Assembly (NCBI GenBank): GCA_000209815.1
Contig: FP929036.1
Coordinates: 869,658 to 933,657, forward strand
Reading direction: 5' to 3'
Source: Butyrivibrio fibrisolvens 16/4
Lineage (GTDB): Bacteria; Bacillota; Clostridia; Lachnospirales; Lachnospiraceae
DNA: 64,000 bases
The position numbers and the translations under genes were made by a program. How positions within the stretch are numbered: the first letter of the stretch is position 1; every line of letters starts with the position of its first letter. Shown here in pieces: positions 1 to 64,000 of this stretch. Below the pieces are notes generated by a model. It searched no databases and was not told the origin of the DNA. It was given only the letters and a program-made list of their open reading frames with translations.

Positions 1-816
1 TTCCAGTTCTTCAATGAACAGGCAGCCGAGGTTGTAGTTGCTAAAAAGCAGGAGCTTGAAGAAGAATTAAAGAACGCGGTAGAACACGGTTGCAGAGAAT
101 TCATAGTTTACTATCAGCCTATTATGGAGTTTGTGGGTGGAGTGCCTAATTGCTGCGGCGCAGAAGCCTTAGTTAGATGGGATTCTCCAAAGAAAGGTCT
201 TGTTTTGCCAGAGCAATTTATCAAGGCAGCAGAAGAGCAAAATCTTATTGGAGACATCGGCCAGTACGTACTTTTAGAGGCAGCCAGATCCTGCAAGCAT
301 TGGAATGATTTTGGTCATCCAAACTACAAGGTTAATGTTAATGTTTCACCAGTTCAGTTGGTTCAGAAGGACTTTTTAGAGAGATTGGACGATGTTCTAA
401 AGAAAACTGCTGTAAATCCTAAGAACATCACACTTGAGATAAACGATAGTTTTGCACCAGGTGCTATTCCTAAGGTGGCAAAGGCTCTTGATGCGGCAAG
501 AGCGCTAGGATGTCGAGTAGCCTTAGACAATTTCGGGGCAGATAATTCAGCCCTAAACGACATCAAAAATCTACCTATCGATACAGTTAAAATTGACAAA
601 GCTTTGGCAGGCAAAATTGGAGGCGATATTTACGCCAAATCATTCGTAAAAACAGTTTCCGAGCTTGCTAATGCAGTTAATGTAGATGTTTGTGTTGAGG
701 GAGTGGAGGACGACAATCAGGTTACTATGATTGGAGATTATCCTGTAAATCTTGCACAGGGCTTCTATTTCGATAAGCCACTTTCCAAGGAAGAATTTGG
801 AAAGAAATACATTTAG
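1..816 (+). CDS. EAL-domain protein, C-terminal part (5' end outside window)
   Basis: The reading frame is open from the first base, so this is the C-terminal part of a longer protein, probably a GGDEF-EAL or sensor-EAL protein. EAL domains hydrolyse cyclic di-GMP. The fragment shows AEALVRW (the EAL motif), VNVSPVQL, LEINDS, KID, VEGVE and AQGFYF, in family order. The usual DDFGTG metal-binding motif reads ALDNFGAD, so the second Asp is Asn, and LEITES is altered to LEINDS. The domain may therefore be catalytically weak or act as a c-di-GMP sensor; that is inference. An internal ATG at 124 is not a credible start because the domain begins upstream of it. Confidence 0.85.
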   Translation, partial: FQFFNEQAAEVVVAKKQELEEELKNAVEHGCREFIVYYQPIMEFVGGVPNCCGAEALVRWDSPKKGLVLPEQFIKAAEEQNLIGDIGQYVLLEAARSCKHWNDFGHPNYKVNVNVSPVQLVQKDFLERLDDVLKKTAVNPKNITLEINDSFAPGAIPKVAKALDAARALGCRVALDNFGADNSALNDIKNLPIDTVKIDKALAGKIGGDIYAKSFVKTVSELANAVNVDVCVEGVEDDNQVTMIGDYPVNLAQGFYFDKPLSKEEFGKKYI

Positions 817-876
817 TGATTACCGAGAATTCGGTTCACATAGAACTATTGAAAGAAGTTATAGAAAGGGAAAGTA

Positions 877-2142
877 ATGTACACATTAAAGGACATCAAA
901 AACACAGATCCAGAAATCGCGGAGGCTATTGTTAAGGAATTCAATCGCCAGTCAGAACACATCGAGCTTATTGCATCAGAAAACTGGGTATCACCAGCAG
1001 TTATGTCAGCTATGGGCTCTGTTCTTACTAACAAATACGCAGAGGGCTATCCAGGAAAGCGTTACTACGGCGGCTGCGGCGAAGTAGATGTTGTGGAAGA
1101 ATTAGCTCGTGAGCGTGCAAAGGAATTATTTGGATGCGATTATGTTAACGTTCAGCCTCATTCAGGTGCCCAGGCAAATATGGCAGTACAGTTCGCTGTG
1201 TTAAAGCCAGGAGATACGGTAATGGGAATGAATCTTGATCACGGCGGACATCTCACACATGGTTCTCCTGCAAACTTCTCAGGAGTTTATTTCAACATCG
1301 TTCCTTATGGAGTTAATGATGAGGGTGTTATCGATTATGATGATGTTGAGCGAATCGCTTTGGAGTGCAAGCCAAAGATGATTATTGCAGGTGCTTCTGC
1401 ATACTGTCGCAAGATTGATTTCAAGCGTTTTAGAGAGATTTGTGACAAGGTCGGCGCAGTTCTTTTTGTTGATATGGCTCACATTGCAGGTCTTGTTGCA
1501 GCAGGTGTACACGAAAGCCCTATTCCATACGCAGATATTGTAACAACTACTACTCACAAGACTCTTCGTGGTCCAAGAGGTGGTATGATTATGGCTACTG
1601 CTGAGGCTAATGAGAAATACAACTTCAACAAGGCCGTATTCCCAGGAATTCAGGGTGGTCCTCTTATGCACGTGCTTGCTGGTAAGGCAGTATGCTTTAA
1701 GGAGGCTCTTGATCCTTCATTCAAGGAGTATGGACAGCAGATTGTAAAGAATGCTCAGGCTCTTTGCAAGGGATTGCAGAACCGTGGCATCAAAATCGTT
1801 TCTGATGGAACAGACAATCACCTTATGCTTATTGATCTTACTCCATTCGAGCTTACAGGAAAGGTTGTAGAGAAGCTTCTTGATGAGGCTCATATCACAG
1901 CTAATAAGAATACTATTCCTAACGATCCTAAGTCACCATTTGTTACATCTGGTATTCGTCTTGGAACTCCAGCAGCTACAACACGTGGACTTAAGGAAGA
2001 TGATTTCGATAAGGTGGCAGAGGCTATCTCAATCGTTATCAAGGAGCAGGAAACAGGTGTAGAGAAAGCTCGCGCAATTATCAAGGAGCTTACAGATAAA
2101 TATCCACTTCCAGGTGAGGCAGAGTTTAGAGCAGAACAGTAG
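877..2142 (+). CDS. glyA: Serine hydroxymethyltransferase
   Basis: Cytoplasmic PLP enzyme interconverting serine plus tetrahydrofolate with glycine plus 5,10-methylene-THF, the main one-carbon source. The 421-residue length is normal. The N-terminal substrate region reads [13 protein letters not shown], the PLP region [11 protein letters not shown], and the Schiff-base Lys is about residue 228 in [14 protein letters not shown]. The C-terminal [18 protein letters not shown] is also family-typical. An AGAAAGGGAAAG stretch just before the ATG serves as ribosome site. It stands alone, 60 bp after the EAL gene; a small perfect inverted repeat ACCGA-GAAT-TCGGT (822-835) sits in that gap. Confidence 0.97.
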
Positions 2143-2185
2143 ATTTATCTGACTATAATACACTTAATTTAATATATTGGGTCAA

Positions 2186-2214
2186 AGTTATTGACAATAA
2201 CTAAAATGTATACT
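2186..2214 (+). promoter_or_regulatory. Palindromic operator-like site upstream of surface protein
   Basis: AGTTATTG-A-CAATAACT (2186-2202) is a perfect 8-bp inverted repeat with a single central base. It contains TTGACA (2191-2196); TATACT follows at 2209-2214, but the spacer is only 12 bp, so this is not a standard sigma-A promoter. A regulator-bound site is plausible; the promoter assignment is uncertain. Confidence 0.4.
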
Positions 2215-2281
2215 AACTTTTTTATATAGCTAGCCCGCCATAGGACTTGCTTGGGGAGAAGAGACAGAAAGGGAATAGTGT

Positions 2282-4573
2282 ATGAAAAAGTGTGTATTTG
2301 GCCTTTTGTTAGGGGTGATTGTGATGTTTAACGCAATCAGCCCTAATTTTATTGTTCAGGCTGCGGAAACTGACAATGAGGCAACAGAAACTTATTTAAA
2401 GAGCGTTTCTTTCACATCTAAAGGAAAGGAGATTTCAGAGGGCGACACCATCTCTTTGGAGGATGGGTTCAAGGTAGAGTACAAGCTCAAATCTCCGCTT
2501 TATATGAATTACGAAGAAGATGAGAAGGAAGAAGACCAGCTTTATTTATCAAAGGGAGACGAGCTCTATCTTCCTGCAATAATCGATACAGCATTTGATT
2601 TATCCCAGGTGGAATCATTTGATGTAAAGCTGGATGATGATACAGAGTTTGGAAAGGCATCCATTACCCCTGATCGACAGGTAAAGGTAGATGTAACTTA
2701 CGAAGATTATGCCAAGGTTTATGATGTCGTTGTAGGGCTGGAATTTGGCCTGGATGAAGAGGCGATAGGTGAAAAGGAAGAGTATACATTTACTATTCCT
2801 GGAATGGAGCCAAAGACACTCACCTTAAAGATTAAGGAGAATAATCCAGAGGAGCCAAAGCCTGTAGTGCCTACAGATGTTACTACACTTACAAAGGATG
2901 GTGGCGAGTTTGATGCCGAAGGAAAGGCAAATTGGAACATCTCTTTGGGAAACAATGGTGTAGAGCTTACAGATGTTGTTTTATATGATGCCTTTGTAGT
3001 TGATAACAATACTGATATGGACTTTCTAAAGAACAGTCTTGTTATTACAGATGAATCTGGCGAAAAGCTGAAGGCTGACAAAGACTATGAGCTTATTTAT
3101 AAAAAGGGCGAGTCTGGCGTATCAGAAGGCGGAAAGAAATATACCTGGGCAATTAAATTTGGCAAGATTTCGGGAGAAAAGAACTATCAGATTAGCTATG
3201 ATACACAGCTTGGTTCTTACGATAAATATCTTTTTGAAAATCACAGTGTACCTGCCAATAAGGCTTGGGTAGAGTACAACTACATTCCCGAGGAGGGAGC
3301 GGATCCAGCTTTTATAGTGGGTGTAGGTGTTTATAAGAAGGCTACCGGCGAGGGAATTGTTGGTAAGTCCGCTATTGATAAGGCTTTATATTCTGCAGAA
3401 CCAGCTCTTCATCAGCTCACCTGGAGAATTGTTGTAAATAGAAACTATCGTCCTCTTACAAATGCTTCTGTAACTGAAAAACTTGGGGATGGCCAAAAGC
3501 TTGTGTCTATCAGTGATGTTACTATCACAAATACTGATGGCGAGAATCAGGTGGTGACAATGACTCCTTCAAAAAATGAGGAAGGTTCACTGGTTTTTGA
3601 TTTTGGCGATAGCCTTAATAATAGTAGAGCGGTATTTTATGTGGTTACAGAGCTTACAGATGAGGAGATTCCAGTCTGGGAAGCTGACAGTACCAAGAAA
3701 TACAAAAATTTCATTACTCTTCAATCTGATCAGCAGGAACCAATATTAGATACTGCTTCAGGAAGACTCAGATGGAAGGATGATGCATTAGAAAAGACAG
3801 CTTCTGTAGATAAGAAGACAAAGAAGGTTTCATATACTGTAAACATAAATAAAGGAAAGCAGCTATTGCCATCAAAGCTTCAAATCAAGGATACATTAGG
3901 AAAGAATCTTGTGCTTTATCCTGAATCGGTAAAGCTTTTTATTGGAACGGTAGATGCATCAGGCAAGGTCACTGCCACAGAAGAGCTTGAGACAGGCTAT
4001 AAGACAGCTGTTTCTATGGAAGGGGATAATGAGGTTCTTGCAATCACTCTTCCTGAAAAAGCAGATAATAGAAATGTTTACGTTTTAAAATATGAGGCCA
4101 TTCCAGATGAAATCATTGAGGATGGAGATTATACCAATAGAATCCAGCTTTTGGGATATGGTTATGACTATTCCAACAGGGATAAGATAGCTATTTCATA
4201 CAAGGCATTTGGTGGTGGATGGATTGAAAAGCATGATAGACCAAAGCGTCCAGGGGAGAAAGCTCCTACACCAAAGCCTTCATCAAACAATAAGCCATCA
4301 GGAAATAATTCCGGGTCATCTTCAAATCCATCTGCCAAGCCAGCATCTAGCGATGTGGTAGGATTTGGAGAGGTTGTTATTTCTGTGGGGGCAAATACAG
4401 GCGCAAATCCTGATATGACAGAAGAGAATATCACAGCAGCATCTAATGGCGCAAACACACTTGCAAAAACAGGCGGATTCATTGGCACTGTAATTGGCTA
4501 TATGGTTGGGGCAGTATTTGTTATTGCTGGACTGTTTATGGTTTTTGGAAAAAGGAAAAGAATTGTTAAATGA
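2282..4573 (+). CDS. Sortase-anchored cell-surface protein (LAKTG)
   Basis: Secreted wall-anchored protein of 763 residues. A signal peptide (about 1-28, ending VQA-A) is followed by an N-terminal region, then three similar beta-rich modules at roughly 200-345, 345-500 and 510-660. Each starts near a Lys/Trp strand and reaches a V-x-D/E-x-L segment, like collagen-binding or isopeptide-type adhesin folds. A Pro/Ser/Asn-rich wall-spanning linker lies at about 665-715. LAKTG (727-731) is the sorting motif, followed by a hydrophobic helix and the tail KRKR. The stop codon overlaps the sortase start by 4 bp, so the neighbour is the likely anchoring enzyme. Ligand unknown; adhesion is inference. 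Confidence 0.85.
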   Translation: MKKCVFGLLLGVIVMFNAISPNFIVQAAETDNEATETYLKSVSFTSKGKEISEGDTISLEDGFKVEYKLKSPLYMNYEEDEKEEDQLYLSKGDELYLPAIIDTAFDLSQVESFDVKLDDDTEFGKASITPDRQVKVDVTYEDYAKVYDVVVGLEFGLDEEAIGEKEEYTFTIPGMEPKTLTLKIKENNPEEPKPVVPTDVTTLTKDGGEFDAEGKANWNISLGNNGVELTDVVLYDAFVVDNNTDMDFLKNSLVITDESGEKLKADKDYELIYKKGESGVSEGGKKYTWAIKFGKISGEKNYQISYDTQLGSYDKYLFENHSVPANKAWVEYNYIPEEGADPAFIVGVGVYKKATGEGIVGKSAIDKALYSAEPALHQLTWRIVVNRNYRPLTNASVTEKLGDGQKLVSISDVTITNTDGENQVVTMTPSKNEEGSLVFDFGDSLNNSRAVFYVVTELTDEEIPVWEADSTKKYKNFITLQSDQQEPILDTASGRLRWKDDALEKTASVDKKTKKVSYTVNINKGKQLLPSKLQIKDTLGKNLVLYPESVKLFIGTVDASGKVTATEELETGYKTAVSMEGDNEVLAITLPEKADNRNVYVLKYEAIPDEIIEDGDYTNRIQLLGYGYDYSNRDKIAISYKAFGGGWIEKHDRPKRPGEKAPTPKPSSNNKPSGNNSGSSSNPSAKPASSDVVGFGEVVISVGANTGANPDMTEENITAASNGANTLAKTGGFIGTVIGYMVGAVFVIAGLFMVFGKRKRIVK

Positions 4574-5163
4574 GAAATAGAGTGATTTTAAAAAAAATCA
4601 TAGGGCTTGTATTTATTGGGTTTGGCCTGTCGATTTTATTCGCATCTATTCTTGTAAACATCAGACAGCAGGTTTCTCAGAAGCAGTTAATTGAGCAGTT
4701 TAATGAAATGGTTCAAAAGACTGCTTCGTCGGAAACGGAGGAGGAATATTCTACTTTAAATCCAGCTGATGAGGGGGAATTGATTTATAATCTTCGCATC
4801 CCTTCTATAGACTCTGAGAATCCAGTGTGTGAGGGCACTAGCAGAGAAGTGCTTAGAGATTCTTTGGGACACCAAACTGGAACAGCTTATATTGGGGAAA
4901 ATGGAAACTGTGTGATTGCAGGACATCGCAATTACACCTTTGGAAAGTTTTTTAATAGACTTGATGAGGTTCGGGTAGGTGATATAATCTACGTGGACAC
5001 AAAAAACGATACAAGGGAGTATAGGGTTAAGGAAATAAAAGTTGTTGAGCCTACTGATACTTCGGTATTGGACGATACAGAAAATGAGCAATTGACACTT
5101 TATACCTGTACTCCAATTTATGTTGCCACACATCGACTTGTAATTATTTCTGAACCTCTTTAG
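4570..5163 (+). CDS. Sortase (class D-like transpeptidase)
   Basis: Membrane transpeptidase that cleaves the sorting motif of a secreted protein and joins it to cell wall or to a pilin. An N-terminal membrane helix (about 9-30) precedes the catalytic domain. The catalytic triad is visible as His119 in AGHRN, Cys180 in LTLYTC and Arg189 in THRLVI. The length (197 residues) and TLYTC motif suit class D or similar small sortases. The ATG lies in an ATGA overlap with the surface protein stop, implying translational coupling and a dedicated substrate. Confidence 0.93.
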   Translation: MRNRVILKKIIGLVFIGFGLSILFASILVNIRQQVSQKQLIEQFNEMVQKTASSETEEEYSTLNPADEGELIYNLRIPSIDSENPVCEGTSREVLRDSLGHQTGTAYIGENGNCVIAGHRNYTFGKFFNRLDEVRVGDIIYVDTKNDTREYRVKEIKVVEPTDTSVLDDTENEQLTLYTCTPIYVATHRLVIISEPL

Positions 5164-5293
5164 CATATTCCACAGTTTATACATATTATTATTGTATAAT
5201 ATTCCAATATAGAATAGATGTATGCAAGAAGATAATACACACCTGAGTATTATTGACTCTTTGTACTAGAATTTATACGGACTTGAATCACTA

Positions 5294-5324
5294 AACCTAA
5301 TTGACATTTTTTATCAATTAGGTT
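5294..5324 (+). promoter_or_regulatory. 11-bp inverted repeat overlapping the hypB promoter
   Basis: AACCTAATTGA (5294-5304) is exactly repeated in inverse as TCAATTAGGTT (5314-5324), separated by 9 bp. The left arm covers the first four bases of the -35 box and the right arm fills the spacer up to the -10 box. This is the geometry expected for a repressor operator. The regulator is not identified. Confidence 0.55.
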
Positions 5325-5329
5325 ATATT
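5301..5329 (+). promoter_or_regulatory. Sigma-A promoter for hypB
   Basis: TTGACA (5301-5306), 17-bp spacer, TATATT (5324-5329). The predicted start of transcription is near 5336, giving a leader of about 79 nt before the hypB ATG. Confidence 0.75.
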
Positions 5330-5335
5330 TATATT

Positions 5336-5402
5336 GCAAGGAAACTCGAATTAATACTTCGAGTTTACAAAAGCGTGGATTATTGCACACAATTTTCCTT
5401 GC
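5336..5402 (+). promoter_or_regulatory. Structured hypB leader
   Basis: GCAAGGAAA (5336-5344), at the predicted 5' end of the mRNA, is exactly complementary to TTTCCTTGC (5394-5402), which abuts the ribosome site. A second hairpin, AAACTCGAA/TTCGAGTTT (5342-5350/5358-5366), shares three bases with the outer stem, so the two cannot both form completely. It may tune translation; no known riboswitch class is recognised. Confidence 0.45.
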
Positions 5403-5414
5403 GTGGAGGAGAAA

Positions 5415-6089
5415 ATGGAAGACTATAAAGTTATAGAAGTTAAGCAAAGTATCTTTGAAGATAACGATGCTGATGCTGAAAAGCTTAGGGGCGAGATAAA
5501 AGCTCAAAAGACATTTTTAGTTAATCTCATGTCTGCTCCGGGCTCAGGCAAAACCACCACATTATGCCAGACTATCGCCCGTCTAAAGGACGAGCTGAGA
5601 ATTGGTGTTATGGAGGCTGATATTGATTCTGATGTGGATGCTGCCACCATTCAAAAGGCAGGCGCACGCGCAATTCAGATACATACAGGAGGCATGTGTC
5701 ATCTTGATGCTGATATGACCCGCCAGGGGCTTAAGGAGTTCGGTACCGAGGATTTAGACATTGTATTCCTGGAGAATGTTGGTAATTTGGTTTGCCCTGC
5801 GGAATTCGATACCGGTTCATCGAAGAATGCAATGATTCTCTCAGTACCTGAGGGAGACGACAAACCACTTAAGTACCCACTTATGTTTTCAGTATGTGAT
5901 GTGGTACTTATCAACAAGTGTGACACCCTTCCGGTGTTTACGGAGTTCTCAAAAGAGGCTGTAAAGGAGAGAATCCACAAGTTAAATCCAAATGCACACA
6001 TCATTTTTGTTTCGGCAAAAACAGGTGAAGGCTTCGATGAATGGGTTGACTGGTTGAGGGGCCAAGTGGATTCTTGGAACAACGATTAA
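5415..6089 (+). CDS. hypB: Hydrogenase maturation GTPase HypB-like
   Basis: GTPase that helps load nickel into [NiFe] hydrogenase (or urease-type) enzymes together with HypA. The P-loop APGSGKTTT is at about 41-49, ADIDSDVD at 68-75 is the switch region, the metal site GGMCHLDA has Cys95/His96, and NKCD is the guanine-specificity motif. The N-terminal CxxCGC nickel site and His-rich stretch of some HypBs are absent. The start is ATG 5415, spaced from GGAGGAG; the upstream in-frame GTG at 5403 lies before that ribosome site. No hypA, hypCDEF or hydrogenase gene occurs in the window; the next gene, 57 bp away, is an Fe-S flavoprotein. Confidence 0.88.
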   Translation: MEDYKVIEVKQSIFEDNDADAEKLRGEIKAQKTFLVNLMSAPGSGKTTTLCQTIARLKDELRIGVMEADIDSDVDAATIQKAGARAIQIHTGGMCHLDADMTRQGLKEFGTEDLDIVFLENVGNLVCPAEFDTGSSKNAMILSVPEGDDKPLKYPLMFSVCDVVLINKCDTLPVFTEFSKEAVKERIHKLNPNAHIIFVSAKTGEGFDEWVDWLRGQVDSWNND

Positions 6090-6146
6090 TGGCTTTTTGA
6101 GGGTTAATAATTAATAAGGTTTTATTAAAAGGAGGAAATAACTAAT

Positions 6147-8930
6147 ATGGGAATTGGACCTGATAACTTAGGCGATTTTTATCCAGATTGGGTAAACGAT
6201 CTTAAGGACGAGGATCTTCGTCCGGAAATTCTTAAGCTTGGAAAGGTAATCACAGACCGTGCAAAGATTAAGCTTGGTCTCCAGAAGATTACAAAGTACG
6301 ACCCAGAGTACTGGGCAGTTGCAAATCTTGCACCTACAAAGGAAATTGCAGAGCTTGCACTTTCTATGGGCGGCATTAGAAAGCCAAAGACTTTCAAGCA
6401 GCTTCTTGAAATCACAGGCCTTGATGAGAAGACTCTTGAAGAGAGATTAGAGAAGGCTAGCTGGACTGGTCTTTTAGAGTGGAACTACGAGAACGAAGCT
6501 CACGAGAAGCAGTGGGTTCTTCCTATGTTCGTTCCAGGTTCTGCAGAGTTTTCTAACATGAATCAGGATTTCCTTGCTGAGCATCCTGAGATGGGACGTT
6601 TCTTTGAGCGTATGAGCCGTCTTCCACTTGAGGGACTTACACACATGGTACCACCAGGAGGCGCTGGTATCGGTATGCACGTTATCCCTGTAGAGGACGC
6701 TATTTCAATGGAGCAGGAAGCAATCGGACTTGAGAAGATTTCTTACTGGCTCGATAAATACGAAGGAAAGTATGCTAAGTCACCTTGTTCATGCCGTCTT
6801 TCTAGAAAGACATATGACGAAGGCTGCGCTGACGATCCAGAGGGTTGGTGTATCGCAGTTGGTGATATGGCAGACTACGTTGTTGAGACAAACAAGGGTG
6901 GTGTTTACATCACTCGCGAAGAGGCTCTTGAGATTTTCAAGCAGGCTGAGGACAACGGCTTCGTTCACCAGATCACAAATATCGATGGCGAGAACAAGAT
7001 TTTCGCTATCTGTAACTGTAATGTAAATGTATGTTACGCACTTCGTACATCACAGCTTTTCAACACTCCTAACATGTCACGTTCAGCTTATGTGGCTCAC
7101 GTTACAGCTGAGGACTGTGTTGCTTGTGGTAAGTGTGTTGAGAACTGTCCAGCAGGTGCTGTTAAGCTTGGTCAGAAGCTTTGCACAGCTGATGGTAAGC
7201 AGGTTGAGTATCCAAAGCAGGTACTTCCTACAGAGCGCAAGTGGTCTACTGACGAGTGGAACGACAACTACCGTGACACTAACAGAATCAACTGCTATGA
7301 CACAGGTACAGCTCCATGTAAGACAGCTTGTCCAGCGCACATTGCTATCCAGGGTTACCTTCGTATGGCAGCTCAGGGCCGTTACAAAGAGGCTCTTGCT
7401 CTTATCAAGCAGGACAATCCACTTCCAGCTATCTGTGGTCGTGTATGTAACAGACGTTGCGAGGCTGCTTGTACAAGAGGTACAGTTGATGAGGCTATCG
7501 CAATTGATGAGGTTAAGCGTTTCTTAGCAGAGATGGATCTCAAGGCTGAGACACGTTACATCCCTAAGAAAATCGTTCCTTCACAGAAGGGTGAATTTAC
7601 AGAGAAGGTTGCTATCGTTGGTGCAGGTCCTGCAGGTCTTTCATGTGCTTACTACTTAGCACTTAAGGGTTACAAGCCTACAATCTTCGAAAAGAGCAAT
7701 CATCCAGGTGGAATGCTTCGTTATGGTATTCCTTCATTCGTGCTTGAGAACAACGTTATCGACGCTGAAATCGAAATCATCAAAGAGCTTGGTGTAGAGA
7801 TTAAGTGTGGCGTTGAGGTTGGTAAGGACATTACTCTTGACGAGTTACGTAGCCAGGGTTACAAGGCATTCTACGTAGCAATCGGTTGCCAGGGTGGTAA
7901 CCTTCCAAACGTACCAGGTGACAAGGCTATCGGTACAGCAACAGCTGTTGATTTCCTTCACGAGTGCTCAGAGAACGAAGCTTACGATATCAAGGGTGAC
8001 CTTGTTGTTATCGGTGGTGGTAACGTTGCTATCGACGTTGCTCGTTCAGCAAGACGTGTTGGTAATGAAAAGGTTTCTATGTTCTGTCTTGAATCTAGAG
8101 ATATCATGCCAGCTTCTCCAGAGGAAATCGAAATCGTAGAGGCTGAAGGCGTTGAGCTTAACTGCGGTTGGGGTCCTAAGGAAGTTCTTGTTGATGAGGC
8201 AGGCGCTGTAAAGGGTATCGTTCTTAAGAAGTGTACACGTGTTAAGGACGAAACAGGACGTTTCAATCCACAGTACGATGAGAACGATACAATCACTGTA
8301 GAGTGCAAGCACGTTATCTTCTCAGTAGGACAGCGTAGCGTTTACGGAGATCTCTTCAAGGGTTCTAAGGTTGTTATCGAGAGAGGCCCTAAGGCTGATG
8401 CTCTTACATACCAGACAGACGAGCCAGACATCTTCGTTGGTGGTGATATGTACACAGGCCCACGTTTTGCTATCGATGCTATCGCAGCAGGTCGTGAGGG
8501 TGCTATCTCTATCCACCGTTTCGTACAGCCACACAGCTCACTTACAATCGGACGTAACCGTCGTGACTTCATCGAGCTTGATAAGGAAAACCTTGCTATC
8601 GGTGATTACGATCACAGCCCACGTCAGATTCCTGGTGTTTCTAAGACAACAGTTGACGGCGAGCTTACATTCCGCGACAAGACTGTAGAGCTTACAGAGG
8701 AGCAGATTAAGATTGAGACAGCTAGATGTCTTAAGTGCGGTGCTTCAGTTGTTGATGAGAATAAGTGTATCGGTTGTGGTGTATGTACAACTAAGTGCGA
8801 ATTCGACGCAATCAAGCTTTACCGCGAGCATCCAGAGTGCTCTAAGATGACTCCATCTGAGGACAAGCTTAAGTACGTTCTTCCAAACGGCTTAAAGCAG
8901 CGTGTAAAGGTTGCTTTCAAGCATAGATAA
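6147..8930 (+). CDS. Multidomain 4Fe-4S / GltD-like FAD-NAD(P) oxidoreductase
   Basis: A 927-residue cytoplasmic electron-transfer protein. Residues 1-320 form a Cys-containing N-terminal region with SPCSCRLSRKT and ICNCNVNVC. A 2[4Fe-4S]-like ferredoxin segment follows (C324, C327, C330, C334). Next comes the Fe-S domain typical of the glutamate synthase small subunit (CKTACPAHI, CGRVCNRRCEAAC). The FAD fold AIVGAGPAG (489-497) and NAD(P) fold VVIGGGNVAIDVA (about 620-632) lie in the GltD-like core. A last cluster (KCIGCGVCTTKC) is near the C-terminus. Domain order suggests NAD(P)H:ferredoxin-type electron transfer. It follows hypB and is probably co-transcribed. Substrate unknown. Codons are highly biased (few rare codons), suggesting strong expression. 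Confidence 0.85.
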   Translation: MGIGPDNLGDFYPDWVNDLKDEDLRPEILKLGKVITDRAKIKLGLQKITKYDPEYWAVANLAPTKEIAELALSMGGIRKPKTFKQLLEITGLDEKTLEERLEKASWTGLLEWNYENEAHEKQWVLPMFVPGSAEFSNMNQDFLAEHPEMGRFFERMSRLPLEGLTHMVPPGGAGIGMHVIPVEDAISMEQEAIGLEKISYWLDKYEGKYAKSPCSCRLSRKTYDEGCADDPEGWCIAVGDMADYVVETNKGGVYITREEALEIFKQAEDNGFVHQITNIDGENKIFAICNCNVNVCYALRTSQLFNTPNMSRSAYVAHVTAEDCVACGKCVENCPAGAVKLGQKLCTADGKQVEYPKQVLPTERKWSTDEWNDNYRDTNRINCYDTGTAPCKTACPAHIAIQGYLRMAAQGRYKEALALIKQDNPLPAICGRVCNRRCEAACTRGTVDEAIAIDEVKRFLAEMDLKAETRYIPKKIVPSQKGEFTEKVAIVGAGPAGLSCAYYLALKGYKPTIFEKSNHPGGMLRYGIPSFVLENNVIDAEIEIIKELGVEIKCGVEVGKDITLDELRSQGYKAFYVAIGCQGGNLPNVPGDKAIGTATAVDFLHECSENEAYDIKGDLVVIGGGNVAIDVARSARRVGNEKVSMFCLESRDIMPASPEEIEIVEAEGVELNCGWGPKEVLVDEAGAVKGIVLKKCTRVKDETGRFNPQYDENDTITVECKHVIFSVGQRSVYGDLFKGSKVVIERGPKADALTYQTDEPDIFVGGDMYTGPRFAIDAIAAGREGAISIHRFVQPHSSLTIGRNRRDFIELDKENLAIGDYDHSPRQIPGVSKTTVDGELTFRDKTVELTEEQIKIETARCLKCGASVVDENKCIGCGVCTTKCEFDAIKLYREHPECSKMTPSEDKLKYVLPNGLKQRVKVAFKHR

Positions 8931-8942
8931 AAATGCTATAAT

Positions 8943-8976
8943 AAAGGTGCTACTTATTAAGGTAGCACCTTTTTTT
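8943..8976 (+). terminator. Rho-independent terminator after the oxidoreductase gene
   Basis: AAAGGTGCTAC/GTAGCACCTTT, an 11-bp stem with an 8-nt loop, running into a T tract. Confidence 0.92.
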
Positions 8977-8977
8977 G

Positions 8978-9025
8978 GCTTCCCCTTTGGGGGAAGCTGT
9001 CAGCGAAGCTGACTGATGAGGGGAA
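8978..9025 (+). repeat. REP-like dispersed repeat, copy 1
   Basis: Two hairpins in tandem: GCTTCCCC/GGGGAAGC (8978-8985/8990-8997) and GTCAGC-GAA-GCTGAC (8999-9013), then TGATGAGGGGAA. Copy 2 at 10045-10095 has the same layout, with paired base changes that keep the stems intact. The two copies flank one esterase gene. Confidence 0.85.
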
Positions 9026-9045
9026 AATATAAGTAGGAGAATAAC

Positions 9046-10044
9046 ATGAAGGACATATACTTATTTGCAAACGGTTTAGCCGAAACCATTCGCACATTTA
9101 TAATTGCATACCTTATTCTTACATTCGTATTTACGGTATATTCAATCGCCAGAATGTATTACATTGAGCATCGCTCAAATGATGTAAAATCTGGCCTTGC
9201 CAGAGTAAAATCACTACGGTCTGTGGGACGTTTTATGCAGTTTCCTGTATATTCCATGGAGGAAATGGCAGCAAATAAACACAAGCGCGATGTTAAACTA
9301 ATGTATTTTCCTGCGGATAATCCAAAGAGCAAACGCTTTATGGTAGTTTTACCTGGTGGAGGATATGCCCATCTGTGTACAAAGCAGGAGGGATATCCTG
9401 TGGCAGCAGCTCTTAATCGAAAGGGAGTAAATGCATTTGTATTAGAATACAGAACAGGTTGTGATTGTGAGCCATTTGCTCCAATGGAGGATTTGGGAGT
9501 AGCTCTTAGATTCATTCAGGATAATTTAGATAGATTTAATGTAGAGATGGAAGGGTATGGCCTTATTGGTTTTTCAGCAGGTGGTAATTTAGCAGGAATC
9601 TTTGCCAGTCATAAGTTCGGCTATCTGGATTATCAGCTTCCAAAGCCAGGAACTGTTATTTTAGGCTATCCTTGGACCTGCGTTAATGACTGGCTACATC
9701 ATCCATATTGGAATATCTGGATTGGTTTATTAGGAATTTGGCTCAGCAACAGAGGCAGCTTTTATATGTTTGGCCTTCGCCATATCAGAAAAGGTCGCAC
9801 AATGCTTGATGTTCAAAAATACATCGAGGCAGATTATCCACCTACCTTTATGTATTCTGGCTCCTGGGACGTGCTAGTGCCTGCTAGCCGCCACGCAGAT
9901 GTATTTGATGCTGCACTTACTGAAAACGGTGTAAAGCACCTTTATGAGAAGTATTTCGGCGTTCCACACGGCATAGGTCTTGGCCTTCATACTAAGGCAG
10001 AAGGCTGGTTAGACAGGGCAGTAGAGTTTTGGGAAGAAAATTAA
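9046..10044 (+). CDS. Membrane-anchored alpha/beta-hydrolase (esterase family)
   Basis: 332 residues. One membrane helix (about 8-32) precedes an alpha/beta-hydrolase domain resembling the BD-FAE/carbohydrate-esterase group. The oxyanion segment is VVLPGGGYAHL. The nucleophile is Ser177 in GFSAGGN, the acid is probably Asp in SGSWDVLVP, and the catalytic His lies in GVPHGIG. The substrate is unknown; acyl ester or acetylated sugar hydrolysis is inference. It stands alone, flanked on both sides by the REP-like repeat, with a ribosome site (AGTAGGAG) before ATG 9046. Confidence 0.82.
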   Translation: MKDIYLFANGLAETIRTFIIAYLILTFVFTVYSIARMYYIEHRSNDVKSGLARVKSLRSVGRFMQFPVYSMEEMAANKHKRDVKLMYFPADNPKSKRFMVVLPGGGYAHLCTKQEGYPVAAALNRKGVNAFVLEYRTGCDCEPFAPMEDLGVALRFIQDNLDRFNVEMEGYGLIGFSAGGNLAGIFASHKFGYLDYQLPKPGTVILGYPWTCVNDWLHHPYWNIWIGLLGIWLSNRGSFYMFGLRHIRKGRTMLDVQKYIEADYPPTFMYSGSWDVLVPASRHADVFDAALTENGVKHLYEKYFGVPHGIGLGLHTKAEGWLDRAVEFWEEN

Positions 10045-10095
10045 GCCTTCCCCCTCTAGGGGGAAGGTGTCGACGAAGTCGACGGATGAGGGGAA
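10045..10095 (+). repeat. REP-like dispersed repeat, copy 2
   Basis: CCTTCCCCC/GGGGGAAGG (10046-10054/10059-10067) plus GTCGAC-GAA-GTCGAC (10069-10083), then GGATGAGGGGAA. It starts one base after the esterase stop codon and may also act as a transcript end, though no T tract follows. Confidence 0.85.
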
Positions 10096-10211
10096 TACAA
10101 ATTCTATTTTTCATAGATTCTGATTCTACCCGGATTCTAGCATACATAGGTACATTTCTTACGTTTTTAATATAACCTTAAGGTGTAACAGTTAGAACGT
10201 CAGGAGGTCAC

Positions 10212-10967
10212 ATGTTAGATTTAACAAAGACTGGTTCATTTATTTCTGAAATGAGAAAGGAAAAGGGGCTCACTCAAAAGCAGCTTGCAGATTTGGTAGG
10301 TGTTAGTGATAAAGCAGTTTCCAGATGGGAAACAGGCAAAGGCCTGCCGGATACTAGCATAATGCCTGAACTATGTAAGGCTCTTGATATTAATATAAAT
10401 GAACTATTGTCTGGTGAACGCTTGAACCCTGAGGCTTATCGTGGAAAGGCGGAAGAGATTATGGTTGATTTAGTAAAGGATGTACAGAATAATAGTAAAG
10501 CCAGAAAGGCAGAACTATTGGGTTTGATTTTTGGCGTGCTGCTTCTGCTAATAGGTTTATTTGGAATTATGATAGTGGGTGGCAGCCAGATAGTATACTT
10601 TATTGATGCTCCATCTTTTGTTATGGTGCTGGCAATTCAGTTAATTATACTTGCAGCTGGCGGCCAGATTGGAAGTTTTGTTAAGGCATTTAAGCTTGTT
10701 TTTAGAAGTAAAAGTCTTGCTGAAAGTGAGCTTATGGAAAATGTGGCTAAATGTGAGTATGCAATAAAAATTGCACAAAAGGCTGCAATACTGGGTGGAG
10801 TAATCTCTAGCATCATTGGATTTGTTACAGTGTTTGCCATCGTATGGCGCAAGGCTTATGATGTCCTTGGCCCAAACATGGCAGTAGCTGTATTGTCACT
10901 TTTCTATGGCGTGCTATTCGCACTACTTCTGATACCAATTCAGGGCAGGTTGCATAATATGAAGTAA
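10212..10967 (+). CDS. XRE-family regulator with C-terminal membrane domain
   Basis: 251 residues. Residues about 8-65 are a Cro/CI helix-turn-helix (LTQKQLADLVGVSDKAVSRWE). The C-terminal 150 residues carry about four hydrophobic helices, so this is a membrane-tethered DNA-binding protein. The signal sensed is unknown. AGGAGGTC precedes the ATG. It is monocistronic, between a REP-like repeat and its own terminator. Confidence 0.85.
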   Translation: MLDLTKTGSFISEMRKEKGLTQKQLADLVGVSDKAVSRWETGKGLPDTSIMPELCKALDININELLSGERLNPEAYRGKAEEIMVDLVKDVQNNSKARKAELLGLIFGVLLLLIGLFGIMIVGGSQIVYFIDAPSFVMVLAIQLIILAAGGQIGSFVKAFKLVFRSKSLAESELMENVAKCEYAIKIAQKAAILGGVISSIIGFVTVFAIVWRKAYDVLGPNMAVAVLSLFYGVLFALLLIPIQGRLHNMK

Positions 10968-10983
10968 AATAGGGGTTTAGACG

Positions 10984-11015
10984 AGGAACTTAGTTTATTG
11001 CTAAGTTCCTTTTTT
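10984..11015 (+). terminator. Terminator of the XRE gene
   Basis: AGGAACTTAG/CTAAGTTCCT, a perfect 10-bp stem with a 7-nt loop, followed by a T tract. Confidence 0.92.
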
Positions 11016-11037
11016 CTTCATCTAGCTTGTTACATTG

Positions 11038-11113
11038 TATATGGCTTTGCCACCAGTCAAGAGCAAGCCCTGCGGGAGCTTCGCTCTCTTGACTAGGCGC
11101 CTGCAGCCATATA
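11038..11113. repeat. Intergenic nested inverted repeat
   Basis: The outer arms TATATGGCT (11038-11046) and AGCCATATA (11105-11113) are exact inverse copies. Inside them AGTCAAGAG (11055-11063) pairs with CTCTTGACT (11086-11094), and AAGC/GCTT pair further in. The 76-bp whole could form a cruciform or an RNA hairpin. No T tract and no coding frame. Function unknown. Confidence 0.6.
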
Positions 11114-11181
11114 AAAAGTAATCAAGCCAGCTGAAGAAATGGGGTTGTGGCGCCCGACACATGTGGCAAGCAGGTTGAAGC

Positions 11182-11218
11182 AAAAAAGAGGCATCGCCAA
11201 CAAATGACGATGCCTCTT
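11182..11218 (-). terminator. Terminator of the cytidylate-kinase-like gene
   Basis: Read on the minus strand, AAGAGGCATCG and CGATGCCTCTT form an 11-bp stem followed by six Ts. Confidence 0.92.
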
Positions 11219-11233
11219 CAGCTAATCCTCTAT

Positions 11234-11836
11234 TTATTCTGGAAATGCTTCTGCAAGCTCACAGATTGTCTTTACACACGTCTCTTCTCCAAGTGAACCA
11301 CTGTCTAGGATGACGTCATATTCTCTAAAGTCTCCCCAGTTTTTATCAGTGTAATACTTGTAGTATGTTTTACGCTGCTTGTCTTTTTTAGCTAGGCGCT
11401 TTTCAATACTGACATTCTCAATATTTTCGTAGCGCTCTAATACACGTTTCTTGCGGTGTTCCATATCTGCATGAATCATTACGTTCATGCATCTGATACC
11501 TTCTTTGCGGAGGATATAATCGGCACAGCGTCCTACGATAACGCAAGGTCCTTTCTTGGCACACTCTAAAATAACTTTCTTCTGTGCAATGAATATCTCA
11601 TCCTGTGGGCTTTGGAAATACATCGTTCCAGCTGCTGATATATCAAACCACATTGCTGTTGAGGAAGTATATTCGCCTTGAGTTTCAATAAGCTCTTTTG
11701 CATAGCCGCTTTCTATAGCAACTCTATTAACAATCTCTCCATCATAGAAAGGGATGTTTAATTTATTTGCTACAGCTTCCCCAATGCTATGACCACCGCT
11801 GCCAAATTCTCTTGAAATAGTAATTACTGGATACAT
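11234..11836 (-). CDS. Cytidylate kinase-like family protein
   Basis: 200 residues after choosing ATG 11836, which sits 6 nt from GGAGGG; an in-frame TTG 15 bp upstream is covered by that ribosome site. The N-terminus ITISREFGSGGHSIG is the P-loop of the cytidylate-kinase-like AAA family, a nucleoside/nucleotide kinase group distinct from housekeeping Cmk. GRCADYIL and RKKRVLERY (LID-like) are also typical. True substrate unknown. It lies downstream of the arginase-like gene on the same strand. Confidence 0.85.
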   Translation of the reverse strand: MYPVITISREFGSGGHSIGEAVANKLNIPFYDGEIVNRVAIESGYAKELIETQGEYTSSTAMWFDISAAGTMYFQSPQDEIFIAQKKVILECAKKGPCVIVGRCADYILRKEGIRCMNVMIHADMEHRKKRVLERYENIENVSIEKRLAKKDKQRKTYYKYYTDKNWGDFREYDVILDSGSLGEETCVKTICELAEAFPE

Positions 11837-11873
11837 AGTGGTTCCCTCCAATCCAATTATTCTTATCTATATT

Positions 11874-12527
11874 TTAATAATTTTCGGATAAAAAGTCAAA
11901 AAGAGTTGCATTTGTCAGATTATTAATTTCGGCACCACTTGAGGCGTTTTCTCCGCTATCACCACATATGTCTACACCGATTATTTTTCTATTAACAGAT
12001 AATTGAGACAACATATCAAGCATAGTAGTAAGGGACATATTACCCTGATCCCAATCTGTGATGGCATCATCTGTAGAAAGAACATCCTTATCTATGGAAA
12101 TATATAGCGGAAGATCAGTAGGAATATCATTGATAGGCACTTCTTCACCAACACCATAGGTGTAGACATTCTTTAAGTGAGGAAGAGTCTCCGTTGCCTC
12201 TAGAACCCACCCGCCACAGGAGGTAATCATACCAAAACTAGGGGGCTGATTATCAGGATGATGATCAAAAAGAACAAGGTTGAAATCTGTATCAACTTTC
12301 ATAAGCCATAGCAAAGAAAGATAATGATAGTTGCCAGAATCTATAAAATGTATTCCTTCAGCGCTAAAAGGCACAAGCTGGCTAATAATGGTTTCCTTGG
12401 CTAGGTCATCCAAATAGCAGCGTGTGCCTTCTATTGATCTACAATCTAATATGTGACAATTATTTATTGATTTATAGAATGACTGAAGCTCGTAAGCTTC
12501 AGTCATTTTCATAATTACAGTATTCAT
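11874..12527 (-). CDS. Arginase/ureohydrolase-fold protein
   Basis: 217 residues, shorter than classical arginases (about 300). LVLFDHHPDN and YISIDKDVL match the metal-binding DxHxD and SxDxDxxDP segments, though altered, and IIGVDICGD matches the C-terminal acidic segment. This suggests an atypical family member with uncertain substrate (arginine, agmatine, formyl-amino acid or none). The ATG lies 4 nt after the trkH stop with no clear ribosome site, suggesting coupling to the K+ uptake genes. Confidence 0.7.
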   Translation of the reverse strand: MNTVIMKMTEAYELQSFYKSINNCHILDCRSIEGTRCYLDDLAKETIISQLVPFSAEGIHFIDSGNYHYLSLLWLMKVDTDFNLVLFDHHPDNQPPSFGMITSCGGWVLEATETLPHLKNVYTYGVGEEVPINDIPTDLPLYISIDKDVLSTDDAITDWDQGNMSLTTMLDMLSQLSVNRKIIGVDICGDSGENASSGAEINNLTNATLFDFLSENY

Positions 12528-12530
12528 AAA

Positions 12531-14032
12531 TTAGAAATCTTCGTTTAAAACCTTTCCAGCGTGTTTTAATTCCTTTAAACGACGCTTTGCAAACAAATCC
12601 TGCCAAATATTTGGATGGAAGAGCATCAGTATTGGGAAAAGCTCAAGTCTTCCTGCTAACATATCAATTATCAATATAATCTTTGATAAGTCAGTAAAGA
12701 ACAGGAAGTTTTTAGTAGGACCAACCATGCTAAGACCAGGTCCAATGTTACTCATACAAGCAATTACTGCAGTAAAAATTGTTGAGAAATCTAAATTCTC
12801 GAAAGATAAAATAAAAGCACTTACAAAGAATACAAGCATAAATGTTCCAAAGAAAACATTGTTTGAACGAACTGTATCATGTGTTACAGGCTTACCATCC
12901 ATAAGTGTCTTGCGAACACTACGAGGATGGATGTAGCTGATAAGCTCTTTGTGTACAGCCTTTCCCATAAGAATAAAGCGGGAAACTTTGATACCACCAC
13001 CAGTTGAGCCAGCGCAAGCACCGATGAACATAAGCAGTACTAAAACACATCGGCTTGTTTGTGGCCAGGCAGCGAAATCGGCTGTAGAAAATCCTGTTGA
13101 GGACTGGATTGATGTAACCTGAAAGGCTGCCTTTGTAAGGGCATCAAAAAGTCCAGCGCTACAACTAAGAGTATTTACAGTAATAATTCCAATAGAGATG
13201 AGTGTTAGAAGAGAATACATTCTAACTTCTTCCATACGGAAAGCATCTCTTGCATGATGGAATAGCACGTAGTAGTAAAAGTTAAAGTTTACACCAAAGA
13301 TAAACATAAATATTGCAACTATCCACTGACAGGCTACATTAAATCCACCAATACTGCTTGAGTAGATACCAAAGCCTCCGGTACCTGCTGTTGCGATACC
13401 AGTGTTTATAGCCTCGAAAGGTGTCATACCTGCTAAAAGAAGAAGGATGATTTCTAAGGCACATAAACCAAGATAAATTAGATAAAGCATCTGAGCTGTA
13501 TTTTTAACTTTGGAACAAGCTTTCCTACTGAAGGACCTGGTGATTCAGCCTTCATAAGATTGAAGGAACCATCACCTCCGGCAAGTGGTATTACTGAAAG
13601 AAGGAATACCAAAACACCCATACCACCAACAAGGTGGGTGAAGCTTCGCCAGAACAGTGAAGCGTGTGATAGTGCCTCAACATTTTCAAGTATTGATGCT
13701 CCGGTGGTTGTAAAACCAGAAACTGTTTCAAATAATGCGTCGATGTAGTGTGGAATCTCATTTGAAAGCCAAAGTGGAATGGCACCTAAAGCTGACAAAA
13801 TAACCCAGGCTGCACCGGTGCAGAAGAAACCTTCCTTTAAATAAAAGGAGCTTTCCTTCGGTTTAAGGTAGCTGTTAATGATTCCTGCGATGATACAAGG
13901 GATAGCAACCACGAGATAATTTGACCAAACATTTTCGTGATAAATAAGAGCTACGATAACCGGCAATAATAAAAATAATCCTATAAATCCTACTACATAT
14001 AATAGGATGAAACGAATTATGGAAGTGTTCAT
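12531..14032 (-). pseudogene. trkH: Potassium uptake membrane subunit TrkH, frameshifted
   Basis: Ion-translocating subunit of the Trk K+ uptake system. Together the two frames make a full-length protein. The first part (14032-13478) has early membrane helices and the pore segment ETVSGFTTTGAS. The second (13490-12531) holds GIATAGTGGFG, SIQSSTGFSTAD and CMSNIGPGLS, the remaining pore loops. The break is after PKLK, in five As on the minus strand (13501-13505); one added A restores KLKNTAQMLYLIY. No ribosome site precedes ATG 13490. Sequencing error is the simplest reading. It pairs with trkA 6 bp upstream. Confidence 0.85.
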
Positions 14033-14038
14033 TTCCTA

Positions 14039-15427
14039 TTACCTCAATGTATCTAATATTGTGCCAAATCCAGTATGAGTGGTAACAACCATAACAGTAT
14101 CACCGACCTCAATGGTATCAGAACCACTTGGAATGATGATAGTACCATTTCTATTAATAAAGGCAATTAAAACATTGTCCTTGAACTGTAAAACTGAGAA
14201 TGGTACGCCAGTTGCATTTGACTTTTCTTTGATGTTGAACTCGATAGCCTCAACCTTTCTATCGAAGAGATGATAGAGTGTGAGAATATCATTTCCATCA
14301 CCAGAAGCACTCTTAGCACGTACATATGCAATGATTGATTCGGCTGTGATATGACGAGGATATACAACAGAGCCAAGATTAAGCTGTGACAAAACGTTAT
14401 CAAAATTAATACGGTTGACCTTTGTTACAACCTTGGCATTACTAACCTGATTTGCATAGAGTGTAAGCAGGATGTTTTCCTCATCAATTCCTGTAAGAGG
14501 TACAAAGCTTTCTACGTACTCAATGCCTTCCTCGTGAAGAAGTGACTCATCACCACCATCACCATTTATGATAGTTGCCTTTGGAAGGGCGATAGAAAGT
14601 TCCTCACAGCGCTCCTTGTTTCTTTCGATTATGCGAACGTTAATACGGGCCTGAAGAAGAAGCTTTGCTAAATAGAAAGAAGCCTTTCCACCACCAACAA
14701 TAAGACAATCCTTAACCTGGCGTGTCTTGAATCCTATTTCATTCAAGAAGGTGCGGGCAAAACGACGGGCACCTACTGCACATACAATGTCATTTGTCTG
14801 TAATACGAAATCACCTGTAGGAATGATAACCTCTGAACCTCGTTTTACAGCTGTAATTAAAACCTTTCCAGAAGTGTTAGAATTAAGATTTTTGATGGCG
14901 AGTCCATTAAGAATATTGCCTTCTTCAATCTTAAATTCAACCATTTCGGCCTGACCGTGAGCGAATGAAGAAACCTCTAATGTAGAAGGAAGTGAGAGAA
15001 TAGAAGAAATCTCTCTGGCTGCCTCAAACTCAGGGTTAATAATCATTACAAGACCAAGTTTTTCTTGAAGGTATGAAATTTCTTTTGAATAATCTGGATT
15101 TCGAACTCTGGCGATAGATGCACAATCACCTACCTGCTTCGCAATAGTGCAGCAAAGTAGATTAAGCTCATCAGAGTTTGTAACTGCGATGATAAGATCG
15201 GCATCCTTAATACCTGCTTCAAGCTGAATGCTGTAGCTGGCGCCATTTCCCTGAATGCCCATAATATCATAGAGATTTGTAAGATTATCAATTCTGTCCT
15301 GGTTTTGATCAATGACAACTATATCGTGACCTTCATTAGACAGTCTATCAACAAGGGTGCGACCAACTTTACCGCATCCTACGATAATAATCTTAAGCCC
15401 TCTTTTTTGGGACGAATTAAAAAGCAT
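14039..15427 (-). CDS. trkA: Trk K+ uptake regulatory subunit TrkA
   Basis: Cytoplasmic NAD(H)-binding gating subunit of the Trk system, 462 residues in two RCK repeats. The first Rossmann motif is IIIVGCGKVGRTL (about 13-25) and the second CLIVGGGKASFYL (about 238-250). Each is followed by an RCK-C segment (EVIIPTGDFVLQTND; GTIIIPSGSDTIEVGD). Start ATG 15427 has GGAGG on the minus strand. It is the first gene of a trkA-trkH-arginase-like run. The leader contains a palindrome over the -10 box and a hairpin. Confidence 0.95.
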   Translation of the reverse strand: MLFNSSQKRGLKIIIVGCGKVGRTLVDRLSNEGHDIVVIDQNQDRIDNLTNLYDIMGIQGNGASYSIQLEAGIKDADLIIAVTNSDELNLLCCTIAKQVGDCASIARVRNPDYSKEISYLQEKLGLVMIINPEFEAAREISSILSLPSTLEVSSFAHGQAEMVEFKIEEGNILNGLAIKNLNSNTSGKVLITAVKRGSEVIIPTGDFVLQTNDIVCAVGARRFARTFLNEIGFKTRQVKDCLIVGGGKASFYLAKLLLQARINVRIIERNKERCEELSIALPKATIINGDGGDESLLHEEGIEYVESFVPLTGIDEENILLTLYANQVSNAKVVTKVNRINFDNVLSQLNLGSVVYPRHITAESIIAYVRAKSASGDGNDILTLYHLFDRKVEAIEFNIKEKSNATGVPFSVLQFKDNVLIAFINRNGTIIIPSGSDTIEVGDTVMVVTTHTGFGTILDTLR

Positions 15428-15439
15428 GATATTGCCTCC

Positions 15440-15469
15440 AAAAAAATTTTAGGAGATAACATAATCTCC
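15440..15469 (-). promoter_or_regulatory. Leader hairpin with T tract before trkA
   Basis: On the minus strand GGAGAT/ATCTCC (6-bp stem, 6-nt loop) is followed by TAAAA and seven Ts, then the trkA ribosome site. It resembles a weak terminator placed before the gene; attenuation is possible but unsupported. Confidence 0.35.
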
Positions 15470-15506
15470 CATATGATAATTTAATCCATATGGGGTAAAA
15501 GTTCAA
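15469..15506 (-). promoter_or_regulatory. trkA promoter with overlapping palindrome
   Basis: Minus strand: TTGAAC (15506-15501), 17-bp spacer, TAAATT (15483-15478). CCATATG and CATATGG (15469-15475/15487-15493) form an inverted repeat spanning the -10 box, a candidate operator. Confidence 0.55.
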
Positions 15507-15550
15507 GTTAAATCCGTACATCGACGCGCCTTGTAATCCTTTGAGCGGCG

Positions 15551-16009
15551 CTATAGAGGGAGTTTTAGATATTTAGAATCTTTATCGAAGAAATTATCGA
15601 ATTTTTCCTTGCTGTAATTTTTGCTGGCAGATTCATAGACAGAAAGAGAGCCATCTTTTGTTACGGTGATTCCTATCTTTTGGAGTTGGCTTGCGTATTC
15701 CTTATTAAGGCTTTTAATCTTAGAGACAGCATTCTTAACAGATGTGCTGTTGCTTGCATATTTTGCGCCGGAAGATATTGTGTTATTAACTGCATCAGCA
15801 AATGCAGTTAGCTTTTCCTGAACATGCTCATCTGTGGCATCTGAAAAAGAATAATCCTGTAGCTTTCTAACAGCATTACGAAGAGCACTTGCATCGGCAA
15901 AGGAAAGGGTGCCCTTTGTGGCATCATTTCTCTGAGAGCCTTTTACAAGTGGAGAGTATCTTCCATAATATAGTCTTAATGATAATGAATTGGTGACACT
16001 AATGCTCAT
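15551..16009 (-). CDS. Uncharacterised 152-residue protein
   Basis: Not recognised as a named family. No signal peptide or membrane helix. The central part (about 45-100) is Ala/Ser/Lys-rich and predicted helical (DASALRNAVRKLQDY, VSKIKSLNKEYASQLQ). The segment KIGITVTKDGSLSVYE recalls flagellar cap (FliD)-type C-termini, which contain a similar phrase, but this is only a resemblance. AGGAG precedes the ATG. It is divergent from guaA and 123 bp from trkA. Confidence 0.6.
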   Translation of the reverse strand: MSISVTNSLSLRLYYGRYSPLVKGSQRNDATKGTLSFADASALRNAVRKLQDYSFSDATDEHVQEKLTAFADAVNNTISSGAKYASNSTSVKNAVSKIKSLNKEYASQLQKIGITVTKDGSLSVYESASKNYSKEKFDNFFDKDSKYLKLPL

Positions 16010-16091
16010 GGATAACTCCTGTAAATGCTACATAGTTACAATTATCTATAGAGGATATCGGACAAAGATGATAAATTATTAATAATAACTG

Positions 16092-16120
16092 TTGAAGATT
16101 TGGACGAAAGCATATATTAT
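16092..16120 (+). promoter_or_regulatory. guaA promoter
   Basis: TTGAAG (16092-16097), 17-bp spacer, TATTAT (16115-16120); the start is about 36 bp before the guaA ATG, too short for a purine riboswitch. Confidence 0.7.
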
Positions 16121-16162
16121 ATAGGAAATTTAAATATAAATTCTATTTAGAAGGAGCAGCTA

Positions 16163-17710
16163 ATGAATCAGGAAAAAGTCATTGTTATTGACTTTGGTGG
16201 CCAGTACAATCAGTTAGTGGCACGCCGCGTCAGAGAATGTAACGTCTATTGTGAAATCTATTCTTATCGTACCCCGCTTGAACAAATCAAAGAAATGAAT
16301 CCCGCAGGTATTATTTTAACTGGTGGACCAAATTCTTGCTATGAGGAAGGTGCACCTACATACACTAAGGAGCTTTTTGAGCTTGGTATTCCAGTGCTTG
16401 GTCTTTGCTATGGTGCTCAGCTTATGATGCACGTACTTGGTGGAAAGGTTGAAAAGGCCCCAGTTAGAGAATATGGCAAGACAGAGACTTTCATCGATGG
16501 TGCAGAGGATACACTTTTTGCAGGCGTTGATAAATCTACAATCGTTTGGATGAGTCACTTCGACTACATCTCAAAGGTTGCTCCTGGTTTTGAGATAATT
16601 GCTCACACAGCAGACTGCCCTGTTGCAGCATCAGCATGTGAGGAGAAAAAGCTTTATGCTATCCAGTTCCACCCAGAGGTACTTCATACTGTTCAGGGTA
16701 AGGACATTTTATTTAATTTTGTACGTAATATTTGTGGCACTGCAGGTGAGTGGCGTATGGATTCCTTCGTAGAGCATACTATTGAGGAGATTCGTCAGCG
16801 TGTAGGCGACGGCAAGGTTTTACTTGCTCTTTCTGGTGGTGTTGATTCATCAGTACTTGCAGCTCTTCTTGCAAAGGCTATTGGAAAGCAGCTTACTTGC
16901 GTATTTGTAGATCACGGCCTTCTTCGTAAAAACGAAGGCGACGAGGTTGAAAGCGTATTTGGTGAGGCAGGTTCCTTCGATATTAATTTTGTTCGTGTAA
17001 ATGCTGCAGAGCGTTATTACGCAAAGCTTGCTGGAGTTACTGAACCAGAGCAGAAGCGTAAGATTATAGGTGAGGAATTCATCCGTGTATTCGAGGAAGA
17101 GGCTAAAAAGATTGGCACTGTAGACTTCCTCGCACAGGGAACAATTTATCCTGACGTTGTAGAGTCAGGACTTGGCGGTGAGTCAGTAGTTATCAAGTCT
17201 CACCACAATGTAGGTGGTCTTCCAGATTATGTTGATTTCAAGGAAATCATTGAGCCACTTAGAAACCTTTTTAAGGATGAGGTTCGTAAGGTTGGTCTTG
17301 AGCTTGGCTTGCCAGAATACCTTGTATTCCGTCAGCCATTCCCAGGCCCAGGCCTTGGCATTCGTATCATCGGCGAGGTTACAGCAGAAAAGGTTCGCAT
17401 CGTTCAGGATGCTGATTATATTTATCGTACTGAGCTTGCTGAGGCTGGTCTTAAGAAGCTTCCAGATCAGTATTTTGCAGCTCTTTCAAACATGCGCTCA
17501 GTAGGCGTTATGGGTGATGAGCGTACTTACGATTACGCAGTAGTCCTTCGTGCAGTTGAGACTATCGACTTTATGACAGCAGAAGCTTCTGAGATTCCAT
17601 TCGAAGTACTACAGCGTGTTATGAGCCGCATCATCAACGAGGTTAAGGGCGTTAACCGCGTAATGTATGATTTGACATCGAAGCCACCAGGAACTGTGGA
17701 ACTGGAGTAG
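16163..17710 (+). CDS. guaA: GMP synthase (glutamine-hydrolysing)
   Basis: Converts XMP to GMP using glutamine and ATP in the cytoplasm. 515 residues, full length. The class I amidotransferase domain has Cys82 in GLCYGAQ and His170/Glu172 in QFHPEV. The ATP pyrophosphatase P-loop SGGVDSS is at 224-230. The C-terminal dimerisation domain ends KPPGTVELE, the canonical GuaA terminus. GAAGGAGC precedes the ATG. Monocistronic, with its own promoter and terminator. Confidence 0.98.
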
Positions 17711-17717
17711 GTTTTAG

Positions 17718-17759
17718 GCCCCGAGAACATTGGATTTTCAATGTTCTCGGGGCTTTTTT
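17718..17759 (+). terminator. guaA terminator
   Basis: A perfect 15-bp GC-rich stem (17718-17732/17739-17753) with 6-nt loop and six Ts. Confidence 0.95.
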
Positions 17760-17791
17760 GTTTTTGCTTTGATATTCTCTTTTTAGTCTGC

Positions 17792-17820
17792 TTGACAAAT
17801 CACGCAGGAAGCGTTATATT
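17792..17820 (+). promoter_or_regulatory. Strong promoter driving array 1 and the nuclease-like gene
   Basis: TTGACA (17792-17797), exact 17-bp spacer, TATATT (17815-17820). The predicted start near 17827 gives a leader of about 410 nt before the next coding region, which contains the whole inverted-hexamer array. Confidence 0.75.
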
Positions 17821-17860
17821 ATTACTCTAGCAATGAATAATATTCTATTTTTATCACTTT

Positions 17861-17889
17861 TGTGGCAGCTCGCCACAGTTTTCCTTTTT
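17861..17889 (+). terminator. Terminator-like hairpin in the array leader
   Basis: TGTGGC-AGCTC-GCCACA followed by GTTTTCCTTTTT. It would end most transcripts at about 60 nt, making either a short RNA or an attenuator ahead of the array. The stem is only 6 bp, so the strength is uncertain. Confidence 0.5.
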
Positions 17890-17940
17890 AAAATATTATT
17901 TTAAGGGAGTTTATTAAGAAAAAATTGGAGAGTACTCTTG

Positions 17941-18210
17941 ATTTACGGAACATAGAAAGTGCTTTGGTCGTTATTCCGTAGGTTAACTATTTTGTTTTCT
18001 GTAAAGCATTAAGATTACGTAAGATATTGCGTTGGATATTAGTTATTCCGTAGTTCAAATGCAAATAAGATGTATTTGATTGAATGGTAAAAGAGGTTGA
18101 TCTTATAAACTACGGAATAATCCTTTAGAATCAGAGGATTTACCGTAATTAAGCAATCTGGTAATAAGCAATTACGGAATATGAACGTGAATAAGGTGAG
18201 TATTCCGTAA
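17941..18210 (+). repeat. Array 1: four units of facing TACGGA/TCCGTA hexamers, 31 bp apart
   Basis: Left hexamers start at 17944, 18016, 18111 and 18173 (TACGGA, TACGTA, TACGGA, TACGGA). Right hexamers start at 17975, 18047, 18142 and 18204 (TCCGTA, TCCGTA, ACCGTA, TCCGTA). Every pair is exactly 31 bp apart, start to start, while the 25 bp between differ among units. The extended arm consensus is (C/T)TACGGAATAA. Units are separated by irregular sequence of about 20-57 bp. The unit at 18110-18150 pairs further inward (ATCCT/AGGAT). A 10-bp palindrome AGAGTACTCT (17929-17938) precedes the first unit. The array is probably transcribed as a leader. Not CRISPR: arms are short, inverted and irregularly spaced. 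Confidence 0.85.
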
Positions 18211-18237
18211 AAAGAAGTACATGTTAAATAGGAGGTA

Positions 18238-19017
18238 ATGAAGATACAAGATTATAGAAAAGATATAGAAAAGCAATTACAAGAAGTGCAGGGGCTACTC
18301 AAAAAATCCAATAGAAATTTATTAAGATACAAGGATTTGCCTAATGCTCATGTTTATATTTCTAATAGTAATGGATGCCCACAGTATTATTTAAAAAATG
18401 AATTTGAAGCTAGAAAGTACGTCAGAAAGAAGGATATTAAGAATATTTCAAAGTTTGCGCAAAGGGATTATGAAGTAAGTATGAACTTAAAATTAAAAGC
18501 CTTTGAACGAAAGCTAAGAGTGTTCCTTGAAGATTATGATCTTGGTAGTTTAACCGATTATGATAGTTATTCAGATGCAAAGAAGGCATTAATTAAACCG
18601 CTGATTATGCCTGATGTAGATTTTATTGAAAAATGGAAGGAACAATATGCTGGAGGTCGCAACACATTTCCAGAAGAAGGTCTATATCAGACAAACCGTG
18701 GTGAGATGGTACGTTCAAAGTCAGAGAAGATTATTGCAGACGCCTTGGAAAAGTACAATGTACCCTATCAATATGAGCCTATGCTAGAGCTTGGATATAA
18801 CACTATTTATCCTGATTTTGTGGCGCTTAACCTAAGGACGCGAAAGACTATTTATTGGGAGCACTTAGGCATAGTTTCTGATATAGAGTATGCAACAAAG
18901 AATTTCAAGAAGATACAAGGCTATGAGAAAAATGGTTATCTGTTAGGTAGAGATTTGATTACAACTATGGAGTCCGCGGAGGCTCCAATTGATGTGAAGC
19001 TTGTTGAGAAAAAATAA
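18238..19017 (+). CDS. PD-(D/E)XK-like nuclease candidate downstream of array 1
   Basis: 259 residues; no named family recognised with certainty. Residues 1-130 are Lys/Glu-rich and helical. The C-terminal half shows a restriction-endonuclease-like pattern: MVRSKSEKIIADAL (Glu163 in the first helix), YQYEPML, YPDFVAL (Asp193) and IYWEHLG (Glu208, with His209 where many have Lys). LLGRDLITTME follows, as in this fold. DNA or RNA cleavage is therefore a reasonable but unproven inference. AGGAGG sits very close to the ATG. The gene follows array 1 by 28 bp and ends in its own terminator, making a self-contained promoter-array-gene unit. Confidence 0.65.
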   Translation: MKIQDYRKDIEKQLQEVQGLLKKSNRNLLRYKDLPNAHVYISNSNGCPQYYLKNEFEARKYVRKKDIKNISKFAQRDYEVSMNLKLKAFERKLRVFLEDYDLGSLTDYDSYSDAKKALIKPLIMPDVDFIEKWKEQYAGGRNTFPEEGLYQTNRGEMVRSKSEKIIADALEKYNVPYQYEPMLELGYNTIYPDFVALNLRTRKTIYWEHLGIVSDIEYATKNFKKIQGYEKNGYLLGRDLITTMESAEAPIDVKLVEKK

Positions 19018-19027
19018 AAGAATTTTT

Positions 19028-19055
19028 GCTGTAGTTTTGATGCTACAGCTTTTTT
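19028..19055 (+). terminator. Terminator of the nuclease-like gene
   Basis: GCTGTAG/CTACAGC 7-bp stem, 8-nt loop, then six Ts. Confidence 0.88.
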
Positions 19056-19104
19056 ATTTTCAATCGGAGGAAGCATAATATTGGTGGACAACATAATACT
19101 TTTG

Positions 19105-19133
19105 TTGTTTAGATATGTGCTATTTGTTAGAAT
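19105..19133 (+). promoter_or_regulatory. Possible promoter for the isochorismatase-GrpB-ASCH genes
   Basis: TTGTTT (19105-19110), 17-bp spacer, TAGAAT (19128-19133). The -35 box is weak. Confidence 0.4.
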
Positions 19134-19221
19134 GATTTGATAGAAAACAAAATGATTATAAAAACGGATGGGCAAGGATATTTAATCAAAAAAAGGGCTA
19201 GAGAACCTAGGAGTATACACA

Positions 19222-19746
19222 GTGAAGATAATAGTTGTTGATGTACAAAAGGGAATTACCGATGAAAGGCTGTACAATTTTAAGGGATTTATAGAAAATG
19301 TATCGAGAATTATTGATACAGCAAGGAGAAATAATGTTGAAGTAATCTATGTTCAGCATGACGATGGACCAGGAACAGGATTTTCTGTTGGCGATAAGGA
19401 TTTTGAGATTGCTGATCAGGTCGCTCCTATGGCTGGGGAGAAGATTTTTATAAAAGAGATAAACAGCTGCTTCGGAAATAAAGAACTGGCTGAGTACCTG
19501 GAGAAAAGTGCTGACAAGGAATTAATGATTGTAGGTCTTCAGACAAACTTTTGCATAGATGCATCTGTTAAATCAGCCTTTGAAAGGGGATACAGGGTGG
19601 TTATACCTGAAGGTACCAATTCTACTTTTGATAATGATTACATGGATGCAGAAACAACCTACAGGTACTATAACGAGATGGTGTGGCCAGAGAGGTTTGC
19701 CGAGTGCGTTTCATTGGAAGATGCAATTGGAATGTTGGAGAAATGA
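19222..19746 (+). CDS. Isochorismatase-family cysteine hydrolase
   Basis: 174 residues, normal for the family. The catalytic triad is visible: Asp7 in VVDVQ, Lys78 in IKEINSCF and Cys111 in TNFCIDAS. Family members hydrolyse amide or vinyl-ether bonds (nicotinamide, N-carbamoyl compounds, isochorismate); the substrate here cannot be told. The start is GTG 19222, 9 nt from GGAG. The GrpB-like gene begins 4 bp after its stop, so the two are probably translated together. Confidence 0.88.
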   Translation: MKIIVVDVQKGITDERLYNFKGFIENVSRIIDTARRNNVEVIYVQHDDGPGTGFSVGDKDFEIADQVAPMAGEKIFIKEINSCFGNKELAEYLEKSADKELMIVGLQTNFCIDASVKSAFERGYRVVIPEGTNSTFDNDYMDAETTYRYYNEMVWPERFAECVSLEDAIGMLEK

Positions 19747-19750
19747 CTGT

Positions 19751-20293
19751 ATGAGGACAAAACACGTAGTGGTGCTTCCGTATAATGAAAAATGGAAGCA
19801 GGACTTTACCACAATAAAAGAAGAACTTAGTGCTGCCCTTGGAGACATTGCAATTGCTATTGAGCATGTTGGTAGCACATCTGTTGAAGGTATGGCTGCC
19901 AAGCCAATTATAGATATTGATGTCGCTGTGAAAAGAGAACGGATTGGTGATGCTATTTTAGCATTATCAGAGATTGGATATGTTCACGAAGGCAATCTCG
20001 GAATACCAGATAGAGAGGCATTTGCATATGAAGGGAAAGAGCACTTGCAGAGGCATCATTTATATGTATGTCCAGAGGATTCTGCGGAATTAAAAAGACA
20101 TATGACATTCAGAGATTACTTGAGAAAGCATGCTAACGCTGTCTCAGAGTATAGTAGGATTAAAATAGAGGCTGCAAATCTATATTCTGACGATATTGAT
20201 AAGTATATTGAACATAAATCCCCAGTTATTGAGAAAATCTATGAGGAAATGAATTTAAAGGATAAGAAGCATACTGATGAGATAAATTTGTAG
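19751..20293 (+). CDS. GrpB-family (UPF0157) nucleotidyltransferase-fold protein
   Basis: 180 residues. IEHVGSTSVEGMAAKPIIDIDVAV is the hallmark of the GrpB/UPF0157 group: the GS motif and paired Asp residues of a nucleotidyltransferase fold. HHLYVC and LRDYLR-like helices follow. Function unknown in most bacteria. ATG 19751 is chosen because the frame upstream overlaps the isochorismatase gene. Confidence 0.85.
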   Translation: MRTKHVVVLPYNEKWKQDFTTIKEELSAALGDIAIAIEHVGSTSVEGMAAKPIIDIDVAVKRERIGDAILALSEIGYVHEGNLGIPDREAFAYEGKEHLQRHHLYVCPEDSAELKRHMTFRDYLRKHANAVSEYSRIKIEAANLYSDDIDKYIEHKSPVIEKIYEEMNLKDKKHTDEINL

Positions 20294-20303
20294 GAGATTA
20301 AAA

Positions 20304-20723
20304 ATGACAGCAGAACAATTATGGAAACAATCAGGATTAACAGGAGAATATGAAGCGTGGGCATTTTCTGATGCCCCAGATAAAATAGCAGCACTTGTGT
20401 GCGAAGGGGCAAAAACAGCAACATGCTCATCTTACGATATGTATGCAGTAGAAAATGAACCAATTCCTAAGGTTGGAGAGTACAGCGTTATTCTTGATTC
20501 TAAGGACAATGCAGTTTGTATTATCCGCACAACTAAGATTACTATTTGTCCTTTTAAGGATGTAACTGCAGAGCATGCATATAAAGAGGGAGAAGGCGAT
20601 AGAAGCCTTGATTATTGGCGTCAGGTTCATAAGGAATTCTTGGAGAGCGAACTTGAATCAATAGATTTGGCTTTTAGCGAAGATGCAAAAGTTATTTGTG
20701 AAGAGTTTGAATTGATAAAATAA
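20304..20723 (+). CDS. ASCH-domain protein
   Basis: 139 residues. The fold is recognised from CEGAKTATCSSYDMY (the G-x-K-x-(A/S)T motif), IPKVGEYSVILDS and CPFKDVTAEHAYKEGEG. ASCH domains are RNA-binding PUA-like folds; some members deaminate or deacylate modified cytidine, so nucleoside or RNA processing is an inference. Ten bp after the GrpB-like gene, with AGGAGA before the ATG. Confidence 0.85.
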   Translation: MTAEQLWKQSGLTGEYEAWAFSDAPDKIAALVCEGAKTATCSSYDMYAVENEPIPKVGEYSVILDSKDNAVCIIRTTKITICPFKDVTAEHAYKEGEGDRSLDYWRQVHKEFLESELESIDLAFSEDAKVICEEFELIK

Positions 20724-20784
20724 TGCTTATATTCTCAGAAGGAGTATTCCCATGAGCTGCTGGAGGAATATAAGCATATTTTAG
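20723..20784 (+). other. 12-bp inverted repeat with embedded mini-ORF
   Basis: ATGCTTATATTC (20723-20734) and GAATATAAGCAT (20766-20777) are exact inverse copies around a 31-nt loop. The loop carries AAGGAG and an ATG (20752) that opens a 10-codon frame ending at 20784. It may be a transcript end (weak TTTT follows) or a leader peptide before the GNAT gene. Confidence 0.4.
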
Positions 20785-20807
20785 GATGATGTAAAGGAAA
20801 TAGTTGA

Positions 20808-21296
20808 ATGGTCATGCGAGTAATAGAAAAAGCAACAGCAAAAGACAAAGACGAAATTCTTAAACTATATAAATCCCAGCTGGGTAGAAAATATTGCCCA
20901 TGGAATGAAGACTATCCTTCAATGGAAACAATCGATTTTGATTTATCTAGAGATGCGTTACTTGTAATGCGAGAAGGGGGCAAGATAATAGCCGCTATAT
21001 CTGTTGATGACGATGAAGAGGTTAACAATTTAAAGTGTTGGACATCTGAATTACAACCCGGTGGAGAACTATCACGTCTTGCAGTTAGCCCTGATTGTCA
21101 AAGTAAAGGCTTAGCAAAAGAAATGATAGAAACAGGCTTGGAAGAGCTAAGAGTTAGAAGCTACAAAAGCCTGCATTTCTTGGTAAACAGACATAATTTA
21201 AAAGCACTTAAATGTTATTCTGCCTTTCCATTTAACAAGGTTGGCGAGTGCGAGATATATGAGCAGCCAATGCTTTGCTATGAGATGGAATTGTAA
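20808..21296 (+). CDS. GNAT-family N-acetyltransferase
   Basis: 162 residues. The acetyl-CoA-binding core is GELSRLAVSPDCQSKGLAKEM (motif A, Q/RxxGxA/G type), followed by SLHFLVNRHNLKALKCYSAF (motif B). Acceptor unknown. A second ATG six bp downstream is also possible; ribosome site is modest (AAGGAAA). Confidence 0.85.
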   Translation: MVMRVIEKATAKDKDEILKLYKSQLGRKYCPWNEDYPSMETIDFDLSRDALLVMREGGKIIAAISVDDDEEVNNLKCWTSELQPGGELSRLAVSPDCQSKGLAKEMIETGLEELRVRSYKSLHFLVNRHNLKALKCYSAFPFNKVGECEIYEQPMLCYEMEL

Positions 21297-21349
21297 TGGA
21301 TATCAGGGATAGTGGGATTATTAAAGCGCAAGTACAAGGGAGAAGATAG

Positions 21350-22039
21350 ATGTTACCAACAGCTGATGAGGCAATTGAAGAGTTAGAAATAGCAGGCAGA
21401 CTTAATCCAGGTCCTTGGGTTAAGCATTCTATGAATACAGGAGCAGCAGCCAAATATATTGCAGAAAAAGTGCCGGGGTTAGATTCTGAAAAAGCCTATA
21501 TTTGTGGGCTTTTGCATGATATAGGCAGAAGAGCTGGAATAACCGATATTCCAACCCATGTTTATGATGGATATAAATATTGTATGGAAAAAGGCTGGGA
21601 TGAGGTGGCCAGAATCTGCATGACCCATTCTTATCTTCGAATGCAGGATGAGTTTGACTATGAGCCTGAAACTGAACATGAGAAGGCCATAAAGGATTAC
21701 ATAATGAATTACGGAGAGCCAGATGATTATGATAAGTTAATTCAATTATGCGATTCTCTTGCAACAGATTATGGCTTTGTAATTTTAGAAAAGCGATTTG
21801 TTGATGTTACAAGAAGATATGGGATTATGGAAGGCTATATCAAAGGGTGGGAAGTAGCATTTAGTATAAAAGAGTATTTTGAAAAGAAGATGGGCTGTTC
21901 AATTTACGATGTGCTTCCAGATATCGGAAGGACTACACTTTTAACGCCAAAGCCTTGGAAACCACATAGCGCATCTAGTAATAAGATTAGTGTGGGTGAT
22001 GGGGATTGTATGCAACAGAATGGATATCGTATATTATGA
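21350..22039 (+). CDS. HD-domain phosphohydrolase
   Basis: 229 residues. HD signature residues: His in WVKHSMNTG, LLHDIGR (the HD pair) and Asp in IQLCDSLATD. The family hydrolyses nucleotide phosphates or similar; substrate unknown. GGGAGAAGAT precedes the ATG. The stop forms an ATGA overlap with the next (frameshifted) GNAT gene. Confidence 0.85.
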   Translation: MLPTADEAIEELEIAGRLNPGPWVKHSMNTGAAAKYIAEKVPGLDSEKAYICGLLHDIGRRAGITDIPTHVYDGYKYCMEKGWDEVARICMTHSYLRMQDEFDYEPETEHEKAIKDYIMNYGEPDDYDKLIQLCDSLATDYGFVILEKRFVDVTRRYGIMEGYIKGWEVAFSIKEYFEKKMGCSIYDVLPDIGRTTLLTPKPWKPHSASSNKISVGDGDCMQQNGYRIL

Positions 22040-22996
22040 AAATGACTAAAGGTAATATCGCAGATATTTCAAAAAATATAAGGTCAGATTAGTAGAAGAA
22101 AAGGATATATCGATAGTTTATAGCTTATGCAGAAAAATAAGTTGTACTACGAGTTTTGTCCACCATTTGTGACTCCTGAAAGTATAAAGGCTGATATGAC
22201 AGCACTACCACCGGGAAAGAGAAGGGAAGATAAATTCTATTTAGGATATTTTGATAATGACAATTTGACTGCTGTTATGGATTTGATATTGGGATATCCA
22301 GATGAAGAAACTGCTTATGTTGGATTTTTTATGACTGATGTTTCTGTACAAGGAAAGGGCGTTGGAAGTGCAATCATTAGTGAAATGAGCCAGTTTATTT
22401 GCAGCCAAGGATACTCAGATATTCAGTTAGGATGGGTAAAAAATAATCCTCAGGCAGAACATTTCTGGCATAAGAATGGATTTAAAGAGACTGGAAAGAT
22501 GCATGACATGGATGATTACACAGTTGTTGAGGCGCGAAGAAGCATAGTAGTTCCTGTAACGGAAGAAAACATAGCTGATGCTGCAAGGATTCATTCTATA
22601 TCATGGCAGGAATCACATCGTTCTTTTTGCAATGAGGACTTCATACAGAAGCATATGGTTGAACATCAGAAGGAATATATCAGAGAAAAAATGAAAAACG
22701 GAAGCAAGTTTTTCATACTTTATGATAAAGAGCCAGTTGCTGTCGTGTCGGTAAATGAGGGGCTTATAGAAGACTTATATGTTTTGCCAGAGCAGCAGAA
22801 CAGAGGGTATGGAACTCAACTGCTTAACTACGCTGTGGCTAAGATTAAGGCACAAGGGCTAATCCCATCTCTATGGATATTAGAGAACAATCATGATGCG
22901 GAGCGCCTGTATTTGCGACAGGGATTTGTTCCTACCGGAAATAGAAATCATATTACAGGCAAGCTTGATGAGGTTGAATTCAGATATGAACCATGA
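22036..22996 (+). pseudogene. Tandem two-domain GNAT acetyltransferase with two frameshifts
   Basis: The open frame from 22127 encodes two GNAT domains. The first has VSVQGKGVGSAIISEM and AEHFWHKNGF; the second has LYVLPEQQNRGYGTQLL and DAERLYLRQGF. Upstream sequence continues the first domain in other frames (KVRLVEEKDISIVYSL). Adding one A to the run at 22071-22076 and one at 22133-22137 gives an uninterrupted protein that starts at ATG 22036, in an ATGA overlap with the HD gene stop. Both breaks are in A runs, so sequencing error is likely. Acceptor unknown. Confidence 0.7.
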
Positions 22997-23939
22997 TTTT
23001 ATAGAAGCGCTGGAAAAAGGGGATTTAGAAACAATTCGTAAAATTCCAAAGGCTGACTTGCATAATCATTTTGTGCTTGGAGGAAGTAGGGAGTTTATTA
23101 AAGATAAAACCGGATATGAAATTTACCCGATTACATCACCATTAAACTCAATGAGAGAAATGGATGCCTGGAGTAGTAATTATATCGGTAATCGCTTTAA
23201 TACTCCTGAGGGCAGAAGGCTATTGATTGAGGCTACATTTGTTCAGGCTAAACTTGATGGAGTGAAAGTCCTTGAAATAGGTGAAGATGTATGGGGACTT
23301 GGTGAGTTTTTCCAAAATGATATTAAAGAACTGATTAATGCTTTTCAGGAAGCAAATAATAGAGTAGCTCCAGAGATAGAATTACGATTGCAAATAGGTT
23401 TATCAAGGCATTGTTCAATTGATTATTTGATGGAGTGTCTGTCTCATTTTTGGGGCCATAAGGAGTTTTATTCTATTGATTTATATGGTGATGAGTTAGC
23501 ACAGCCTATTGAAAATTTCGTGCCAATATATGAAAAAGCCGCAGAAAACGGACTTGTTTTGAAGGCTCATGTTGGCGAATGGGGGAATGCTCAGGATATT
23601 ATCACAGCTATAGAGGTACTTCACCTTGATGAGATACAGCACGGAATTGCTGCAATACAGGATCGAAAAGCGATAGATTATCTTGTGGAAAACAATATAA
23701 GGCTAAACATTACACCTTCAAGCAATTTTCTACTGGGTAGAGTGAAGGATTTAAAGACTCATCCAATTGCAACCCTTTATCGTAGTGGTGTTGATGTAAC
23801 AATAGGCTCTGATGATATTTTGATTTTTGATTCAGATGTTTCTAAGGAATATCTAAGGCTGTACCAGTGCGGATGTTTAACGGCTGTGGAATTGGATGAC
23901 ATACGAAAGAATGGATTAAGGACAACATGGAAGAACTGA
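22986..23939 (+). CDS. Adenosine deaminase-family amidohydrolase
   Basis: 317 residues from ATG 22986, which overlaps the GNAT stop by 11 bp; longer in-frame starts lie inside the GNAT domain. Zn and catalytic motifs of the adenosine/adenine deaminase family are present: KADLHNHFVLGG (HxH), KAHVGEWG (His and general acid Glu), IQHGIAA and TIGSDDILIF (Asp pair). The exact purine or other amine substrate is uncertain. A 23-codon frame just after (from ATGGAAGAACTG) may be a frameshifted C-terminus. Confidence 0.85.
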   Translation: MNHDFIEALEKGDLETIRKIPKADLHNHFVLGGSREFIKDKTGYEIYPITSPLNSMREMDAWSSNYIGNRFNTPEGRRLLIEATFVQAKLDGVKVLEIGEDVWGLGEFFQNDIKELINAFQEANNRVAPEIELRLQIGLSRHCSIDYLMECLSHFWGHKEFYSIDLYGDELAQPIENFVPIYEKAAENGLVLKAHVGEWGNAQDIITAIEVLHLDEIQHGIAAIQDRKAIDYLVENNIRLNITPSSNFLLGRVKDLKTHPIATLYRSGVDVTIGSDDILIFDSDVSKEYLRLYQCGCLTAVELDDIRKNGLRTTWKN

Positions 23940-24048
23940 AACTGCAACGAATGACAAGAGAACTGTGCCATGTGATTTCTTATGGATATAAAAATTAAGT
24001 GGGAAAATACAAGGATATTTAATTAGATAGGGTTTAATAGGAAAGAAT

Positions 24049-24531
24049 ATGATACGATTAGAAGCAGTGAACGGAAAAAATGTATGGGAGTTATTGAAGC
24101 TTTCAGTGGAGGATTCTCAGAGGGAGTTTGTGGCTAGTAATGATACAAGTATTATAGAGGCATACACAACCATTACCGCCCACGGATATGCATATCCATT
24201 TGGGATATATGATGGTGATATTCCTGTGGGATTTTTAATGATTGGTTTTGATAAAGATGATTATTGGGATGATGCGCCAGCCATTGCAACTGGAAATTAC
24301 AATCTTTGGCGTTTAATGATAGACAAGAAATATCAGCATAAAGGATATGGCGCGCAGGCTGTAAAGCTGGCACTGGATTTTATCAAGTCATTTCCATGTG
24401 GAAGGGCAGAATATTGTTGGCTGTCTTATGAACCAGAGAATGAAACTGCCAAGACATTATATGCAAAATATGGTTTTGTCGAAAATGGCGATATGGATGG
24501 AGAAGAAATCATAGCAGTTTTAAAACTCTAA
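24049..24531 (+). CDS. GNAT acetyltransferase (spermidine/streptothricin-type), paralog 1
   Basis: 160 residues. YPFGIYDGDIPVGFLMIGFD (substrate region), WRLMIDKKYQHKGYGAQAV (acetyl-CoA motif A) and AKTLYAKYGFVENG. The layout matches the polyamine/streptothricin acetyltransferase branch of GNAT. Its closest relative in the window is the gene at 24805, suggesting an old tandem duplication. Confidence 0.85.
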   Translation: MIRLEAVNGKNVWELLKLSVEDSQREFVASNDTSIIEAYTTITAHGYAYPFGIYDGDIPVGFLMIGFDKDDYWDDAPAIATGNYNLWRLMIDKKYQHKGYGAQAVKLALDFIKSFPCGRAEYCWLSYEPENETAKTLYAKYGFVENGDMDGEEIIAVLKL

Positions 24532-24538
24532 TGTTGTC

Positions 24539-24567
24539 TTGCACAACTTATAAAATCTGTGTATAAT
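24539..24567 (+). promoter_or_regulatory. Promoter of the leader-peptide unit
   Basis: TTGCAC (24539-24544), 17-bp spacer, consensus TATAAT (24562-24567). Transcription should start near 24574. Confidence 0.65.
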
Positions 24568-24608
24568 CCATTTTGTAAGCAAATCTAAGAAAGAGGAGGT
24601 GTTCAATT

Positions 24609-24668
24609 ATGATGAATAGAAAAAATATTATTTCTGAATATCTGTTGAAGGCCTCGGTTGTTTTATAA
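24609..24668 (+). CDS. 19-codon leader peptide candidate
   Basis: A very short frame, MMNRKNIISEYLLKASVVL, with a strong ribosome site (GAGGAGGT, 9 nt spacing) and its own promoter. It ends 15 nt before a terminator. Bases 24650-24657 (GGCCTCGG) inside the frame can pair with CCGTGGCT (24684-24691), the 5' arm of that terminator. This is the layout of ribosome-mediated attenuation controlling the GNAT gene at 24805. Peptide function as a stall sequence is inference. Confidence 0.55.
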   Translation: MMNRKNIISEYLLKASVVL

Positions 24669-24683
24669 AAAGAATTCTATTTG

Positions 24684-24709
24684 CCGTGGCTAGGTGCCAC
24701 GGTTTTTTT
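24684..24709 (+). terminator. Terminator after the leader peptide, possibly conditional
   Basis: CCGTGGC-TAGGT-GCCACGG and seven Ts. Its 5' arm has an alternative partner upstream at 24650-24657. Confidence 0.9.
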
Positions 24710-24804
24710 GTATAATAAGGGCAGTTCTTTAACATTTCACAAGCCTTCATAGATGTTCATACAAGACTTTAGGAACTAGCATTAACATTTTATGGAGGAT
24801 TCAC

Positions 24805-25254
24805 ATGATTAATCTTAGAAAAATAACAGAAGAAAACTTTATCGATGCATTTAATTTGAAGCTAGATGAAGGACAGGAAAAATACGTTTCTCATCCAGTA
24901 CGCAGCTTGGCGCAGGCCTATGTATATCGTGACCAATGTCAGCCATTTGGAATTTATAATGATGATAAGATGGTTGGCTATGTGATGGTGATTTACGACT
25001 ATGACATTCCAGAATATAACATCTGGCATATGATGATTGACGAAAAGCATCAAGGCAAAGGCTATGGAAAAGCTGCTTTAAAGCGGGTCATAGCCTACAT
25101 TAAGAAAAAGCCTTTTGGAGATTCAAATAGGGTGACACTAACATGTAATCTAGAGAATAATAAAGCAATGGAACTATATCATGGTCTTGGATTTAAAGAG
25201 ACTGGGGTAGTGGATGAGGATGAGATAGAATTATTAATAATGATGGAGGAGTAG
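24805..25254 (+). CDS. GNAT acetyltransferase (spermidine/streptothricin-type), paralog 2
   Basis: 149 residues. QPFGIYNDDKMVGYVMVIYD, WHMMIDEKHQGKGYGKAAL (acetyl-CoA site) and NNKAMELYHGLGFKETG. Related to the gene at 24049. If the upstream leader is an attenuator, this would be the controlled gene, which would suit an antibiotic- or polyamine-modifying role; that is inference. GGAGG precedes the ATG; the stop is one base from the next start. Confidence 0.87.
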   Translation: MINLRKITEENFIDAFNLKLDEGQEKYVSHPVRSLAQAYVYRDQCQPFGIYNDDKMVGYVMVIYDYDIPEYNIWHMMIDEKHQGKGYGKAALKRVIAYIKKKPFGDSNRVTLTCNLENNKAMELYHGLGFKETGVVDEDEIELLIMMEE

Positions 25255-25255
25255 A

Positions 25256-26134
25256 ATGCATTTCGTAAATGCGAAGGGGATATTAACTGCAAATAATGGC
25301 CGATGCGGTATGAACATATATCGTGGCTGCACTCATGGCTGTATTTATTGTGATAGCAGAAGCAAATGCTATCAGTTTACCCATGCCTTCGAAGATATTG
25401 AGGTGAAGCAGAATGCCCCGGAGCTTTTAGAGTCGGCTCTTAAATCAAAAAGAAAGAAATGCATGATTGGAACAGGTGCTATGTCAGATCCATATATGCA
25501 CTGTGAGGAGCAGTTGAAGCTTACAAGACAGTGCCTGGAAATCATTTCTAAATACGAATTTGGCATAGCGATTCAGACAAAGTCAGACAGGATTCTTAGG
25601 GATATTGATCTTTTGGATGAAATTAATCAGAAGGCAAAGACTGTGGTGCAGATGACATTGACTACTTATGACGATGACCTGTGCGCTATTATAGAACCCA
25701 ATGTCTGCAATACAAAACGCAGAATACAGGTGTTAGAGGAGATGCAAAAGCGTGGCATTCCAACAGTGGTTTGGCTTACACCAATTCTTCCTTTTATAAA
25801 CGATACAGAAGAAAACGTAAATGCGATACTTGAGGAATGCATCCGAGTGGGTGTGAAGGGCATTATTTGCTTTGATATGGGCGTGACCCTGAGGGAAGGT
25901 GACAGGGAATATTTTTATGAGGCATTGGATAAAAATTTTCCGGGATTGAAAGAAAAATACATTAGAACCTATGGCAATTCCTATAATGTACCAAGTCCTA
26001 ACAATGCAAAGCTTATGAGACTTTTTGAGGATACCTGTAAAGCTCATAACATCCTTTATAAGCCTAATGATTGCTTCAGATTTATGAATGATTTGCCGGA
26101 GAGATATGAACAGCTGACGCTAGATTTGATATAA
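25256..26134 (+). CDS. Radical SAM protein (spore photoproduct lyase-like group)
   Basis: 292 residues. YRGCTHGCIYCDSR supplies the three Cys (CxxxCxxC) of the 4Fe-4S cluster that cleaves S-adenosylmethionine; GTGAMSDPYMHCE and AIQTKSDRILRD follow as in SplB/Rv2578c-type proteins. Reaction unknown; true DNA-repair lyases are longer. It starts one base after the GNAT stop with AGGAG at the junction, so the two genes are coupled. Confidence 0.85.
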   Translation: MHFVNAKGILTANNGRCGMNIYRGCTHGCIYCDSRSKCYQFTHAFEDIEVKQNAPELLESALKSKRKKCMIGTGAMSDPYMHCEEQLKLTRQCLEIISKYEFGIAIQTKSDRILRDIDLLDEINQKAKTVVQMTLTTYDDDLCAIIEPNVCNTKRRIQVLEEMQKRGIPTVVWLTPILPFINDTEENVNAILEECIRVGVKGIICFDMGVTLREGDREYFYEALDKNFPGLKEKYIRTYGNSYNVPSPNNAKLMRLFEDTCKAHNILYKPNDCFRFMNDLPERYEQLTLDLI

Positions 26135-26187
26135 TCAATTGCAAGGCAGGCCCAAGAGTTTGCATATGGAAGAGGAGATTTTACTAG

Positions 26188-27029
26188 ATGAAACTTACAC
26201 CAAGTTGTGCAAAATGCATGTATGATAGACAACAGCTAAAGACTGATGACAAGGAATATTTAAAAGAGGTTAAAAATATACTTGATAATCGTGATGAAAA
26301 TGTATGTAGTGCAGAGATGAATTTTGCATTTAATAAGGCATATGAAAAATATATTGGACCAATGCCTAGTTTTAGAGACATCAATAAAAAATATAATGAT
26401 TTAGTACTTTCCATGGAACAGGGCTTAGAAGAGAAAATTGAAGCAAGCGATAATCCGCTTGCTACTGCTCTTGTGATGGCTCGAATTGGAAACTACATCG
26501 ATTTTGGTGTGATGCAGGATGTAGATGAAACTACATTTTTAGAGTTATTCAACGACACGGATATGAGAGCTGATGAACAGGAAACATTTGATTCTTTTTG
26601 CAATCAGTGCAGCAGTGGAAAATCATTTTTACTTCTTACAGATAATTGTGGAGAGATTGTGCTGGATAAACTTTTCCTTCGCCAGCTAAAAAACATTTTC
26701 CCAATCTGGACATAACAGTTATGGTTCGAGGTGGCGAAGCTTATAATGATGCCACAATGGAAGATGCAAAATATGTTGGTTTGACAGATGAATTTACCGT
26801 AATTACGAATGGAGAAAAAATAGCTGGTACGGTTTATAGAAGATTGCAAGGGATTGCTAAAGATGCAGTTGATAATGCAGATGTTATCCTGTCAAAAGGA
26901 CAGGCAAATTATGAATCATTTGCAGGTGAAGGACATCACGCCTTTTTCACATTTTTATGCAAATGCGATTTGTTTGTAAGCCGATTTAATGTGCCAAGAC
27001 TTACCGGAATGTTTGTGGAGGAAGCATAA
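26188..27029 (+). pseudogene. DUF89/ARMT1-like damage-control phosphatase, frameshifted
   Basis: The family removes phosphate from damaged or surplus metabolites. N-terminal SCAKCMY gives the CxxC of the bacterial subfamily, LLLTDNCGEIVLDKL the DN metal motif, and VILSKGQANYES the phosphate-binding segment. The frame breaks after RQLKN in six As (26688-26693); one more A gives RQLKKHFPNLDITVMVRGG and joins the second frame through to 27029. Probable sequencing error. Next gene is endonuclease IV. Confidence 0.82.
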
Positions 27030-27066
27030 GCACGTCGGAAAAATATGACTAGTAAGGAGATTTTTA

Positions 27067-27894
27067 ATGATATATATAGGCTGTCACTTATCGGTGACAA
27101 ATGGATATGAAGCTATGGGACGTCAGATGGTGGATTTTGGCGGAAACACGTTTGCCTGGTTTACAAGAAATCCACGTGGTGGAAAAGCAAAGGATATTGA
27201 GCTAGCAGATGTTGAAAAACTTCAGGAGATTCTTAGAAAAGGAAAGTTTGGTACCCTTGTGGCTCATGCCAGCTACACCATGAATCTTTGCTCTGCAAAG
27301 CCAGAGACCAGAGCAAATGCACTTGATATGCTCAAGCAGGATTTGCAGAGAATGGAGCAGGTTCCAAATCAATATTACAATTTTCACCCAGGCTCACACA
27401 CAGGTCAGGGCGCAGAAACAGGGATTCAGCAGATCGCAGATGGACTGAATGAGGCACTGTTTGAAGATATGCACACCACAGTACTCTTAGAGACTATGGC
27501 AGGTAAAGGCTCGGAGGTAGGCAAAACCTTTGAGGAATTAAAAGAGATTATTGACCGCACCACACTTAGTGATAAGCTGGGTGTTTGCCTTGATACCTGC
27601 CATGTTTGGGATGGTGGCTACGATATTGTAAATGACCTTGACGGGGTACTTACACAGTTTGATAAAATCATCGGCCTGGATAGATTAAAGGCGATACATT
27701 TCAATGACAGTAAAAATGAATGTGGTGCTGCAAAAGACCGTCATGAAAAGCTAGGACAGGGCTGCATTGGAATGGATGCAATGAAGCGAATCGCAACACA
27801 TCCGGTTCTGCAGAATCTTCCATTTATTTTGGAAACACCAAATGATGATGCGGGATATAAAGAAGAAATAGCAATTGTAAATAGTTGGATGTAG
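27067..27894 (+). CDS. nfo: Endonuclease IV (AP endonuclease)
   Basis: Base-excision repair enzyme cutting 5' of abasic sites, with three Zn ions. 275 residues, normal length. IGCHLSVTNGY (first Zn His), LVAHASYTMNL, YNFHPGSHTGQG, LLETMAGKGSEVG, CLDTCHVWDGGYD, HFNDSKNECGAAKDRHEKLGQG and LETPNDD match the family's conserved blocks in order. AGGAGA lies before the ATG. Confidence 0.96.
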   Translation: MIYIGCHLSVTNGYEAMGRQMVDFGGNTFAWFTRNPRGGKAKDIELADVEKLQEILRKGKFGTLVAHASYTMNLCSAKPETRANALDMLKQDLQRMEQVPNQYYNFHPGSHTGQGAETGIQQIADGLNEALFEDMHTTVLLETMAGKGSEVGKTFEELKEIIDRTTLSDKLGVCLDTCHVWDGGYDIVNDLDGVLTQFDKIIGLDRLKAIHFNDSKNECGAAKDRHEKLGQGCIGMDAMKRIATHPVLQNLPFILETPNDDAGYKEEIAIVNSWM

Positions 27895-27919
27895 TTAAAA
27901 GCAGATTGGGGGGCGAGTT

Positions 27920-28591
27920 ATGACAAAAAAATTGTTGATTTCAGCACTGATTAAATTTTTTTCAGGCGTGCTCTTAGTGGGATTATTGCTTTTTCCAGCG
28001 GCAGGAAGCTTTGCCTTTTGGCAGGCGTGGCTTTTTATGGCAGTGCTTTTTATCCCTATGTTTGTAGCGGGTTTGATTCTAATGAAGAAAAATCCATCGC
28101 TTTTGCGAAAGAGACTTAATGCAAAGGAAGAACAGTTAGAGCAAAAAGAAGTGGTTTTGTTCAGCGGTTTGATGTTTTTATCGTCATTCATAATTGCAGG
28201 TTTAAATTTCAGATTTTCGTGGCTAGTGCTGCCAGCATGGGTGACGATTTTAGGCACTGTGCTGTTTCTTTTAGCCTATGCGCTGTATGCCGAAGTACTT
28301 AGGGAAAATGAATATCTTTCAAGAACTATTGAGGTTCAGGAAGGCCAAAAGGTGGTAGATACAGGCCTTTATGGAATCGTCCGTCATCCTATGTATATGG
28401 CAACAGTTCTGCTATTCTTATCTATGCCAATCATTCTAGGCTCAATTTTTTCATTTGTTATAATGCTTGTATATCTTCCAATCATTGCAAAGCGCATTCG
28501 AAACGAGGAACAGGTACTTGAAGAAGGACTCGCTGGATACAAGCAGTACAAAGAGCGGGTAAAATATAGGATTATTCCATTTGTGTGGTAA
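27920..28591 (+). CDS. Isoprenylcysteine carboxyl methyltransferase-family membrane protein
   Basis: 223 residues with about five membrane helices. The C-terminal signature GIVRHPMYMATVLLFLSMP and RIRNEEQVLEEGLAGYKQYK is the SAM-binding region of the ICMT/PEMT-like family. Prokaryotic members act on unknown small molecules or lipids. GGGGGG precedes the ATG. Eleven bp before the MGMT-like gene. Confidence 0.87.
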   Translation: MTKKLLISALIKFFSGVLLVGLLLFPAAGSFAFWQAWLFMAVLFIPMFVAGLILMKKNPSLLRKRLNAKEEQLEQKEVVLFSGLMFLSSFIIAGLNFRFSWLVLPAWVTILGTVLFLLAYALYAEVLRENEYLSRTIEVQEGQKVVDTGLYGIVRHPMYMATVLLFLSMPIILGSIFSFVIMLVYLPIIAKRIRNEEQVLEEGLAGYKQYKERVKYRIIPFVW

Positions 28592-28602
28592 AAGGGGGAT
28601 TA

Positions 28603-29232
28603 ATGAAAACCAGAGAAGAAGCGTTAAGCTACGGTCTTACATTTCCATATACATATCAGGAGGCGCCATTTCACGACCCAAATTGGCAGCTAGTCAGAGT
28701 GAAGCCTAGTAAAAAGGCTTTTCTATGGTCCTATGAAAAAGATGGGCAGATTTGCTTGAATCTAAAATGTGACCCTGAGTGGCGTGATTTCTGGAGACGC
28801 ACCTACGAAGCCGTAATTCCTGGTTATCACCAGAACAAGGAGCATTGGAACACAGTAATCTTGGATGGAAGCATCCCAGATGATGATGTTAAACGTATGA
28901 TTGCTGAAAGCTATGACCTTGTGACGGATTCTCCTACAAAACGTATATACGAAGCAGTTAAACGCATTCCTCAGGGAAAGGTTGCTACCTATGGACAGGT
29001 GGCCGCCATGGCAGGCAACCCTAAAATGAGCCGAGCTGTAGGAAATGCTCTGCACAAGAATCCGGATTTTGAAAACATTCCATGCTATCGAGTAGTAAAT
29101 TCCAAAGGCGAGCTTGCTGGAGAGTACGTGTTTGGCGGCGCCTGGGCCCAGAAGGAGCTGTTGGAAGCTGACGGAATCGTTGTTGAAAACGGGAAGGTAG
29201 ATTTAGACAAATATGGAATCGAAATCGAATAA
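28603..29232 (+). CDS. MmcQ/YjbR - alkyltransferase-like fusion
   Basis: 209 residues. The N-terminal half (to about 110) is a MmcQ/YjbR DNA-binding-like fold (LNLKCDPEWRDFWRRTY, VIPGYHQNKEHWNTV). The C-terminal half is the DNA-binding domain of O6-alkylguanine alkyltransferases (IPQGKVATYGQVAAMAGNP, MSRAVGNAL). The active-site segment reads IPCYRVV, whereas classical enzymes have PCHRV; the Cys is kept but the His is Tyr. It may sense or flip damaged bases rather than dealkylate them. Start ATG 28603 follows AAAAGGGGG. Confidence 0.82.
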   Translation: MKTREEALSYGLTFPYTYQEAPFHDPNWQLVRVKPSKKAFLWSYEKDGQICLNLKCDPEWRDFWRRTYEAVIPGYHQNKEHWNTVILDGSIPDDDVKRMIAESYDLVTDSPTKRIYEAVKRIPQGKVATYGQVAAMAGNPKMSRAVGNALHKNPDFENIPCYRVVNSKGELAGEYVFGGAWAQKELLEADGIVVENGKVDLDKYGIEIE

Positions 29233-29252
29233 GGAAAAATTATTACACATAT

Positions 29253-29717
29253 AAAAATATTATCGGGATTATCATAAAGTATTTAAAATACTCCATCATC
29301 GATGGCATCATCATTGGAGCTGTAAACTATCTCTTTATGCTCTATATGGAAATGCCATGGAAGATAGGAATTTCTATTTTAATGGGCATCACAAATCTGG
29401 TACCAAGTGTAGGACCAGTAGCTGGGGCAATAGTTGGTGGCGTGGTCTTGGCATTTTATGATATCAAACAGGCACTATGGTTTTTAGCATTTACTGCTAT
29501 TCTTCAAACAATTGATGGCCTTATTATAAAGCCAAAACTATTTGGAGACAGCTTTGGAATCTCAGGTGTATGGGTGCTGATTGCTATGCTCATTGGTGGT
29601 GGTGTTTTTGGCGTTTTAGGAATCATTTTTGTGGTACCTGTAGTTGCCATAGGAAAATATTTGATAAAAAATGTTTATCTGCCAAATAAGCATAAGGACG
29701 ATTTCAAAAAAGATTAA
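29253..29717 (+). pseudogene. AI-2E family transporter, 5'-truncated remnant
   Basis: Encodes only the last third of an AI-2E/PerM-type permease: four hydrophobic segments including IGISILMGITNLVPSVGPVAG, ALWFLAFTAILQTIDGLIIKP and FGVLGIIFVVPVVAIGK. Full-length members have about 350 residues. The frame is open upstream to about 29233 but has no ribosome site and runs into the MGMT-like gene, so some 200 N-terminal residues are missing. This is a deletion, not a homopolymer error. Confidence 0.75.
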
Positions 29718-29725
29718 AAAAGGTG

Positions 29726-29756
29726 TTGACCTTGCCCTTGGGGCAGCCCTTAACAT
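29726..29756 (+). promoter_or_regulatory. MerR-type promoter with 19-bp spacer
   Basis: TTGACC (29726-29731) and TAACAT (29751-29756) are 19 bp apart; TGCCC-TTG-GGGCA (29733-29745) lies in the spacer. Over-long spacers holding a dyad are the hallmark of promoters activated by MerR-family proteins, and the next gene encodes one. Confidence 0.8.
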
Positions 29757-29795
29757 ATGACCTAACAAGAAAACACCTAAGAAATGGAGGGCATT

Positions 29796-30977
29796 ATGAA
29801 AGAAAAAATGACATCAGGGGAAATCGCAAAGCAGGCAGGGGTATCACCTAAGGCACTTCGTATATACGATGAAAAAGGACTTCTAAAGCCTGTTGATATT
29901 TCCGAAGGAAATTACAAGCTTTATGACAAGAGCTCACTTATTATTTTAGAAAAAATCATAGCACTCAAGCACATTGGATTTAGTTTGGAAGAAATCAAGA
30001 CTAATCTTGAAAATGATGATTTGAGTTCCATCAAGGAGATACTTGAGAATCAGCTTGAAATGATGAATCAGAAAATATATGAGCTTGAAAAATCAGCTGG
30101 GTGTATCAAATCAGCACTTGCCAGATTCGACGAGAATCCTGACTGGGATGATATCGCGGACATTATCAAGAAGATGGAAATGAGTCAGGGGGCTGATGAG
30201 CGAAGATGGTATGCCGCAGATCACGCAGCTGACGGAATAGAGTGGTACGAGAAAATTTTCAATTCTATGTCTTTCAAGGAATCGGATACGGTCCTTGACC
30301 TTGGCTGTAGCTATGGTCTTTTGTGGAGAAAGAATTGGAAGCGCATCCCAGAAAATTTCAATGTGGAAGGCTATGATATACATGGCAACTGGGCTGATGA
30401 TTTATATGAATATCTTAATGAAAATCGAGCTTCACTTCCAAAAGGGTCTGATATTCAGGTGATTTTTAGTAATCTTGAAAACCAGGAAACATGGAAAAAG
30501 ATTAAGGAAAAGAAATACTCTAAGATAATTGCACATTATCTTTTATCATATCTAAATGATGAAAAGACTTTTATAGCAAACGTGGCTCAGGTTCTTGCAA
30601 AAGGTGGGATGTTTTCGGTTAATCACTATGGCGAGGCTGCAAAAGAATACGACTACTGGGAAAAGGCATTAGATGAAGCGGGGTTAGATAAGCAGTTTGC
30701 TTTGAAGAAGCGAGCAGAGAGAAGACAAATGGATACTGATTTTGAAGCCCTTCTCTCAGAGCATTTTGAGAGATTTGAAAAAATATCATTGCCAGGTCCA
30801 CTCATATTTGAAAGCGCTGAGGCACTCTTCGATAGAATGCTCAAAAAATATCCGGAAGGGAAAAAGTTTCTGGAAGATAATAGGAATAAAATCGAGGAAT
30901 ACTTTGACAGTGTAGTTCTCAAGGATGGACCAGTTACAGTGGATATGGATAGTGTGTTTTATCATTGTTTCAAGTAG
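29796..30977 (+). CDS. MerR-family regulator fused to a methyltransferase
   Basis: 393 residues from ATG 29796 (GGAGGG, 7 nt). The N-terminus (about 5-75) is a MerR winged helix (MTSGEIAKQAGVSPKALRIY) and a coiled coil (about 80-110) for dimerisation. The C-terminal 250 residues form a class I SAM methyltransferase (TVLDLGCSYGLLW, KIIAHYLLSYL, AKGGMFSVNHYG). A regulator whose effector domain is a methyltransferase could act as a ligand sensor-modifier, e.g. drug detoxification. Its own promoter has the 19-bp spacer, so autoregulation is likely. Confidence 0.85.
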   Translation: MKEKMTSGEIAKQAGVSPKALRIYDEKGLLKPVDISEGNYKLYDKSSLIILEKIIALKHIGFSLEEIKTNLENDDLSSIKEILENQLEMMNQKIYELEKSAGCIKSALARFDENPDWDDIADIIKKMEMSQGADERRWYAADHAADGIEWYEKIFNSMSFKESDTVLDLGCSYGLLWRKNWKRIPENFNVEGYDIHGNWADDLYEYLNENRASLPKGSDIQVIFSNLENQETWKKIKEKKYSKIIAHYLLSYLNDEKTFIANVAQVLAKGGMFSVNHYGEAAKEYDYWEKALDEAGLDKQFALKKRAERRQMDTDFEALLSEHFERFEKISLPGPLIFESAEALFDRMLKKYPEGKKFLEDNRNKIEEYFDSVVLKDGPVTVDMDSVFYHCFK

Positions 30978-31001
30978 CTGGAGGATGATTATGTTGGATA
31001 G

Positions 31002-31035
31002 AAAGACTCACAAGATTTTTGCTTGTGAGTCTTTT
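31002..31035. terminator. Bidirectional terminator between convergent genes
   Basis: AAAGACTCACAAG/CTTGTGAGTCTTT, perfect 13-bp stem with 7-nt loop. It serves the MerR-methyltransferase gene (+) and pgeF (-). Confidence 0.85.
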
Positions 31036-31042
31036 GCTTATA

Positions 31043-31864
31043 TTAAAGAGATATAAACGCCGCCAGGCTTCCTCTGTTAGCTCCCATAATTCTATGAGAA
31101 TAGAAAAGCTTAGGATTGCAGCGGGTGCAGTAATCCGTAATTTCGATATGCTCCTCTGGGATTCCAGCTTCAAGGAATACTAATCGACAGGCTGCCCATA
31201 AATCCAGCATATATTTGTCTTTGTCATCTGGATTAAAGATGGATGGGCGAAGCAACTCTGACTTATGAGATTCGCCAAAGGATTTTATAAATTCTTCAGC
31301 CACATCAGCACTAATTTCATAGCAATCCTTGCAGATACTAGGTGCAATTCCACATAAAATATCAGAAGGTTCACAGCCGAAGGTATCGTGCATTTTTTCG
31401 ATTGTCACTTTTCCAATTTTGCCAACAGTTCCGCGCCAGCCTGAATGAGACAAGGCAACCACTTCCTTTACAGGATCATAGAAGAATAGCGGAACGCAGT
31501 CAGCATAAAAGGTAACTAGTGGCATGTCTTTTACATTTGTGATTAATCCGTCCACATCATCGTATGGTAAAGGTTTTGTTAATCCATTTCCCGCATCCTT
31601 TTCATCCACAATGATTACGTTTGTAGTGTGAGTCTGCTTTGACAGACACATGCGCTCATAATTCATATCAAGGGCAGAAGCGATTCTGTGATAGTTTTCA
31701 CGTACATTCTCATCTGAATCGCCGCGATTAAAGCCAAGATTTAGCGAATCAAACACGCCTTCACTAACACCGCCGATTCTAGTGGAAAAGCCGTGCTTAA
31801 CGCCAGCAGTCTTAAATGAATCAAATGTTAAAAAAGATACGTTGTTTCGGGTTTCAATGTTCAT
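31043..31864 (-). CDS. pgeF: Multicopper polyphenol oxidase-like / PgeF purine-nucleoside family protein
   Basis: 273 residues. The family (YfiH/PgeF/YlmD) is recognised by HGFSTRIGGVSEG, SKQTHTTNV, TFYADCVPLFFYD (Zn/Cu Cys) and ALSHSGWRGTVG. Members act on purine nucleosides or remove wrong residues in peptidoglycan precursors. The ATG overlaps the stop of the upstream HAD gene (ATGA), supporting co-translation. Confidence 0.9.
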   Translation of the reverse strand: MNIETRNNVSFLTFDSFKTAGVKHGFSTRIGGVSEGVFDSLNLGFNRGDSDENVRENYHRIASALDMNYERMCLSKQTHTTNVIIVDEKDAGNGLTKPLPYDDVDGLITNVKDMPLVTFYADCVPLFFYDPVKEVVALSHSGWRGTVGKIGKVTIEKMHDTFGCEPSDILCGIAPSICKDCYEISADVAEEFIKSFGESHKSELLRPSIFNPDDKDKYMLDLWAACRLVFLEAGIPEEHIEITDYCTRCNPKLFYSHRIMGANRGSLAAFISL

Positions 31865-32496
31865 AGTTCATTAAGCTCCTTAATTTTGCTGGCTAAGAAG
31901 TGCTTCTAATCCAGCCAAAGCTACATCATGGTTTCTATCCTTGGCATGTACTGCGTAGAGGCCGCATTCTCTAGCACCGATGACATTGCGTTCGGAATCA
32001 TCGATAAATACACATTCATCAGCTTTTAGATTGTACTTTTCTAAAATGCGCTGGTAGATGGCATGGTCAGGCTTAATAAGCTTTTCCTCACAAGAAAAAC
32101 ACCACCATCTAATAATGGCAAGAAATCCAGCTGCTTTGCCGCCTGCTCCTTAAGATGATATGACCAGTTTGAAAGGAATAGCACCTGATAGCCACGAGAC
32201 TTAAGCTCTTTAATCCAGTCCTTTGTGAAATCAAACTGCCATAAAGCATTGCCGCAGGTCTCCCAGAAATGAGTTATCTCCGCTGCGATGTCAGGAGCAT
32301 CCTTTGTGAAGGATGCAAGCAATTCATCGTTAGTTAGAACGCCTCGGTCGACCTCGTCCCACTTGTGATTTCCAAATACGTTTTCCTTTATTCTTTCAAC
32401 AAGCTCTTCATCGCCATTGAACTCCTTCATCATATAGGCAGTCCAGTCATAGCCAATGAGAACTCCACCAATATCAAAAATAATTGTTTTAATCAT
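31861..32496 (-). pseudogene. HAD-superfamily hydrolase, frameshifted
   Basis: MIKTIIFDIGGVLIGYD has the nucleophile motif (DxxG variant of DxD) and VLFLSNWS the second motif. The frame breaks after GGVF in five As on the plus strand (32095-32099). Restoring one base gives GGVFSCEEKLIKPDHAIYQ, then ECVFIDDSERNVIGA (motif IV), to a stop at 31861 that overlaps the pgeF ATG by 4 bp. The overlap strongly supports an intact gene in nature and a sequencing error here. Phosphatase substrate unknown. Confidence 0.82.
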
Positions 32497-32635
32497 ATTT
32501 ATACCTCTCTAACCATTAAATTCTAGATGTTAGTCTAGCAAAATCATATGGGAAAAACAAATGTGAAAAGCCTTGCTTGAGCTATGCAACAATTATAAGT
32601 TTTAGTATACTTAAGCTATTAGGAGGGCTAGGATT

Positions 32636-32989
32636 ATGATTAAAGTTTATTGTTACGAAAGATGCACAACCTGCAAAAAGGCACTGAAGTGGCTTGATGA
32701 TAATAAAATCAAATATGAGCTCATAGATATTAAGGGGAGCAACCCTGACAAAGCTACTATAAAATCAGCTTATGAAAAGAGTGGACAGCCTCTTAAGAAA
32801 TTCTTTAACACCAGCGGTCAGCTTTACAGAGGGATGGAGCTTTCAAAGAAGCTTCCTGATATGAGCGAGGACGACCAGCTGAATCTTTTAGCTTCAGACG
32901 GAATGCTTGTAAAGCGCCCACTAGTCATAGGAGACAGCTTTGTATTGTTGGGCTTTAAGGAAGCTGAATGGAAGGAAAATCTTAAATAA
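32636..32989 (+). CDS. ArsC/Spx-family thioredoxin-fold protein
   Basis: 117 residues. YERCTTCKKALKWL has the N-terminal CxxC, and KKFFNTSGQLYR and LVKRPLVIGD match Spx/MgsR/YffB-type members. The family includes redox-responsive RNA polymerase regulators and arsenate reductases; CxxC plus length fits the Spx-like side, but the RNAP-binding role is not proven here. AGGAGGGC precedes the ATG; monocistronic. Confidence 0.85.
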   Translation: MIKVYCYERCTTCKKALKWLDDNKIKYELIDIKGSNPDKATIKSAYEKSGQPLKKFFNTSGQLYRGMELSKKLPDMSEDDQLNLLASDGMLVKRPLVIGDSFVLLGFKEAEWKENLK

Positions 32990-33058
32990 TTAGTATTGCT
33001 TATAGCTATAGTTTTGGTTATAATCATTAAAACTCAAAATCTAATAAGTGAGGCAATG

Positions 33059-33126
33059 ATGAGAAAACGAGACAATTACTCGGTGCAGTTATAATGCTGA
33101 CAGCAGGTTGTACCGAGGTTAATTAG
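33059..33126 (+). pseudogene. Short lipoprotein signal-peptide remnant
   Basis: Starting at ATG 33059, if one A is added to AAAA (33064-33067), the frame reads RQLLGAVIMLTAGCTEVN and stops. LTAGC is a lipobox. Only a signal peptide survives, so this is likely debris from a larger gene. Confidence 0.35.
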
Positions 33127-33170
33127 GATTTTAATTGCTGTCACATAGCTGCACCTACAAATATTTAATG

Positions 33171-33194
33171 ACTAATTTCAGGCAAGAAATTAGT
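33171..33194 (+). other. Hairpin before methyltransferase gene
   Basis: ACTAATTTC/GAAATTAGT, perfect 9-bp inverted repeat with a 6-nt loop, no T tract. It lies 36 bp before the next start codon. Confidence 0.45.
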
Positions 33195-33229
33195 ACTAAA
33201 AACAAAAAGATATTTGAAAAGGAGCAGAT

Positions 33230-34001
33230 ATGAACACAAATAGAATAAATGAATTAAGAAAAGAATGGGAAGCTGAGGAGAAAATTGCTCATATTCATGG
33301 ATGGGATTTTTTCACATATCCACGGTAGATATGAGGAGGAAGATGATTTGCCTTGGGACTATGAGACCATTATCAAATCATATTTGACTGACAATATGCA
33401 GCTTATGGATTTTGACACAGGTGGTGGTGAGTTCCTGCTTTCACTTAAGCACCCATACGAAAAAACAGCAGCAACAGAAGGATATCCACCAAATGTCGAG
33501 CTCTGCAAGGCGAGATTACTTCCTCTTGGGATAGATTTTAGGGCTTGCGATGATGCTAAAAACGTTCCATTTGAAGATGAATCTTTTGATATGCTTATCA
33601 ATCGACATGGTGATTTTGATGCCAAAGAAGCAGGCCGATTGTTACGCTCCGGTGGCTTATTTATCACTGAGCAGGTGGGAGCTAATAATGACAGAGACCT
33701 GGTGGAGATGGTACTTCCAGATTTTCCAAAGCCATTTCCAGAATTAGAGCTTGCTATCCAGCAGAAGAAATTCCAGGATGAAGGCTTTGAAATTCTTAGA
33801 GCAGAAGAGGTTTACAGACCAATTCGTTTTTACGATATAGGAGCTTTTGTCTGGTTCGCCCACATCATTGAGTGGGAGTTCCCAGAGTTCTCTGTAGAAA
33901 AATGCTTTGATAAGCTTTTAAAAATGCAGGAAATAATTGACAGAGACGGCTTTGTAGAAGGAACCATTCACAGATATCTTATTGTTGCAAAGAAAAGGTG
34001 A
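33230..34001 (+). pseudogene. SAM-dependent methyltransferase, frameshifted near N-terminus
   Basis: ATG 33230 follows AAGGAGC and opens MNTNRINELRKEWEAEE, ending 29 codons later. Removing one T from six Ts (33307-33312) joins it to the main frame at GWDFSHIHGRYEEEDD. The main frame has QLMDFDTGGGEFLLSL (SAM motif I), FEDESFDMLINRHGDFD and LLRSGGLFITEQVG. Methyl acceptor unknown. Here the error is an extra base, unlike most frameshifts in the window. Confidence 0.8.
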
Positions 34002-34066
34002 TTATTGGGGATAGATTAGGAATAAAACCCAAGACCAAAGAATAATTCTTAAAGATGATTGTAATA

Positions 34067-34098
34067 GGGCAGGTGTACACAAGCACCTGCCTATTGTT
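34067..34098 (+). terminator. Probable terminator after methyltransferase
   Basis: GGCAGGTG/CACCTGCC, 8-bp stem, then TATTGTTT; the T tract is interrupted. Confidence 0.6.
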
Positions 34099-34128
34099 TA
34101 ACATATTTACGAGCAGGAGGAAAATGGC

Positions 34129-34677
34129 ATGAGAACAAACACTGAATATTTATTTGAGACAGAAAGATTGGGCTTTCGCCATTGGAACGAGGACGATGCA
34201 GAGGTTTTATTTAGTATGGCAAAAGAAAAAGAGGTTGGAAGCCCTTGCGGATGGCCTGCTCATACGACAATCGAAGACAGCATAAATGTGATTAAAAACG
34301 TATTTACGAATCCTGAAAATTATGCCATCTGCCTAAAGGAGTCAGGAGAGCCAATCGGCACTGCTGATCTGATGTTTCATTATGAAAACAAGGATGAGTG
34401 TGAGCTAGGCTATTGGCTTGGAAAGCCATATTGGGGTCAGGGTATTATGCCTGAGGCCTGCACACTTCTCTTAAAAAGAGCCTTTGTGGATTTGAATGTT
34501 TCAAAGGTTTGGTGCGGATATTATCAAGGAAATGAAAAATCAAAACGTGTTCAAGAAAAGCTTGGATTCAAGTATAATAGAACAGATGAAAATGTTAAGG
34601 TGTCACTTTTAAATGAGGTTAGGACAAATATTGTTAATCTCATGACTAAAGAAGAGTGGAAACAGTTGTATACCTAG
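34129..34677 (+). CDS. GNAT acetyltransferase, RimJ/RimL type
   Basis: 182 residues. Starts with YLFETERLGFRHWNEDDAE, then CELGYWLGKPYWGQGIMPEA (acetyl-CoA site) and NEKSKRVQEKLGFK. This branch acetylates ribosomal proteins or small amines; target unknown. AGGAGG precedes the ATG. Confidence 0.88.
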   Translation: MRTNTEYLFETERLGFRHWNEDDAEVLFSMAKEKEVGSPCGWPAHTTIEDSINVIKNVFTNPENYAICLKESGEPIGTADLMFHYENKDECELGYWLGKPYWGQGIMPEACTLLLKRAFVDLNVSKVWCGYYQGNEKSKRVQEKLGFKYNRTDENVKVSLLNEVRTNIVNLMTKEEWKQLYT

Positions 34678-34745
34678 TATAAAAAGTAAAGGTGGAGGAT
34701 TATAAGTAAACTAGTTGCTGCTAGGGCAGCAGATTGGAGGGAACT

Positions 34746-34910
34746 ATGAAGTACAGATGTGACGTATGTGGATACATTTATGATGAGGATTTGGGAGAGC
34801 CTGATTGGGACATCGAGCCAGGTACAAAATTCGAAGATTTACCGGACGACTTTGTATGTCCGGTCTGCATAGTTGAAAAGGAACATTTCAAACCAGTAGA
34901 AGAGGATTAA
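34746..34910 (+). CDS. Rubredoxin
   Basis: 54-residue iron-sulfur electron carrier. [11 protein letters not shown] gives the first CxxC pair and [13 protein letters not shown] the second. The usual CPxCG has Ile instead of Gly after the last Cys, which is unusual because that Gly helps shape the Fe loop. The middle [20 protein letters not shown] is canonical. GGAGGG precedes the ATG; 13 bp before the Dabb gene. Probably an oxygen-stress electron carrier, by family. Confidence 0.93.
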
Positions 34911-34923
34911 AAGGAGAATAGAT

Positions 34924-35226
34924 ATGGTAAAACACATTATTTTATGGACACTTAAGGATGAACTCTCAGCAGAGGAAAAAGAGCAGGTAAAGCGCGGCAT
35001 TAAGGAAGGCTTAGAAGGACTTGCTGGTAAGATTCCAGGTATGGTTGATATCAAAGTCAACATCAATGGACTTGCCAGCTCTAATGCAGATTTGATGCTC
35101 GATTCTACTTTTGAAAGCGAAGAAGCGTTAAAGGGCTACGCAGTTCATCCAGAGCATGTTGCAGTGGCAGATGGAAAGGTTAGGCCTTACACAAAAATTA
35201 GAAGCTGCCTTGATTTTGAAGAATAG
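34924..35226 (+). CDS. Dabb (stress-responsive alpha/beta barrel) protein
   Basis: 100 residues. MVKHIILWTLKDE and LDSTFESEEALKGYAVHPEHVAVA are typical of the dimeric alpha/beta-barrel family. Biochemical role unknown. AAGGAGAA precedes the ATG, directly after rubredoxin. Confidence 0.88.
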   Translation: MVKHIILWTLKDELSAEEKEQVKRGIKEGLEGLAGKIPGMVDIKVNINGLASSNADLMLDSTFESEEALKGYAVHPEHVAVADGKVRPYTKIRSCLDFEE

Positions 35227-35243
35227 AAGGCACGGAGGAAACT

Positions 35244-35801
35244 ATGAGCAAGAAATTAGCAGTTATCTTTCCAGGAGTGGGCTATCACACAGACAAGCCA
35301 CTTCTTTATTATTCGAAGAAGCTTGCAAAGAATAAGGATTACGAGATCATTGATATAAAATATGATTTGCCAGAGGCAGGTACAGTGATAAAGGCTGACG
35401 CTGAAAAGCGCCAGCAGGCCTTTGATACAGCATTTGAGCAGGTGACAGAGCAGTTAAAGAATATCGTATTTACGGATTATGAAAAAGTGGTTTTAATTGG
35501 TAAAAGCATCGGTACAGCTTTGGCTGCCAGATATAATATGACCTATGAGCTGGAGGCAGATCTGATTATCTTCACCCCAATAGAAACAACCTTTGCTTTT
35601 GTAAATCCATGCGAAGGTTTTGTTTTCCATGGTGATGCAGATCCACTCTGCGACACTGATATGTGTACACAGTTAAGCGATGAATTGTCACTGACATACG
35701 TGGTAATTCCAGAGGCAAATCACTCCCTTGAAACTGGAGATGTAGCAGTAGATATTGCAAATCTTCAGAGGGTTATGGAGATGGTTGATAAGTTATTATA
35801 A
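35244..35801 (+). CDS. Small alpha/beta-hydrolase
   Basis: 185 residues. The nucleophile elbow is VVLIGKSIGTALA (Ser in GKSIG), the acid Asp is in FHGDADPLCD, and His in PEANHSLE. The lid is minimal. Substrate unknown. It follows the Dabb gene by 17 bp, with CGGAGGAA before the ATG. Confidence 0.85.
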   Translation: MSKKLAVIFPGVGYHTDKPLLYYSKKLAKNKDYEIIDIKYDLPEAGTVIKADAEKRQQAFDTAFEQVTEQLKNIVFTDYEKVVLIGKSIGTALAARYNMTYELEADLIIFTPIETTFAFVNPCEGFVFHGDADPLCDTDMCTQLSDELSLTYVVIPEANHSLETGDVAVDIANLQRVMEMVDKLL

Positions 35802-35859
35802 GATATACAGCCGCAATAAATGCGGCATTAAGATTTAGTTATAAGGTTAGGAATTAGAA

Positions 35860-36641
35860 ATGAGACTTTTATTTGTTAGACACGGAGATCCAGATTATAT
35901 AAACGATACACTTACGGCAAAAGGACATCGAGAAGCGAAGCTTTTGGCAGACATTATTGAACAATATCGTATAGACGAAGTGTATCAGTCACCTCTTGGC
36001 AGAGCAAAAGACACAGCAAGCTATAGCTGCAAGAAGTTAGGAATTGAGCCAGTTACTTTAGATTGGCTAAAGGAATTTCCTGCACAGGCAAATCCTAATA
36101 TTTCAGAGGATGTGCGTAAGGCCTATGCTAATGAGCTTCAGAAAGATGAGGTGACTGGAGAGTATAAGTCTCATATCTTATGGGATATTTTGCCATCTTA
36201 TTATATTGATCATCCAGAGCTTTTTGATAGAAATGGCTGGAGGGAATCAACTCTTGTTAAGGCCAGCAATATGCCTGCTTTGTATGATGAAGTGACTGGT
36301 GAATTTGAAAAGTTTTTGAAAGAAAATGGCTATGAAAAAGATGGAATGGCATACAGGGTATCAGAGAATAACGACAAGACCATCGCCTTTTATTGTCACT
36401 ATGGATTGACTTCATTGTTATTGTCATATTTGTGGAATGTATCCCCTTTTGTGGTCTGGCAGTTTACTGCGTTAGCACCAACATCTGTTACTGAGGTGGT
36501 AACAGAGGAGAGAGAAAAGGAATAGCTACCTTTAGAACCCTCCGTGCTGGTGAAATAACGCATTTACGAATTGGCAATGAAGAACCATCTTTTTCAGCAA
36601 GATTTTGCGAAAGATATGAAAATATGGATGAAAGACATTAG
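35860..36641 (+). pseudogene. Histidine phosphatase (phosphoglycerate mutase-like), frameshifted near C-terminus
   Basis: MRLLFVRHGDPDY carries the catalytic RHG, VYQSPLGRAKDTA the second Arg, and FYCHYGLTS the second catalytic His. The frame stops after REKE. Shifting it near 36515-36522 (AAAAGGAA) continues as GIATFRTLRAGEITHLRIGN and ends ERYENMDERH at 36641, a normal end for this subfamily. The likely fault is one missing base. Phosphatase substrate unknown. Confidence 0.82.
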
Positions 36642-36690
36642 AGAGGAATTTTTCAAGGGATAAGAGTTTTATTTTGAATTGGAGGAGTGT

Positions 36691-37788
36691 ATGAAAAAGA
36701 AGGTAGGCGTGGTTGTAGACATTGTTATGTATGTGATTCTGCTGGTTCAGATGATGTACGTGTTTATTGGAAACAATTTACATGAATTACTTGGAATAGG
36801 ATTTTTTGTATGTCTCATTATCCACCTTTTATCAAGAACTGGTGGGCCAAGACAATCCTGATTAAGGACAAACCTGCCTCTCGGAGATTTTTTTGATATC
36901 ATTACTATACTGCTGGCTATGACAATCATAATTCTGATGCTCAGCAGTATGGGTGTATCAAGATTTTTGTTTACCTGGTTCCATTTCATGGGTAGTGCAG
37001 ATTTGCACCGTTATCTTGCTACAGCTGTGCTTACACTTGGTGTTATCCACGGTGGGATGCACGGTTTCTGGCACGCCAAAAGAAAGAAACTTGCTGTTGT
37101 GGGAATTGTTATTGCAAGTATAATTGCGTTTGCGCTTGGTATCTTTGGAGTACCTTTTTTGAATCGTCAAAAGAGAAGTGTGGAGATTTCATATGCAGAA
37201 AAGCAGCCAGAAGCAATCGTAGAATGGCAAGGAAATAAGCCGCTGGTAGTTTATTTTACAAGAATGGGAAATAGTAATTTTGAGCCAGATGTTGATGCTG
37301 TTTCCGGTGCATCTCTCCTTATATCAGATGGAGAAATGATGGGAAATAACCAGCTCTTGGCGAAAATGATTTGTGACATTACTGGATTTGAGTCTGAAGC
37401 AATTACGCTTACTGGTGAAAAGTATCCATCGTCTTACAGCGATACGATAGTAGTGGCAGGCGATGAACTTAAAGAACAGGCTAGACCTGGTGTGGAGCCG
37501 ATAGATGTTTCAGAATACGATTCAATAATCCTTGTGTATCCATTATGGTGGGGGTCAATTCCAATGCCTGTAGCCACTTTCTTAGAAGATAATGACTTTG
37601 ATGGAAAGACAATTTATTTAATCATAACTCAGGGAAGCAGTGGATACGGAAATACGATATCTGAGATTGAGGAGCTCTGTCCTAATGCAAAGGTAGTTCC
37701 AGGGGCTAGCATCTATTGTGAGGATATCCCAGATGCTGGTAATCAGCTTGTCAACTTGATTAGTAGTTGGAACACAGGACAAATGTAA
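36691..37788 (+). pseudogene. DUF4405-like membrane domain fused to flavodoxin, two compensating frameshifts
   Basis: ATG 36691 follows GGAGGAG. The N-terminal 130 residues have about four membrane helices with His residues suited to haem b (IHL, LHRYLA, VIHGGMHGFWH), as in DUF4405. The C-terminal part is flavodoxin-like: VVYFTRMGNSNF (FMN loop), SIILVYPLWWGSIPMPVATF and ITQGSSGYG. Two indels, four Ts at 36827-36830 (one missing) and seven Ts at 36888-36894 (one extra), put 60 bp out of frame; correcting both gives one continuous protein. A membrane haem-flavin electron carrier is the inferred role. Confidence 0.78.
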
Positions 37789-37799
37789 ACGATGTTTTG

Positions 37800-37829
37800 G
37801 AGAGTCGGTTTGAACCGGCTCTCTTTTTT
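37800..37829 (+). terminator. Terminator after the flavodoxin fusion gene
   Basis: GAGAGTCGGTT/AACCGGCTCTC (one G-T pair) with six Ts. Confidence 0.88.
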
Positions 37830-37850
37830 AGTCATTGAACAGTTTTTGGG

Positions 37851-37878
37851 TTGCTTTTTTTGAAAATCATGATATTAT
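37851..37878 (+). promoter_or_regulatory. Promoter of the 37925 hydrolase
   Basis: TTGCTT (37851-37856), 16-bp spacer, TATTAT (37873-37878). Confidence 0.5.
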
Positions 37879-37924
37879 TATGAATCTGTGCGTAAAAATT
37901 ATATTTTAGAGGAATGGTAATATT

Positions 37925-38827
37925 ATGATAATTTTAATAACAATTATAATGCTTATTTACCTTGTGCTCTGTGCGATATTTGCAAGATCAATGGGACTTG
38001 TTAAGTGCATAGATCCAAACAAGGCATATCAAAAAGAAAACCGCAGACATTTTCTTGATGGTTATAAGAATTGGGAAAGCGAAGAATATATTGTCAAATC
38101 TTTTGACGGTTATGAACTTCATACAACTTATATTCCTGCAGCTGTTCCATCTAAGAAATTTGTCATATTGATTCATTCTTCAACTTACTGCAGAATCGGA
38201 GGAATCAAGTACTTTAATATATTTAGAAAGATGGGATATAACGGTGTCCTCTTTGATCTTCGTGGTCATGGTGATAATAAAAAGTCTCCATCAACATGGG
38301 GTATCAAGGAAAGCAAGGACCTTCTCAGTGTAATTGACGATACTGTTAATCGTTTTGGTGATGATATCAAAATTGGTGTTCACGGCGAGTGTCTTGGAGG
38401 CGTAACTGCTCTTACCGCTCTTAAGTATCATCCAAATATTTCTTTTGTTGTGGCTGACAGCTGTTACAATTCGCTGTATGCACTTCTTTGCAAGCTTGCT
38501 CAGCAGATGGCACATGTATCACCTGTACTTTTTGATCCAGCTGTAATCTTTTTCAAGCTGATGTTTGGATTTTCTTATAAAAAGATTTTTACAAAAGATA
38601 GTCTTAGAGGAAATATGGTTCCGATTTGCTTCATCCAGGGTGATAGTGATTGCGTAGTACCTTTAAATGATACAAAGGAACTTGAAAACGCTACTAATGG
38701 CTTCACTGAAATACACATTTTTGAAGGTGCAGATCATACCCGCAATATCCTTGCTGACACAGATCGCTATGAGGAAATAGTTAAGAACTTTTTGTATAGA
38801 GTGAATTTCTTAGAGCTTTCAGCATAA
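37925..38827 (+). CDS. Membrane-anchored alpha/beta-hydrolase with Cys at the nucleophile position
   Basis: 300 residues. An N-terminal membrane helix (2-22) precedes a serine-aminopeptidase-like hydrolase domain. FDLRGHGDN is conserved, GDSDCVVP carries the acid Asp and GADHTRN the His. The nucleophile elbow reads HGECLGGV: GxCxG replaces the usual GxSxG. Dienelactone hydrolase also uses Cys, so the enzyme could be active; otherwise it is altered. Substrate unknown. AGAGGAATGG precedes the ATG. Confidence 0.82.
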   Translation: MIILITIIMLIYLVLCAIFARSMGLVKCIDPNKAYQKENRRHFLDGYKNWESEEYIVKSFDGYELHTTYIPAAVPSKKFVILIHSSTYCRIGGIKYFNIFRKMGYNGVLFDLRGHGDNKKSPSTWGIKESKDLLSVIDDTVNRFGDDIKIGVHGECLGGVTALTALKYHPNISFVVADSCYNSLYALLCKLAQQMAHVSPVLFDPAVIFFKLMFGFSYKKIFTKDSLRGNMVPICFIQGDSDCVVPLNDTKELENATNGFTEIHIFEGADHTRNILADTDRYEEIVKNFLYRVNFLELSA

Positions 38828-38855
38828 ATCTTCTTAAAAAAACTCTATTTAATTT

Positions 38856-38939
38856 AGCCTCTTTATTAGGATAACCTAATAAGGAGGCTATAATTATGAC
38901 TTTTAAAAGCCATAGCAGATTTGCTATGGCTTATTTTTT
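38856..38939 (+). terminator. Two-hairpin element; second hairpin is a terminator
   Basis: Hairpin 1: 15-bp stem 38856-38870/38875-38889 with one G-T pair and loop ATAA; its 3' arm contains AAGGAGG, a ribosome site 8 nt before ATG 38898. Hairpin 2: AAGCCATAGC/GCTATGGCTT (38907-38932) followed by ATTTTTT, a terminator for the 37925 gene. Confidence 0.75.
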
Positions 38940-39011
38940 GCATCGAAAATTAGGCAATCCTTATAACCTCAATATCAGTATTTCTGTTGCATTTACCACC
39001 TTGAAATAATT
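38898..39011 (+). CDS. Possible 37-codon small ORF
   Basis: Starts MTFKSHSRFAMAYFLHRK and ends ISVAFTTLK. The ribosome site is excellent but lies in the arm of hairpin 1, and the frame runs through the terminator hairpin. It may be an accident of the hairpin sequence. No family is recognised. Confidence 0.25.
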
Positions 39012-39016
39012 ATAAT
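38987..39016 (+). promoter_or_regulatory. Promoter for the GNAT-VOC-esterase run
   Basis: TTGCAT (38987-38992), 18-bp spacer, consensus TATAAT (39011-39016). The leader to ATG 39133 is about 110 nt; no known riboswitch is recognised in it. Confidence 0.6.
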
Positions 39017-39132
39017 ATACGAATACAAGTCACTGTTTATCTCGCCTTGTAATGAACTTCGGTACAGCTGAGGTAGACCAGGTTGGTACAGTAGAAGAAC
39101 ATAGTTGAAAAAATTTGCGGGGGTTAATACAA

Positions 39133-39789
39133 ATGGAAAACATTAAAATCAGATTAGAAACAGAGTTAGATTACAGAGCAGTCGAAGAGCTGACTCGTAA
39201 TGCATTTTGGAATGTATATAAGCCTGGTGCAGATGAGCACTATTTTGTACATACAATGAGAAATCATCCTGACTTCATCCCTGATCTTGCATTTGTGCTT
39301 GAAAAGGATGGGGAGATTATCGGAAATATCATGTACACCAAGGCTTGGTTGGAGGACGAAAACGGTAATAAGAAAGAAATCGTTTCCTTTGGTCCTTTAT
39401 GCCTCGCACCTGAGTATCAGAGATTGAAGCTTGGCAAAAAATTGATAGAGCACTCATTCGAAGTGGCTCGAAAAATGGGATATGACGTAAATATCAATTT
39501 TGGAAATCCAGGCAACTATGTAGGTAGAGGATTTGTTAGCTGTAGAAAGAAAAATGTCAGCTGTTTTCAGAAAGGAAATTATCCAACAGCCCTTCTGGTG
39601 TGCGAGCTGGTACCAGGTGTCTTGGATGGCCACGAGTGGATGTTTATTCCAAGCACTGCAGCTGATTGTTGCGATGACATTGAAGCTGTAGAGGAATTTG
39701 ACAAAACATTTCCTGCTAAAGAAAAGAAATGGATGCCAAGCCAAGAGGAGTTTTATATTTACAGTCATTCATCAGTTGTGAGGGAGTAA
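39133..39789 (+). CDS. GNAT N-acetyltransferase (YhbS-like)
   Basis: 218 residues from ATG 39133; an upstream in-frame TTG (39115) is not needed. MENIKIRLETELDYRAVEEL starts the fold; FGPLCLAPEYQRLKLGKKLIEHS is the acetyl-CoA motif, and VNINFGNPGNYVGRGF follows. The YhbS-type subgroup is about this length. Acceptor unknown. Ten bp before the VOC gene. Confidence 0.85.
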   Translation: MENIKIRLETELDYRAVEELTRNAFWNVYKPGADEHYFVHTMRNHPDFIPDLAFVLEKDGEIIGNIMYTKAWLEDENGNKKEIVSFGPLCLAPEYQRLKLGKKLIEHSFEVARKMGYDVNINFGNPGNYVGRGFVSCRKKNVSCFQKGNYPTALLVCELVPGVLDGHEWMFIPSTAADCCDDIEAVEEFDKTFPAKEKKWMPSQEEFYIYSHSSVVRE

Positions 39790-39798
39790 AAGTAACAT

Positions 39799-40182
39799 AT
39801 GAAAATAGAACACATCGCAATGTATGTAAACAATCTTGAGGTCGCCAGAGATTTTTTTGTGAAGTATCTCGATGGCAAATCTAATGATGGCTACCACAAT
39901 AAGAATACAGACTTCCGCTCTTTCTTTATTTCTTTTGAGGATGGTGCAAGGCTTGAAATAATGAATAAGCCAGGTATGGTTGATATGGATAAGCCATTGA
40001 ATAGAACTGGATTGATTCATATCGCATTTTCGGTAGGAAGCAAAGAAAAGGTGGATGAGCTGACTGCCCGATTAAAAGAAGATGGCTTTGAAGTTGTCAG
40101 CGGGCCGCGCACTACCGGCGATGGATATTATGAAAGCTGTATTGTGGCAATCGAAGGAAATCAAATCGAAATAACAGTTTAA
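39799..40182 (+). CDS. Glyoxalase/VOC-family protein
   Basis: 127 residues. [23 protein letters not shown] (first metal His), [24 protein letters not shown] (second His) and NQIEITV with the final Glu form the beta-alpha-beta module of the VOC superfamily. It could be a lyase, an isomerase or a drug-binding protein. Confidence 0.88.
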
Positions 40183-40202
40183 GTTAAAAAAGGGGGATAA
40201 TA

Positions 40203-40970
40203 ATGGCATTAATACAAGTAAATTATTTATCAAAAGCTTTATTCAGAGAGGTACCTGTGAATGTGATACTTCCAGTGGATCGTTTTGATGCAGACACTAA
40301 TAGATATCTAAATGGAAAAGATTGTAAGTATAAAACACTTTATCTCCTGCATGGCCTTTTAGGTAATTATACCGATTGGATTAGTCAAACCAGAATTCAA
40401 AAGTGGGCTGAGGAAAAGAATCTGGCGGTAGTAATGCCATCTGGTGATAATGCTTTTTATTTCAATTCCAGAACACCTTGGAATGATTATGGAACATTCA
40501 TAGGAGAAGAACTGGTGGATGTAACCAGAAGAATGTTTCCGCTCTCTGAAAAGCGTGAGGATACATTTATCGCAGGCCTTTCTATGGGCGGATTTGGTGC
40601 ACTAAGAAATGGTATCGTATATTCGAAGAATTTTAGTCATGTTGCAGGACTATCTTCCGCAGTGCATATTTTTGAGGATACCTCAGAGGAAGCAAATATT
40701 GGGCTGTTTGATAACATAGAAGATGCTTCAAAGACAAACAAGAACCCTTGGGTGGCTGTAGAAGAAATGATTTCTGAAAAGCGTCCTATTCCAAAGTTTT
40801 ACATGGCCTGTGGAACAAAGGATGACTTAATGCCTGCAAATATTTCTTTCAGAAATTACTTACAGGAGAAAGGTATTGAGGTAACCTGGGATGAAGATGA
40901 TTATGGTCATGATTGGGATTTTTGGGATAGTCAGATTAAGAAGGTTCTAGATTGGTTGCCATTGGAATAA
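40203..40970 (+). CDS. Esterase D/tributyrin esterase-like hydrolase
   Basis: 255 residues. YLLHGLLGNYTDW (oxyanion region), FIAGLSMGGFGALRNG (nucleophile Ser in GLSMG), CGTKDDLMP (acid Asp) and DYGHDWDFWD (His) define the esterase D family, which hydrolyses short acyl esters. AAAGGGGGA precedes the ATG. Confidence 0.9.
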   Translation: MALIQVNYLSKALFREVPVNVILPVDRFDADTNRYLNGKDCKYKTLYLLHGLLGNYTDWISQTRIQKWAEEKNLAVVMPSGDNAFYFNSRTPWNDYGTFIGEELVDVTRRMFPLSEKREDTFIAGLSMGGFGALRNGIVYSKNFSHVAGLSSAVHIFEDTSEEANIGLFDNIEDASKTNKNPWVAVEEMISEKRPIPKFYMACGTKDDLMPANISFRNYLQEKGIEVTWDEDDYGHDWDFWDSQIKKVLDWLPLE

Positions 40971-40997
40971 AAATATAAAATAGAGAAGGGCAGAATA

Positions 40998-41704
40998 ATG
41001 AATAATACTTACAAAGAAGCACTAGAATTTTGGAATAATGCATTTGAAATGGATGAGGATGCAAAGAATGAATATAAGCAGGAGTATGATCCTGTGGATG
41101 GTTGGAAAGACTTATGTACATCAGCTAAACTGCAAAAAGTTATTATTGAGCAGCTTGCCAGCAAGAATAGAGTTTTAGATTATGGATGTGGCGAAGGCTG
41201 GGCTGGAATAACCTTAAATAAGTCAGGCTGCAAGGATGTAACCTGTGTCGATGTTGGTGAAAATGCAATTGAGCTTTGTAAATGTTTCAAGAATCATTTC
41301 AACATAGAAAACGGCCTTAGAGCAGAATGTGTTTCAACTGATTGGTTAAAGAATGAATCAGATGAATCATATGATGGCATCTTTTGCAGTAATGTTGTAG
41401 ATGTTTTGCCAGCTGATGTAGCTTTGGATATCATAAAGAATTTTGCAAGAATAACTACCAAGGATGCGAAAATTGTTATTGCTATGAATTTTTATGCTGA
41501 GCCTGTCAGTAAGCCAGAGAAAAAATAGAATTCAAAAATGGGAATGAAATGTATGTAAATGGAATTCTCAGAATGACCTCAAGAACAGATGAGGAATGGT
41601 CGGAGATTTTTAGTCAGTTCTTTAATGTTGAAGAAGTAACATATTTCGCTTGGGATGGGGAAGACGAGGAAACACGAAGAATATTTGTTATGAGTAAGAA
41701 ATAA
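40998..41704 (+). pseudogene. SAM-dependent methyltransferase, frameshifted
   Basis: VLDYGCGEGWAGITLNKSGC (motif I), VDVGENAIELC and YDGIFCSNVVDVLPAD are methyltransferase motifs. The frame stops after SKPEKK in six As (41520-41525). One more A gives IEFKNGNEMYVNGILRMTS and continues to VMSKK at 41704, a sensible C-terminal domain. Probable sequencing error. Substrate unknown. Confidence 0.82.
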
Positions 41705-41731
41705 GGATGACACCATTAGCAGAGACACAAA

Positions 41732-41800
41732 GAATTAGTAGAATTTCTAATCAAAGCTAAGCAGGCTACCTATGCAGGTAAGTGGGGCAGAAACATATAG
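41732..41800 (+). pseudogene. Remnant resembling the N-terminus of a small DUF5680-like protein
   Basis: In one frame the bases read ELVEFLIKAKQATYAG and then stop. This resembles the start of small proteins with a conserved FLxxAKxxTYA opening. No further coding sequence follows. Weakly supported. Confidence 0.3.
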
Positions 41801-41813
41801 TATGGAGGATGAA

Positions 41814-42356
41814 ATGACACTTGATGAATTAAGACTAGACATAGCAAAAGAACAGAAAAAGGGAATTCCTTTTATAGCAGCATCTATTATTCTTTGGGGA
41901 CTGATTGCGATAGTTACTATACTTCAGATTCCTATTAAATCTAAGAATATTTTAGTATTTTGTTGTTCGTGCCCATTGATGCCGCTAGCCATGATATTTG
42001 GAAAAATAGTCAAGGTGGATTTGTTTTCAAAAAAGAATCCACTTAGCAATGCGGGGCTATTGTTTACAATGAATCAAATGCTATATATCTTAATTGTTAT
42101 GTGGGTATTTAGCGCTGTTCCAGAAAAAATGGTTATGGTATTTGCAATGGTATTTGGTGCACATTTGTTGCCATATTCATGGCTCTATCTTTCTAAGGCT
42201 TACATTATTTTTGCAGTTGCAATACCTGCGATTTCACTTATATTTGGTGTCATATTTAATGCTACAGTAGTGGCATTATCAGTATGCTTATGTGAAGTGG
42301 TATTTCTATTGATTTTAGTTTATGAAGTGAAAAACTATAAGACATATTCAATATAG
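41814..42356 (+). CDS. Uncharacterised integral membrane protein
   Basis: 180 residues from ATG 41814 (GGAGG, 5 nt spacing). A charged N-terminus (MTLDELRLDIAKEQKKG) is followed by about six membrane helices. The pattern matches a widespread unannotated family of small membrane proteins that start LDELRxxIA; no function can be assigned. Confidence 0.75.
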   Translation: MTLDELRLDIAKEQKKGIPFIAASIILWGLIAIVTILQIPIKSKNILVFCCSCPLMPLAMIFGKIVKVDLFSKKNPLSNAGLLFTMNQMLYILIVMWVFSAVPEKMVMVFAMVFGAHLLPYSWLYLSKAYIIFAVAIPAISLIFGVIFNATVVALSVCLCEVVFLLILVYEVKNYKTYSI

Positions 42357-42399
42357 ATAAGTACTTTATGTGATAGAAATAATGAGGAGAATAGGACAC

Positions 42400-42882
42400 A
42401 TGAAAAAGTTAAAACTAATCAATGAGGACTACCAGGGTCATGTGGATATAATGAGACATGCCGGCAGAGGTATTGTGATAAAGGATGGCAAAATTCTTTT
42501 AAGTTATGTAGAGAAATGTGATAACTATATGCTTCCAGGTGGAGGAGTTGAAGGGGATGAATCACTAGAAGAATGTTGTGCCCGGGAATTACTTGAAGAA
42601 ACAGGAATTGTTGTAAAACCTAAAGATTACTACTTAGAAATAGAAGAATTATTTGATGTTTGGCAGCATTTTAATCACTACTTTATCTGCGAGTTTGTAG
42701 AGGATACAGGAGTGCTTAATCTTACAGAAGCTGAAAAGAATGCAAATTATATGCATGTATGGCTTCCAGTTGAGGAGGCTAAAGAGATTTTTGGTGAGTA
42801 TGAGAAGTACCACCATACTGATATTGCACTTTATGGCCTTTACCGCAGGGAGTATGAAGCTTTAAAAGCGTTAGATTTGTAG
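42400..42882 (+). CDS. Nudix hydrolase
   Basis: 160 residues. The complete Nudix box is present (GGGVEGDESLEECC followed by ARELLEETGI; G-x5-E-x7-RELxEE). Members hydrolyse nucleoside diphosphates linked to another moiety. ATG 42400 is preferred over the GTG at 42370 because GAGGAG lies just before it. Confidence 0.9.
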   Translation: MKKLKLINEDYQGHVDIMRHAGRGIVIKDGKILLSYVEKCDNYMLPGGGVEGDESLEECCARELLEETGIVVKPKDYYLEIEELFDVWQHFNHYFICEFVEDTGVLNLTEAEKNANYMHVWLPVEEAKEIFGEYEKYHHTDIALYGLYRREYEALKALDL

Positions 42883-42937
42883 AAAATGGTAAAGACGAAT
42901 ATGACATGCAGCTTTTTATAAAGCGGTAGGAGTATTA

Positions 42938-43459
42938 ATGGTTATAATAATTACAGGTGCATCTCATGTGGGGAAAACTGTCTTGGCACAGAGGATGCTT
43001 GAAAAGTATAAATATCCATATGTATCAATCGATCACTTGAAAATGGGATTGATTAGAAGCGGGAACACAGAGCTAACACCAGAGGATGATGAACAGCTTG
43101 TAGGATATCTATGGCCTATTGTCAGGGAGATGATTAAGACTGCTATAGAGAACAAGCAGAATCTTATCATTGAAGGATGCTATGTACCTTTTCATTGGAG
43201 GAAGGATTTTGATGAGCAGTATTTGCAGGAGATTGCATTTATATGCCTAGCCATGACAGAGGAGTACATTGATTCTCATTTTGCTGAGATAAAATCACAT
43301 GCTTCTGATATAGAAAACAGGCTGGATGATAGTGATTGCACAGCTGAAAGGATTAAAGCTGATAATAGACAGGTGATTTTGGGATATCAGAACGCTGGGG
43401 AGAAAGTAAATTTAATTGAAAAAAATTATGAGGATGTAATAGAACATTTACTTCAGTAA
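42938..43459 (+). CDS. P-loop kinase-like protein
   Basis: 173 residues. Walker A is GASHVGKTVLAQ (about 7-18), and IDHLKMGLIRS and IIEGCYVPFHWRKDF resemble 2-phosphoglycerate kinase or zeta-type kinases. Substrate unknown. Array 2 begins 36 bp after the stop. Confidence 0.8.
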   Translation: MVIIITGASHVGKTVLAQRMLEKYKYPYVSIDHLKMGLIRSGNTELTPEDDEQLVGYLWPIVREMIKTAIENKQNLIIEGCYVPFHWRKDFDEQYLQEIAFICLAMTEEYIDSHFAEIKSHASDIENRLDDSDCTAERIKADNRQVILGYQNAGEKVNLIEKNYEDVIEHLLQ

Positions 43460-43495
43460 AGATATTTAATTATGCCAGAATATAGGAACAGGGTG

Positions 43496-43748
43496 ATTAC
43501 GGAAAAATTAAGTAATATATAAGATTATTACGTAGATTTTTAGGAGAGAAAAGAGTTTTTATGAGTTTAATTACGGAAGAATTATTGGTTATTATGAATT
43601 GTTCCGTAGGTAACCTATAAGAATTGCATCTAAAACTAGAATAGTCTACGGTAAAAATATGGAAGAAATGTATTTATTCCGTAAATAGAGTATAAGCAAG
43701 AATAATCACTACGGTATTTATAGTAGATTACTAGGATTTACCGTAAAT
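43496..43748 (+). repeat. Array 2: four units of facing TACGGA/TCCGTA hexamers
   Basis: Left hexamers start at 43498, 43572, 43647 and 43710 (TACGGA, TACGGA, TACGGT, TACGGT). Right hexamers start at 43529, 43603, 43678 and 43740 (TACGTA, TCCGTA, TCCGTA, ACCGTA). Distances are 31, 31, 31 and 30 bp. Inner sequences differ, but several extend the pairing: AATT/AATT in unit 2, AAATA/TATTT in unit 3, TAGTA/TACTA in unit 4. The array matches array 1 in motif, unit length and unit number. No obvious promoter precedes it, and the next gene starts 41 bp on. Confidence 0.85.
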
Positions 43749-43788
43749 GATGAATAAATATCATAATAATTCCTATAGGAGAAAAAAT

Positions 43789-44403
43789 ATGAACCAAAAA
43801 GAAAGAATGCTTGCGAATCTTCCATATAAGGCATGGCTTGATGGACTCAGTGAAGAGCGCATGGAAAATAAAAAGAAGATATATAAGTATAATAACCTGG
43901 AGCCTGATAAGCAGGAGGAGAAGGATAAGCTTATAAAGGAAATTCTGGGTAAGACAGGCGAATCTATCAATATAGAGACACCTTTTCACTGTGATTATGG
44001 CTACAACATCGAGGTTGGAGAGAACTTCTTTGCCAATTATAATCTGGTGATTCTTGATGTGGGAAAAGTGAAGATTGGAGACAACGCGCAGATTGCTCCA
44101 AACGTTGCCATCTATACAGCAGGGCACCCTATTCACCCTGACTCTAGAAATTCGGGCTATGAGTATGGCATAGATATTACTATTGGAGATAATGTGTGGA
44201 TTGGTGGTAATACCTGCATTATGCCAGGAGTGACCATAGGTAATAATGTGGTTATTGGTGGTGGAAGTGTTGTAAATAAAGATCTTCCAGACAATGTTAT
44301 AGCAGTGGGAAATCCTTGCAAGGTAGTGAGGGAAATCACAGAAGCTGACAGGGATTACTATTATAAAGATAGAAAGTTTGATGTAGACGACTATATCGTA
44401 TAA
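43789..44403 (+). CDS. Maltose/galactoside O-acetyltransferase-like protein
   Basis: 204 residues from ATG 43789 (AGGAG); an upstream ATG at 43747 lies in the array. KERMLANLPYKAW is the maltose acetyltransferase N-terminal helix, followed by a left-handed beta-helix of hexapeptide repeats (IGDNVWIGGNTCIMPGVTIG, NNVVIGGGSVV). His in TAGHPIHPDSR is the likely catalytic base. Transfers acetyl from acetyl-CoA to a sugar. It lies downstream of array 2. Confidence 0.92.
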   Translation: MNQKERMLANLPYKAWLDGLSEERMENKKKIYKYNNLEPDKQEEKDKLIKEILGKTGESINIETPFHCDYGYNIEVGENFFANYNLVILDVGKVKIGDNAQIAPNVAIYTAGHPIHPDSRNSGYEYGIDITIGDNVWIGGNTCIMPGVTIGNNVVIGGGSVVNKDLPDNVIAVGNPCKVVREITEADRDYYYKDRKFDVDDYIV

Positions 44404-44474
44404 ACGAAGTAGGCGCTGGTTAGCCTTGGAATATTTATTGTTAATATGTCGAATTGAATTAGGAGAATTAGAAT

Positions 44475-45314
44475 ATGAAAGTTGGTTTAGCAGCTTGCTC
44501 AAATGGACACAGTAATGAGTGGGCATATCAAATAGATGAGTTAGAAGAAGTCCTTGATAGTATGGGGATAGAAACAGTTAGAGCCCCTCACATTATGTCA
44601 AAGGTTGATGAATTTAGTGGCTCAGATAAAGAGAGGGCTGCTGACCTAATGAGTTTTTATAAGGATGATTCTATAGAAGCTGTTTATGATATTTCAGGCG
44701 GAGATTTAGCAAATGGTGTGTTGAAATATCTCGATTTTGATGTGATTGCTAAGTCCAATAAGATATTTTGGGGCTATAGTGATTTAACTACTATCGTAAA
44801 TGCGATATATACAATGACAGGAAAAACTTCTGTATTGTACCAGGTGAAAAACATGGTTTATTCAGACGAACCATTGTTGAAAGATAGATTTCAGGCATAT
44901 ATAGATGGAGATAAAGCCAAGCTATTCAACATAAACTATACCTTTCTCCAGAACAATGTCATGGAGGGCATTGTGGTTGGCGGAAACATAAGATGCTTCG
45001 CTAAGCTTGCGGGCACAAAGTATTGGCCTGATATGAAAGGAAAAATATTGCTACTAGAATCCTATGGAGGTGGTTCAGGCCAGATAGCAACACTCTTAGC
45101 ACAGCTTGAGCAAATTGGAGTATTTGATGAAGTGGCAGGAGTGTTACTTGGCACATTTACAAATTATGAAAAAGAAAATCTTCAATTGACAGTTTATGAT
45201 TTATTAAAAATGCATATTAGAGAAGATTTACCAGTTGCCTCAACAAGAGAAATTGGTCATGGATTTGATTCTAAGGCAATTTTTATCGGTGAAAATGTAA
45301 AACTATTACATTAA
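44475..45314 (+). CDS. LD-carboxypeptidase/MccF-like S66 peptidase
   Basis: 279 residues. FWGYSDLTTIVNAI has the nucleophile Ser, ILLLESYGGG the Glu and REIGHGFDSKAIF the His of the S66 triad. Members trim peptidoglycan peptides (LdcA) or cleave microcin C-type nucleotides (MccF). The short length and absence of a signal peptide indicate a cytoplasmic enzyme. AGGAGA precedes the ATG. Confidence 0.88.
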   Translation: MKVGLAACSNGHSNEWAYQIDELEEVLDSMGIETVRAPHIMSKVDEFSGSDKERAADLMSFYKDDSIEAVYDISGGDLANGVLKYLDFDVIAKSNKIFWGYSDLTTIVNAIYTMTGKTSVLYQVKNMVYSDEPLLKDRFQAYIDGDKAKLFNINYTFLQNNVMEGIVVGGNIRCFAKLAGTKYWPDMKGKILLLESYGGGSGQIATLLAQLEQIGVFDEVAGVLLGTFTNYEKENLQLTVYDLLKMHIREDLPVASTREIGHGFDSKAIFIGENVKLLH

Positions 45315-45350
45315 TCAAAATAATAAAGCAATTGTTGAAGGAATAATATT

Positions 45351-46222
45351 ATGAATTACACACTAGAAAATGAAAACATAAAATTAACTGTAGCAGACCA
45401 TGGGGCAGAAATCAGATCTCTCATCAGAAAATCTGATGGGAAGGAGCTTATGTGGCAGGCCGACCCAGAATATTGGGGTCGTACAGCACCAGTGCTTTTT
45501 CCACTTGTAGGAAACTATTACCAGAAAAAGTCTGTATATAATGGTAAGACTTACGAGATGGGACAGCACGGATTTGCCAGAGATATGGATTTTAAATTAG
45601 CTAGACAGACTGATGACGAGCTGGTTTTCCTATTAAAAATAATGAGGAGACCCTCAGTAAATATCCATTTCTATTTTTACTTGTTATCACATATAGAATT
45701 TCAGGCAACAATGTGAATGTGGAGTGGAAGGTTGAAAATCCAAATGAAACCACAATGTATTTTTCAATTGGAGGACATCCAGCATTTAATTGCGATTTAG
45801 ATACATATACACTGAGATTTGAAAAAGAAGGAAAGCTTAATTCTGAAATCACAGCAAATATCATTGCGGATGACGGTAGCGGATGTCTCAGCCAGGACAA
45901 AGAAACACACAAGCTTGATAATGGAATCCTCAAAATGTCAGATGAGTTATTCAGCAAGGATGCTCTTATTATAGAAGATAGACAATCAGATAGGGTGACC
46001 CTTGTTGATGACAATGGCAATGATGTGCTTGCAGTAAAGTTTGATGCACCGCTTTTTGGCGTTTGGTCTCCAGTAGGCAAGCACGCACCATTTGTATGCA
46101 TCGAGCCTTGGTATGGAAGATGCGATAGGGTGGGATTCAATCAGAAGCTGGAAGAACGTGAATACGGAAATGTTCTTGAGAATGGTACATTCCAGGTAGG
46201 TTTTGACATTCAGGTTCTGTAG
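45351..46222 (+). pseudogene. Aldose 1-epimerase-like protein, frameshifted
   Basis: LTVADHGAEIRSLIRKSDG, APVLFPLVG (Arg before it), and YTLRFEKEG, FSIGGHPAFNC (catalytic His), LFGVWSPVGKHAPFVCIEPW (Glu) identify the galactose mutarotase fold, LacX-like branch. The frame breaks after FLLK in five As (45635-45639). One more A restores KNNEETLSKYPFLF and NVNVEWKVENP. The second frame alone (from 45713) lacks the first third of the fold. Confidence 0.85.
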
Positions 46223-46261
46223 CGTATTTTCATAAATCAAATATTCTTTAGTAAATAAAAA

Positions 46262-46292
46262 TACCGCTTTACTTTAACAAGGTAAAGCGGTA
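46262..46292. other. Hairpin between epimerase and symporter genes
   Basis: TACCGCTTTAC/GTAAAGCGGTA, perfect 11-bp stem with 9-nt loop. As are found on both sides, so it is a clear terminator only for minus-strand transcripts, where none is expected. It may stabilise the 3' end of the epimerase mRNA. Confidence 0.5.
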
Positions 46293-46391
46293 AAATATTA
46301 CCCATAAATGTCCTACATACAGCGACATATGTCCGCGTGAGACAAATAACCGGCTGTAAATCACCACAATAATAAACAGGGAGACAAGACT

Positions 46392-47921
46392 ATGGCTAAT
46401 ATTTTATCAACAGTTGAAAACGTAAACAACGCAATTAATGGATTCGTTTGGGGTCTGCCAATGCTAATTCTTCTGGTAGGAACAGGAATTTTGATGACCT
46501 GCCTTACAAAGTTTTTCCAGATTACCCACATTAGGCATTGGATAAAAAACACCATCGGTGGCATTTTCAAAGACTCACACGTTACAGCGCATACCGATAA
46601 GGGAGATACACAGATATCTCAGTTCCAGAGCCTTTGTACAGCTCTTGCAGCTACAATCGGTACAGGTAATATTGCAGGTGTTGCAGCAGCCATAGCCTCA
46701 GGTGGTCCTGGTGCCATATTTTGGATGTGGATTGTTGCATTCTTTGGAATGATGACAAATTTCTCAGAAAATGTTCTTGGTATATATTATAGAAGACGTA
46801 ATGAGAGAAATGAATGGTGCGGCGGCGCCATGTATTATCTTAGAGATGGCCTGGGCTCTAAGAAAGGATATAGACATATTGGTTCGGCCCTTGCAGTTGT
46901 ATTTAGTGTATTCTGCATTGGTGCTTCATTTGGTATCGGAAATATGGGACAGGTCAATTCTATTGCAGTAAATGTTAACTCTGCATTTGGCATCCCAGCC
47001 ATAGCAACAGGTATTTTCCTTATGCTTCTTGGAGGACTGGTAATAGTTGGTGGGCTAAAAAGAATCGCATCCGTTACAGAAAAACTGGTGCCTTTTATGG
47101 CTGTAATCTATATGATTTGTGCAATCATAGTTTGTATAGTTCACATTGATCAGGCTGGAGCAGTTTTCACAGCTATTATTAAGGGTGCGTTCGGTATGAA
47201 GGCTGTTGGTGGCGGTATCGTTGGAAGCGGTGTTGCAATGGCTGTTCAATGGGGAATGAAGAGAGGAGTTTTCTCAAACGAAGCTGGTCTTGGTTCCTCA
47301 GTAATGGTTCATTCCAGTTCAAATGTAAGAGAGCCTGTAATCCAAGGTATGTGGGGAATCTTCGAGGTATTTGCAGACACAATCATCGTATGCTCAATCA
47401 CTGCATTTGTAGTACTTTCAAGTGGCGTGGTGGATTTAGAAACTGGAGCTGTTATTTCTAACCAGGTATCTACAGCACTTGTTGCGGAGGCTTTTTCGAC
47501 TGTATTTGGCCAATTCGGATATGCGTTTATCGCTATTGCGATATTGCTTTTTGCTTTTTCAACTACACTTGGTTGGAGTCAGTATGGCTCAAAGGCTTTC
47601 GAGTATCTTTTCGGTAGAGGAAAGGTAAAGTTTTACCAGATTATATTCGTAGCCTTTATCGTAGTTGGTGCAACAATGGATTTGTCTTTGGCTTGGGATA
47701 TTTCAGATACGCTTAACGGAATGATGGCAATTCCAAACCTTATTGGTGTTATAGCACTTAGCGGTACTGTTATGAAAATAACACGTAATTACGTACAGCG
47801 TAATATTCTTCATCAGGATATAAAGCCTATGCTTTCTGCTCTCGAGGATATTCAGGAGCTTCACGAAATGGAACTTCGTGAAAAGGAGCTTCTACAGAAA
47901 GCCGGAGATGATATAGCTTAG
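46392..47921 (+). CDS. Sodium:alanine/glycine symporter (AGCS family)
   Basis: 509 residues with about eleven membrane helices. LCTALAATIGTGNIAGVAAAI is the signature of the alanine or glycine:cation symporter family, with GGPGAIFWMWIVAFFGMM, GMKRGVFSNEAGLGSS and DTIIVCSITAFVVL also typical. Imports alanine or glycine with Na+ at the cytoplasmic membrane. CAGGGAGA precedes the ATG. Monocistronic in appearance. Confidence 0.95.
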   Translation: MANILSTVENVNNAINGFVWGLPMLILLVGTGILMTCLTKFFQITHIRHWIKNTIGGIFKDSHVTAHTDKGDTQISQFQSLCTALAATIGTGNIAGVAAAIASGGPGAIFWMWIVAFFGMMTNFSENVLGIYYRRRNERNEWCGGAMYYLRDGLGSKKGYRHIGSALAVVFSVFCIGASFGIGNMGQVNSIAVNVNSAFGIPAIATGIFLMLLGGLVIVGGLKRIASVTEKLVPFMAVIYMICAIIVCIVHIDQAGAVFTAIIKGAFGMKAVGGGIVGSGVAMAVQWGMKRGVFSNEAGLGSSVMVHSSSNVREPVIQGMWGIFEVFADTIIVCSITAFVVLSSGVVDLETGAVISNQVSTALVAEAFSTVFGQFGYAFIAIAILLFAFSTTLGWSQYGSKAFEYLFGRGKVKFYQIIFVAFIVVGATMDLSLAWDISDTLNGMMAIPNLIGVIALSGTVMKITRNYVQRNILHQDIKPMLSALEDIQELHEMELREKELLQKAGDDIA

Positions 47922-47995
47922 GACACAATTTCGAAAAAATATGGTGGTAAAATCAAGGAACGATGGAAGTATGTGCATTATAGGTGGAGCAAAGG

Positions 47996-49159
47996 ATGAT
48001 TGAGCTTTCAGGTTGGATTGTACTTAACTTTTTCACATCGTTCCTTTTGATTCTTCTTTTGATTTTTCAGAAGCGAACTTCTAGGTTGCAGAAGGCTAGA
48101 AAATATTCTGCAATTCTGATTTGTACGCTCATTTTATTAGCGTCAGAGACTATAGGAAGAATTGGTGAGTATCACCCAGAGCATTTCCTTTTCCTTGGTA
48201 AAATAGGATATTTTCTTATTTTCCTTTTGGATCCCATTGATCTTTTGTTTGCTGTTAGTTATATAGACTGCTGGATGGAGAGAGAATCCAACCCTGCAAG
48301 AGTATGCTTCAAGTTCGCATTTCAGGTATTTGCAGTAGTCAATGGCATCATGGTTACAGCTTCGGCTTTGTTTAGATTAAATTGGTTCTATTTCTTCTAT
48401 GATAATGTATATTACAGAGGACTGTTTTTCTACGAGCGAGCCATGACATTAATGTTCTTTATTGTGATGCTGATGGTGTACGCAATCGTATTCAGAAAAG
48501 ATTTTATGAGTGAATATAAGAATACGGTTTTGTGTCTGCCTTTGTTTTCATTTATAGGTGCGCTTCTTCAGGTGTTTATTTCAAATATTGATTGTACTTA
48601 TGCAGGCATTTCACTTGGTTGCCTTGTTCTTTTCTTCTACTTCCAGAGCAATGACATAAATGTGGACTATCTGACAGGCGTTTTAAATAGACGTGGTTTG
48701 GACATAAGAATGGAATATAGAATAAAAAACAGCCAGAGCGGAGGCAAGGATTTTACGGCCATTATGATGGACCTGGATAATTTCAAAACTATTAATGATA
48801 CCTTCGGCCACGAAGAAGGTGATAAGGCCATAAAGATTATGGCCGAAATATTGGATGAGACATTTGGTGAAGATGTAACTATAGGAAGATTTGGCGGAGA
48901 TGAGTTTTGTGTAATAACGGATATTACCTCGCGTGATGAGATAGATAAAAAGATTGATGAAATTCATACCAGGCTGGAGGCTGTTAGGGAAAAGCGCGGT
49001 TGGAATAAAAATGTTAATTTAAGCTGCGGCTATGAGGTTTATGATCATAGTAGCAACATGACTAGAGAGAAGTTTGCCAACACCATTGATAGCCTGATGT
49101 ATAGAGAAAAACAGATTCATCATGGAGAAAAGACAGAAAATACAGCGATTTCGCAATAA
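47996..49159 (+). CDS. Membrane diguanylate cyclase (GGDEF)
   Basis: 387 residues from ATG 47996. About seven membrane helices fill residues 5-215. The C-terminus is a GGDEF domain: DYLTGVLNRRGLD, IMMDLDNFKTINDTFGHEEGD, and intact RFGGDEF (GGDEF at 300-304), so cyclic di-GMP synthesis is expected. No RxxD inhibitory site precedes GGDEF at the usual distance. An alternative GTG start (47984) is less likely. Together with the EAL fragment at 1-816 it shows c-di-GMP signalling in this organism. Confidence 0.9.
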   Translation: MIELSGWIVLNFFTSFLLILLLIFQKRTSRLQKARKYSAILICTLILLASETIGRIGEYHPEHFLFLGKIGYFLIFLLDPIDLLFAVSYIDCWMERESNPARVCFKFAFQVFAVVNGIMVTASALFRLNWFYFFYDNVYYRGLFFYERAMTLMFFIVMLMVYAIVFRKDFMSEYKNTVLCLPLFSFIGALLQVFISNIDCTYAGISLGCLVLFFYFQSNDINVDYLTGVLNRRGLDIRMEYRIKNSQSGGKDFTAIMMDLDNFKTINDTFGHEEGDKAIKIMAEILDETFGEDVTIGRFGGDEFCVITDITSRDEIDKKIDEIHTRLEAVREKRGWNKNVNLSCGYEVYDHSSNMTREKFANTIDSLMYREKQIHHGEKTENTAISQ

Positions 49160-49175
49160 TTTCACAGAATACTTA

Positions 49176-49204
49176 TTGTGTGGCTTTCATGTTATGTGTA
49201 TAAT
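49176..49204 (+). promoter_or_regulatory. Promoter of the 49241 XRE gene
   Basis: TTGTGT (49176-49181), 17-bp spacer, consensus TATAAT (49199-49204). Confidence 0.65.
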
Positions 49205-49240
49205 TACCGTATAAGCGATAATTATGGAGGTGGGGGCAAT

Positions 49241-49585
49241 ATGATTATTAGCGAAAGAATTTTCAAACTAATGGAAGAAAAGGGAATGACACAGCTTGAG
49301 TTTTCAGCAGGAACGGGCATAGCCCAAAGTACTATCAGCGATTGGAAGAGAAAGAAAACAAATCCATCGGCTGATAAGATTATGGTTATTAGTGATGTTT
49401 TAGATGTTTCGCCTTTTGAGCTTTTACAGGATACCATACCAGGCAAGGGGGCAGGCGATGTAGATTTTATTATCGCAAGTAAAGGAACACCTGAGTATGA
49501 GGTTGTAAAGAAGCTTGAGAAGCTTAACAAGAAAACAAAAGCTGAAGTAGTTGATTACGTAAAAAAGGTAAAGAACAAAAAATAA
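49241..49585 (+). CDS. XRE-family transcriptional regulator
   Basis: 114 residues from ATG 49241 (GGAGGTGGGGGC upstream). Residues about 3-60 form a Cro/CI-type helix-turn-helix (MTQLEFSAGTGIAQSTISDWK). The C-terminus is Lys-rich and helical (KKLEKLNKKTKAEVVDYVKK). Target unknown. The terminator behind it also holds the ribosome site of the next gene. Confidence 0.88.
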   Translation: MIISERIFKLMEEKGMTQLEFSAGTGIAQSTISDWKRKKTNPSADKIMVISDVLDVSPFELLQDTIPGKGAGDVDFIIASKGTPEYEVVKKLEKLNKKTKAEVVDYVKKVKNKK

Positions 49586-49623
49586 ACTTTAGAGGTGAAA
49601 AACTAAAGTTAATCGGTGTTAAT

Positions 49624-49679
49624 CCTCCCGAAATTCTAGTATAGTTATCATAACATACTAGTTTCTAGGGAGGTTTTTT
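49624..49679 (+). terminator. Terminator whose 3' arm is the ribosome site of the next gene
   Basis: CCTCCC (49624-49629) pairs with GGGAGG (49668-49673); inside, CTAGTAT pairs with ATACTAG (49636-49642/49655-49661). Six Ts follow. GGGAGG is 7 nt before ATG 49681, so pairing would both end transcription and hide the ribosome site. Confidence 0.8.
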
Positions 49680-49680
49680 C

Positions 49681-50610
49681 ATGAAAAGTGAAGTAATAAA
49701 GCTTATTGAGGGCAGGGATGATGTGACCCTCACTACTTATATTTTAGATGATTCAACAGAAATGACTCAGGGAAAGGCACGTCCTGCAGTTTTGATTTGT
49801 CCTGGTGGTGCATACCTTTGCTGCAGCGACAGAGAGGGAGAGCCTATTGCCATGGCATTTCTTCGTCAGGGCTACAATGCTTTTGTTCTCAGATATTCAA
49901 TTGCTTATGATGGCACAAAGGATTATTGGGAGACAGATTTTGCTCATCAGGCAATCAATCCAGACAAGCTTCATCCACAGCCAATGCGCGAAATAGGTCT
50001 GGCCTTTGCCTACATTAACAAGCACAGCAAGGAATGGCTTGTAGACGCAAAGAGAATTGCTATCTGTGGATTCTCAGCAGGTGCCCACAACTGCGCTATG
50101 TATTCTACTCACTGGTCAAAGCCGGTTATTAAGGATTTTGTTGGAGTTGATAAAGAAGTTCTTCGTCCAGCAGCATGTATTCTTGGCTATCCACTTACTG
50201 ATTATTTATATATGTATGAAGCTACTAAAAAGGATACAAATGGAGCCTTTGAATTTTTCTCAGTTTCAAATCGACTAATGCTAGGAGAAGATTGGGAGGA
50301 TAAGGAAAAGCTTCTTGATATGAGTCCTGCACGCCTTGTTAATGAGGATGTTCCTCCAACATTTATCTGGTCTACATCAAAGGACGAGCTTGTTCCAGTT
50401 GCTCATTCTACGCTTTATGCAACAGCCCTTGCCGAGGCAGGTATTCCATTTGAAATTCATATCTTCCAGGATGGTGGACACGGAATGGCACTTTGTGATC
50501 AGAGTACCTCTTGCCAGGATGCATATGATATTCAGACCAACAGAGAGGCGAAGGTATGGATTGATCTTGCAGCAGCTTGGCTTGAAAAGTATTTTGCGAT
50601 TTATAAGTAA
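49681..50610 (+). CDS. Alpha/beta-hydrolase, acetylxylan-esterase-like
   Basis: 309 residues, no signal peptide. VLICPGGAYLCCSDREGEP is the oxyanion region, Ser132 in CGFSAGAHNC the nucleophile, SKDELVPV carries Asp and DGGHGMAL the His. Close in layout to BD-FAE/acetylxylan esterases, and it lies next to the xylan locus, so removal of acetyl groups from imported oligosaccharides is plausible. Paralogous in fold to the gene at 9046. Confidence 0.85.
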   Translation: MKSEVIKLIEGRDDVTLTTYILDDSTEMTQGKARPAVLICPGGAYLCCSDREGEPIAMAFLRQGYNAFVLRYSIAYDGTKDYWETDFAHQAINPDKLHPQPMREIGLAFAYINKHSKEWLVDAKRIAICGFSAGAHNCAMYSTHWSKPVIKDFVGVDKEVLRPAACILGYPLTDYLYMYEATKKDTNGAFEFFSVSNRLMLGEDWEDKEKLLDMSPARLVNEDVPPTFIWSTSKDELVPVAHSTLYATALAEAGIPFEIHIFQDGGHGMALCDQSTSCQDAYDIQTNREAKVWIDLAAAWLEKYFAIYK

Positions 50611-50655
50611 AACAGAATAATTTACAATTTTAGTAAACGTTAACCTAACATTTTT

Positions 50656-50699
50656 AACAAAAAGGATTTGGCTTGTATACAAGTCGAATCCTTTTTGTT
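50656..50699 (+). terminator. Terminator hairpin enclosing a GntR-type operator
   Basis: AACAAAAAGGATT (50656-50668) and AATCCTTTTTGTT (50687-50699) are exact inverse arms. The interior is the palindrome CTTGTATACAAG (50672-50683), so the whole is a nearly continuous inverted repeat with two G-T pairs. It ends the esterase transcript and also places an operator upstream of the GntR gene. Confidence 0.8.
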
Positions 50700-50744
50700 A
50701 GAATAATAACAAACTTTCATTCTAACCTTACAATGAGGAGAACT

Positions 50745-51430
50745 ATGAAAAAAATCGAGAGAATGAGCTCAGAGACTGCCAGGGAATATGCCCTTAGAGC
50801 AATCACTGAGAATATAAAGTCTGCTGACTTAGAACCAGGTCAGGCAATTAGTGAAAATGAAATATCTGCATTCTTAGGTGTTAGTCGTACTCCTGTCAGA
50901 GAATCCATTCAGGAATTACATAAGGCAGCCCTTATAGAGATATACCCTCAAAAGGGAAGCTACGTTTCTCTTATTAATTCACAGTATGTGGAGGAAGCTG
51001 TATTTCTTAGAAAGGTACTGGATATTGCTGTTATTGAGGAGGCTTGTGATATGGCCACCGAGGAGGACATAAAGATTCTCGAGGAAAACGTAGCACTGCA
51101 GGAGTTCTATCTTGAAAAAGACAATACTGAAAAGATATTTGAGCTAGATAATGAGTTTCACAGAATGATATATGTGGCAGCAAAGAAAGAAACCATTCAT
51201 CATATGAGTCAGATGATTATGATTCATTTTGACAGAGTAAGAACTCTTTCAATGCTTACTGTAAAGGATAAAAAATCGTGAATGACCATAGAGTGATGCT
51301 TGATGCCATCACTACAAAGGACAAGGAGAAGGCTAAGGAGATTGTAGAAAAGCATTTGAATCGATATAGACTGGATCAGGAGGAGCTTATCAAAGCCTTT
51401 CCGCAATATTTCGAAACAACACAGCAATAA
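50745..51430 (+). pseudogene. GntR/FadR-type regulator, frameshifted
   Basis: ATG 50745 follows GAGGAG. The N-terminal winged helix (ISENEISAFLGVSRTPVRESI) is typical of GntR, and the C-terminal FCD ligand domain has DNEFHRMIY and NDH metal-binding residues. The frame stops after KDKK in six As (51270-51275); one more A continues as IVNDHRVMLDAITTKDKEK to 51430. Likely intact in nature. Family members repress sugar or sugar-acid operons and leave DNA on ligand binding; CTTGTATACAAG sites nearby are the expected targets. Confidence 0.85.
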
Positions 51431-51456
51431 TTCGCAACAATTTTATAAATTAGTGT

Positions 51457-51496
51457 AAAACAACCAAAATGAGCTAATCATTTTGGTTGTTTTTTT
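51457..51496 (+). terminator. Terminator of the GntR gene
   Basis: A stem of at least 13 bp, ACAACCAAAATGA/TCATTTTGGTTGT, loop GCTAA, then a T tract. Confidence 0.9.
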
Positions 51497-51500
51497 AATA

Positions 51501-51543
51501 TAGACTTATGGAAACTAAAACACTAATATACTTGTATACAAGT
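51501..51543 (+). promoter_or_regulatory. Xylan-locus promoter with operator over the start site
   Basis: TAGACT (51501-51506), 17-bp spacer, TAATAT (51524-51529). ACTTGTATACAAGT (51530-51543), a perfect 14-bp palindrome sharing 12 bp with the site at 50672-50683, covers the expected +1. Repressor binding would block initiation. Confidence 0.75.
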
Positions 51544-51569
51544 TATTAAAAAAGAAGTGGAGGATAGAA

Positions 51570-52529
51570 ATGAAAGTTATGACAGCGGGAAACTCAGCAG
51601 TAGCAGTGGCTGAGAAAACAAACTGGAAAGCCTATCTAAAGAGATATTGGCAGCTATATGTTTTATTACTTTTGCCAATGCTTTATTTACTGGTTTTCAA
51701 GTATGTTCCTATGAAGTACGTATTAATTGCTTTTAAGAAGTACAGTATCGTACAAAAAGTTGGGGAAATGCCTTGGGCAGATAATCACGGATTTCAGTAT
51801 TTTATTCAGGCTTTTCACAACAGAGATTTCTTAAATGCTTTGAGAAATACAGTTGGACTTAATTTACTTGATCTTGTAATTGGTTTTCCTATTCCAATTA
51901 TTTTTGCTCTTATTCTTAACGAGCTTAACATCAAGTGGTTTAAGAAGACTGTTCAGACAATTGCATATATGCCACATTTCCTTTCTTGGGTAATCATTTA
52001 TGGTTTGGCAATTCAGCTTTTTGCTCCAAGTAATGGTCTTGTAAATATGTTCCTTACAAACCTTGGTGGCGAGGCAGTTCCATTCTTGAATGATCCACAC
52101 AAATGGGTAGGAACATATATATTCCTTGGAATCTGGCAGAGCTTTGGTTGGAACTCAATCATTTATCTTGCAGCTATCGCAGGAATTTCACCAGAGTTAT
52201 ATGAGGCAGCATCAGTTGATGGCGCAGGAAGATTTCGTAAGATGTGGCACATTACATTGCCAGGTATCAAGAGCACTATCGTAGTTCTTTTGATTATGGC
52301 ACTTGGTAATATCTTAGGTTCAGCCTTTGATAGACCATTCGCTTTACAGAACAATTTGGTTATGCAGAATGCAGAAGTTATTTCCACCTTCGTATACAAG
52401 AATGGTATTAAGGGACTTCAGTTCTCCCTTACAACCGCAGTTGGCTTGTTCCAGTCTGTAGTAGGAGTTATCTTCCTTCTGTTTGCAAACTGGCTTTCAC
52501 GTAAGCTTGGCGAGCGCGGTATTTGGTAG
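51570..52529 (+). CDS. Sugar ABC transporter permease, LplB type
   Basis: 319 residues, six membrane helices. The first of two permeases for an oligosaccharide importer. SWVIIYGLAIQLF and the cytoplasmic EAA loop (ELYEAASVDGAGRFRKMWHI) contact the ATPase. No ATPase gene is in the window, so a shared MsmK-like ATPase is assumed. GGAGG precedes the ATG. Confidence 0.92.
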   Translation: MKVMTAGNSAVAVAEKTNWKAYLKRYWQLYVLLLLPMLYLLVFKYVPMKYVLIAFKKYSIVQKVGEMPWADNHGFQYFIQAFHNRDFLNALRNTVGLNLLDLVIGFPIPIIFALILNELNIKWFKKTVQTIAYMPHFLSWVIIYGLAIQLFAPSNGLVNMFLTNLGGEAVPFLNDPHKWVGTYIFLGIWQSFGWNSIIYLAAIAGISPELYEAASVDGAGRFRKMWHITLPGIKSTIVVLLIMALGNILGSAFDRPFALQNNLVMQNAEVISTFVYKNGIKGLQFSLTTAVGLFQSVVGVIFLLFANWLSRKLGERGIW

Positions 52530-52541
52530 GAGGTGTAAAGT

Positions 52542-53507
52542 ATGGCAAAAGAATTAGTTATGACAGGAAAAATTAATACAAAAGGCTTTGCACGTTCAAA
52601 AAGAAGAGATAAAGATGATGAGACAGAAACCAGCCGTATGGTTAAATCTGATAGCACAAAAGCAGGCGACATTGTATTTGTTACTATCTGCGTGATTATC
52701 AGTTTGATTTGTATCATTCCGATGATTAACCTTTTGGCTCGTTCACTTTCAGCAACAGATTTTCTTGTTAAAAGAGAAGTTTATCTGATTCCAAAGGGAT
52801 TAAACCTTTCGGCTTATACAACAGTTTTAGGAGATCCAAAATACATCAAGTCATTTGTTTGGACAGTAATTCTTACAGTTATTTGTACATTCATTTCCTT
52901 AACAATGACAGTACTTTGTGCTTATCCGCTTATTTTCAATAAGCTTAAGGGACGTTCATTTTTCAATATCGTAATTACGATAACAATGTTTTTCAATGCT
53001 GGTACAATTCCTAACTACTTACTTATGAAGGAATTAAACCTTTTGGATAATCCACTGGTACTTATTGTTCCAGGATGCTTAAGTGTTTACAACATGATTA
53101 TCATGCGAAGCTTCTTCTATGGAATTCCAGATTCCCTTAGAGAGTCGGCAGAGATTGATGGCGCTAGCTTCTTTAGAATTCTCTGGAGCATATATTTACC
53201 ACTTTCAAAGCCGGTTATTGCAACACTTGCACTTTTCTATGCAGTAGGTCGTTGGAATGGTTATTCAGATGCTTTGATGTATATGAAGAACAAGGATTTC
53301 TATCCACTTCAGCTTCTTCTTTACAATATTTTGAACAATATGAACTCTGTAGAGGTAGCTACACAGGAAGGCTTCTCAACACCTGGTCTTTCTGAATCGC
53401 TTAAGGCTGCAATCGTAATGTTCTCTACGATTCCAATCCTTTGCATCTACCCATTCTTACAGAAGTATTTCATCCACGGTGTAACACTGGGAGCGGTTAA
53501 AGAATAG
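52542..53507 (+). CDS. Sugar ABC transporter permease, LplC/YtcP type
   Basis: 321 residues; six membrane helices after a charged N-terminal tail. EAA loop: SLRESAEIDGASFFRILWSI. Pairs with the 51570 gene, 12 bp apart, sharing one transcript. The final PFLQKYFIHGVTLGAVKE is canonical for this subfamily. Confidence 0.92.
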   Translation: MAKELVMTGKINTKGFARSKRRDKDDETETSRMVKSDSTKAGDIVFVTICVIISLICIIPMINLLARSLSATDFLVKREVYLIPKGLNLSAYTTVLGDPKYIKSFVWTVILTVICTFISLTMTVLCAYPLIFNKLKGRSFFNIVITITMFFNAGTIPNYLLMKELNLLDNPLVLIVPGCLSVYNMIIMRSFFYGIPDSLRESAEIDGASFFRILWSIYLPLSKPVIATLALFYAVGRWNGYSDALMYMKNKDFYPLQLLLYNILNNMNSVEVATQEGFSTPGLSESLKAAIVMFSTIPILCIYPFLQKYFIHGVTLGAVKE

Positions 53508-53636
53508 GTTTTTGATTTTCATCAGAAAATCAGAAACCGTACATGGCAGTAATTTTGAATGAATTTATTCATTTAAAATTGCTGTCTGACCAAAGGGAAG
53601 ATTAAAATGCAGCTTTCCTTGGCTGCATTTTAACCT
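53507..53636 (+). other. Three consecutive hairpins between permease and binding-protein genes
   Basis: Hairpin 1: 14-bp stem 53507-53520/53525-53538. Hairpin 2: 19-bp stem 53545-53563/53568-53586, loop TTTA, with G-T pairs. Hairpin 3: AAAATGCAGC/GCTGCATTTT (53604-53613/53622-53631). None has a clean T tract; they may act as processing or mRNA-stability elements that raise binding-protein expression. Confidence 0.7.
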
Positions 53637-53678
53637 AGATAAATATTAATGAATAAAAACTATATTGGGAGGATTACG

Positions 53679-55352
53679 ATGAAAAGAAAAATCGTAGCAT
53701 TTGTGCTTGCATGCACAATGGGACTTAGCATGGTAGCATGCGGTAGCTCAAGCGATAGCGCTTCAAAGTCTTCTGATACTTCTTCATCAGAGAGCACAGG
53801 CGCATCAGAGCTTGTTGATGGCAAGTTTGCTGAGACAAAACACATCACAGTTGAGGTTTACGACAGAGGAAACGATGGCGGTACAGACCCAACAAACAAT
53901 ATGTACACAGAGTACATCAAGAAGGGAATGCTTGAGGATCACAACGTAGAGGTTGAATTCGTAGCAGTTCCACGTTGGACAGAGACAGAAGAAATCAACA
54001 ACCTTCTTGCTTCAGGTGGAGCACCAGATATCTGCCTTACATACTCATATCCAACAATTCAGACATACGCTAACATGGGCGGTGTTACAGATTTAAAGCC
54101 ACTTATGGATCAGTATGGCAGTGAGCTTACAAACCTTCAGGATTGGCTTGGCGATACAAACATCTACTGGGATTTAGATGATGAGAAGGGCACACTTTGG
54201 GCAATCGAAGGAAAGCGTGCTAACAACAGACGTATCAATACATTCATCAGAAAAGATTGGCTTGATAAGCTTGGTCTTGAAGAGCCAACAACAAAGGAAG
54301 AGTTCTACAATTGCATCTGTGCATTCCGTGATAATGCTAAGGAGCTTCTCGGAAGCGATGCTGATAAGATGGTTCCTTTCTCAGTTTCATTTGATGTAGG
54401 CTGGAGAGCAGCTCTTCTTATTGAATCAGAGATGGATCCAAAGATTACTGATAAGGAATTCTACATCAATGGATTTGATGATAGAAAGCTTACACAGAAT
54501 GGTACAAAGGCTGCTATGAAGACACTTAACAAGTGGTACAACGAAGGTCTTCTTTGGAAGGATTTCGCTCTTTACACAGCTGGTGATTCTACAGAAGATG
54601 ATATGATGAAGGCTGGTTATGTTGGTGCATTCCAGCACAACTGGGATTATCCTTTCAGAAGTGGTGAGGATTCAATCCAGGCAAACCTTCAGAGAATCGT
54701 TGGACCTGAAGCTAAGTATGTAGCTGTAGATTGCTTCGAAAACTCAGAGGGCAAGCACCTTAAGTATGTTGACTCAACAGCAGGTGATAGAAAGATCTTC
54801 TTCCCATCAACAAATGATGAGCCACTTGCATCACTTCTTTACCTTGATTGGATTTCAGCTCCAGAGCACATCAAGTACTTACAGATTGGTGATGAGGGCG
54901 TTACACATAACGTTCTTGAGGATGGCGCTATCGAGTGCATCGCTGCAACAGGTGACCCAATCATGAACTCAGGTAATAACATTGACTACACAATTACTTG
55001 CAACGGACTTCACCTTGGAGATGAGGATCTTACACTTCTTTCAATGGCACACAGCTACCCATCATGTGACCCAGCTGATGTTCAGAAGGCACTTGATATC
55101 GCAGCTACAGATAACAAGATTGCAAAGAATGTAAAGGTTCCAGAAATCCTTGCTGAAAACGGTATGGGTGAGGCACTTTCATCTAAGAGAGATGTTGTTT
55201 ATGATACAGCTCTTGCTGCTAAGGAAGCTGATTTTGATAAGGTTTGGGATGATGCAGTAGCTGATTACCTTGCTTCAGGCGGACAGGCTATCATGGATGA
55301 AAGAACACAGAAATTCGAAGCTAAGTATGGTACATCTACATCAGTAGAATAG
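53679..55352 (+). CDS. Extracellular sugar-binding lipoprotein of the LplA type
   Basis: 557 residues from ATG 53679 (GGGAGGATT). A lipoprotein signal (LSMVACGSS, Cys21) is followed by a Ser/Asp-rich linker. The mature part (residues about 55 on) is a large bilobal binding protein, as in LplA/YtcQ importers (GGAPDICLTYSYPTIQTYANMG, DKLGLEEPTTKEEFYNCICAF). Delivers oligosaccharide to the adjacent permeases. Codons are biased to frequent ones, suggesting high expression. Confidence 0.93.
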   Translation: MKRKIVAFVLACTMGLSMVACGSSSDSASKSSDTSSSESTGASELVDGKFAETKHITVEVYDRGNDGGTDPTNNMYTEYIKKGMLEDHNVEVEFVAVPRWTETEEINNLLASGGAPDICLTYSYPTIQTYANMGGVTDLKPLMDQYGSELTNLQDWLGDTNIYWDLDDEKGTLWAIEGKRANNRRINTFIRKDWLDKLGLEEPTTKEEFYNCICAFRDNAKELLGSDADKMVPFSVSFDVGWRAALLIESEMDPKITDKEFYINGFDDRKLTQNGTKAAMKTLNKWYNEGLLWKDFALYTAGDSTEDDMMKAGYVGAFQHNWDYPFRSGEDSIQANLQRIVGPEAKYVAVDCFENSEGKHLKYVDSTAGDRKIFFPSTNDEPLASLLYLDWISAPEHIKYLQIGDEGVTHNVLEDGAIECIAATGDPIMNSGNNIDYTITCNGLHLGDEDLTLLSMAHSYPSCDPADVQKALDIAATDNKIAKNVKVPEILAENGMGEALSSKRDVVYDTALAAKEADFDKVWDDAVADYLASGGQAIMDERTQKFEAKYGTSTSVE

Positions 55353-55384
55353 AAATGCAGTTTACCTTGGCTGTATTATAACCC
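55353..55384 (+). repeat. Direct repeat of the pre-binding-protein hairpin
   Basis: 32 bp directly after the binding-protein stop match 53605-53636 at 27 of 32 positions. The two copies bracket the binding-protein gene. Confidence 0.7.
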
Positions 55385-55407
55385 TTGAATTTTAAGACTA
55401 TATTTTT

Positions 55408-55455
55408 CCCCACTAACATCTGTACTTTGTCAGTAGATGCTGGTGGGGATTTTTT
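55408..55455 (+). terminator. Terminator after the binding-protein gene
   Basis: CCCCAC/GTGGGG outer and CATCT/AGATG inner stems, then six Ts. Read-through or a separate start is needed for yesL and the enzymes. Confidence 0.85.
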
Positions 55456-55499
55456 GTAGACTATTACTATCCAAGATAGTATCCGGAGGTATTAATGTT

Positions 55500-56150
55500 A
55501 TGCAAATATTTAGTCCAGACAGCGAAGTAATGGAGTTTCTTAGCAAGGTAACAGATTTTATTATCTTAAATCTTCTAACAGTTCTATGCTCTATTCCCAT
55601 TATTACAATAGGTGCAGCACATACTGCAAAATTTTATACATCAATGAAAATAGTTAGAGGCGAGGAGCCAAGCGTCACTAAAAGCTATTTCAAATCATTT
55701 AAGGAGAATTTTGCTCAGGTGACAGGCGCATGGTTGATTCTTTTGGTGATTGGACTTGTTCTTGCTTTTGATTGGTACAACGTTTTATACGGAATAGGAG
55801 CAGGAATGCCATTTATATTAAAGGCAATACTTGGTCTGCTTAGCTTTGTTGTGTGGGCTGTTGCTTACTGTATGTTCCCATTTGAGGCAAGATACAAGGT
55901 GACATTAAAGGAGCTTTTTAAGGCTTCCATGGTAATGGCACTTCTTAATCTCCCAAGAATGGTTCTTATATTTATAGTGACTTTTTTACCATACGTAATC
56001 TGTGCATGGTACATCCAGTGGGGGCTTGCGATTTGGCTTCTTTGTACCACAGTCACACTTTATTACATAAGTAAAGAATTCAATAAACAGCTAGAAATGT
56101 TAAACAAGGAGGAATCTACTGATGAATCAGGAGACTATGAAGCGTGCTAA
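55500..56150 (+). CDS. yesL: YesL-like DUF624 membrane protein
   Basis: 216 residues from ATG 55500 (CGGAGGT). Five or six membrane helices; LLTVLCSIPIITIGAAHTA and the C-terminal FNKQLEML are typical of DUF624 proteins, which accompany YesM/YesN and LplB-type transporters in Firmicutes. Function unknown. Its end overlaps the GH3 start by 29 bp. Confidence 0.85.
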   Translation: MQIFSPDSEVMEFLSKVTDFIILNLLTVLCSIPIITIGAAHTAKFYTSMKIVRGEEPSVTKSYFKSFKENFAQVTGAWLILLVIGLVLAFDWYNVLYGIGAGMPFILKAILGLLSFVVWAVAYCMFPFEARYKVTLKELFKASMVMALLNLPRMVLIFIVTFLPYVICAWYIQWGLAIWLLCTTVTLYYISKEFNKQLEMLNKEESTDESGDYEAC

Positions 56151-58263
56151 GGAATTAGTATCGCAGATGACTATAGAGGAGAAGTGCTCGCAGATGTTAC
56201 ATCACGCTGAGGCTATCGATAGACTTGGTATTCCAAAGTACTGTTGGTGGAACGAGGCACTTCATGGTGTAGCAAGAGCTGGAGATGCCACAGTTTTCCC
56301 ACAGGCAATCGGCCTTGGCGCAACCTTTGATGAGGAGCTTGTTGAAAAGGTTGCTGATGTTACATCAACAGAAGGACGTGCAAAATACAATGAATTTACA
56401 AAGCATGGCGACAGAGATATTTATAAGGGACTTACTTACTGGGCTCCAAACGTAAATATTTTCCGTGATCCTAGATGGGGAAGAGGCCATGAGACATACG
56501 GAGAGGATCCATATCTTACAGGCCAGCTTGGTATGGCTTATGTACGTGGACTTCAGGGCGATGATTTGGACAATCCAAAATCAGCAGCCTGCGCAAAGCA
56601 CTTTGCTGTACACTCTGGTCCAGAAGCAGAAAGACATCATTTTGATGCGAAGGTAAATGACCAGGATTTATATGATACATATCTTTATGCTTTCAAGCGT
56701 CTTGTAAAGGATGCGAAGGTTGAGGCAGTAATGGGAGCCTATAACCGTGTAAACGGTGAGCCAGCCTGTGGTAGCAAGAGACTTCTAAAGGATATCTTAA
56801 GAGGCGACTGGGGATTTGAAGGTCACGTTGTTTCAGACTGCTGGGCAATCAGAGATTTCCACGAAAATCACAAGGTAACAGGCTGTGAGGTGGAATCAGC
56901 TGCACTTGCTGTTAATAACGGCTGTGATTTGAACTGCGGCTGTGTATATGAGAAGCTTCTTTACGCTTACAAGGCTAATCTTGTTACAGAGGAGACTATT
57001 ACAGAATCTGTAGAGAGACTTATCGAGCTTCGTCTTCGTCTTGGAACACTTCCAGAAAGAAGAAGCAAATATGATGATATTCCATACGAAGTAGTAGAGT
57101 GCAAGGAGCACAAGGAGCTTGCAATTGAGGCTGCAAAGCGCAGTATGGTACTTCTCAAAAATGATGGATTACTTCCACTTAAGAAGGATGAGATAAAGAC
57201 AATTGGTGTCATCGGACCAAACTCAAATTCAAGAATGGCACTTGTAGGAAACTATGAGGGTATTTCATCTGAATATATTACTGTTCTTGAAGGAATTCAG
57301 CAGTACGTTGGAGATGATGTGAGAGTATTCCACTCAGATGGAACTCCACTTTGGAAGGATAGAATGCATGTGCTTTCAGAGGCTAGAGATACATTTGCAG
57401 AGGCTATGGCAGTTGCAGAACATTCTGATGTTGTGGTACTTGCTATGGGTCTTGATTCTACAATCGAAGGCGAGGAAGGCGATGCAGGAAACGAGTTCGG
57501 CTCAGGTGATAAGAAGGGTCTTAAGCTTCCAGGCCTTCAGCAGGAGCTTTTAGAGAAGATCACAGCTATCGGTAAGCCAGTTGTTCTTCTTGTTCTTGCA
57601 GGTTCTGCTATGGATTTAAGCTGGGCTAATGAAAACGTAAATGCGATAATGCATTGCTGGTATCCAGGTGCAAGAGGTGGAAAGGCAATTGCACAGGTGC
57701 TTTTCGGTGAGGATAGCCCATCAGGAAAGCTTCCGCTTACCTTCTATAAATCAGATGCAGATCTTCCACCATTTGAGGACTACTCAATGGAGGGACGTAC
57801 ATATAGATACTTTAAGGGCACACCACTTTATCCATTTGGATATGGTCTTAGTTACTCAGATATTCAGTATTCTAATGCTGGTATCGACAAGACTGAGGGT
57901 GCTATCGGAGATAAATTTACTGTAAAGGTAACAGTTAAGAATGCCGGAGATTATAAGGCACACGAAACTGTTCAGGTATATGTAAAGGATGTTGAGGCAT
58001 CCACAAGAGTTGCAAACTGTTCTCTTAGAAAGATTGCAAAGGTAGAGCTTCTTCCAGGGGAATCAAAGGAGGTAAGCCTTGAGCTTTCAGCTCGTGATTT
58101 TGCAATCATCGATGAGAAGGGACACTGCATTGTAGAGCCTGGCAAGTTCAAGGTATTTGTAGGCGGCCAGCAGCCAGATGCAAGAAGTGCGGAGCTGACA
58201 GGAAAGACAGTAGATATTTTTGATGTGGTGTTAAAGGGAGAAGTAACTGAAGTAGAGTATTAG
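56122..58263 (+). CDS. GH3 family beta-xylosidase/beta-glucosidase
   Basis: 713 residues, no signal peptide, so it acts in the cytoplasm on imported oligosaccharides. N-terminal barrel: WWNEALHGVARAG, YWAPNVNIFRDPRWGRGHET, CAKHFAVHSGPE, and nucleophile Asp239 in VVSDCWAI. A second alpha/beta domain has VLLKNDGLLPL and IGVIGPNSNS; a C-terminal fibronectin III-like domain has VTVKNAGDYKAHETVQVYV. Neighbours favour xylosidase over glucosidase. AAGGAGG precedes the ATG. Confidence 0.93.
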   Translation: MNQETMKRAKELVSQMTIEEKCSQMLHHAEAIDRLGIPKYCWWNEALHGVARAGDATVFPQAIGLGATFDEELVEKVADVTSTEGRAKYNEFTKHGDRDIYKGLTYWAPNVNIFRDPRWGRGHETYGEDPYLTGQLGMAYVRGLQGDDLDNPKSAACAKHFAVHSGPEAERHHFDAKVNDQDLYDTYLYAFKRLVKDAKVEAVMGAYNRVNGEPACGSKRLLKDILRGDWGFEGHVVSDCWAIRDFHENHKVTGCEVESAALAVNNGCDLNCGCVYEKLLYAYKANLVTEETITESVERLIELRLRLGTLPERRSKYDDIPYEVVECKEHKELAIEAAKRSMVLLKNDGLLPLKKDEIKTIGVIGPNSNSRMALVGNYEGISSEYITVLEGIQQYVGDDVRVFHSDGTPLWKDRMHVLSEARDTFAEAMAVAEHSDVVVLAMGLDSTIEGEEGDAGNEFGSGDKKGLKLPGLQQELLEKITAIGKPVVLLVLAGSAMDLSWANENVNAIMHCWYPGARGGKAIAQVLFGEDSPSGKLPLTFYKSDADLPPFEDYSMEGRTYRYFKGTPLYPFGYGLSYSDIQYSNAGIDKTEGAIGDKFTVKVTVKNAGDYKAHETVQVYVKDVEASTRVANCSLRKIAKVELLPGESKEVSLELSARDFAIIDEKGHCIVEPGKFKVFVGGQQPDARSAELTGKTVDIFDVVLKGEVTEVEY

Positions 58264-58275
58264 GAGGATAATGTA

Positions 58276-59973
58276 ATGGAAATTGTAAAAGCACCAACAG
58301 ACCCAGAAAAGAACAGACCATATTTTTACATAATCAAGGATAAGGAAATCTTTACACAATCTGATGAGGAAGGAAAGGGTGTATCCTTCCTGTATCAGAG
58401 CGATGGTCGTCTTATCAGTAGCGCTACCTTCACAGGAAACGTTACAGACGAAAAGATTTTAAAGCTTATGGAGACAGTTGATGGCTTCAAAAAGCTTGTT
58501 CATTCTGTTGGTGTTTCAGTAGAAATGGAAGACAAGGATAAACAGGCAGAATTCGTATTCCAGATGTATGGAAAGAAGGATTTATATGGCGGTGGAGCAA
58601 ATCTCATTGCTAACGTAAATACGAATTCTCAGGAAGAAAGAATTTACATGGATGACATCGACTGGACAGAGGATGATGATGTTCCAGGACAGATTCGTAT
58701 TCACACAGATGCCCCAGAGCAGAAGGCATTTCTTTCAGTAAGATTCTTCCTTAATGATGGTTTTGAGGCTCCACCTCAGCTGGAGGAAAAGCCTGTAGAT
58801 ACAGCTTCACCAGAATACAAGAAAATGATTGATCGTTCACTTGTAAACCTTGGAAATACAAAGCGTCTTGTGGATGCTGTAAACAAGGCAAAGGCAGGAG
58901 AGGATGTTAACATCTGCTACATTGGTGGTTCTATTACTCAGGGCGCAGGTGCTACACCAATCAACACAGAATGCTATGCTTACAAGTCATTCCTGGGCTT
59001 CAAAAAGCTTATGGGAAATGGAGACAATGTTCATTTCGTTAAGGCTGGAGTAGGCGGAACACCTTCTGAGCTTGGAATGATTCGATTTGACAGAGATGTG
59101 CTTAGAGATGGCACTGTAGAGCCTGATATTTTAGTTGTTGAATTTGCAGTCAACGACGAGGGAGACGAGACAAAGGGTAATTGCTTCGAGAGTCTTGTAA
59201 GACGTGCCCTTGCTCTTCCTAGCCAGCCAGCAGTAATGTTGATGTTCTCGGTATTTGCGGATGATTATAATCTTCAGGATAGATTATCACCTGTAGGATT
59301 CAGATATGACCTTCCAATGGCTAGTGTTAAGGATGCAGTTGTACCTCAGTTCTACGATAGAGATAAGAGAATACTTACAAAGCATCAGTATTTCTATGAC
59401 ATGTTCCATCCTACAAATTTGGGACATACTATTATGGCTGATTCACTTATCAACATTATGGAAAAGGCCCTTAGCAGCCCTGTTCCAACAGAGTACGACC
59501 CACGCCTTGATGAGGCACCAGCTATTGGTAATACATTTGATAACGTTGTTCTTGTGGATAAGAAGGACAATACAGACCTTATCAGTGTACAACCTGGTGG
59601 ATTCGTATATACGGATGATGTTCTTCAGTCAGTTGAGATGGATTTAGATTTAAATCTCACAGGAGAGCTTCCATACAACTGGATGTATGATGGTGGCAAG
59701 GGAAGCAGCGAACCATTCGAAATGGATGTAGAGTGCAAAGCACTTGTAATTGTAATGAAGGATTCAGGAGAGGTTGACGCAGCCACAGCAAAGGTTTACG
59801 TGGATGGCAAATTTGTCCGTGACCTTGACCCATACGTAAACCGTTGGTGCCACTGCAATCCACTCATCGTAATCGACGAGCCTGTAACAGGTAAGCACCA
59901 CGTAGAGGTTCGCGTCGACAAAGACGACGTAAGAAATAAATTCACTATATTAGGATTTGGATTAGTTAGATAA
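58276..59973 (+). CDS. Three-domain SGNH/GDSL carbohydrate esterase
   Basis: 565 residues, cytoplasmic. Residues 1-190 form a beta-rich accessory domain. The SGNH hydrolase domain (about 210-400) has Ser219 in IGGSITQG, Gly in AGVGGTP, Asn in FAVNDEG, and Asp375/His378 in YDMFHPTNLGH. A C-terminal beta-sandwich (about 420-565) completes the chain. Likely deacetylates xylooligosaccharides before GH3/GH43 action; the substrate is inferred from context. Twelve bp after GH3 with AGGAGG. Confidence 0.88.
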   Translation: MEIVKAPTDPEKNRPYFYIIKDKEIFTQSDEEGKGVSFLYQSDGRLISSATFTGNVTDEKILKLMETVDGFKKLVHSVGVSVEMEDKDKQAEFVFQMYGKKDLYGGGANLIANVNTNSQEERIYMDDIDWTEDDDVPGQIRIHTDAPEQKAFLSVRFFLNDGFEAPPQLEEKPVDTASPEYKKMIDRSLVNLGNTKRLVDAVNKAKAGEDVNICYIGGSITQGAGATPINTECYAYKSFLGFKKLMGNGDNVHFVKAGVGGTPSELGMIRFDRDVLRDGTVEPDILVVEFAVNDEGDETKGNCFESLVRRALALPSQPAVMLMFSVFADDYNLQDRLSPVGFRYDLPMASVKDAVVPQFYDRDKRILTKHQYFYDMFHPTNLGHTIMADSLINIMEKALSSPVPTEYDPRLDEAPAIGNTFDNVVLVDKKDNTDLISVQPGGFVYTDDVLQSVEMDLDLNLTGELPYNWMYDGGKGSSEPFEMDVECKALVIVMKDSGEVDAATAKVYVDGKFVRDLDPYVNRWCHCNPLIVIDEPVTGKHHVEVRVDKDDVRNKFTILGFGLVR

Positions 59974-59985
59974 GGAGATTTTATC

Positions 59986-61536
59986 ATGACAATTGCACAT
60001 AACCCAATACTTAAGGGCTTTTACCCTGACCCTTCGGCTTGCCGAGTGGGCGACGACTACTATATTGTTTGTTCCAGCTTTGTTTACGCCCCAGGCGTTC
60101 CAATCTTCCACAGCAAGGATTTGGCACACTGGGAGCAGATAGGACATGTACTTGATAGAGAAAGCCAGCTTCCAGTAAGCGGTGAGATTTCACGTGGTAT
60201 CTTCGCTCCTACAATCAGAGAGCACAAAGGCACATTCTATATGATTACTACAAATGTAAGCCACGGTGGCAACTTTGTAGTAACAGCTAAGAATCCAGCT
60301 GGTCCTTGGAGCGAGCCATACTACTTAGGTGAAGCTGCACCTGGAATCGACCCTTCACTTTTCTTTGATGATGATGACAGATGCTACTATGTTGGTACTC
60401 GCCCAAATCCAGAAGGAGTTCGCTACAACGGCGATTGGGAAATCTGGGTACAGGAATTAGACCTTAACACAATGCAGCTTGTAGGAGAGTCTATGGCAAT
60501 CTGGAAGGGTGCTGTTAAGGATGTTATCTGGCCAGAGGGACCACATCTTTACAAGAAGGATGGCTATTATTATCTTCTTCACGCAGAAGGTGGTACAGGC
60601 CCAGAGCACGCTATTTCAGTGGCTCGTTCAAAGGAATTATTTGCCTGGTTTGAGGGTTGCCCAAGAAATCCTATTTTTTCCCATAGAAATTTAGGTAAGG
60701 ATTATCCTATAATATATGCTGGTCACGGTGATTTAATCGATGATAAAAATGGCAATTGGTACATTGTTATGCTTGCTTCACGTCCTTGTGAAAAGCACTG
60801 CAGTATCGGTCGTGAGACTTTCCTTGCAAAGGTAGTTTGGGAAGAGGGATGGCCAGTAATTAATCCAGGTGTTGGCAAATTAACAGATGACGTAGAGCTT
60901 CCATTTGAGGAGCATCCTTTCCCAGCTGAGAATGAATGGAGCGATGAGCTTCACTTCTGGACAAAGGAACTGGATCAGCGTCTTGTTGGTATCGAAAAGA
61001 GAAATGAGGAAATTTATTCTCTTACAGAGCGTCCAGGCTTCCTTCGTTTATTTACTCGTCCAGAGCGTGCAGAGGAAATGTGCTATCCATCATTTTTAGG
61101 ATTGCGTCAGAAGGATTATTCATTTAAGGTAAATACTGGAGTTGATTTTACTCCTGCAAATGAAAATGAATGTGGTGGTCTTGTTCTTTTCCAGAATCAT
61201 GCTAATCATCTTACACTTGAGATAGTATTAAAGGGTGGCAAGAAGGTTCTTCAGGTTCGTAAAACCGTTAAGGGTGAGGAGACAGTTTCTGCATCAGTAG
61301 ATGTTAATGCTGAGGTTGTTACCATCGAGCTTCAGGCTAAGGCACAAAAGGCAGATGCTTATCTTGTGGAAAATGGAAAGCATACTCTTATTGAGGCTGG
61401 CATCGATTTATTACCATATACCACAGAAGAGGCAGGAGGATTTGTTGGATGTACAGTGGGAATGTACACTTCATCAAATGGCAAGCCTTCTGACAACCAC
61501 TGCGATTTTGCATGGCTTACCTTAGAAAAAATGTAA
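59986..61536 (+). CDS. GH43 beta-xylosidase/alpha-arabinofuranosidase
   Basis: 516 residues, no signal peptide. Five-bladed propeller with the three catalytic acids Asp15 (FYPDPSAC), Asp122 (GIDPSLFF) and Glu184 (WPEGPHLY). The C-terminal beta-sandwich (about 320-516) is the GH43 accessory domain found in xylosidases (NECGGLVLFQNHANHLTLEI). Cleaves xylose or arabinose units from short xylooligosaccharides in the cytoplasm. GGAGATT precedes the ATG, 12 bp after the esterase. Confidence 0.94.
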   Translation: MTIAHNPILKGFYPDPSACRVGDDYYIVCSSFVYAPGVPIFHSKDLAHWEQIGHVLDRESQLPVSGEISRGIFAPTIREHKGTFYMITTNVSHGGNFVVTAKNPAGPWSEPYYLGEAAPGIDPSLFFDDDDRCYYVGTRPNPEGVRYNGDWEIWVQELDLNTMQLVGESMAIWKGAVKDVIWPEGPHLYKKDGYYYLLHAEGGTGPEHAISVARSKELFAWFEGCPRNPIFSHRNLGKDYPIIYAGHGDLIDDKNGNWYIVMLASRPCEKHCSIGRETFLAKVVWEEGWPVINPGVGKLTDDVELPFEEHPFPAENEWSDELHFWTKELDQRLVGIEKRNEEIYSLTERPGFLRLFTRPERAEEMCYPSFLGLRQKDYSFKVNTGVDFTPANENECGGLVLFQNHANHLTLEIVLKGGKKVLQVRKTVKGEETVSASVDVNAEVVTIELQAKAQKADAYLVENGKHTLIEAGIDLLPYTTEEAGGFVGCTVGMYTSSNGKPSDNHCDFAWLTLEKM

Positions 61537-61553
61537 TTATTGGGTGATTTTTA

Positions 61554-63161
61554 ATGACGAAGTTTGATTCTTTTTTTGACAGATATATTCTGAAGACAGC
61601 ATCAAAGAGAAGATTGATAGCATTCTATATAGTGTTTGTTATTATCCCTATCATCATTGTTGATGGTATTGTTATTTCTGGCGCATTTCGTTCTGAACGT
61701 GCAGCTAGAGAGCATACCATGGAGAATCAGGCTAACGCCATTAATTACACCTTTACAAATCAGATAGATCAGGCTGCTAAGCTGGGCAATGCCCTTTATA
61801 GCAGCCTCTATGTTGATAGATTTTTAAATACAAAATTCTCTTCAAACCTAGACTACTATAATGCATATCACGATTGCTTTGATGATACACTGCTCAAATT
61901 AGTAGAGGGGCAGTCAGGTCTTAATTTCTATATCTACCTTGATAATGATACCGTTACGAACGGTTCGGAATTTCAGAGACTGGACCAGGCATATGGTACA
62001 GATTGGTATACCTATGTGGAGGAATCAGGCCTTAATAAGGGCTTGTACTTTGGCAGAAGAAAAACTGCTGATGGTCAGACTCAAAAGACTATCTATTATT
62101 TCCAAAGATTGAATTACTATAACAATGTTTCCAACAATATTCTTGTGGTTATAGTTGATTATGGTAAGCTCTCAGAAACTATTTCAAATTTAAATTACGA
62201 AAATCGTGCTTATATCTGCGATAGCAACAGGGTGCTTATGTCCAACAGTAGATATAGCAATATAAATAAAGATTACGATTTAAAGCTTAATCATAATAAT
62301 ATCGCTTATTCTCAGGATTTTGAGATTTACAATCAAATCCTTACTATAGATGTTGTGGCAGGAAACGATTCATTTATCAATGCTTTTAAGAGTCGTTGGT
62401 ATCAGTTTATTGTGCTGATTATTGTGAATTTGATGTTGCCTATTTATGTAAGTAATATTTTGAATACTGTATATCAGAACAAGCTGAAGGAACAGGAATC
62501 CTTAATGGCTCGTAAGAATGCAGAGCTTTTGGCTTTACACAGCCAGATTAATCCACATTTCCTTTTCAATGCTTTAGAGAGCATCAGAATGCATTCGTTA
62601 TTAAAGCAGGAGACAGAAACCTCTAAAATGGTGGAGCATTTGGCGAAGCTTCAGCGTCAGTATACAGAGTGGAATGATGATAATGTCACTATCGAGAAAG
62701 AAATTGAATTCGTAAATGCGTATTTAGAGTTGCAAAAATATCGTTTTGGTGACAGACTATCATTTGAAATTGATGTTGCTGAAGAATGCTTGAAATTATT
62801 AATTCCAAAGCTTACTATAGTAACGTTCGTTGAAAATGCATGCGTACATGGAATCGAAAGCAAGATTACACCAGGATGGATTTTTGTACGAATATCTTCC
62901 GATGGAGAATTTATGACTCTGGAGATTGAAGATACCGGAAACGGTATGGATGAAGACGAGGGGAAGTCGCTTCTTAGAAGAATGCGTTTCGCTAACATCG
63001 AAATGCTTAAGGAAAAGGGTAGAGTAGGCATTGTAAATGCATGCCTTAGATTAAAAATGATGTCAGAGGACGAGGTTTCCTTTGATCTAGATTCAGAGCT
63101 GGGCACTGGCACACTTGTGCAGATAGTTGTTCCAGTTAAGTATTTAAAGGGGTTATTGTAA
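61554..63161 (+). CDS. yesM: YesM-type sensor histidine kinase
   Basis: 535 residues. Two membrane helices (about 21-43 and 283-303) flank an extracellular sensor domain. The kinase core has His335 in SQINPHFLFNALES (YesM/LytS-type His_kinase), N-box FVENACVHGIE and the glycine-rich DTGNGMDED. Senses an extracellular sugar or cell-wall signal and phosphorylates the adjacent regulator. Start ATG is 18 bp after GH43; the next gene starts 3 bp after its stop. Confidence 0.92.
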   Translation: MTKFDSFFDRYILKTASKRRLIAFYIVFVIIPIIIVDGIVISGAFRSERAAREHTMENQANAINYTFTNQIDQAAKLGNALYSSLYVDRFLNTKFSSNLDYYNAYHDCFDDTLLKLVEGQSGLNFYIYLDNDTVTNGSEFQRLDQAYGTDWYTYVEESGLNKGLYFGRRKTADGQTQKTIYYFQRLNYYNNVSNNILVVIVDYGKLSETISNLNYENRAYICDSNRVLMSNSRYSNINKDYDLKLNHNNIAYSQDFEIYNQILTIDVVAGNDSFINAFKSRWYQFIVLIIVNLMLPIYVSNILNTVYQNKLKEQESLMARKNAELLALHSQINPHFLFNALESIRMHSLLKQETETSKMVEHLAKLQRQYTEWNDDNVTIEKEIEFVNAYLELQKYRFGDRLSFEIDVAEECLKLLIPKLTIVTFVENACVHGIESKITPGWIFVRISSDGEFMTLEIEDTGNGMDEDEGKSLLRRMRFANIEMLKEKGRVGIVNACLRLKMMSEDEVSFDLDSELGTGTLVQIVVPVKYLKGLL

Positions 63162-63163
63162 TA

Positions 63164-64000
63164 ATGTTAGAAGTTTTATTGGTTGATGATGAGCCATTCA
63201 TCTTGCAGGGCTTACAGCTTTTAGTAGATTGGGAAAAGGAAGGCTGCCATATTAGCACTGCTTCAAATGGCAAAGAGGCACTTGATTATGTTGAATCTAA
63301 CCCGGTAGATTTGATTATTTCAGATATTAAGATGCCTGTTATGTCCGGAGTGGATTTGTTGAAAAATCTTAGGACTCAGCTTAATCAGGATACATATTTT
63401 GTTATTGTAAGTGGTTATGCAGAATTTGGCTATGCACAGGAAGCTCTTCGTTACGATTGTACAGATTATATTTTAAAGCCAGTGGAGCAGGAACAGCTGG
63501 TTGGAATTATAAATAAGGTTTCTGCATTAAATCAAGCCAAAACATCACGTACACAGGATGGCATAAAAAGGAAAAGGCATATATGGAGCGTGTCCTTATG
63601 CGTCTTCTCAGTGGAAAATATGATATAAATGATTTGGAATACATTTCCAAAAAGACAGATATAGATGAGGAAAAATGCTATGTGGAGATTCAGCTGGACG
63701 AGCAGAATCCTACAGAGGAGTTTTCCGATGATGATAAAAAGCAATGCTTGCAAAGATATATTCTGCAGCAACAGATTATCTAAAGGATGATGCGGATTTT
63801 TGCATCAGAGATATATCCGATAGCGAGCAGGTATATGATATAGGTTTTGTATATAGTGATAGTATGGGTCAGCGCCTGCAGCTTACTACCAGGGAGTATC
63901 TGGTGGGGCTTTTGGAATATCTGGAGGCCAATACTAATCTTTCCATTACAGTGCTTGTAGGAAAATCAGTTACAGGCATAAAAAACATTTCAAAATCCTA
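63164..64000 (+). pseudogene. yesN: YesN-type response regulator (REC-AraC), two frameshifts, 3' end outside window
   Basis: REC domain: LLVDDEP (Asp8/Asp9), phospho-acceptor Asp54 in IISDIKMP and Lys in ILKPVEQ. After about 130 residues the frame breaks in five As (63565-63569). Adding one A continues as KAYMERVLMRLLSGKYD, and a second break at 63736-63740 (five As) continues as KAMLAKIYSAATDYLKDD and is open to the window end. AraC-type helix-turn-helix domains, expected at the C-terminus, are beyond 64000. Probably activates the upstream sugar locus. Confidence 0.85.

Follow-up and report, generated by a model that had tools for sequence, protein, structure and literature searches.

What does a row of facing arms, held at one distance and repeated four times in front of a single gene, do in the genome of Butyrivibrio fibrisolvens 16/4? 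The locus lies in a 64,000-nucleotide stretch of that genome, hereafter the window, where the four units of what we call array A (no strand assigned) precede a gene for a 259-aa protein on the plus strand (18238-19017). Unit 1 (17944-17980) and unit 4 (18173-18209) both carry the arms TACGGAA and TTCCGTA, unit 2 (18016-18052) has a variant left arm (TACGTAA, with TTCCGTA on the right), and unit 3 (18111-18147) has a variant right arm (TACCGTA, with TACGGAA on the left). A preliminary description of this DNA had reported four units of facing hexamers, and indeed every one of the four keeps a start-to-start distance of 31 bp between its hexamers. It had also proposed that this geometry is under selection, a proposal that the fixed arm spacing and the helical quantisation described below strongly support.

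The comparison with shuffled sequence that the description had suggested came out in its favour. The strict pattern TACGNA-N25-TNCGTA matches the window five times against 0.01 expected from 100 dinucleotide shuffles, with three matches in array A, whose unit 3 the pattern does not catch, and two in a second array at 43498-43608. Similarly, clustered units with exact 7-bp arms occur in the window only in array A and in this second array, B, and in none of three shuffled windows. The distance is also kept in related strains: across 29 genomes of the genus we counted 66 TACGGAA...TTCCGTA pairs with gaps of 8-38 bp, compared with 24 for a reversed control pattern, and in 59 of the 66 the gap is 22-24 bp. 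Where a TACGGAA-arm gene was identified, in six genomes, this applies to all 53 pairs, with 47 at exactly 23 bp, and the seven pairs at other gaps all come from outside these six genomes.

Relatives of the downstream gene were found in 41 of 99 related genomes, a single genome giving as many as 11 matches; most belong to the window's genus and family, and a few to another family of the order (G067 and G088). A sample of 398 genomes of the phylum gave 14 matches; five of these were long, all in the window's family, and the other nine were mostly confined to the C-terminal part, several lying inside long frames. We kept the best 80 of 575 confirmed loci, from Pseudobutyrivibrio, Butyrivibrio, Lachnospira, Acetatifactor, Oribacterium and other Lachnospiraceae or Clostridiales, 8 of them with less than 800 bp upstream. 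An automatic search with a unit finder that allows at most one mismatch per arm found at least three array units, and up to 15, upstream of the gene in 66 of the 80 relatives, compared with 5 of 76 for the 800 bp downstream and 0 of 80 for shuffled upstream DNA; the remaining 14 relatives have fewer than three. The arms differ among loci (TACAGTG/T, TGCATCC, TTACGGG, CTACGTGG, CTACGTCT, GACACGT, CTTGCCT and more), and grouping by hand gave up to 41 arm classes among 60 loci, some of which are perhaps one arm in another register. One genome may hold several paralogs with different arms, as judged by eye. The window genome has a second paralog at G000:C1:2662875, with a GAGCAGTACTAG-type array. 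A further family paralog at G000:C1:1985570-1986066, which sits behind an array with TACTGCGTA-like arms, could be matched only piecewise and looks decayed; in one search one of the pieces had an internal stop.

From one left arm to the next, the main distances are 52-53, 62-63, 73-74, 84, 93-95 and 105 bp. Unit-to-unit distances are quantised at 10.4-10.5 bp (Rayleigh R 0.86, n=131), and with one value per arm class and distance R is 0.85 and the best period 10.43 bp (n=102, 60 loci), both sets coming from the 60 loci that remained once units of other than the modal length, and distances above 200 bp, had been removed. Arrays that stand away from the gene are phased like the genes' own arrays (R 0.86 for 76 distances among the arrays listed, copied by hand, with some orthologous duplicates and a few others omitted, some orthologs included, and absence of the gene checked for the fetched arrays only). 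The helical repeat of DNA is the simplest cause of this phasing, and one option of the preliminary description, protein sites on one face of the helix, gains support from it. In addition, 14 four-unit TACGGAA arrays, some the gene's own and some in trans, share a common spacing and a two-fold symmetry, such that units of the first half read T-unit-G in 24 of 28 cases and units of the second half C-unit-A in 22 of 28; 16 TACGGAA arrays were examined for this count and two, with three units found, were left out. The filling between the arms had been called unconserved. This stands for the own arrays, where four comparisons gave arm identities of 91-100% and filler identities of 37-79%, in alignments that may be anchored by the arms for distant pairs, but arrays that stand away from the gene can be partially similar to one another within one genome.

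Upstream of array A the promoter and hairpin noticed earlier are both present. The promoter, TTGACA (17792-17797) and TATATT (17815-17820) separated by 17 bp, lies on the plus strand at 17792-17820, and one of the same kind is found upstream of the array in 22 of the 66 array-bearing relatives and anywhere in 1 of 66 shuffled upstream regions. Because of this recurrence it is plausible that array A is transcribed together with the nuclease-like gene. By eye, no terminator was seen between the two (18209-18238). First units also show a weak phasing relative to the -10 box (p about 0.01 on 16 distinct values), which is only suggestive. The hairpin, TGTGGC-AGCTC-GCCACA preceded by TATCAC, is real at 17861-17877 on the same strand, and a similar element occurs in 11 of the 66 array-bearing relatives, including some whose arms differ. 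Another hairpin, strong and terminator-like, follows guaA at 17718-17753, just before this promoter.

The protein could not be assigned to a known family. Searches of Pfam (at E 10) and NCBIfam gave no family match, PHROGs matches were weak, PADLOC candidates matched the C-terminal half only, and there was one weak PDB sequence match. Among the PADLOC candidates is PDC-S68, whose end is matched by the C-terminal half with E 1e-27. A phage origin was likewise set aside, with one match in viral contigs, to C-terminal residues 142-259. We aligned 64 of the 80 loci in one alignment (A2) and 61 in another (A3); E163, D193 and E208 are invariant in 65 aligned sequences and K225 is kept in at least 90%. 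For the predicted structure of the C-terminal half (about residues 145-259), the first seven Foldseek matches are restriction-endonuclease-like (probability 0.87-0.98, E 0.02-0.15, TM-score 0.20-0.28), a class to which we take R2 and Card1 to belong, so the model weakly resembles such folds. The N-terminal half (residues 1 to about 130) was modelled with a pLDDT of 92; its first Foldseek matches are mostly prefoldin-like, with E 0.2 or worse, and no convincing DNA-binding structure was found among the matches listed.

It is this N-terminal half that correlates with the arm. For example, the window protein and that of L041, which have different arms, are 96% identical in the C-terminal half and 33% in the N-terminal half, and DNA homology to eight different-arm loci stops before the array and restarts at 18618-18667, close to where the C-terminal half begins. 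More generally, N-half identity is higher in same-arm than in different-arm pairs at C-half identities of 0.6 and above: medians are 0.68 and 0.38 (4 and 16 pairs, p 0.003) at a C-half identity of 0.8-0.9, and 0.70 and 0.45 (8 and 23 pairs, p 5e-5) at 0.7-0.8, in a test of 51 rows including the window that drops pairs of intermediate arm score and uses non-independent pairs, with L038/L039 counted as different-arm from register though both are TACAGT. Below 0.6 the association fades (p 0.05 at 0.5-0.6 and 0.31 at 0.4-0.5). With arm classes grouped by hand, the arm-correlated residues are concentrated at 21-100 and include 38, 40, 43, 45 and 47, which lie on or beside a predicted beta hairpin. 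Judged from the sequences, then, the N-terminal half tracks the arm at matched C-half identity.

Arrays of the same arm also occur in trans, with no gene of the family beside them. Array B of the window (no strand assigned; units at 43498-43534, 43572-43608, 43647-43683 and, 36 bp long, 43710-43745) has the arm of array A and lies 25 kb away, between a kinase-like gene and a maltose O-acetyltransferase-like gene and upstream of the latter. The window genome has further TACGGAA sites: a pair at 1232921/1233079, four units at 1258585-1258842 and a single unit at 2918275. In the genome G013, 27 exact TACGGAA units are found at many places. Three units with the arm GGGCAGTACTAG and a 52-bp period, again with no family gene, were seen at L302:8417-8558 (G000:C1 about 1254416-1254557); by eye the arm is that of the array of the paralog at G000:C1:2662875. 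Genomes in which the cognate gene was identified have more trans units for TACGGAA (p 5e-4; presence/absence by Fisher test 0.01) and TACAGT (p 0.003; Fisher 0.07), and weakly so for TGCATCC (p 0.07; Fisher 0.21), p values that are generous because the genomes are related and that come from counts in which own-array units were partly estimated (TGCATCC in G009, G014 and G022; TACAGT in G017 and G003), genomes scored as lacking the gene may carry one unread, and units of a TACAGTGC-type arm are picked up by the TACAGT pattern as well.

We fetched 20 trans arrays. Five (L170, L173, L174, L177 and L179) lie between convergent genes when short ORFs are ignored, a share close to that which arrays placed at random in intergenic DNA might show, and some, such as L176, L178 and L180, lie 30-80 bp upstream of a gene start. 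None of the 20 has the leader promoter or hairpin within 300 bp, so these are not simply loci that have lost the gene. By eye their filler had seemed unrelated, a reading ruled out by partial similarity within one genome between L166 and L167 (70% over 207 columns, E 2e-15) and, in inverted orientation, between L174 and L175 (71% over 221, E 6e-21). Since this similarity extends over about 200 bp, direct or inverted, at least some trans arrays descend from common copies. Orthologous trans arrays, compared in seven cases, were conserved to about the same degree in arms and filler and so gave no sign of purifying selection.

The same chromosomal gap may hold arrays of different arms. In G000, G009 and G014 the gap between the kinase-like and maltose acetyltransferase-like genes is occupied by a TACGGAA array, whose unit 2 has mutated arms in G009 and G014. 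G022 and G003 have in its place a TACAGT array of about that length; compared with G000, the genes on either side are 95-97% identical in G022 and 88-90% identical in G003. Similarly, the end of one gene, which we take to be YfiH-like, is a shared flank of a TGCATCC array in G008 (L179) and TACAGT arrays in G006 and G017 (L306 and L308). In a comparison of 25 loci for the junction of aspS with its next gene, both genes being in reach in 7, G022 has an array and G005, G007 and G010 have 56, 112 and 129 bp between the homologous ends. One of the loci where both were not in reach, in G014, has a three-unit match with the arm GATAAAA. Behind aspS, L177:1728-1894 is a repeat of roughly 160 bp, copies of which lie at several positions in several genomes of the genus. 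A large serine recombinase-like gene in G019 (L303:13448-15595) is followed directly by a TGCATCC array, near which there are TACAGT units; an array closely similar to this TGCATCC array lies behind a ppdK-like gene in G011 (L304).

Around the gene itself, guaA is upstream in 17 of the 80 loci, the window included in the pattern, and those compared have different arms; clustering of 468 neighbouring ORFs placed every other family at 9 of the 80 loci or fewer. Behind the array gene, the window at 19222-26134 contains a run of single-gene accessory functions, presumably isochorismatase-like, GrpB-like and ASCH-like genes, several GNAT acetyltransferases, an HD domain and an adenosine deaminase-like gene. 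A far-reaching but doubtful proposal is that the system is an engine of gene exchange, in which each nuclease would cut or pair the arrays of its own arm and the adjoining DNA would be repaired from or swapped with that of other strains. Specificity would be renewed by swapping array and N-terminal half together, sites would escape by acquiring an array of another arm, and the arrays in the kinase/maltose acetyltransferase gap would be a footprint of such exchange.

The reading that we prefer, with a probability of roughly 0.65, is that a modular, DNA-binding, nuclease-like protein assembles on a phased array, probably regulates its own gene and acts on arrays in trans. The array would be double-stranded DNA bound by the protein encoded just downstream, and each 37-bp unit would consist of two half-sites in inverted orientation, separated by three helical turns and presumably bound by a dimer. 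Because units are separated by whole helical turns, all half-sites would face one side of the DNA, and in four-unit arrays two units would point one way and two the other, giving overall two-fold symmetry. The half-site would be read by the N-terminal half, the C-terminal half would be a restriction-endonuclease-like domain, and array and N-terminal half would be inherited and exchanged as one block of specificity. Assembly along one face of the leader array would lower the protein's own transcription; since the array lies between promoter and start codon, repression is the most likely form that such control would take. Arrays of the same type elsewhere in the chromosome would be further binding sites, at which the protein might regulate, nick, cut, pair or copy. 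We infer binding, autoregulation and nuclease action alike, with unequal assurance. Sequence-specific binding of its own array by the protein is highly probable, while for autoregulation the odds appear even, and DNA cutting or nicking in normal function is a comparably balanced question. The preferred reading has against it the lack of a DNA-binding likeness in the N-terminal model, the poor E values and TM-scores of the C-terminal matches, the 14 relatives with fewer than three units, the fading of the arm association below 0.6 C-half identity and the equal conservation of arms and filler in trans arrays.

The other option offered in the preliminary description, that of RNA hairpins, fared less well. 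As in type III toxin-antitoxin loci, hairpins in the transcript would restrain a toxic nuclease, and tandem units of near 37 nt behind one promoter and upstream of a nuclease-like gene would suit this role. Nevertheless, within-unit covariation of the arms amounted to 232 matches against a permuted mean of 232.6 (sd 2.8; 73 variable columns in 52 loci, with the one-mismatch unit finder limiting the arm variation visible), and with looser detection, for the TGCATCC arm only, to 119 against 117.2 (sd 3.9; 15 loci). In L015 and L017 the two arms show the same change in two of five units, which either pairing or the copying of units would produce, with no excess overall. The two arms of a unit thus vary independently of each other, which speaks against RNA stems, and helical phasing also counts against RNA, as RNA would not need whole-turn spacing. 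In addition, the trans arrays lack the leader promoter (0 of 20) and five of them occupy gaps between convergent genes. A known RNA family was also dropped, as the two Rfam matches were both below the gathering score. With covariation and phasing both against it, the hairpin reading appears highly improbable.

Were the array simply an operator, the protein would be a repressor of nuclease descent, acting on its own gene and a few accessory genes, and would have no nuclease role. Helical phasing is typical of operators, array A sits between promoter and gene, and L176, L178 and L180 have their arrays 30-80 bp upstream of a gene start; nonetheless the nuclease-type acidic residues are invariant, and a quarter of the fetched trans arrays stand in convergent gaps, if perhaps at about random expectation, so we regard this purely transcriptional role as possible yet unlikely. 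Much the same standing belongs to a partnership like that of REP elements and TnpAREP, compatible with the binding model, in which the trans arrays would be non-autonomous elements copied or moved by the nuclease. The cognate elements do sit in intergenic gaps, one genome's trans arrays are partly similar (L166/L167 and L174/L175), and the aspS junction is array-free in G005, G007 and G010 and occupied in their relative G022. Yet no recent movement is apparent from the copies compared, which have diverged far, exact-arm units number from few to 27 per genome, far below REP numbers, no HuH protein was found, and the lack of excess covariation speaks against arms that fold into a stem. Less probable again is a defence or restriction module whose nuclease would attack foreign DNA bearing the half-sites, with the arrays as decoys or marks of self. 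The match of the C-terminal half to PDC-S68 and the paralogs of different arms within one genome speak for it; against it, the guaA association is the only one exceeding 9 of 80 loci, so no standard methyltransferase partner is seen.

If the preferred reading of an array-binding, nuclease-like protein is right, each genome pairs a candidate DNA-reading domain with the sequence that the domain would read, and the recognition code of a domain without a recognised fold could therefore be derived largely from sequence. Should it turn out that the protein also cuts at these arrays, we would have a natural nuclease, dimeric and retargetable, whose layout of half-site, spacer and half-site is like that of designed zinc-finger or TALE nucleases, and a candidate driver of accessory-gene turnover in rumen bacteria. 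The gene family with its own arrays occurs in a group of gut and rumen bacteria, and a limited search of mainly open-access literature found no description of this array-gene system. TnpAREP/REP, type III toxin-antitoxin and restriction-modification systems each have at least one defining feature that our tests did not find here.

The REPtrons (TnpAREP/REP, RAYT) also join a gene to cognate palindromic elements dispersed in intergenic DNA, and enzyme and element are said to have co-evolved (PMC8266576). TnpAREP, however, is an HuH enzyme acting on single-stranded REP, whereas here the C-terminal half resembles restriction-endonuclease-like folds, the arms have the look of half-sites in double-stranded DNA, and the gene's own leader contains a phased array of several units; no Pfam match to an HuH (IS200/IS605-like) enzyme was found at E 10, and the first Foldseek matches are, as noted, of another class. 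Type III toxin-antitoxin loci have a similar gene order; in those loci a terminator separates repeats and toxin gene, and ToxN-like endoribonucleases have the MazF/Kid fold. Repeats occur together with a nuclease gene in ToxIN and its relatives (PMC8860590). Those repeats act as RNA, whereas here the evidence points to DNA: the arms show no excess covariation of the kind expected from conserved RNA structure, the units are helically quantised, and a ToxN-like endoribonuclease was found neither among the 50 Foldseek matches listed nor in Pfam.

In the hsdS modules of restriction systems, target-recognition domains are exchanged against a conserved other half. The present proteins likewise have a variable, putative recognition half and a conserved remainder, but their exchanged block includes an array of the protein's own sites, and, unlike in restriction-modification, no recurrent methyltransferase partner was seen near the 80 loci. 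Integron attC cassettes place sites between accessory genes; here too sites lie among accessory genes whose order differs in relatives, but the array stands in the enzyme gene's own leader and is helically phased, and no recurrent tyrosine integrase neighbour was found near the 80 gene loci. The lac, ara and NrdR boxes are helically phased operators with half-sites about three turns apart on one face. The arrays have this spacing and this single face, and helically phased sites between promoter and gene, as in an autoregulated operator, are found here as well (promoter motif in 22 of 66). Unlike those operators, they form arrays of 3-15 units whose arm varies from locus to locus with the protein, which has a nuclease-like domain, and the whole looks like an undescribed, self-marked DNA-binding system.
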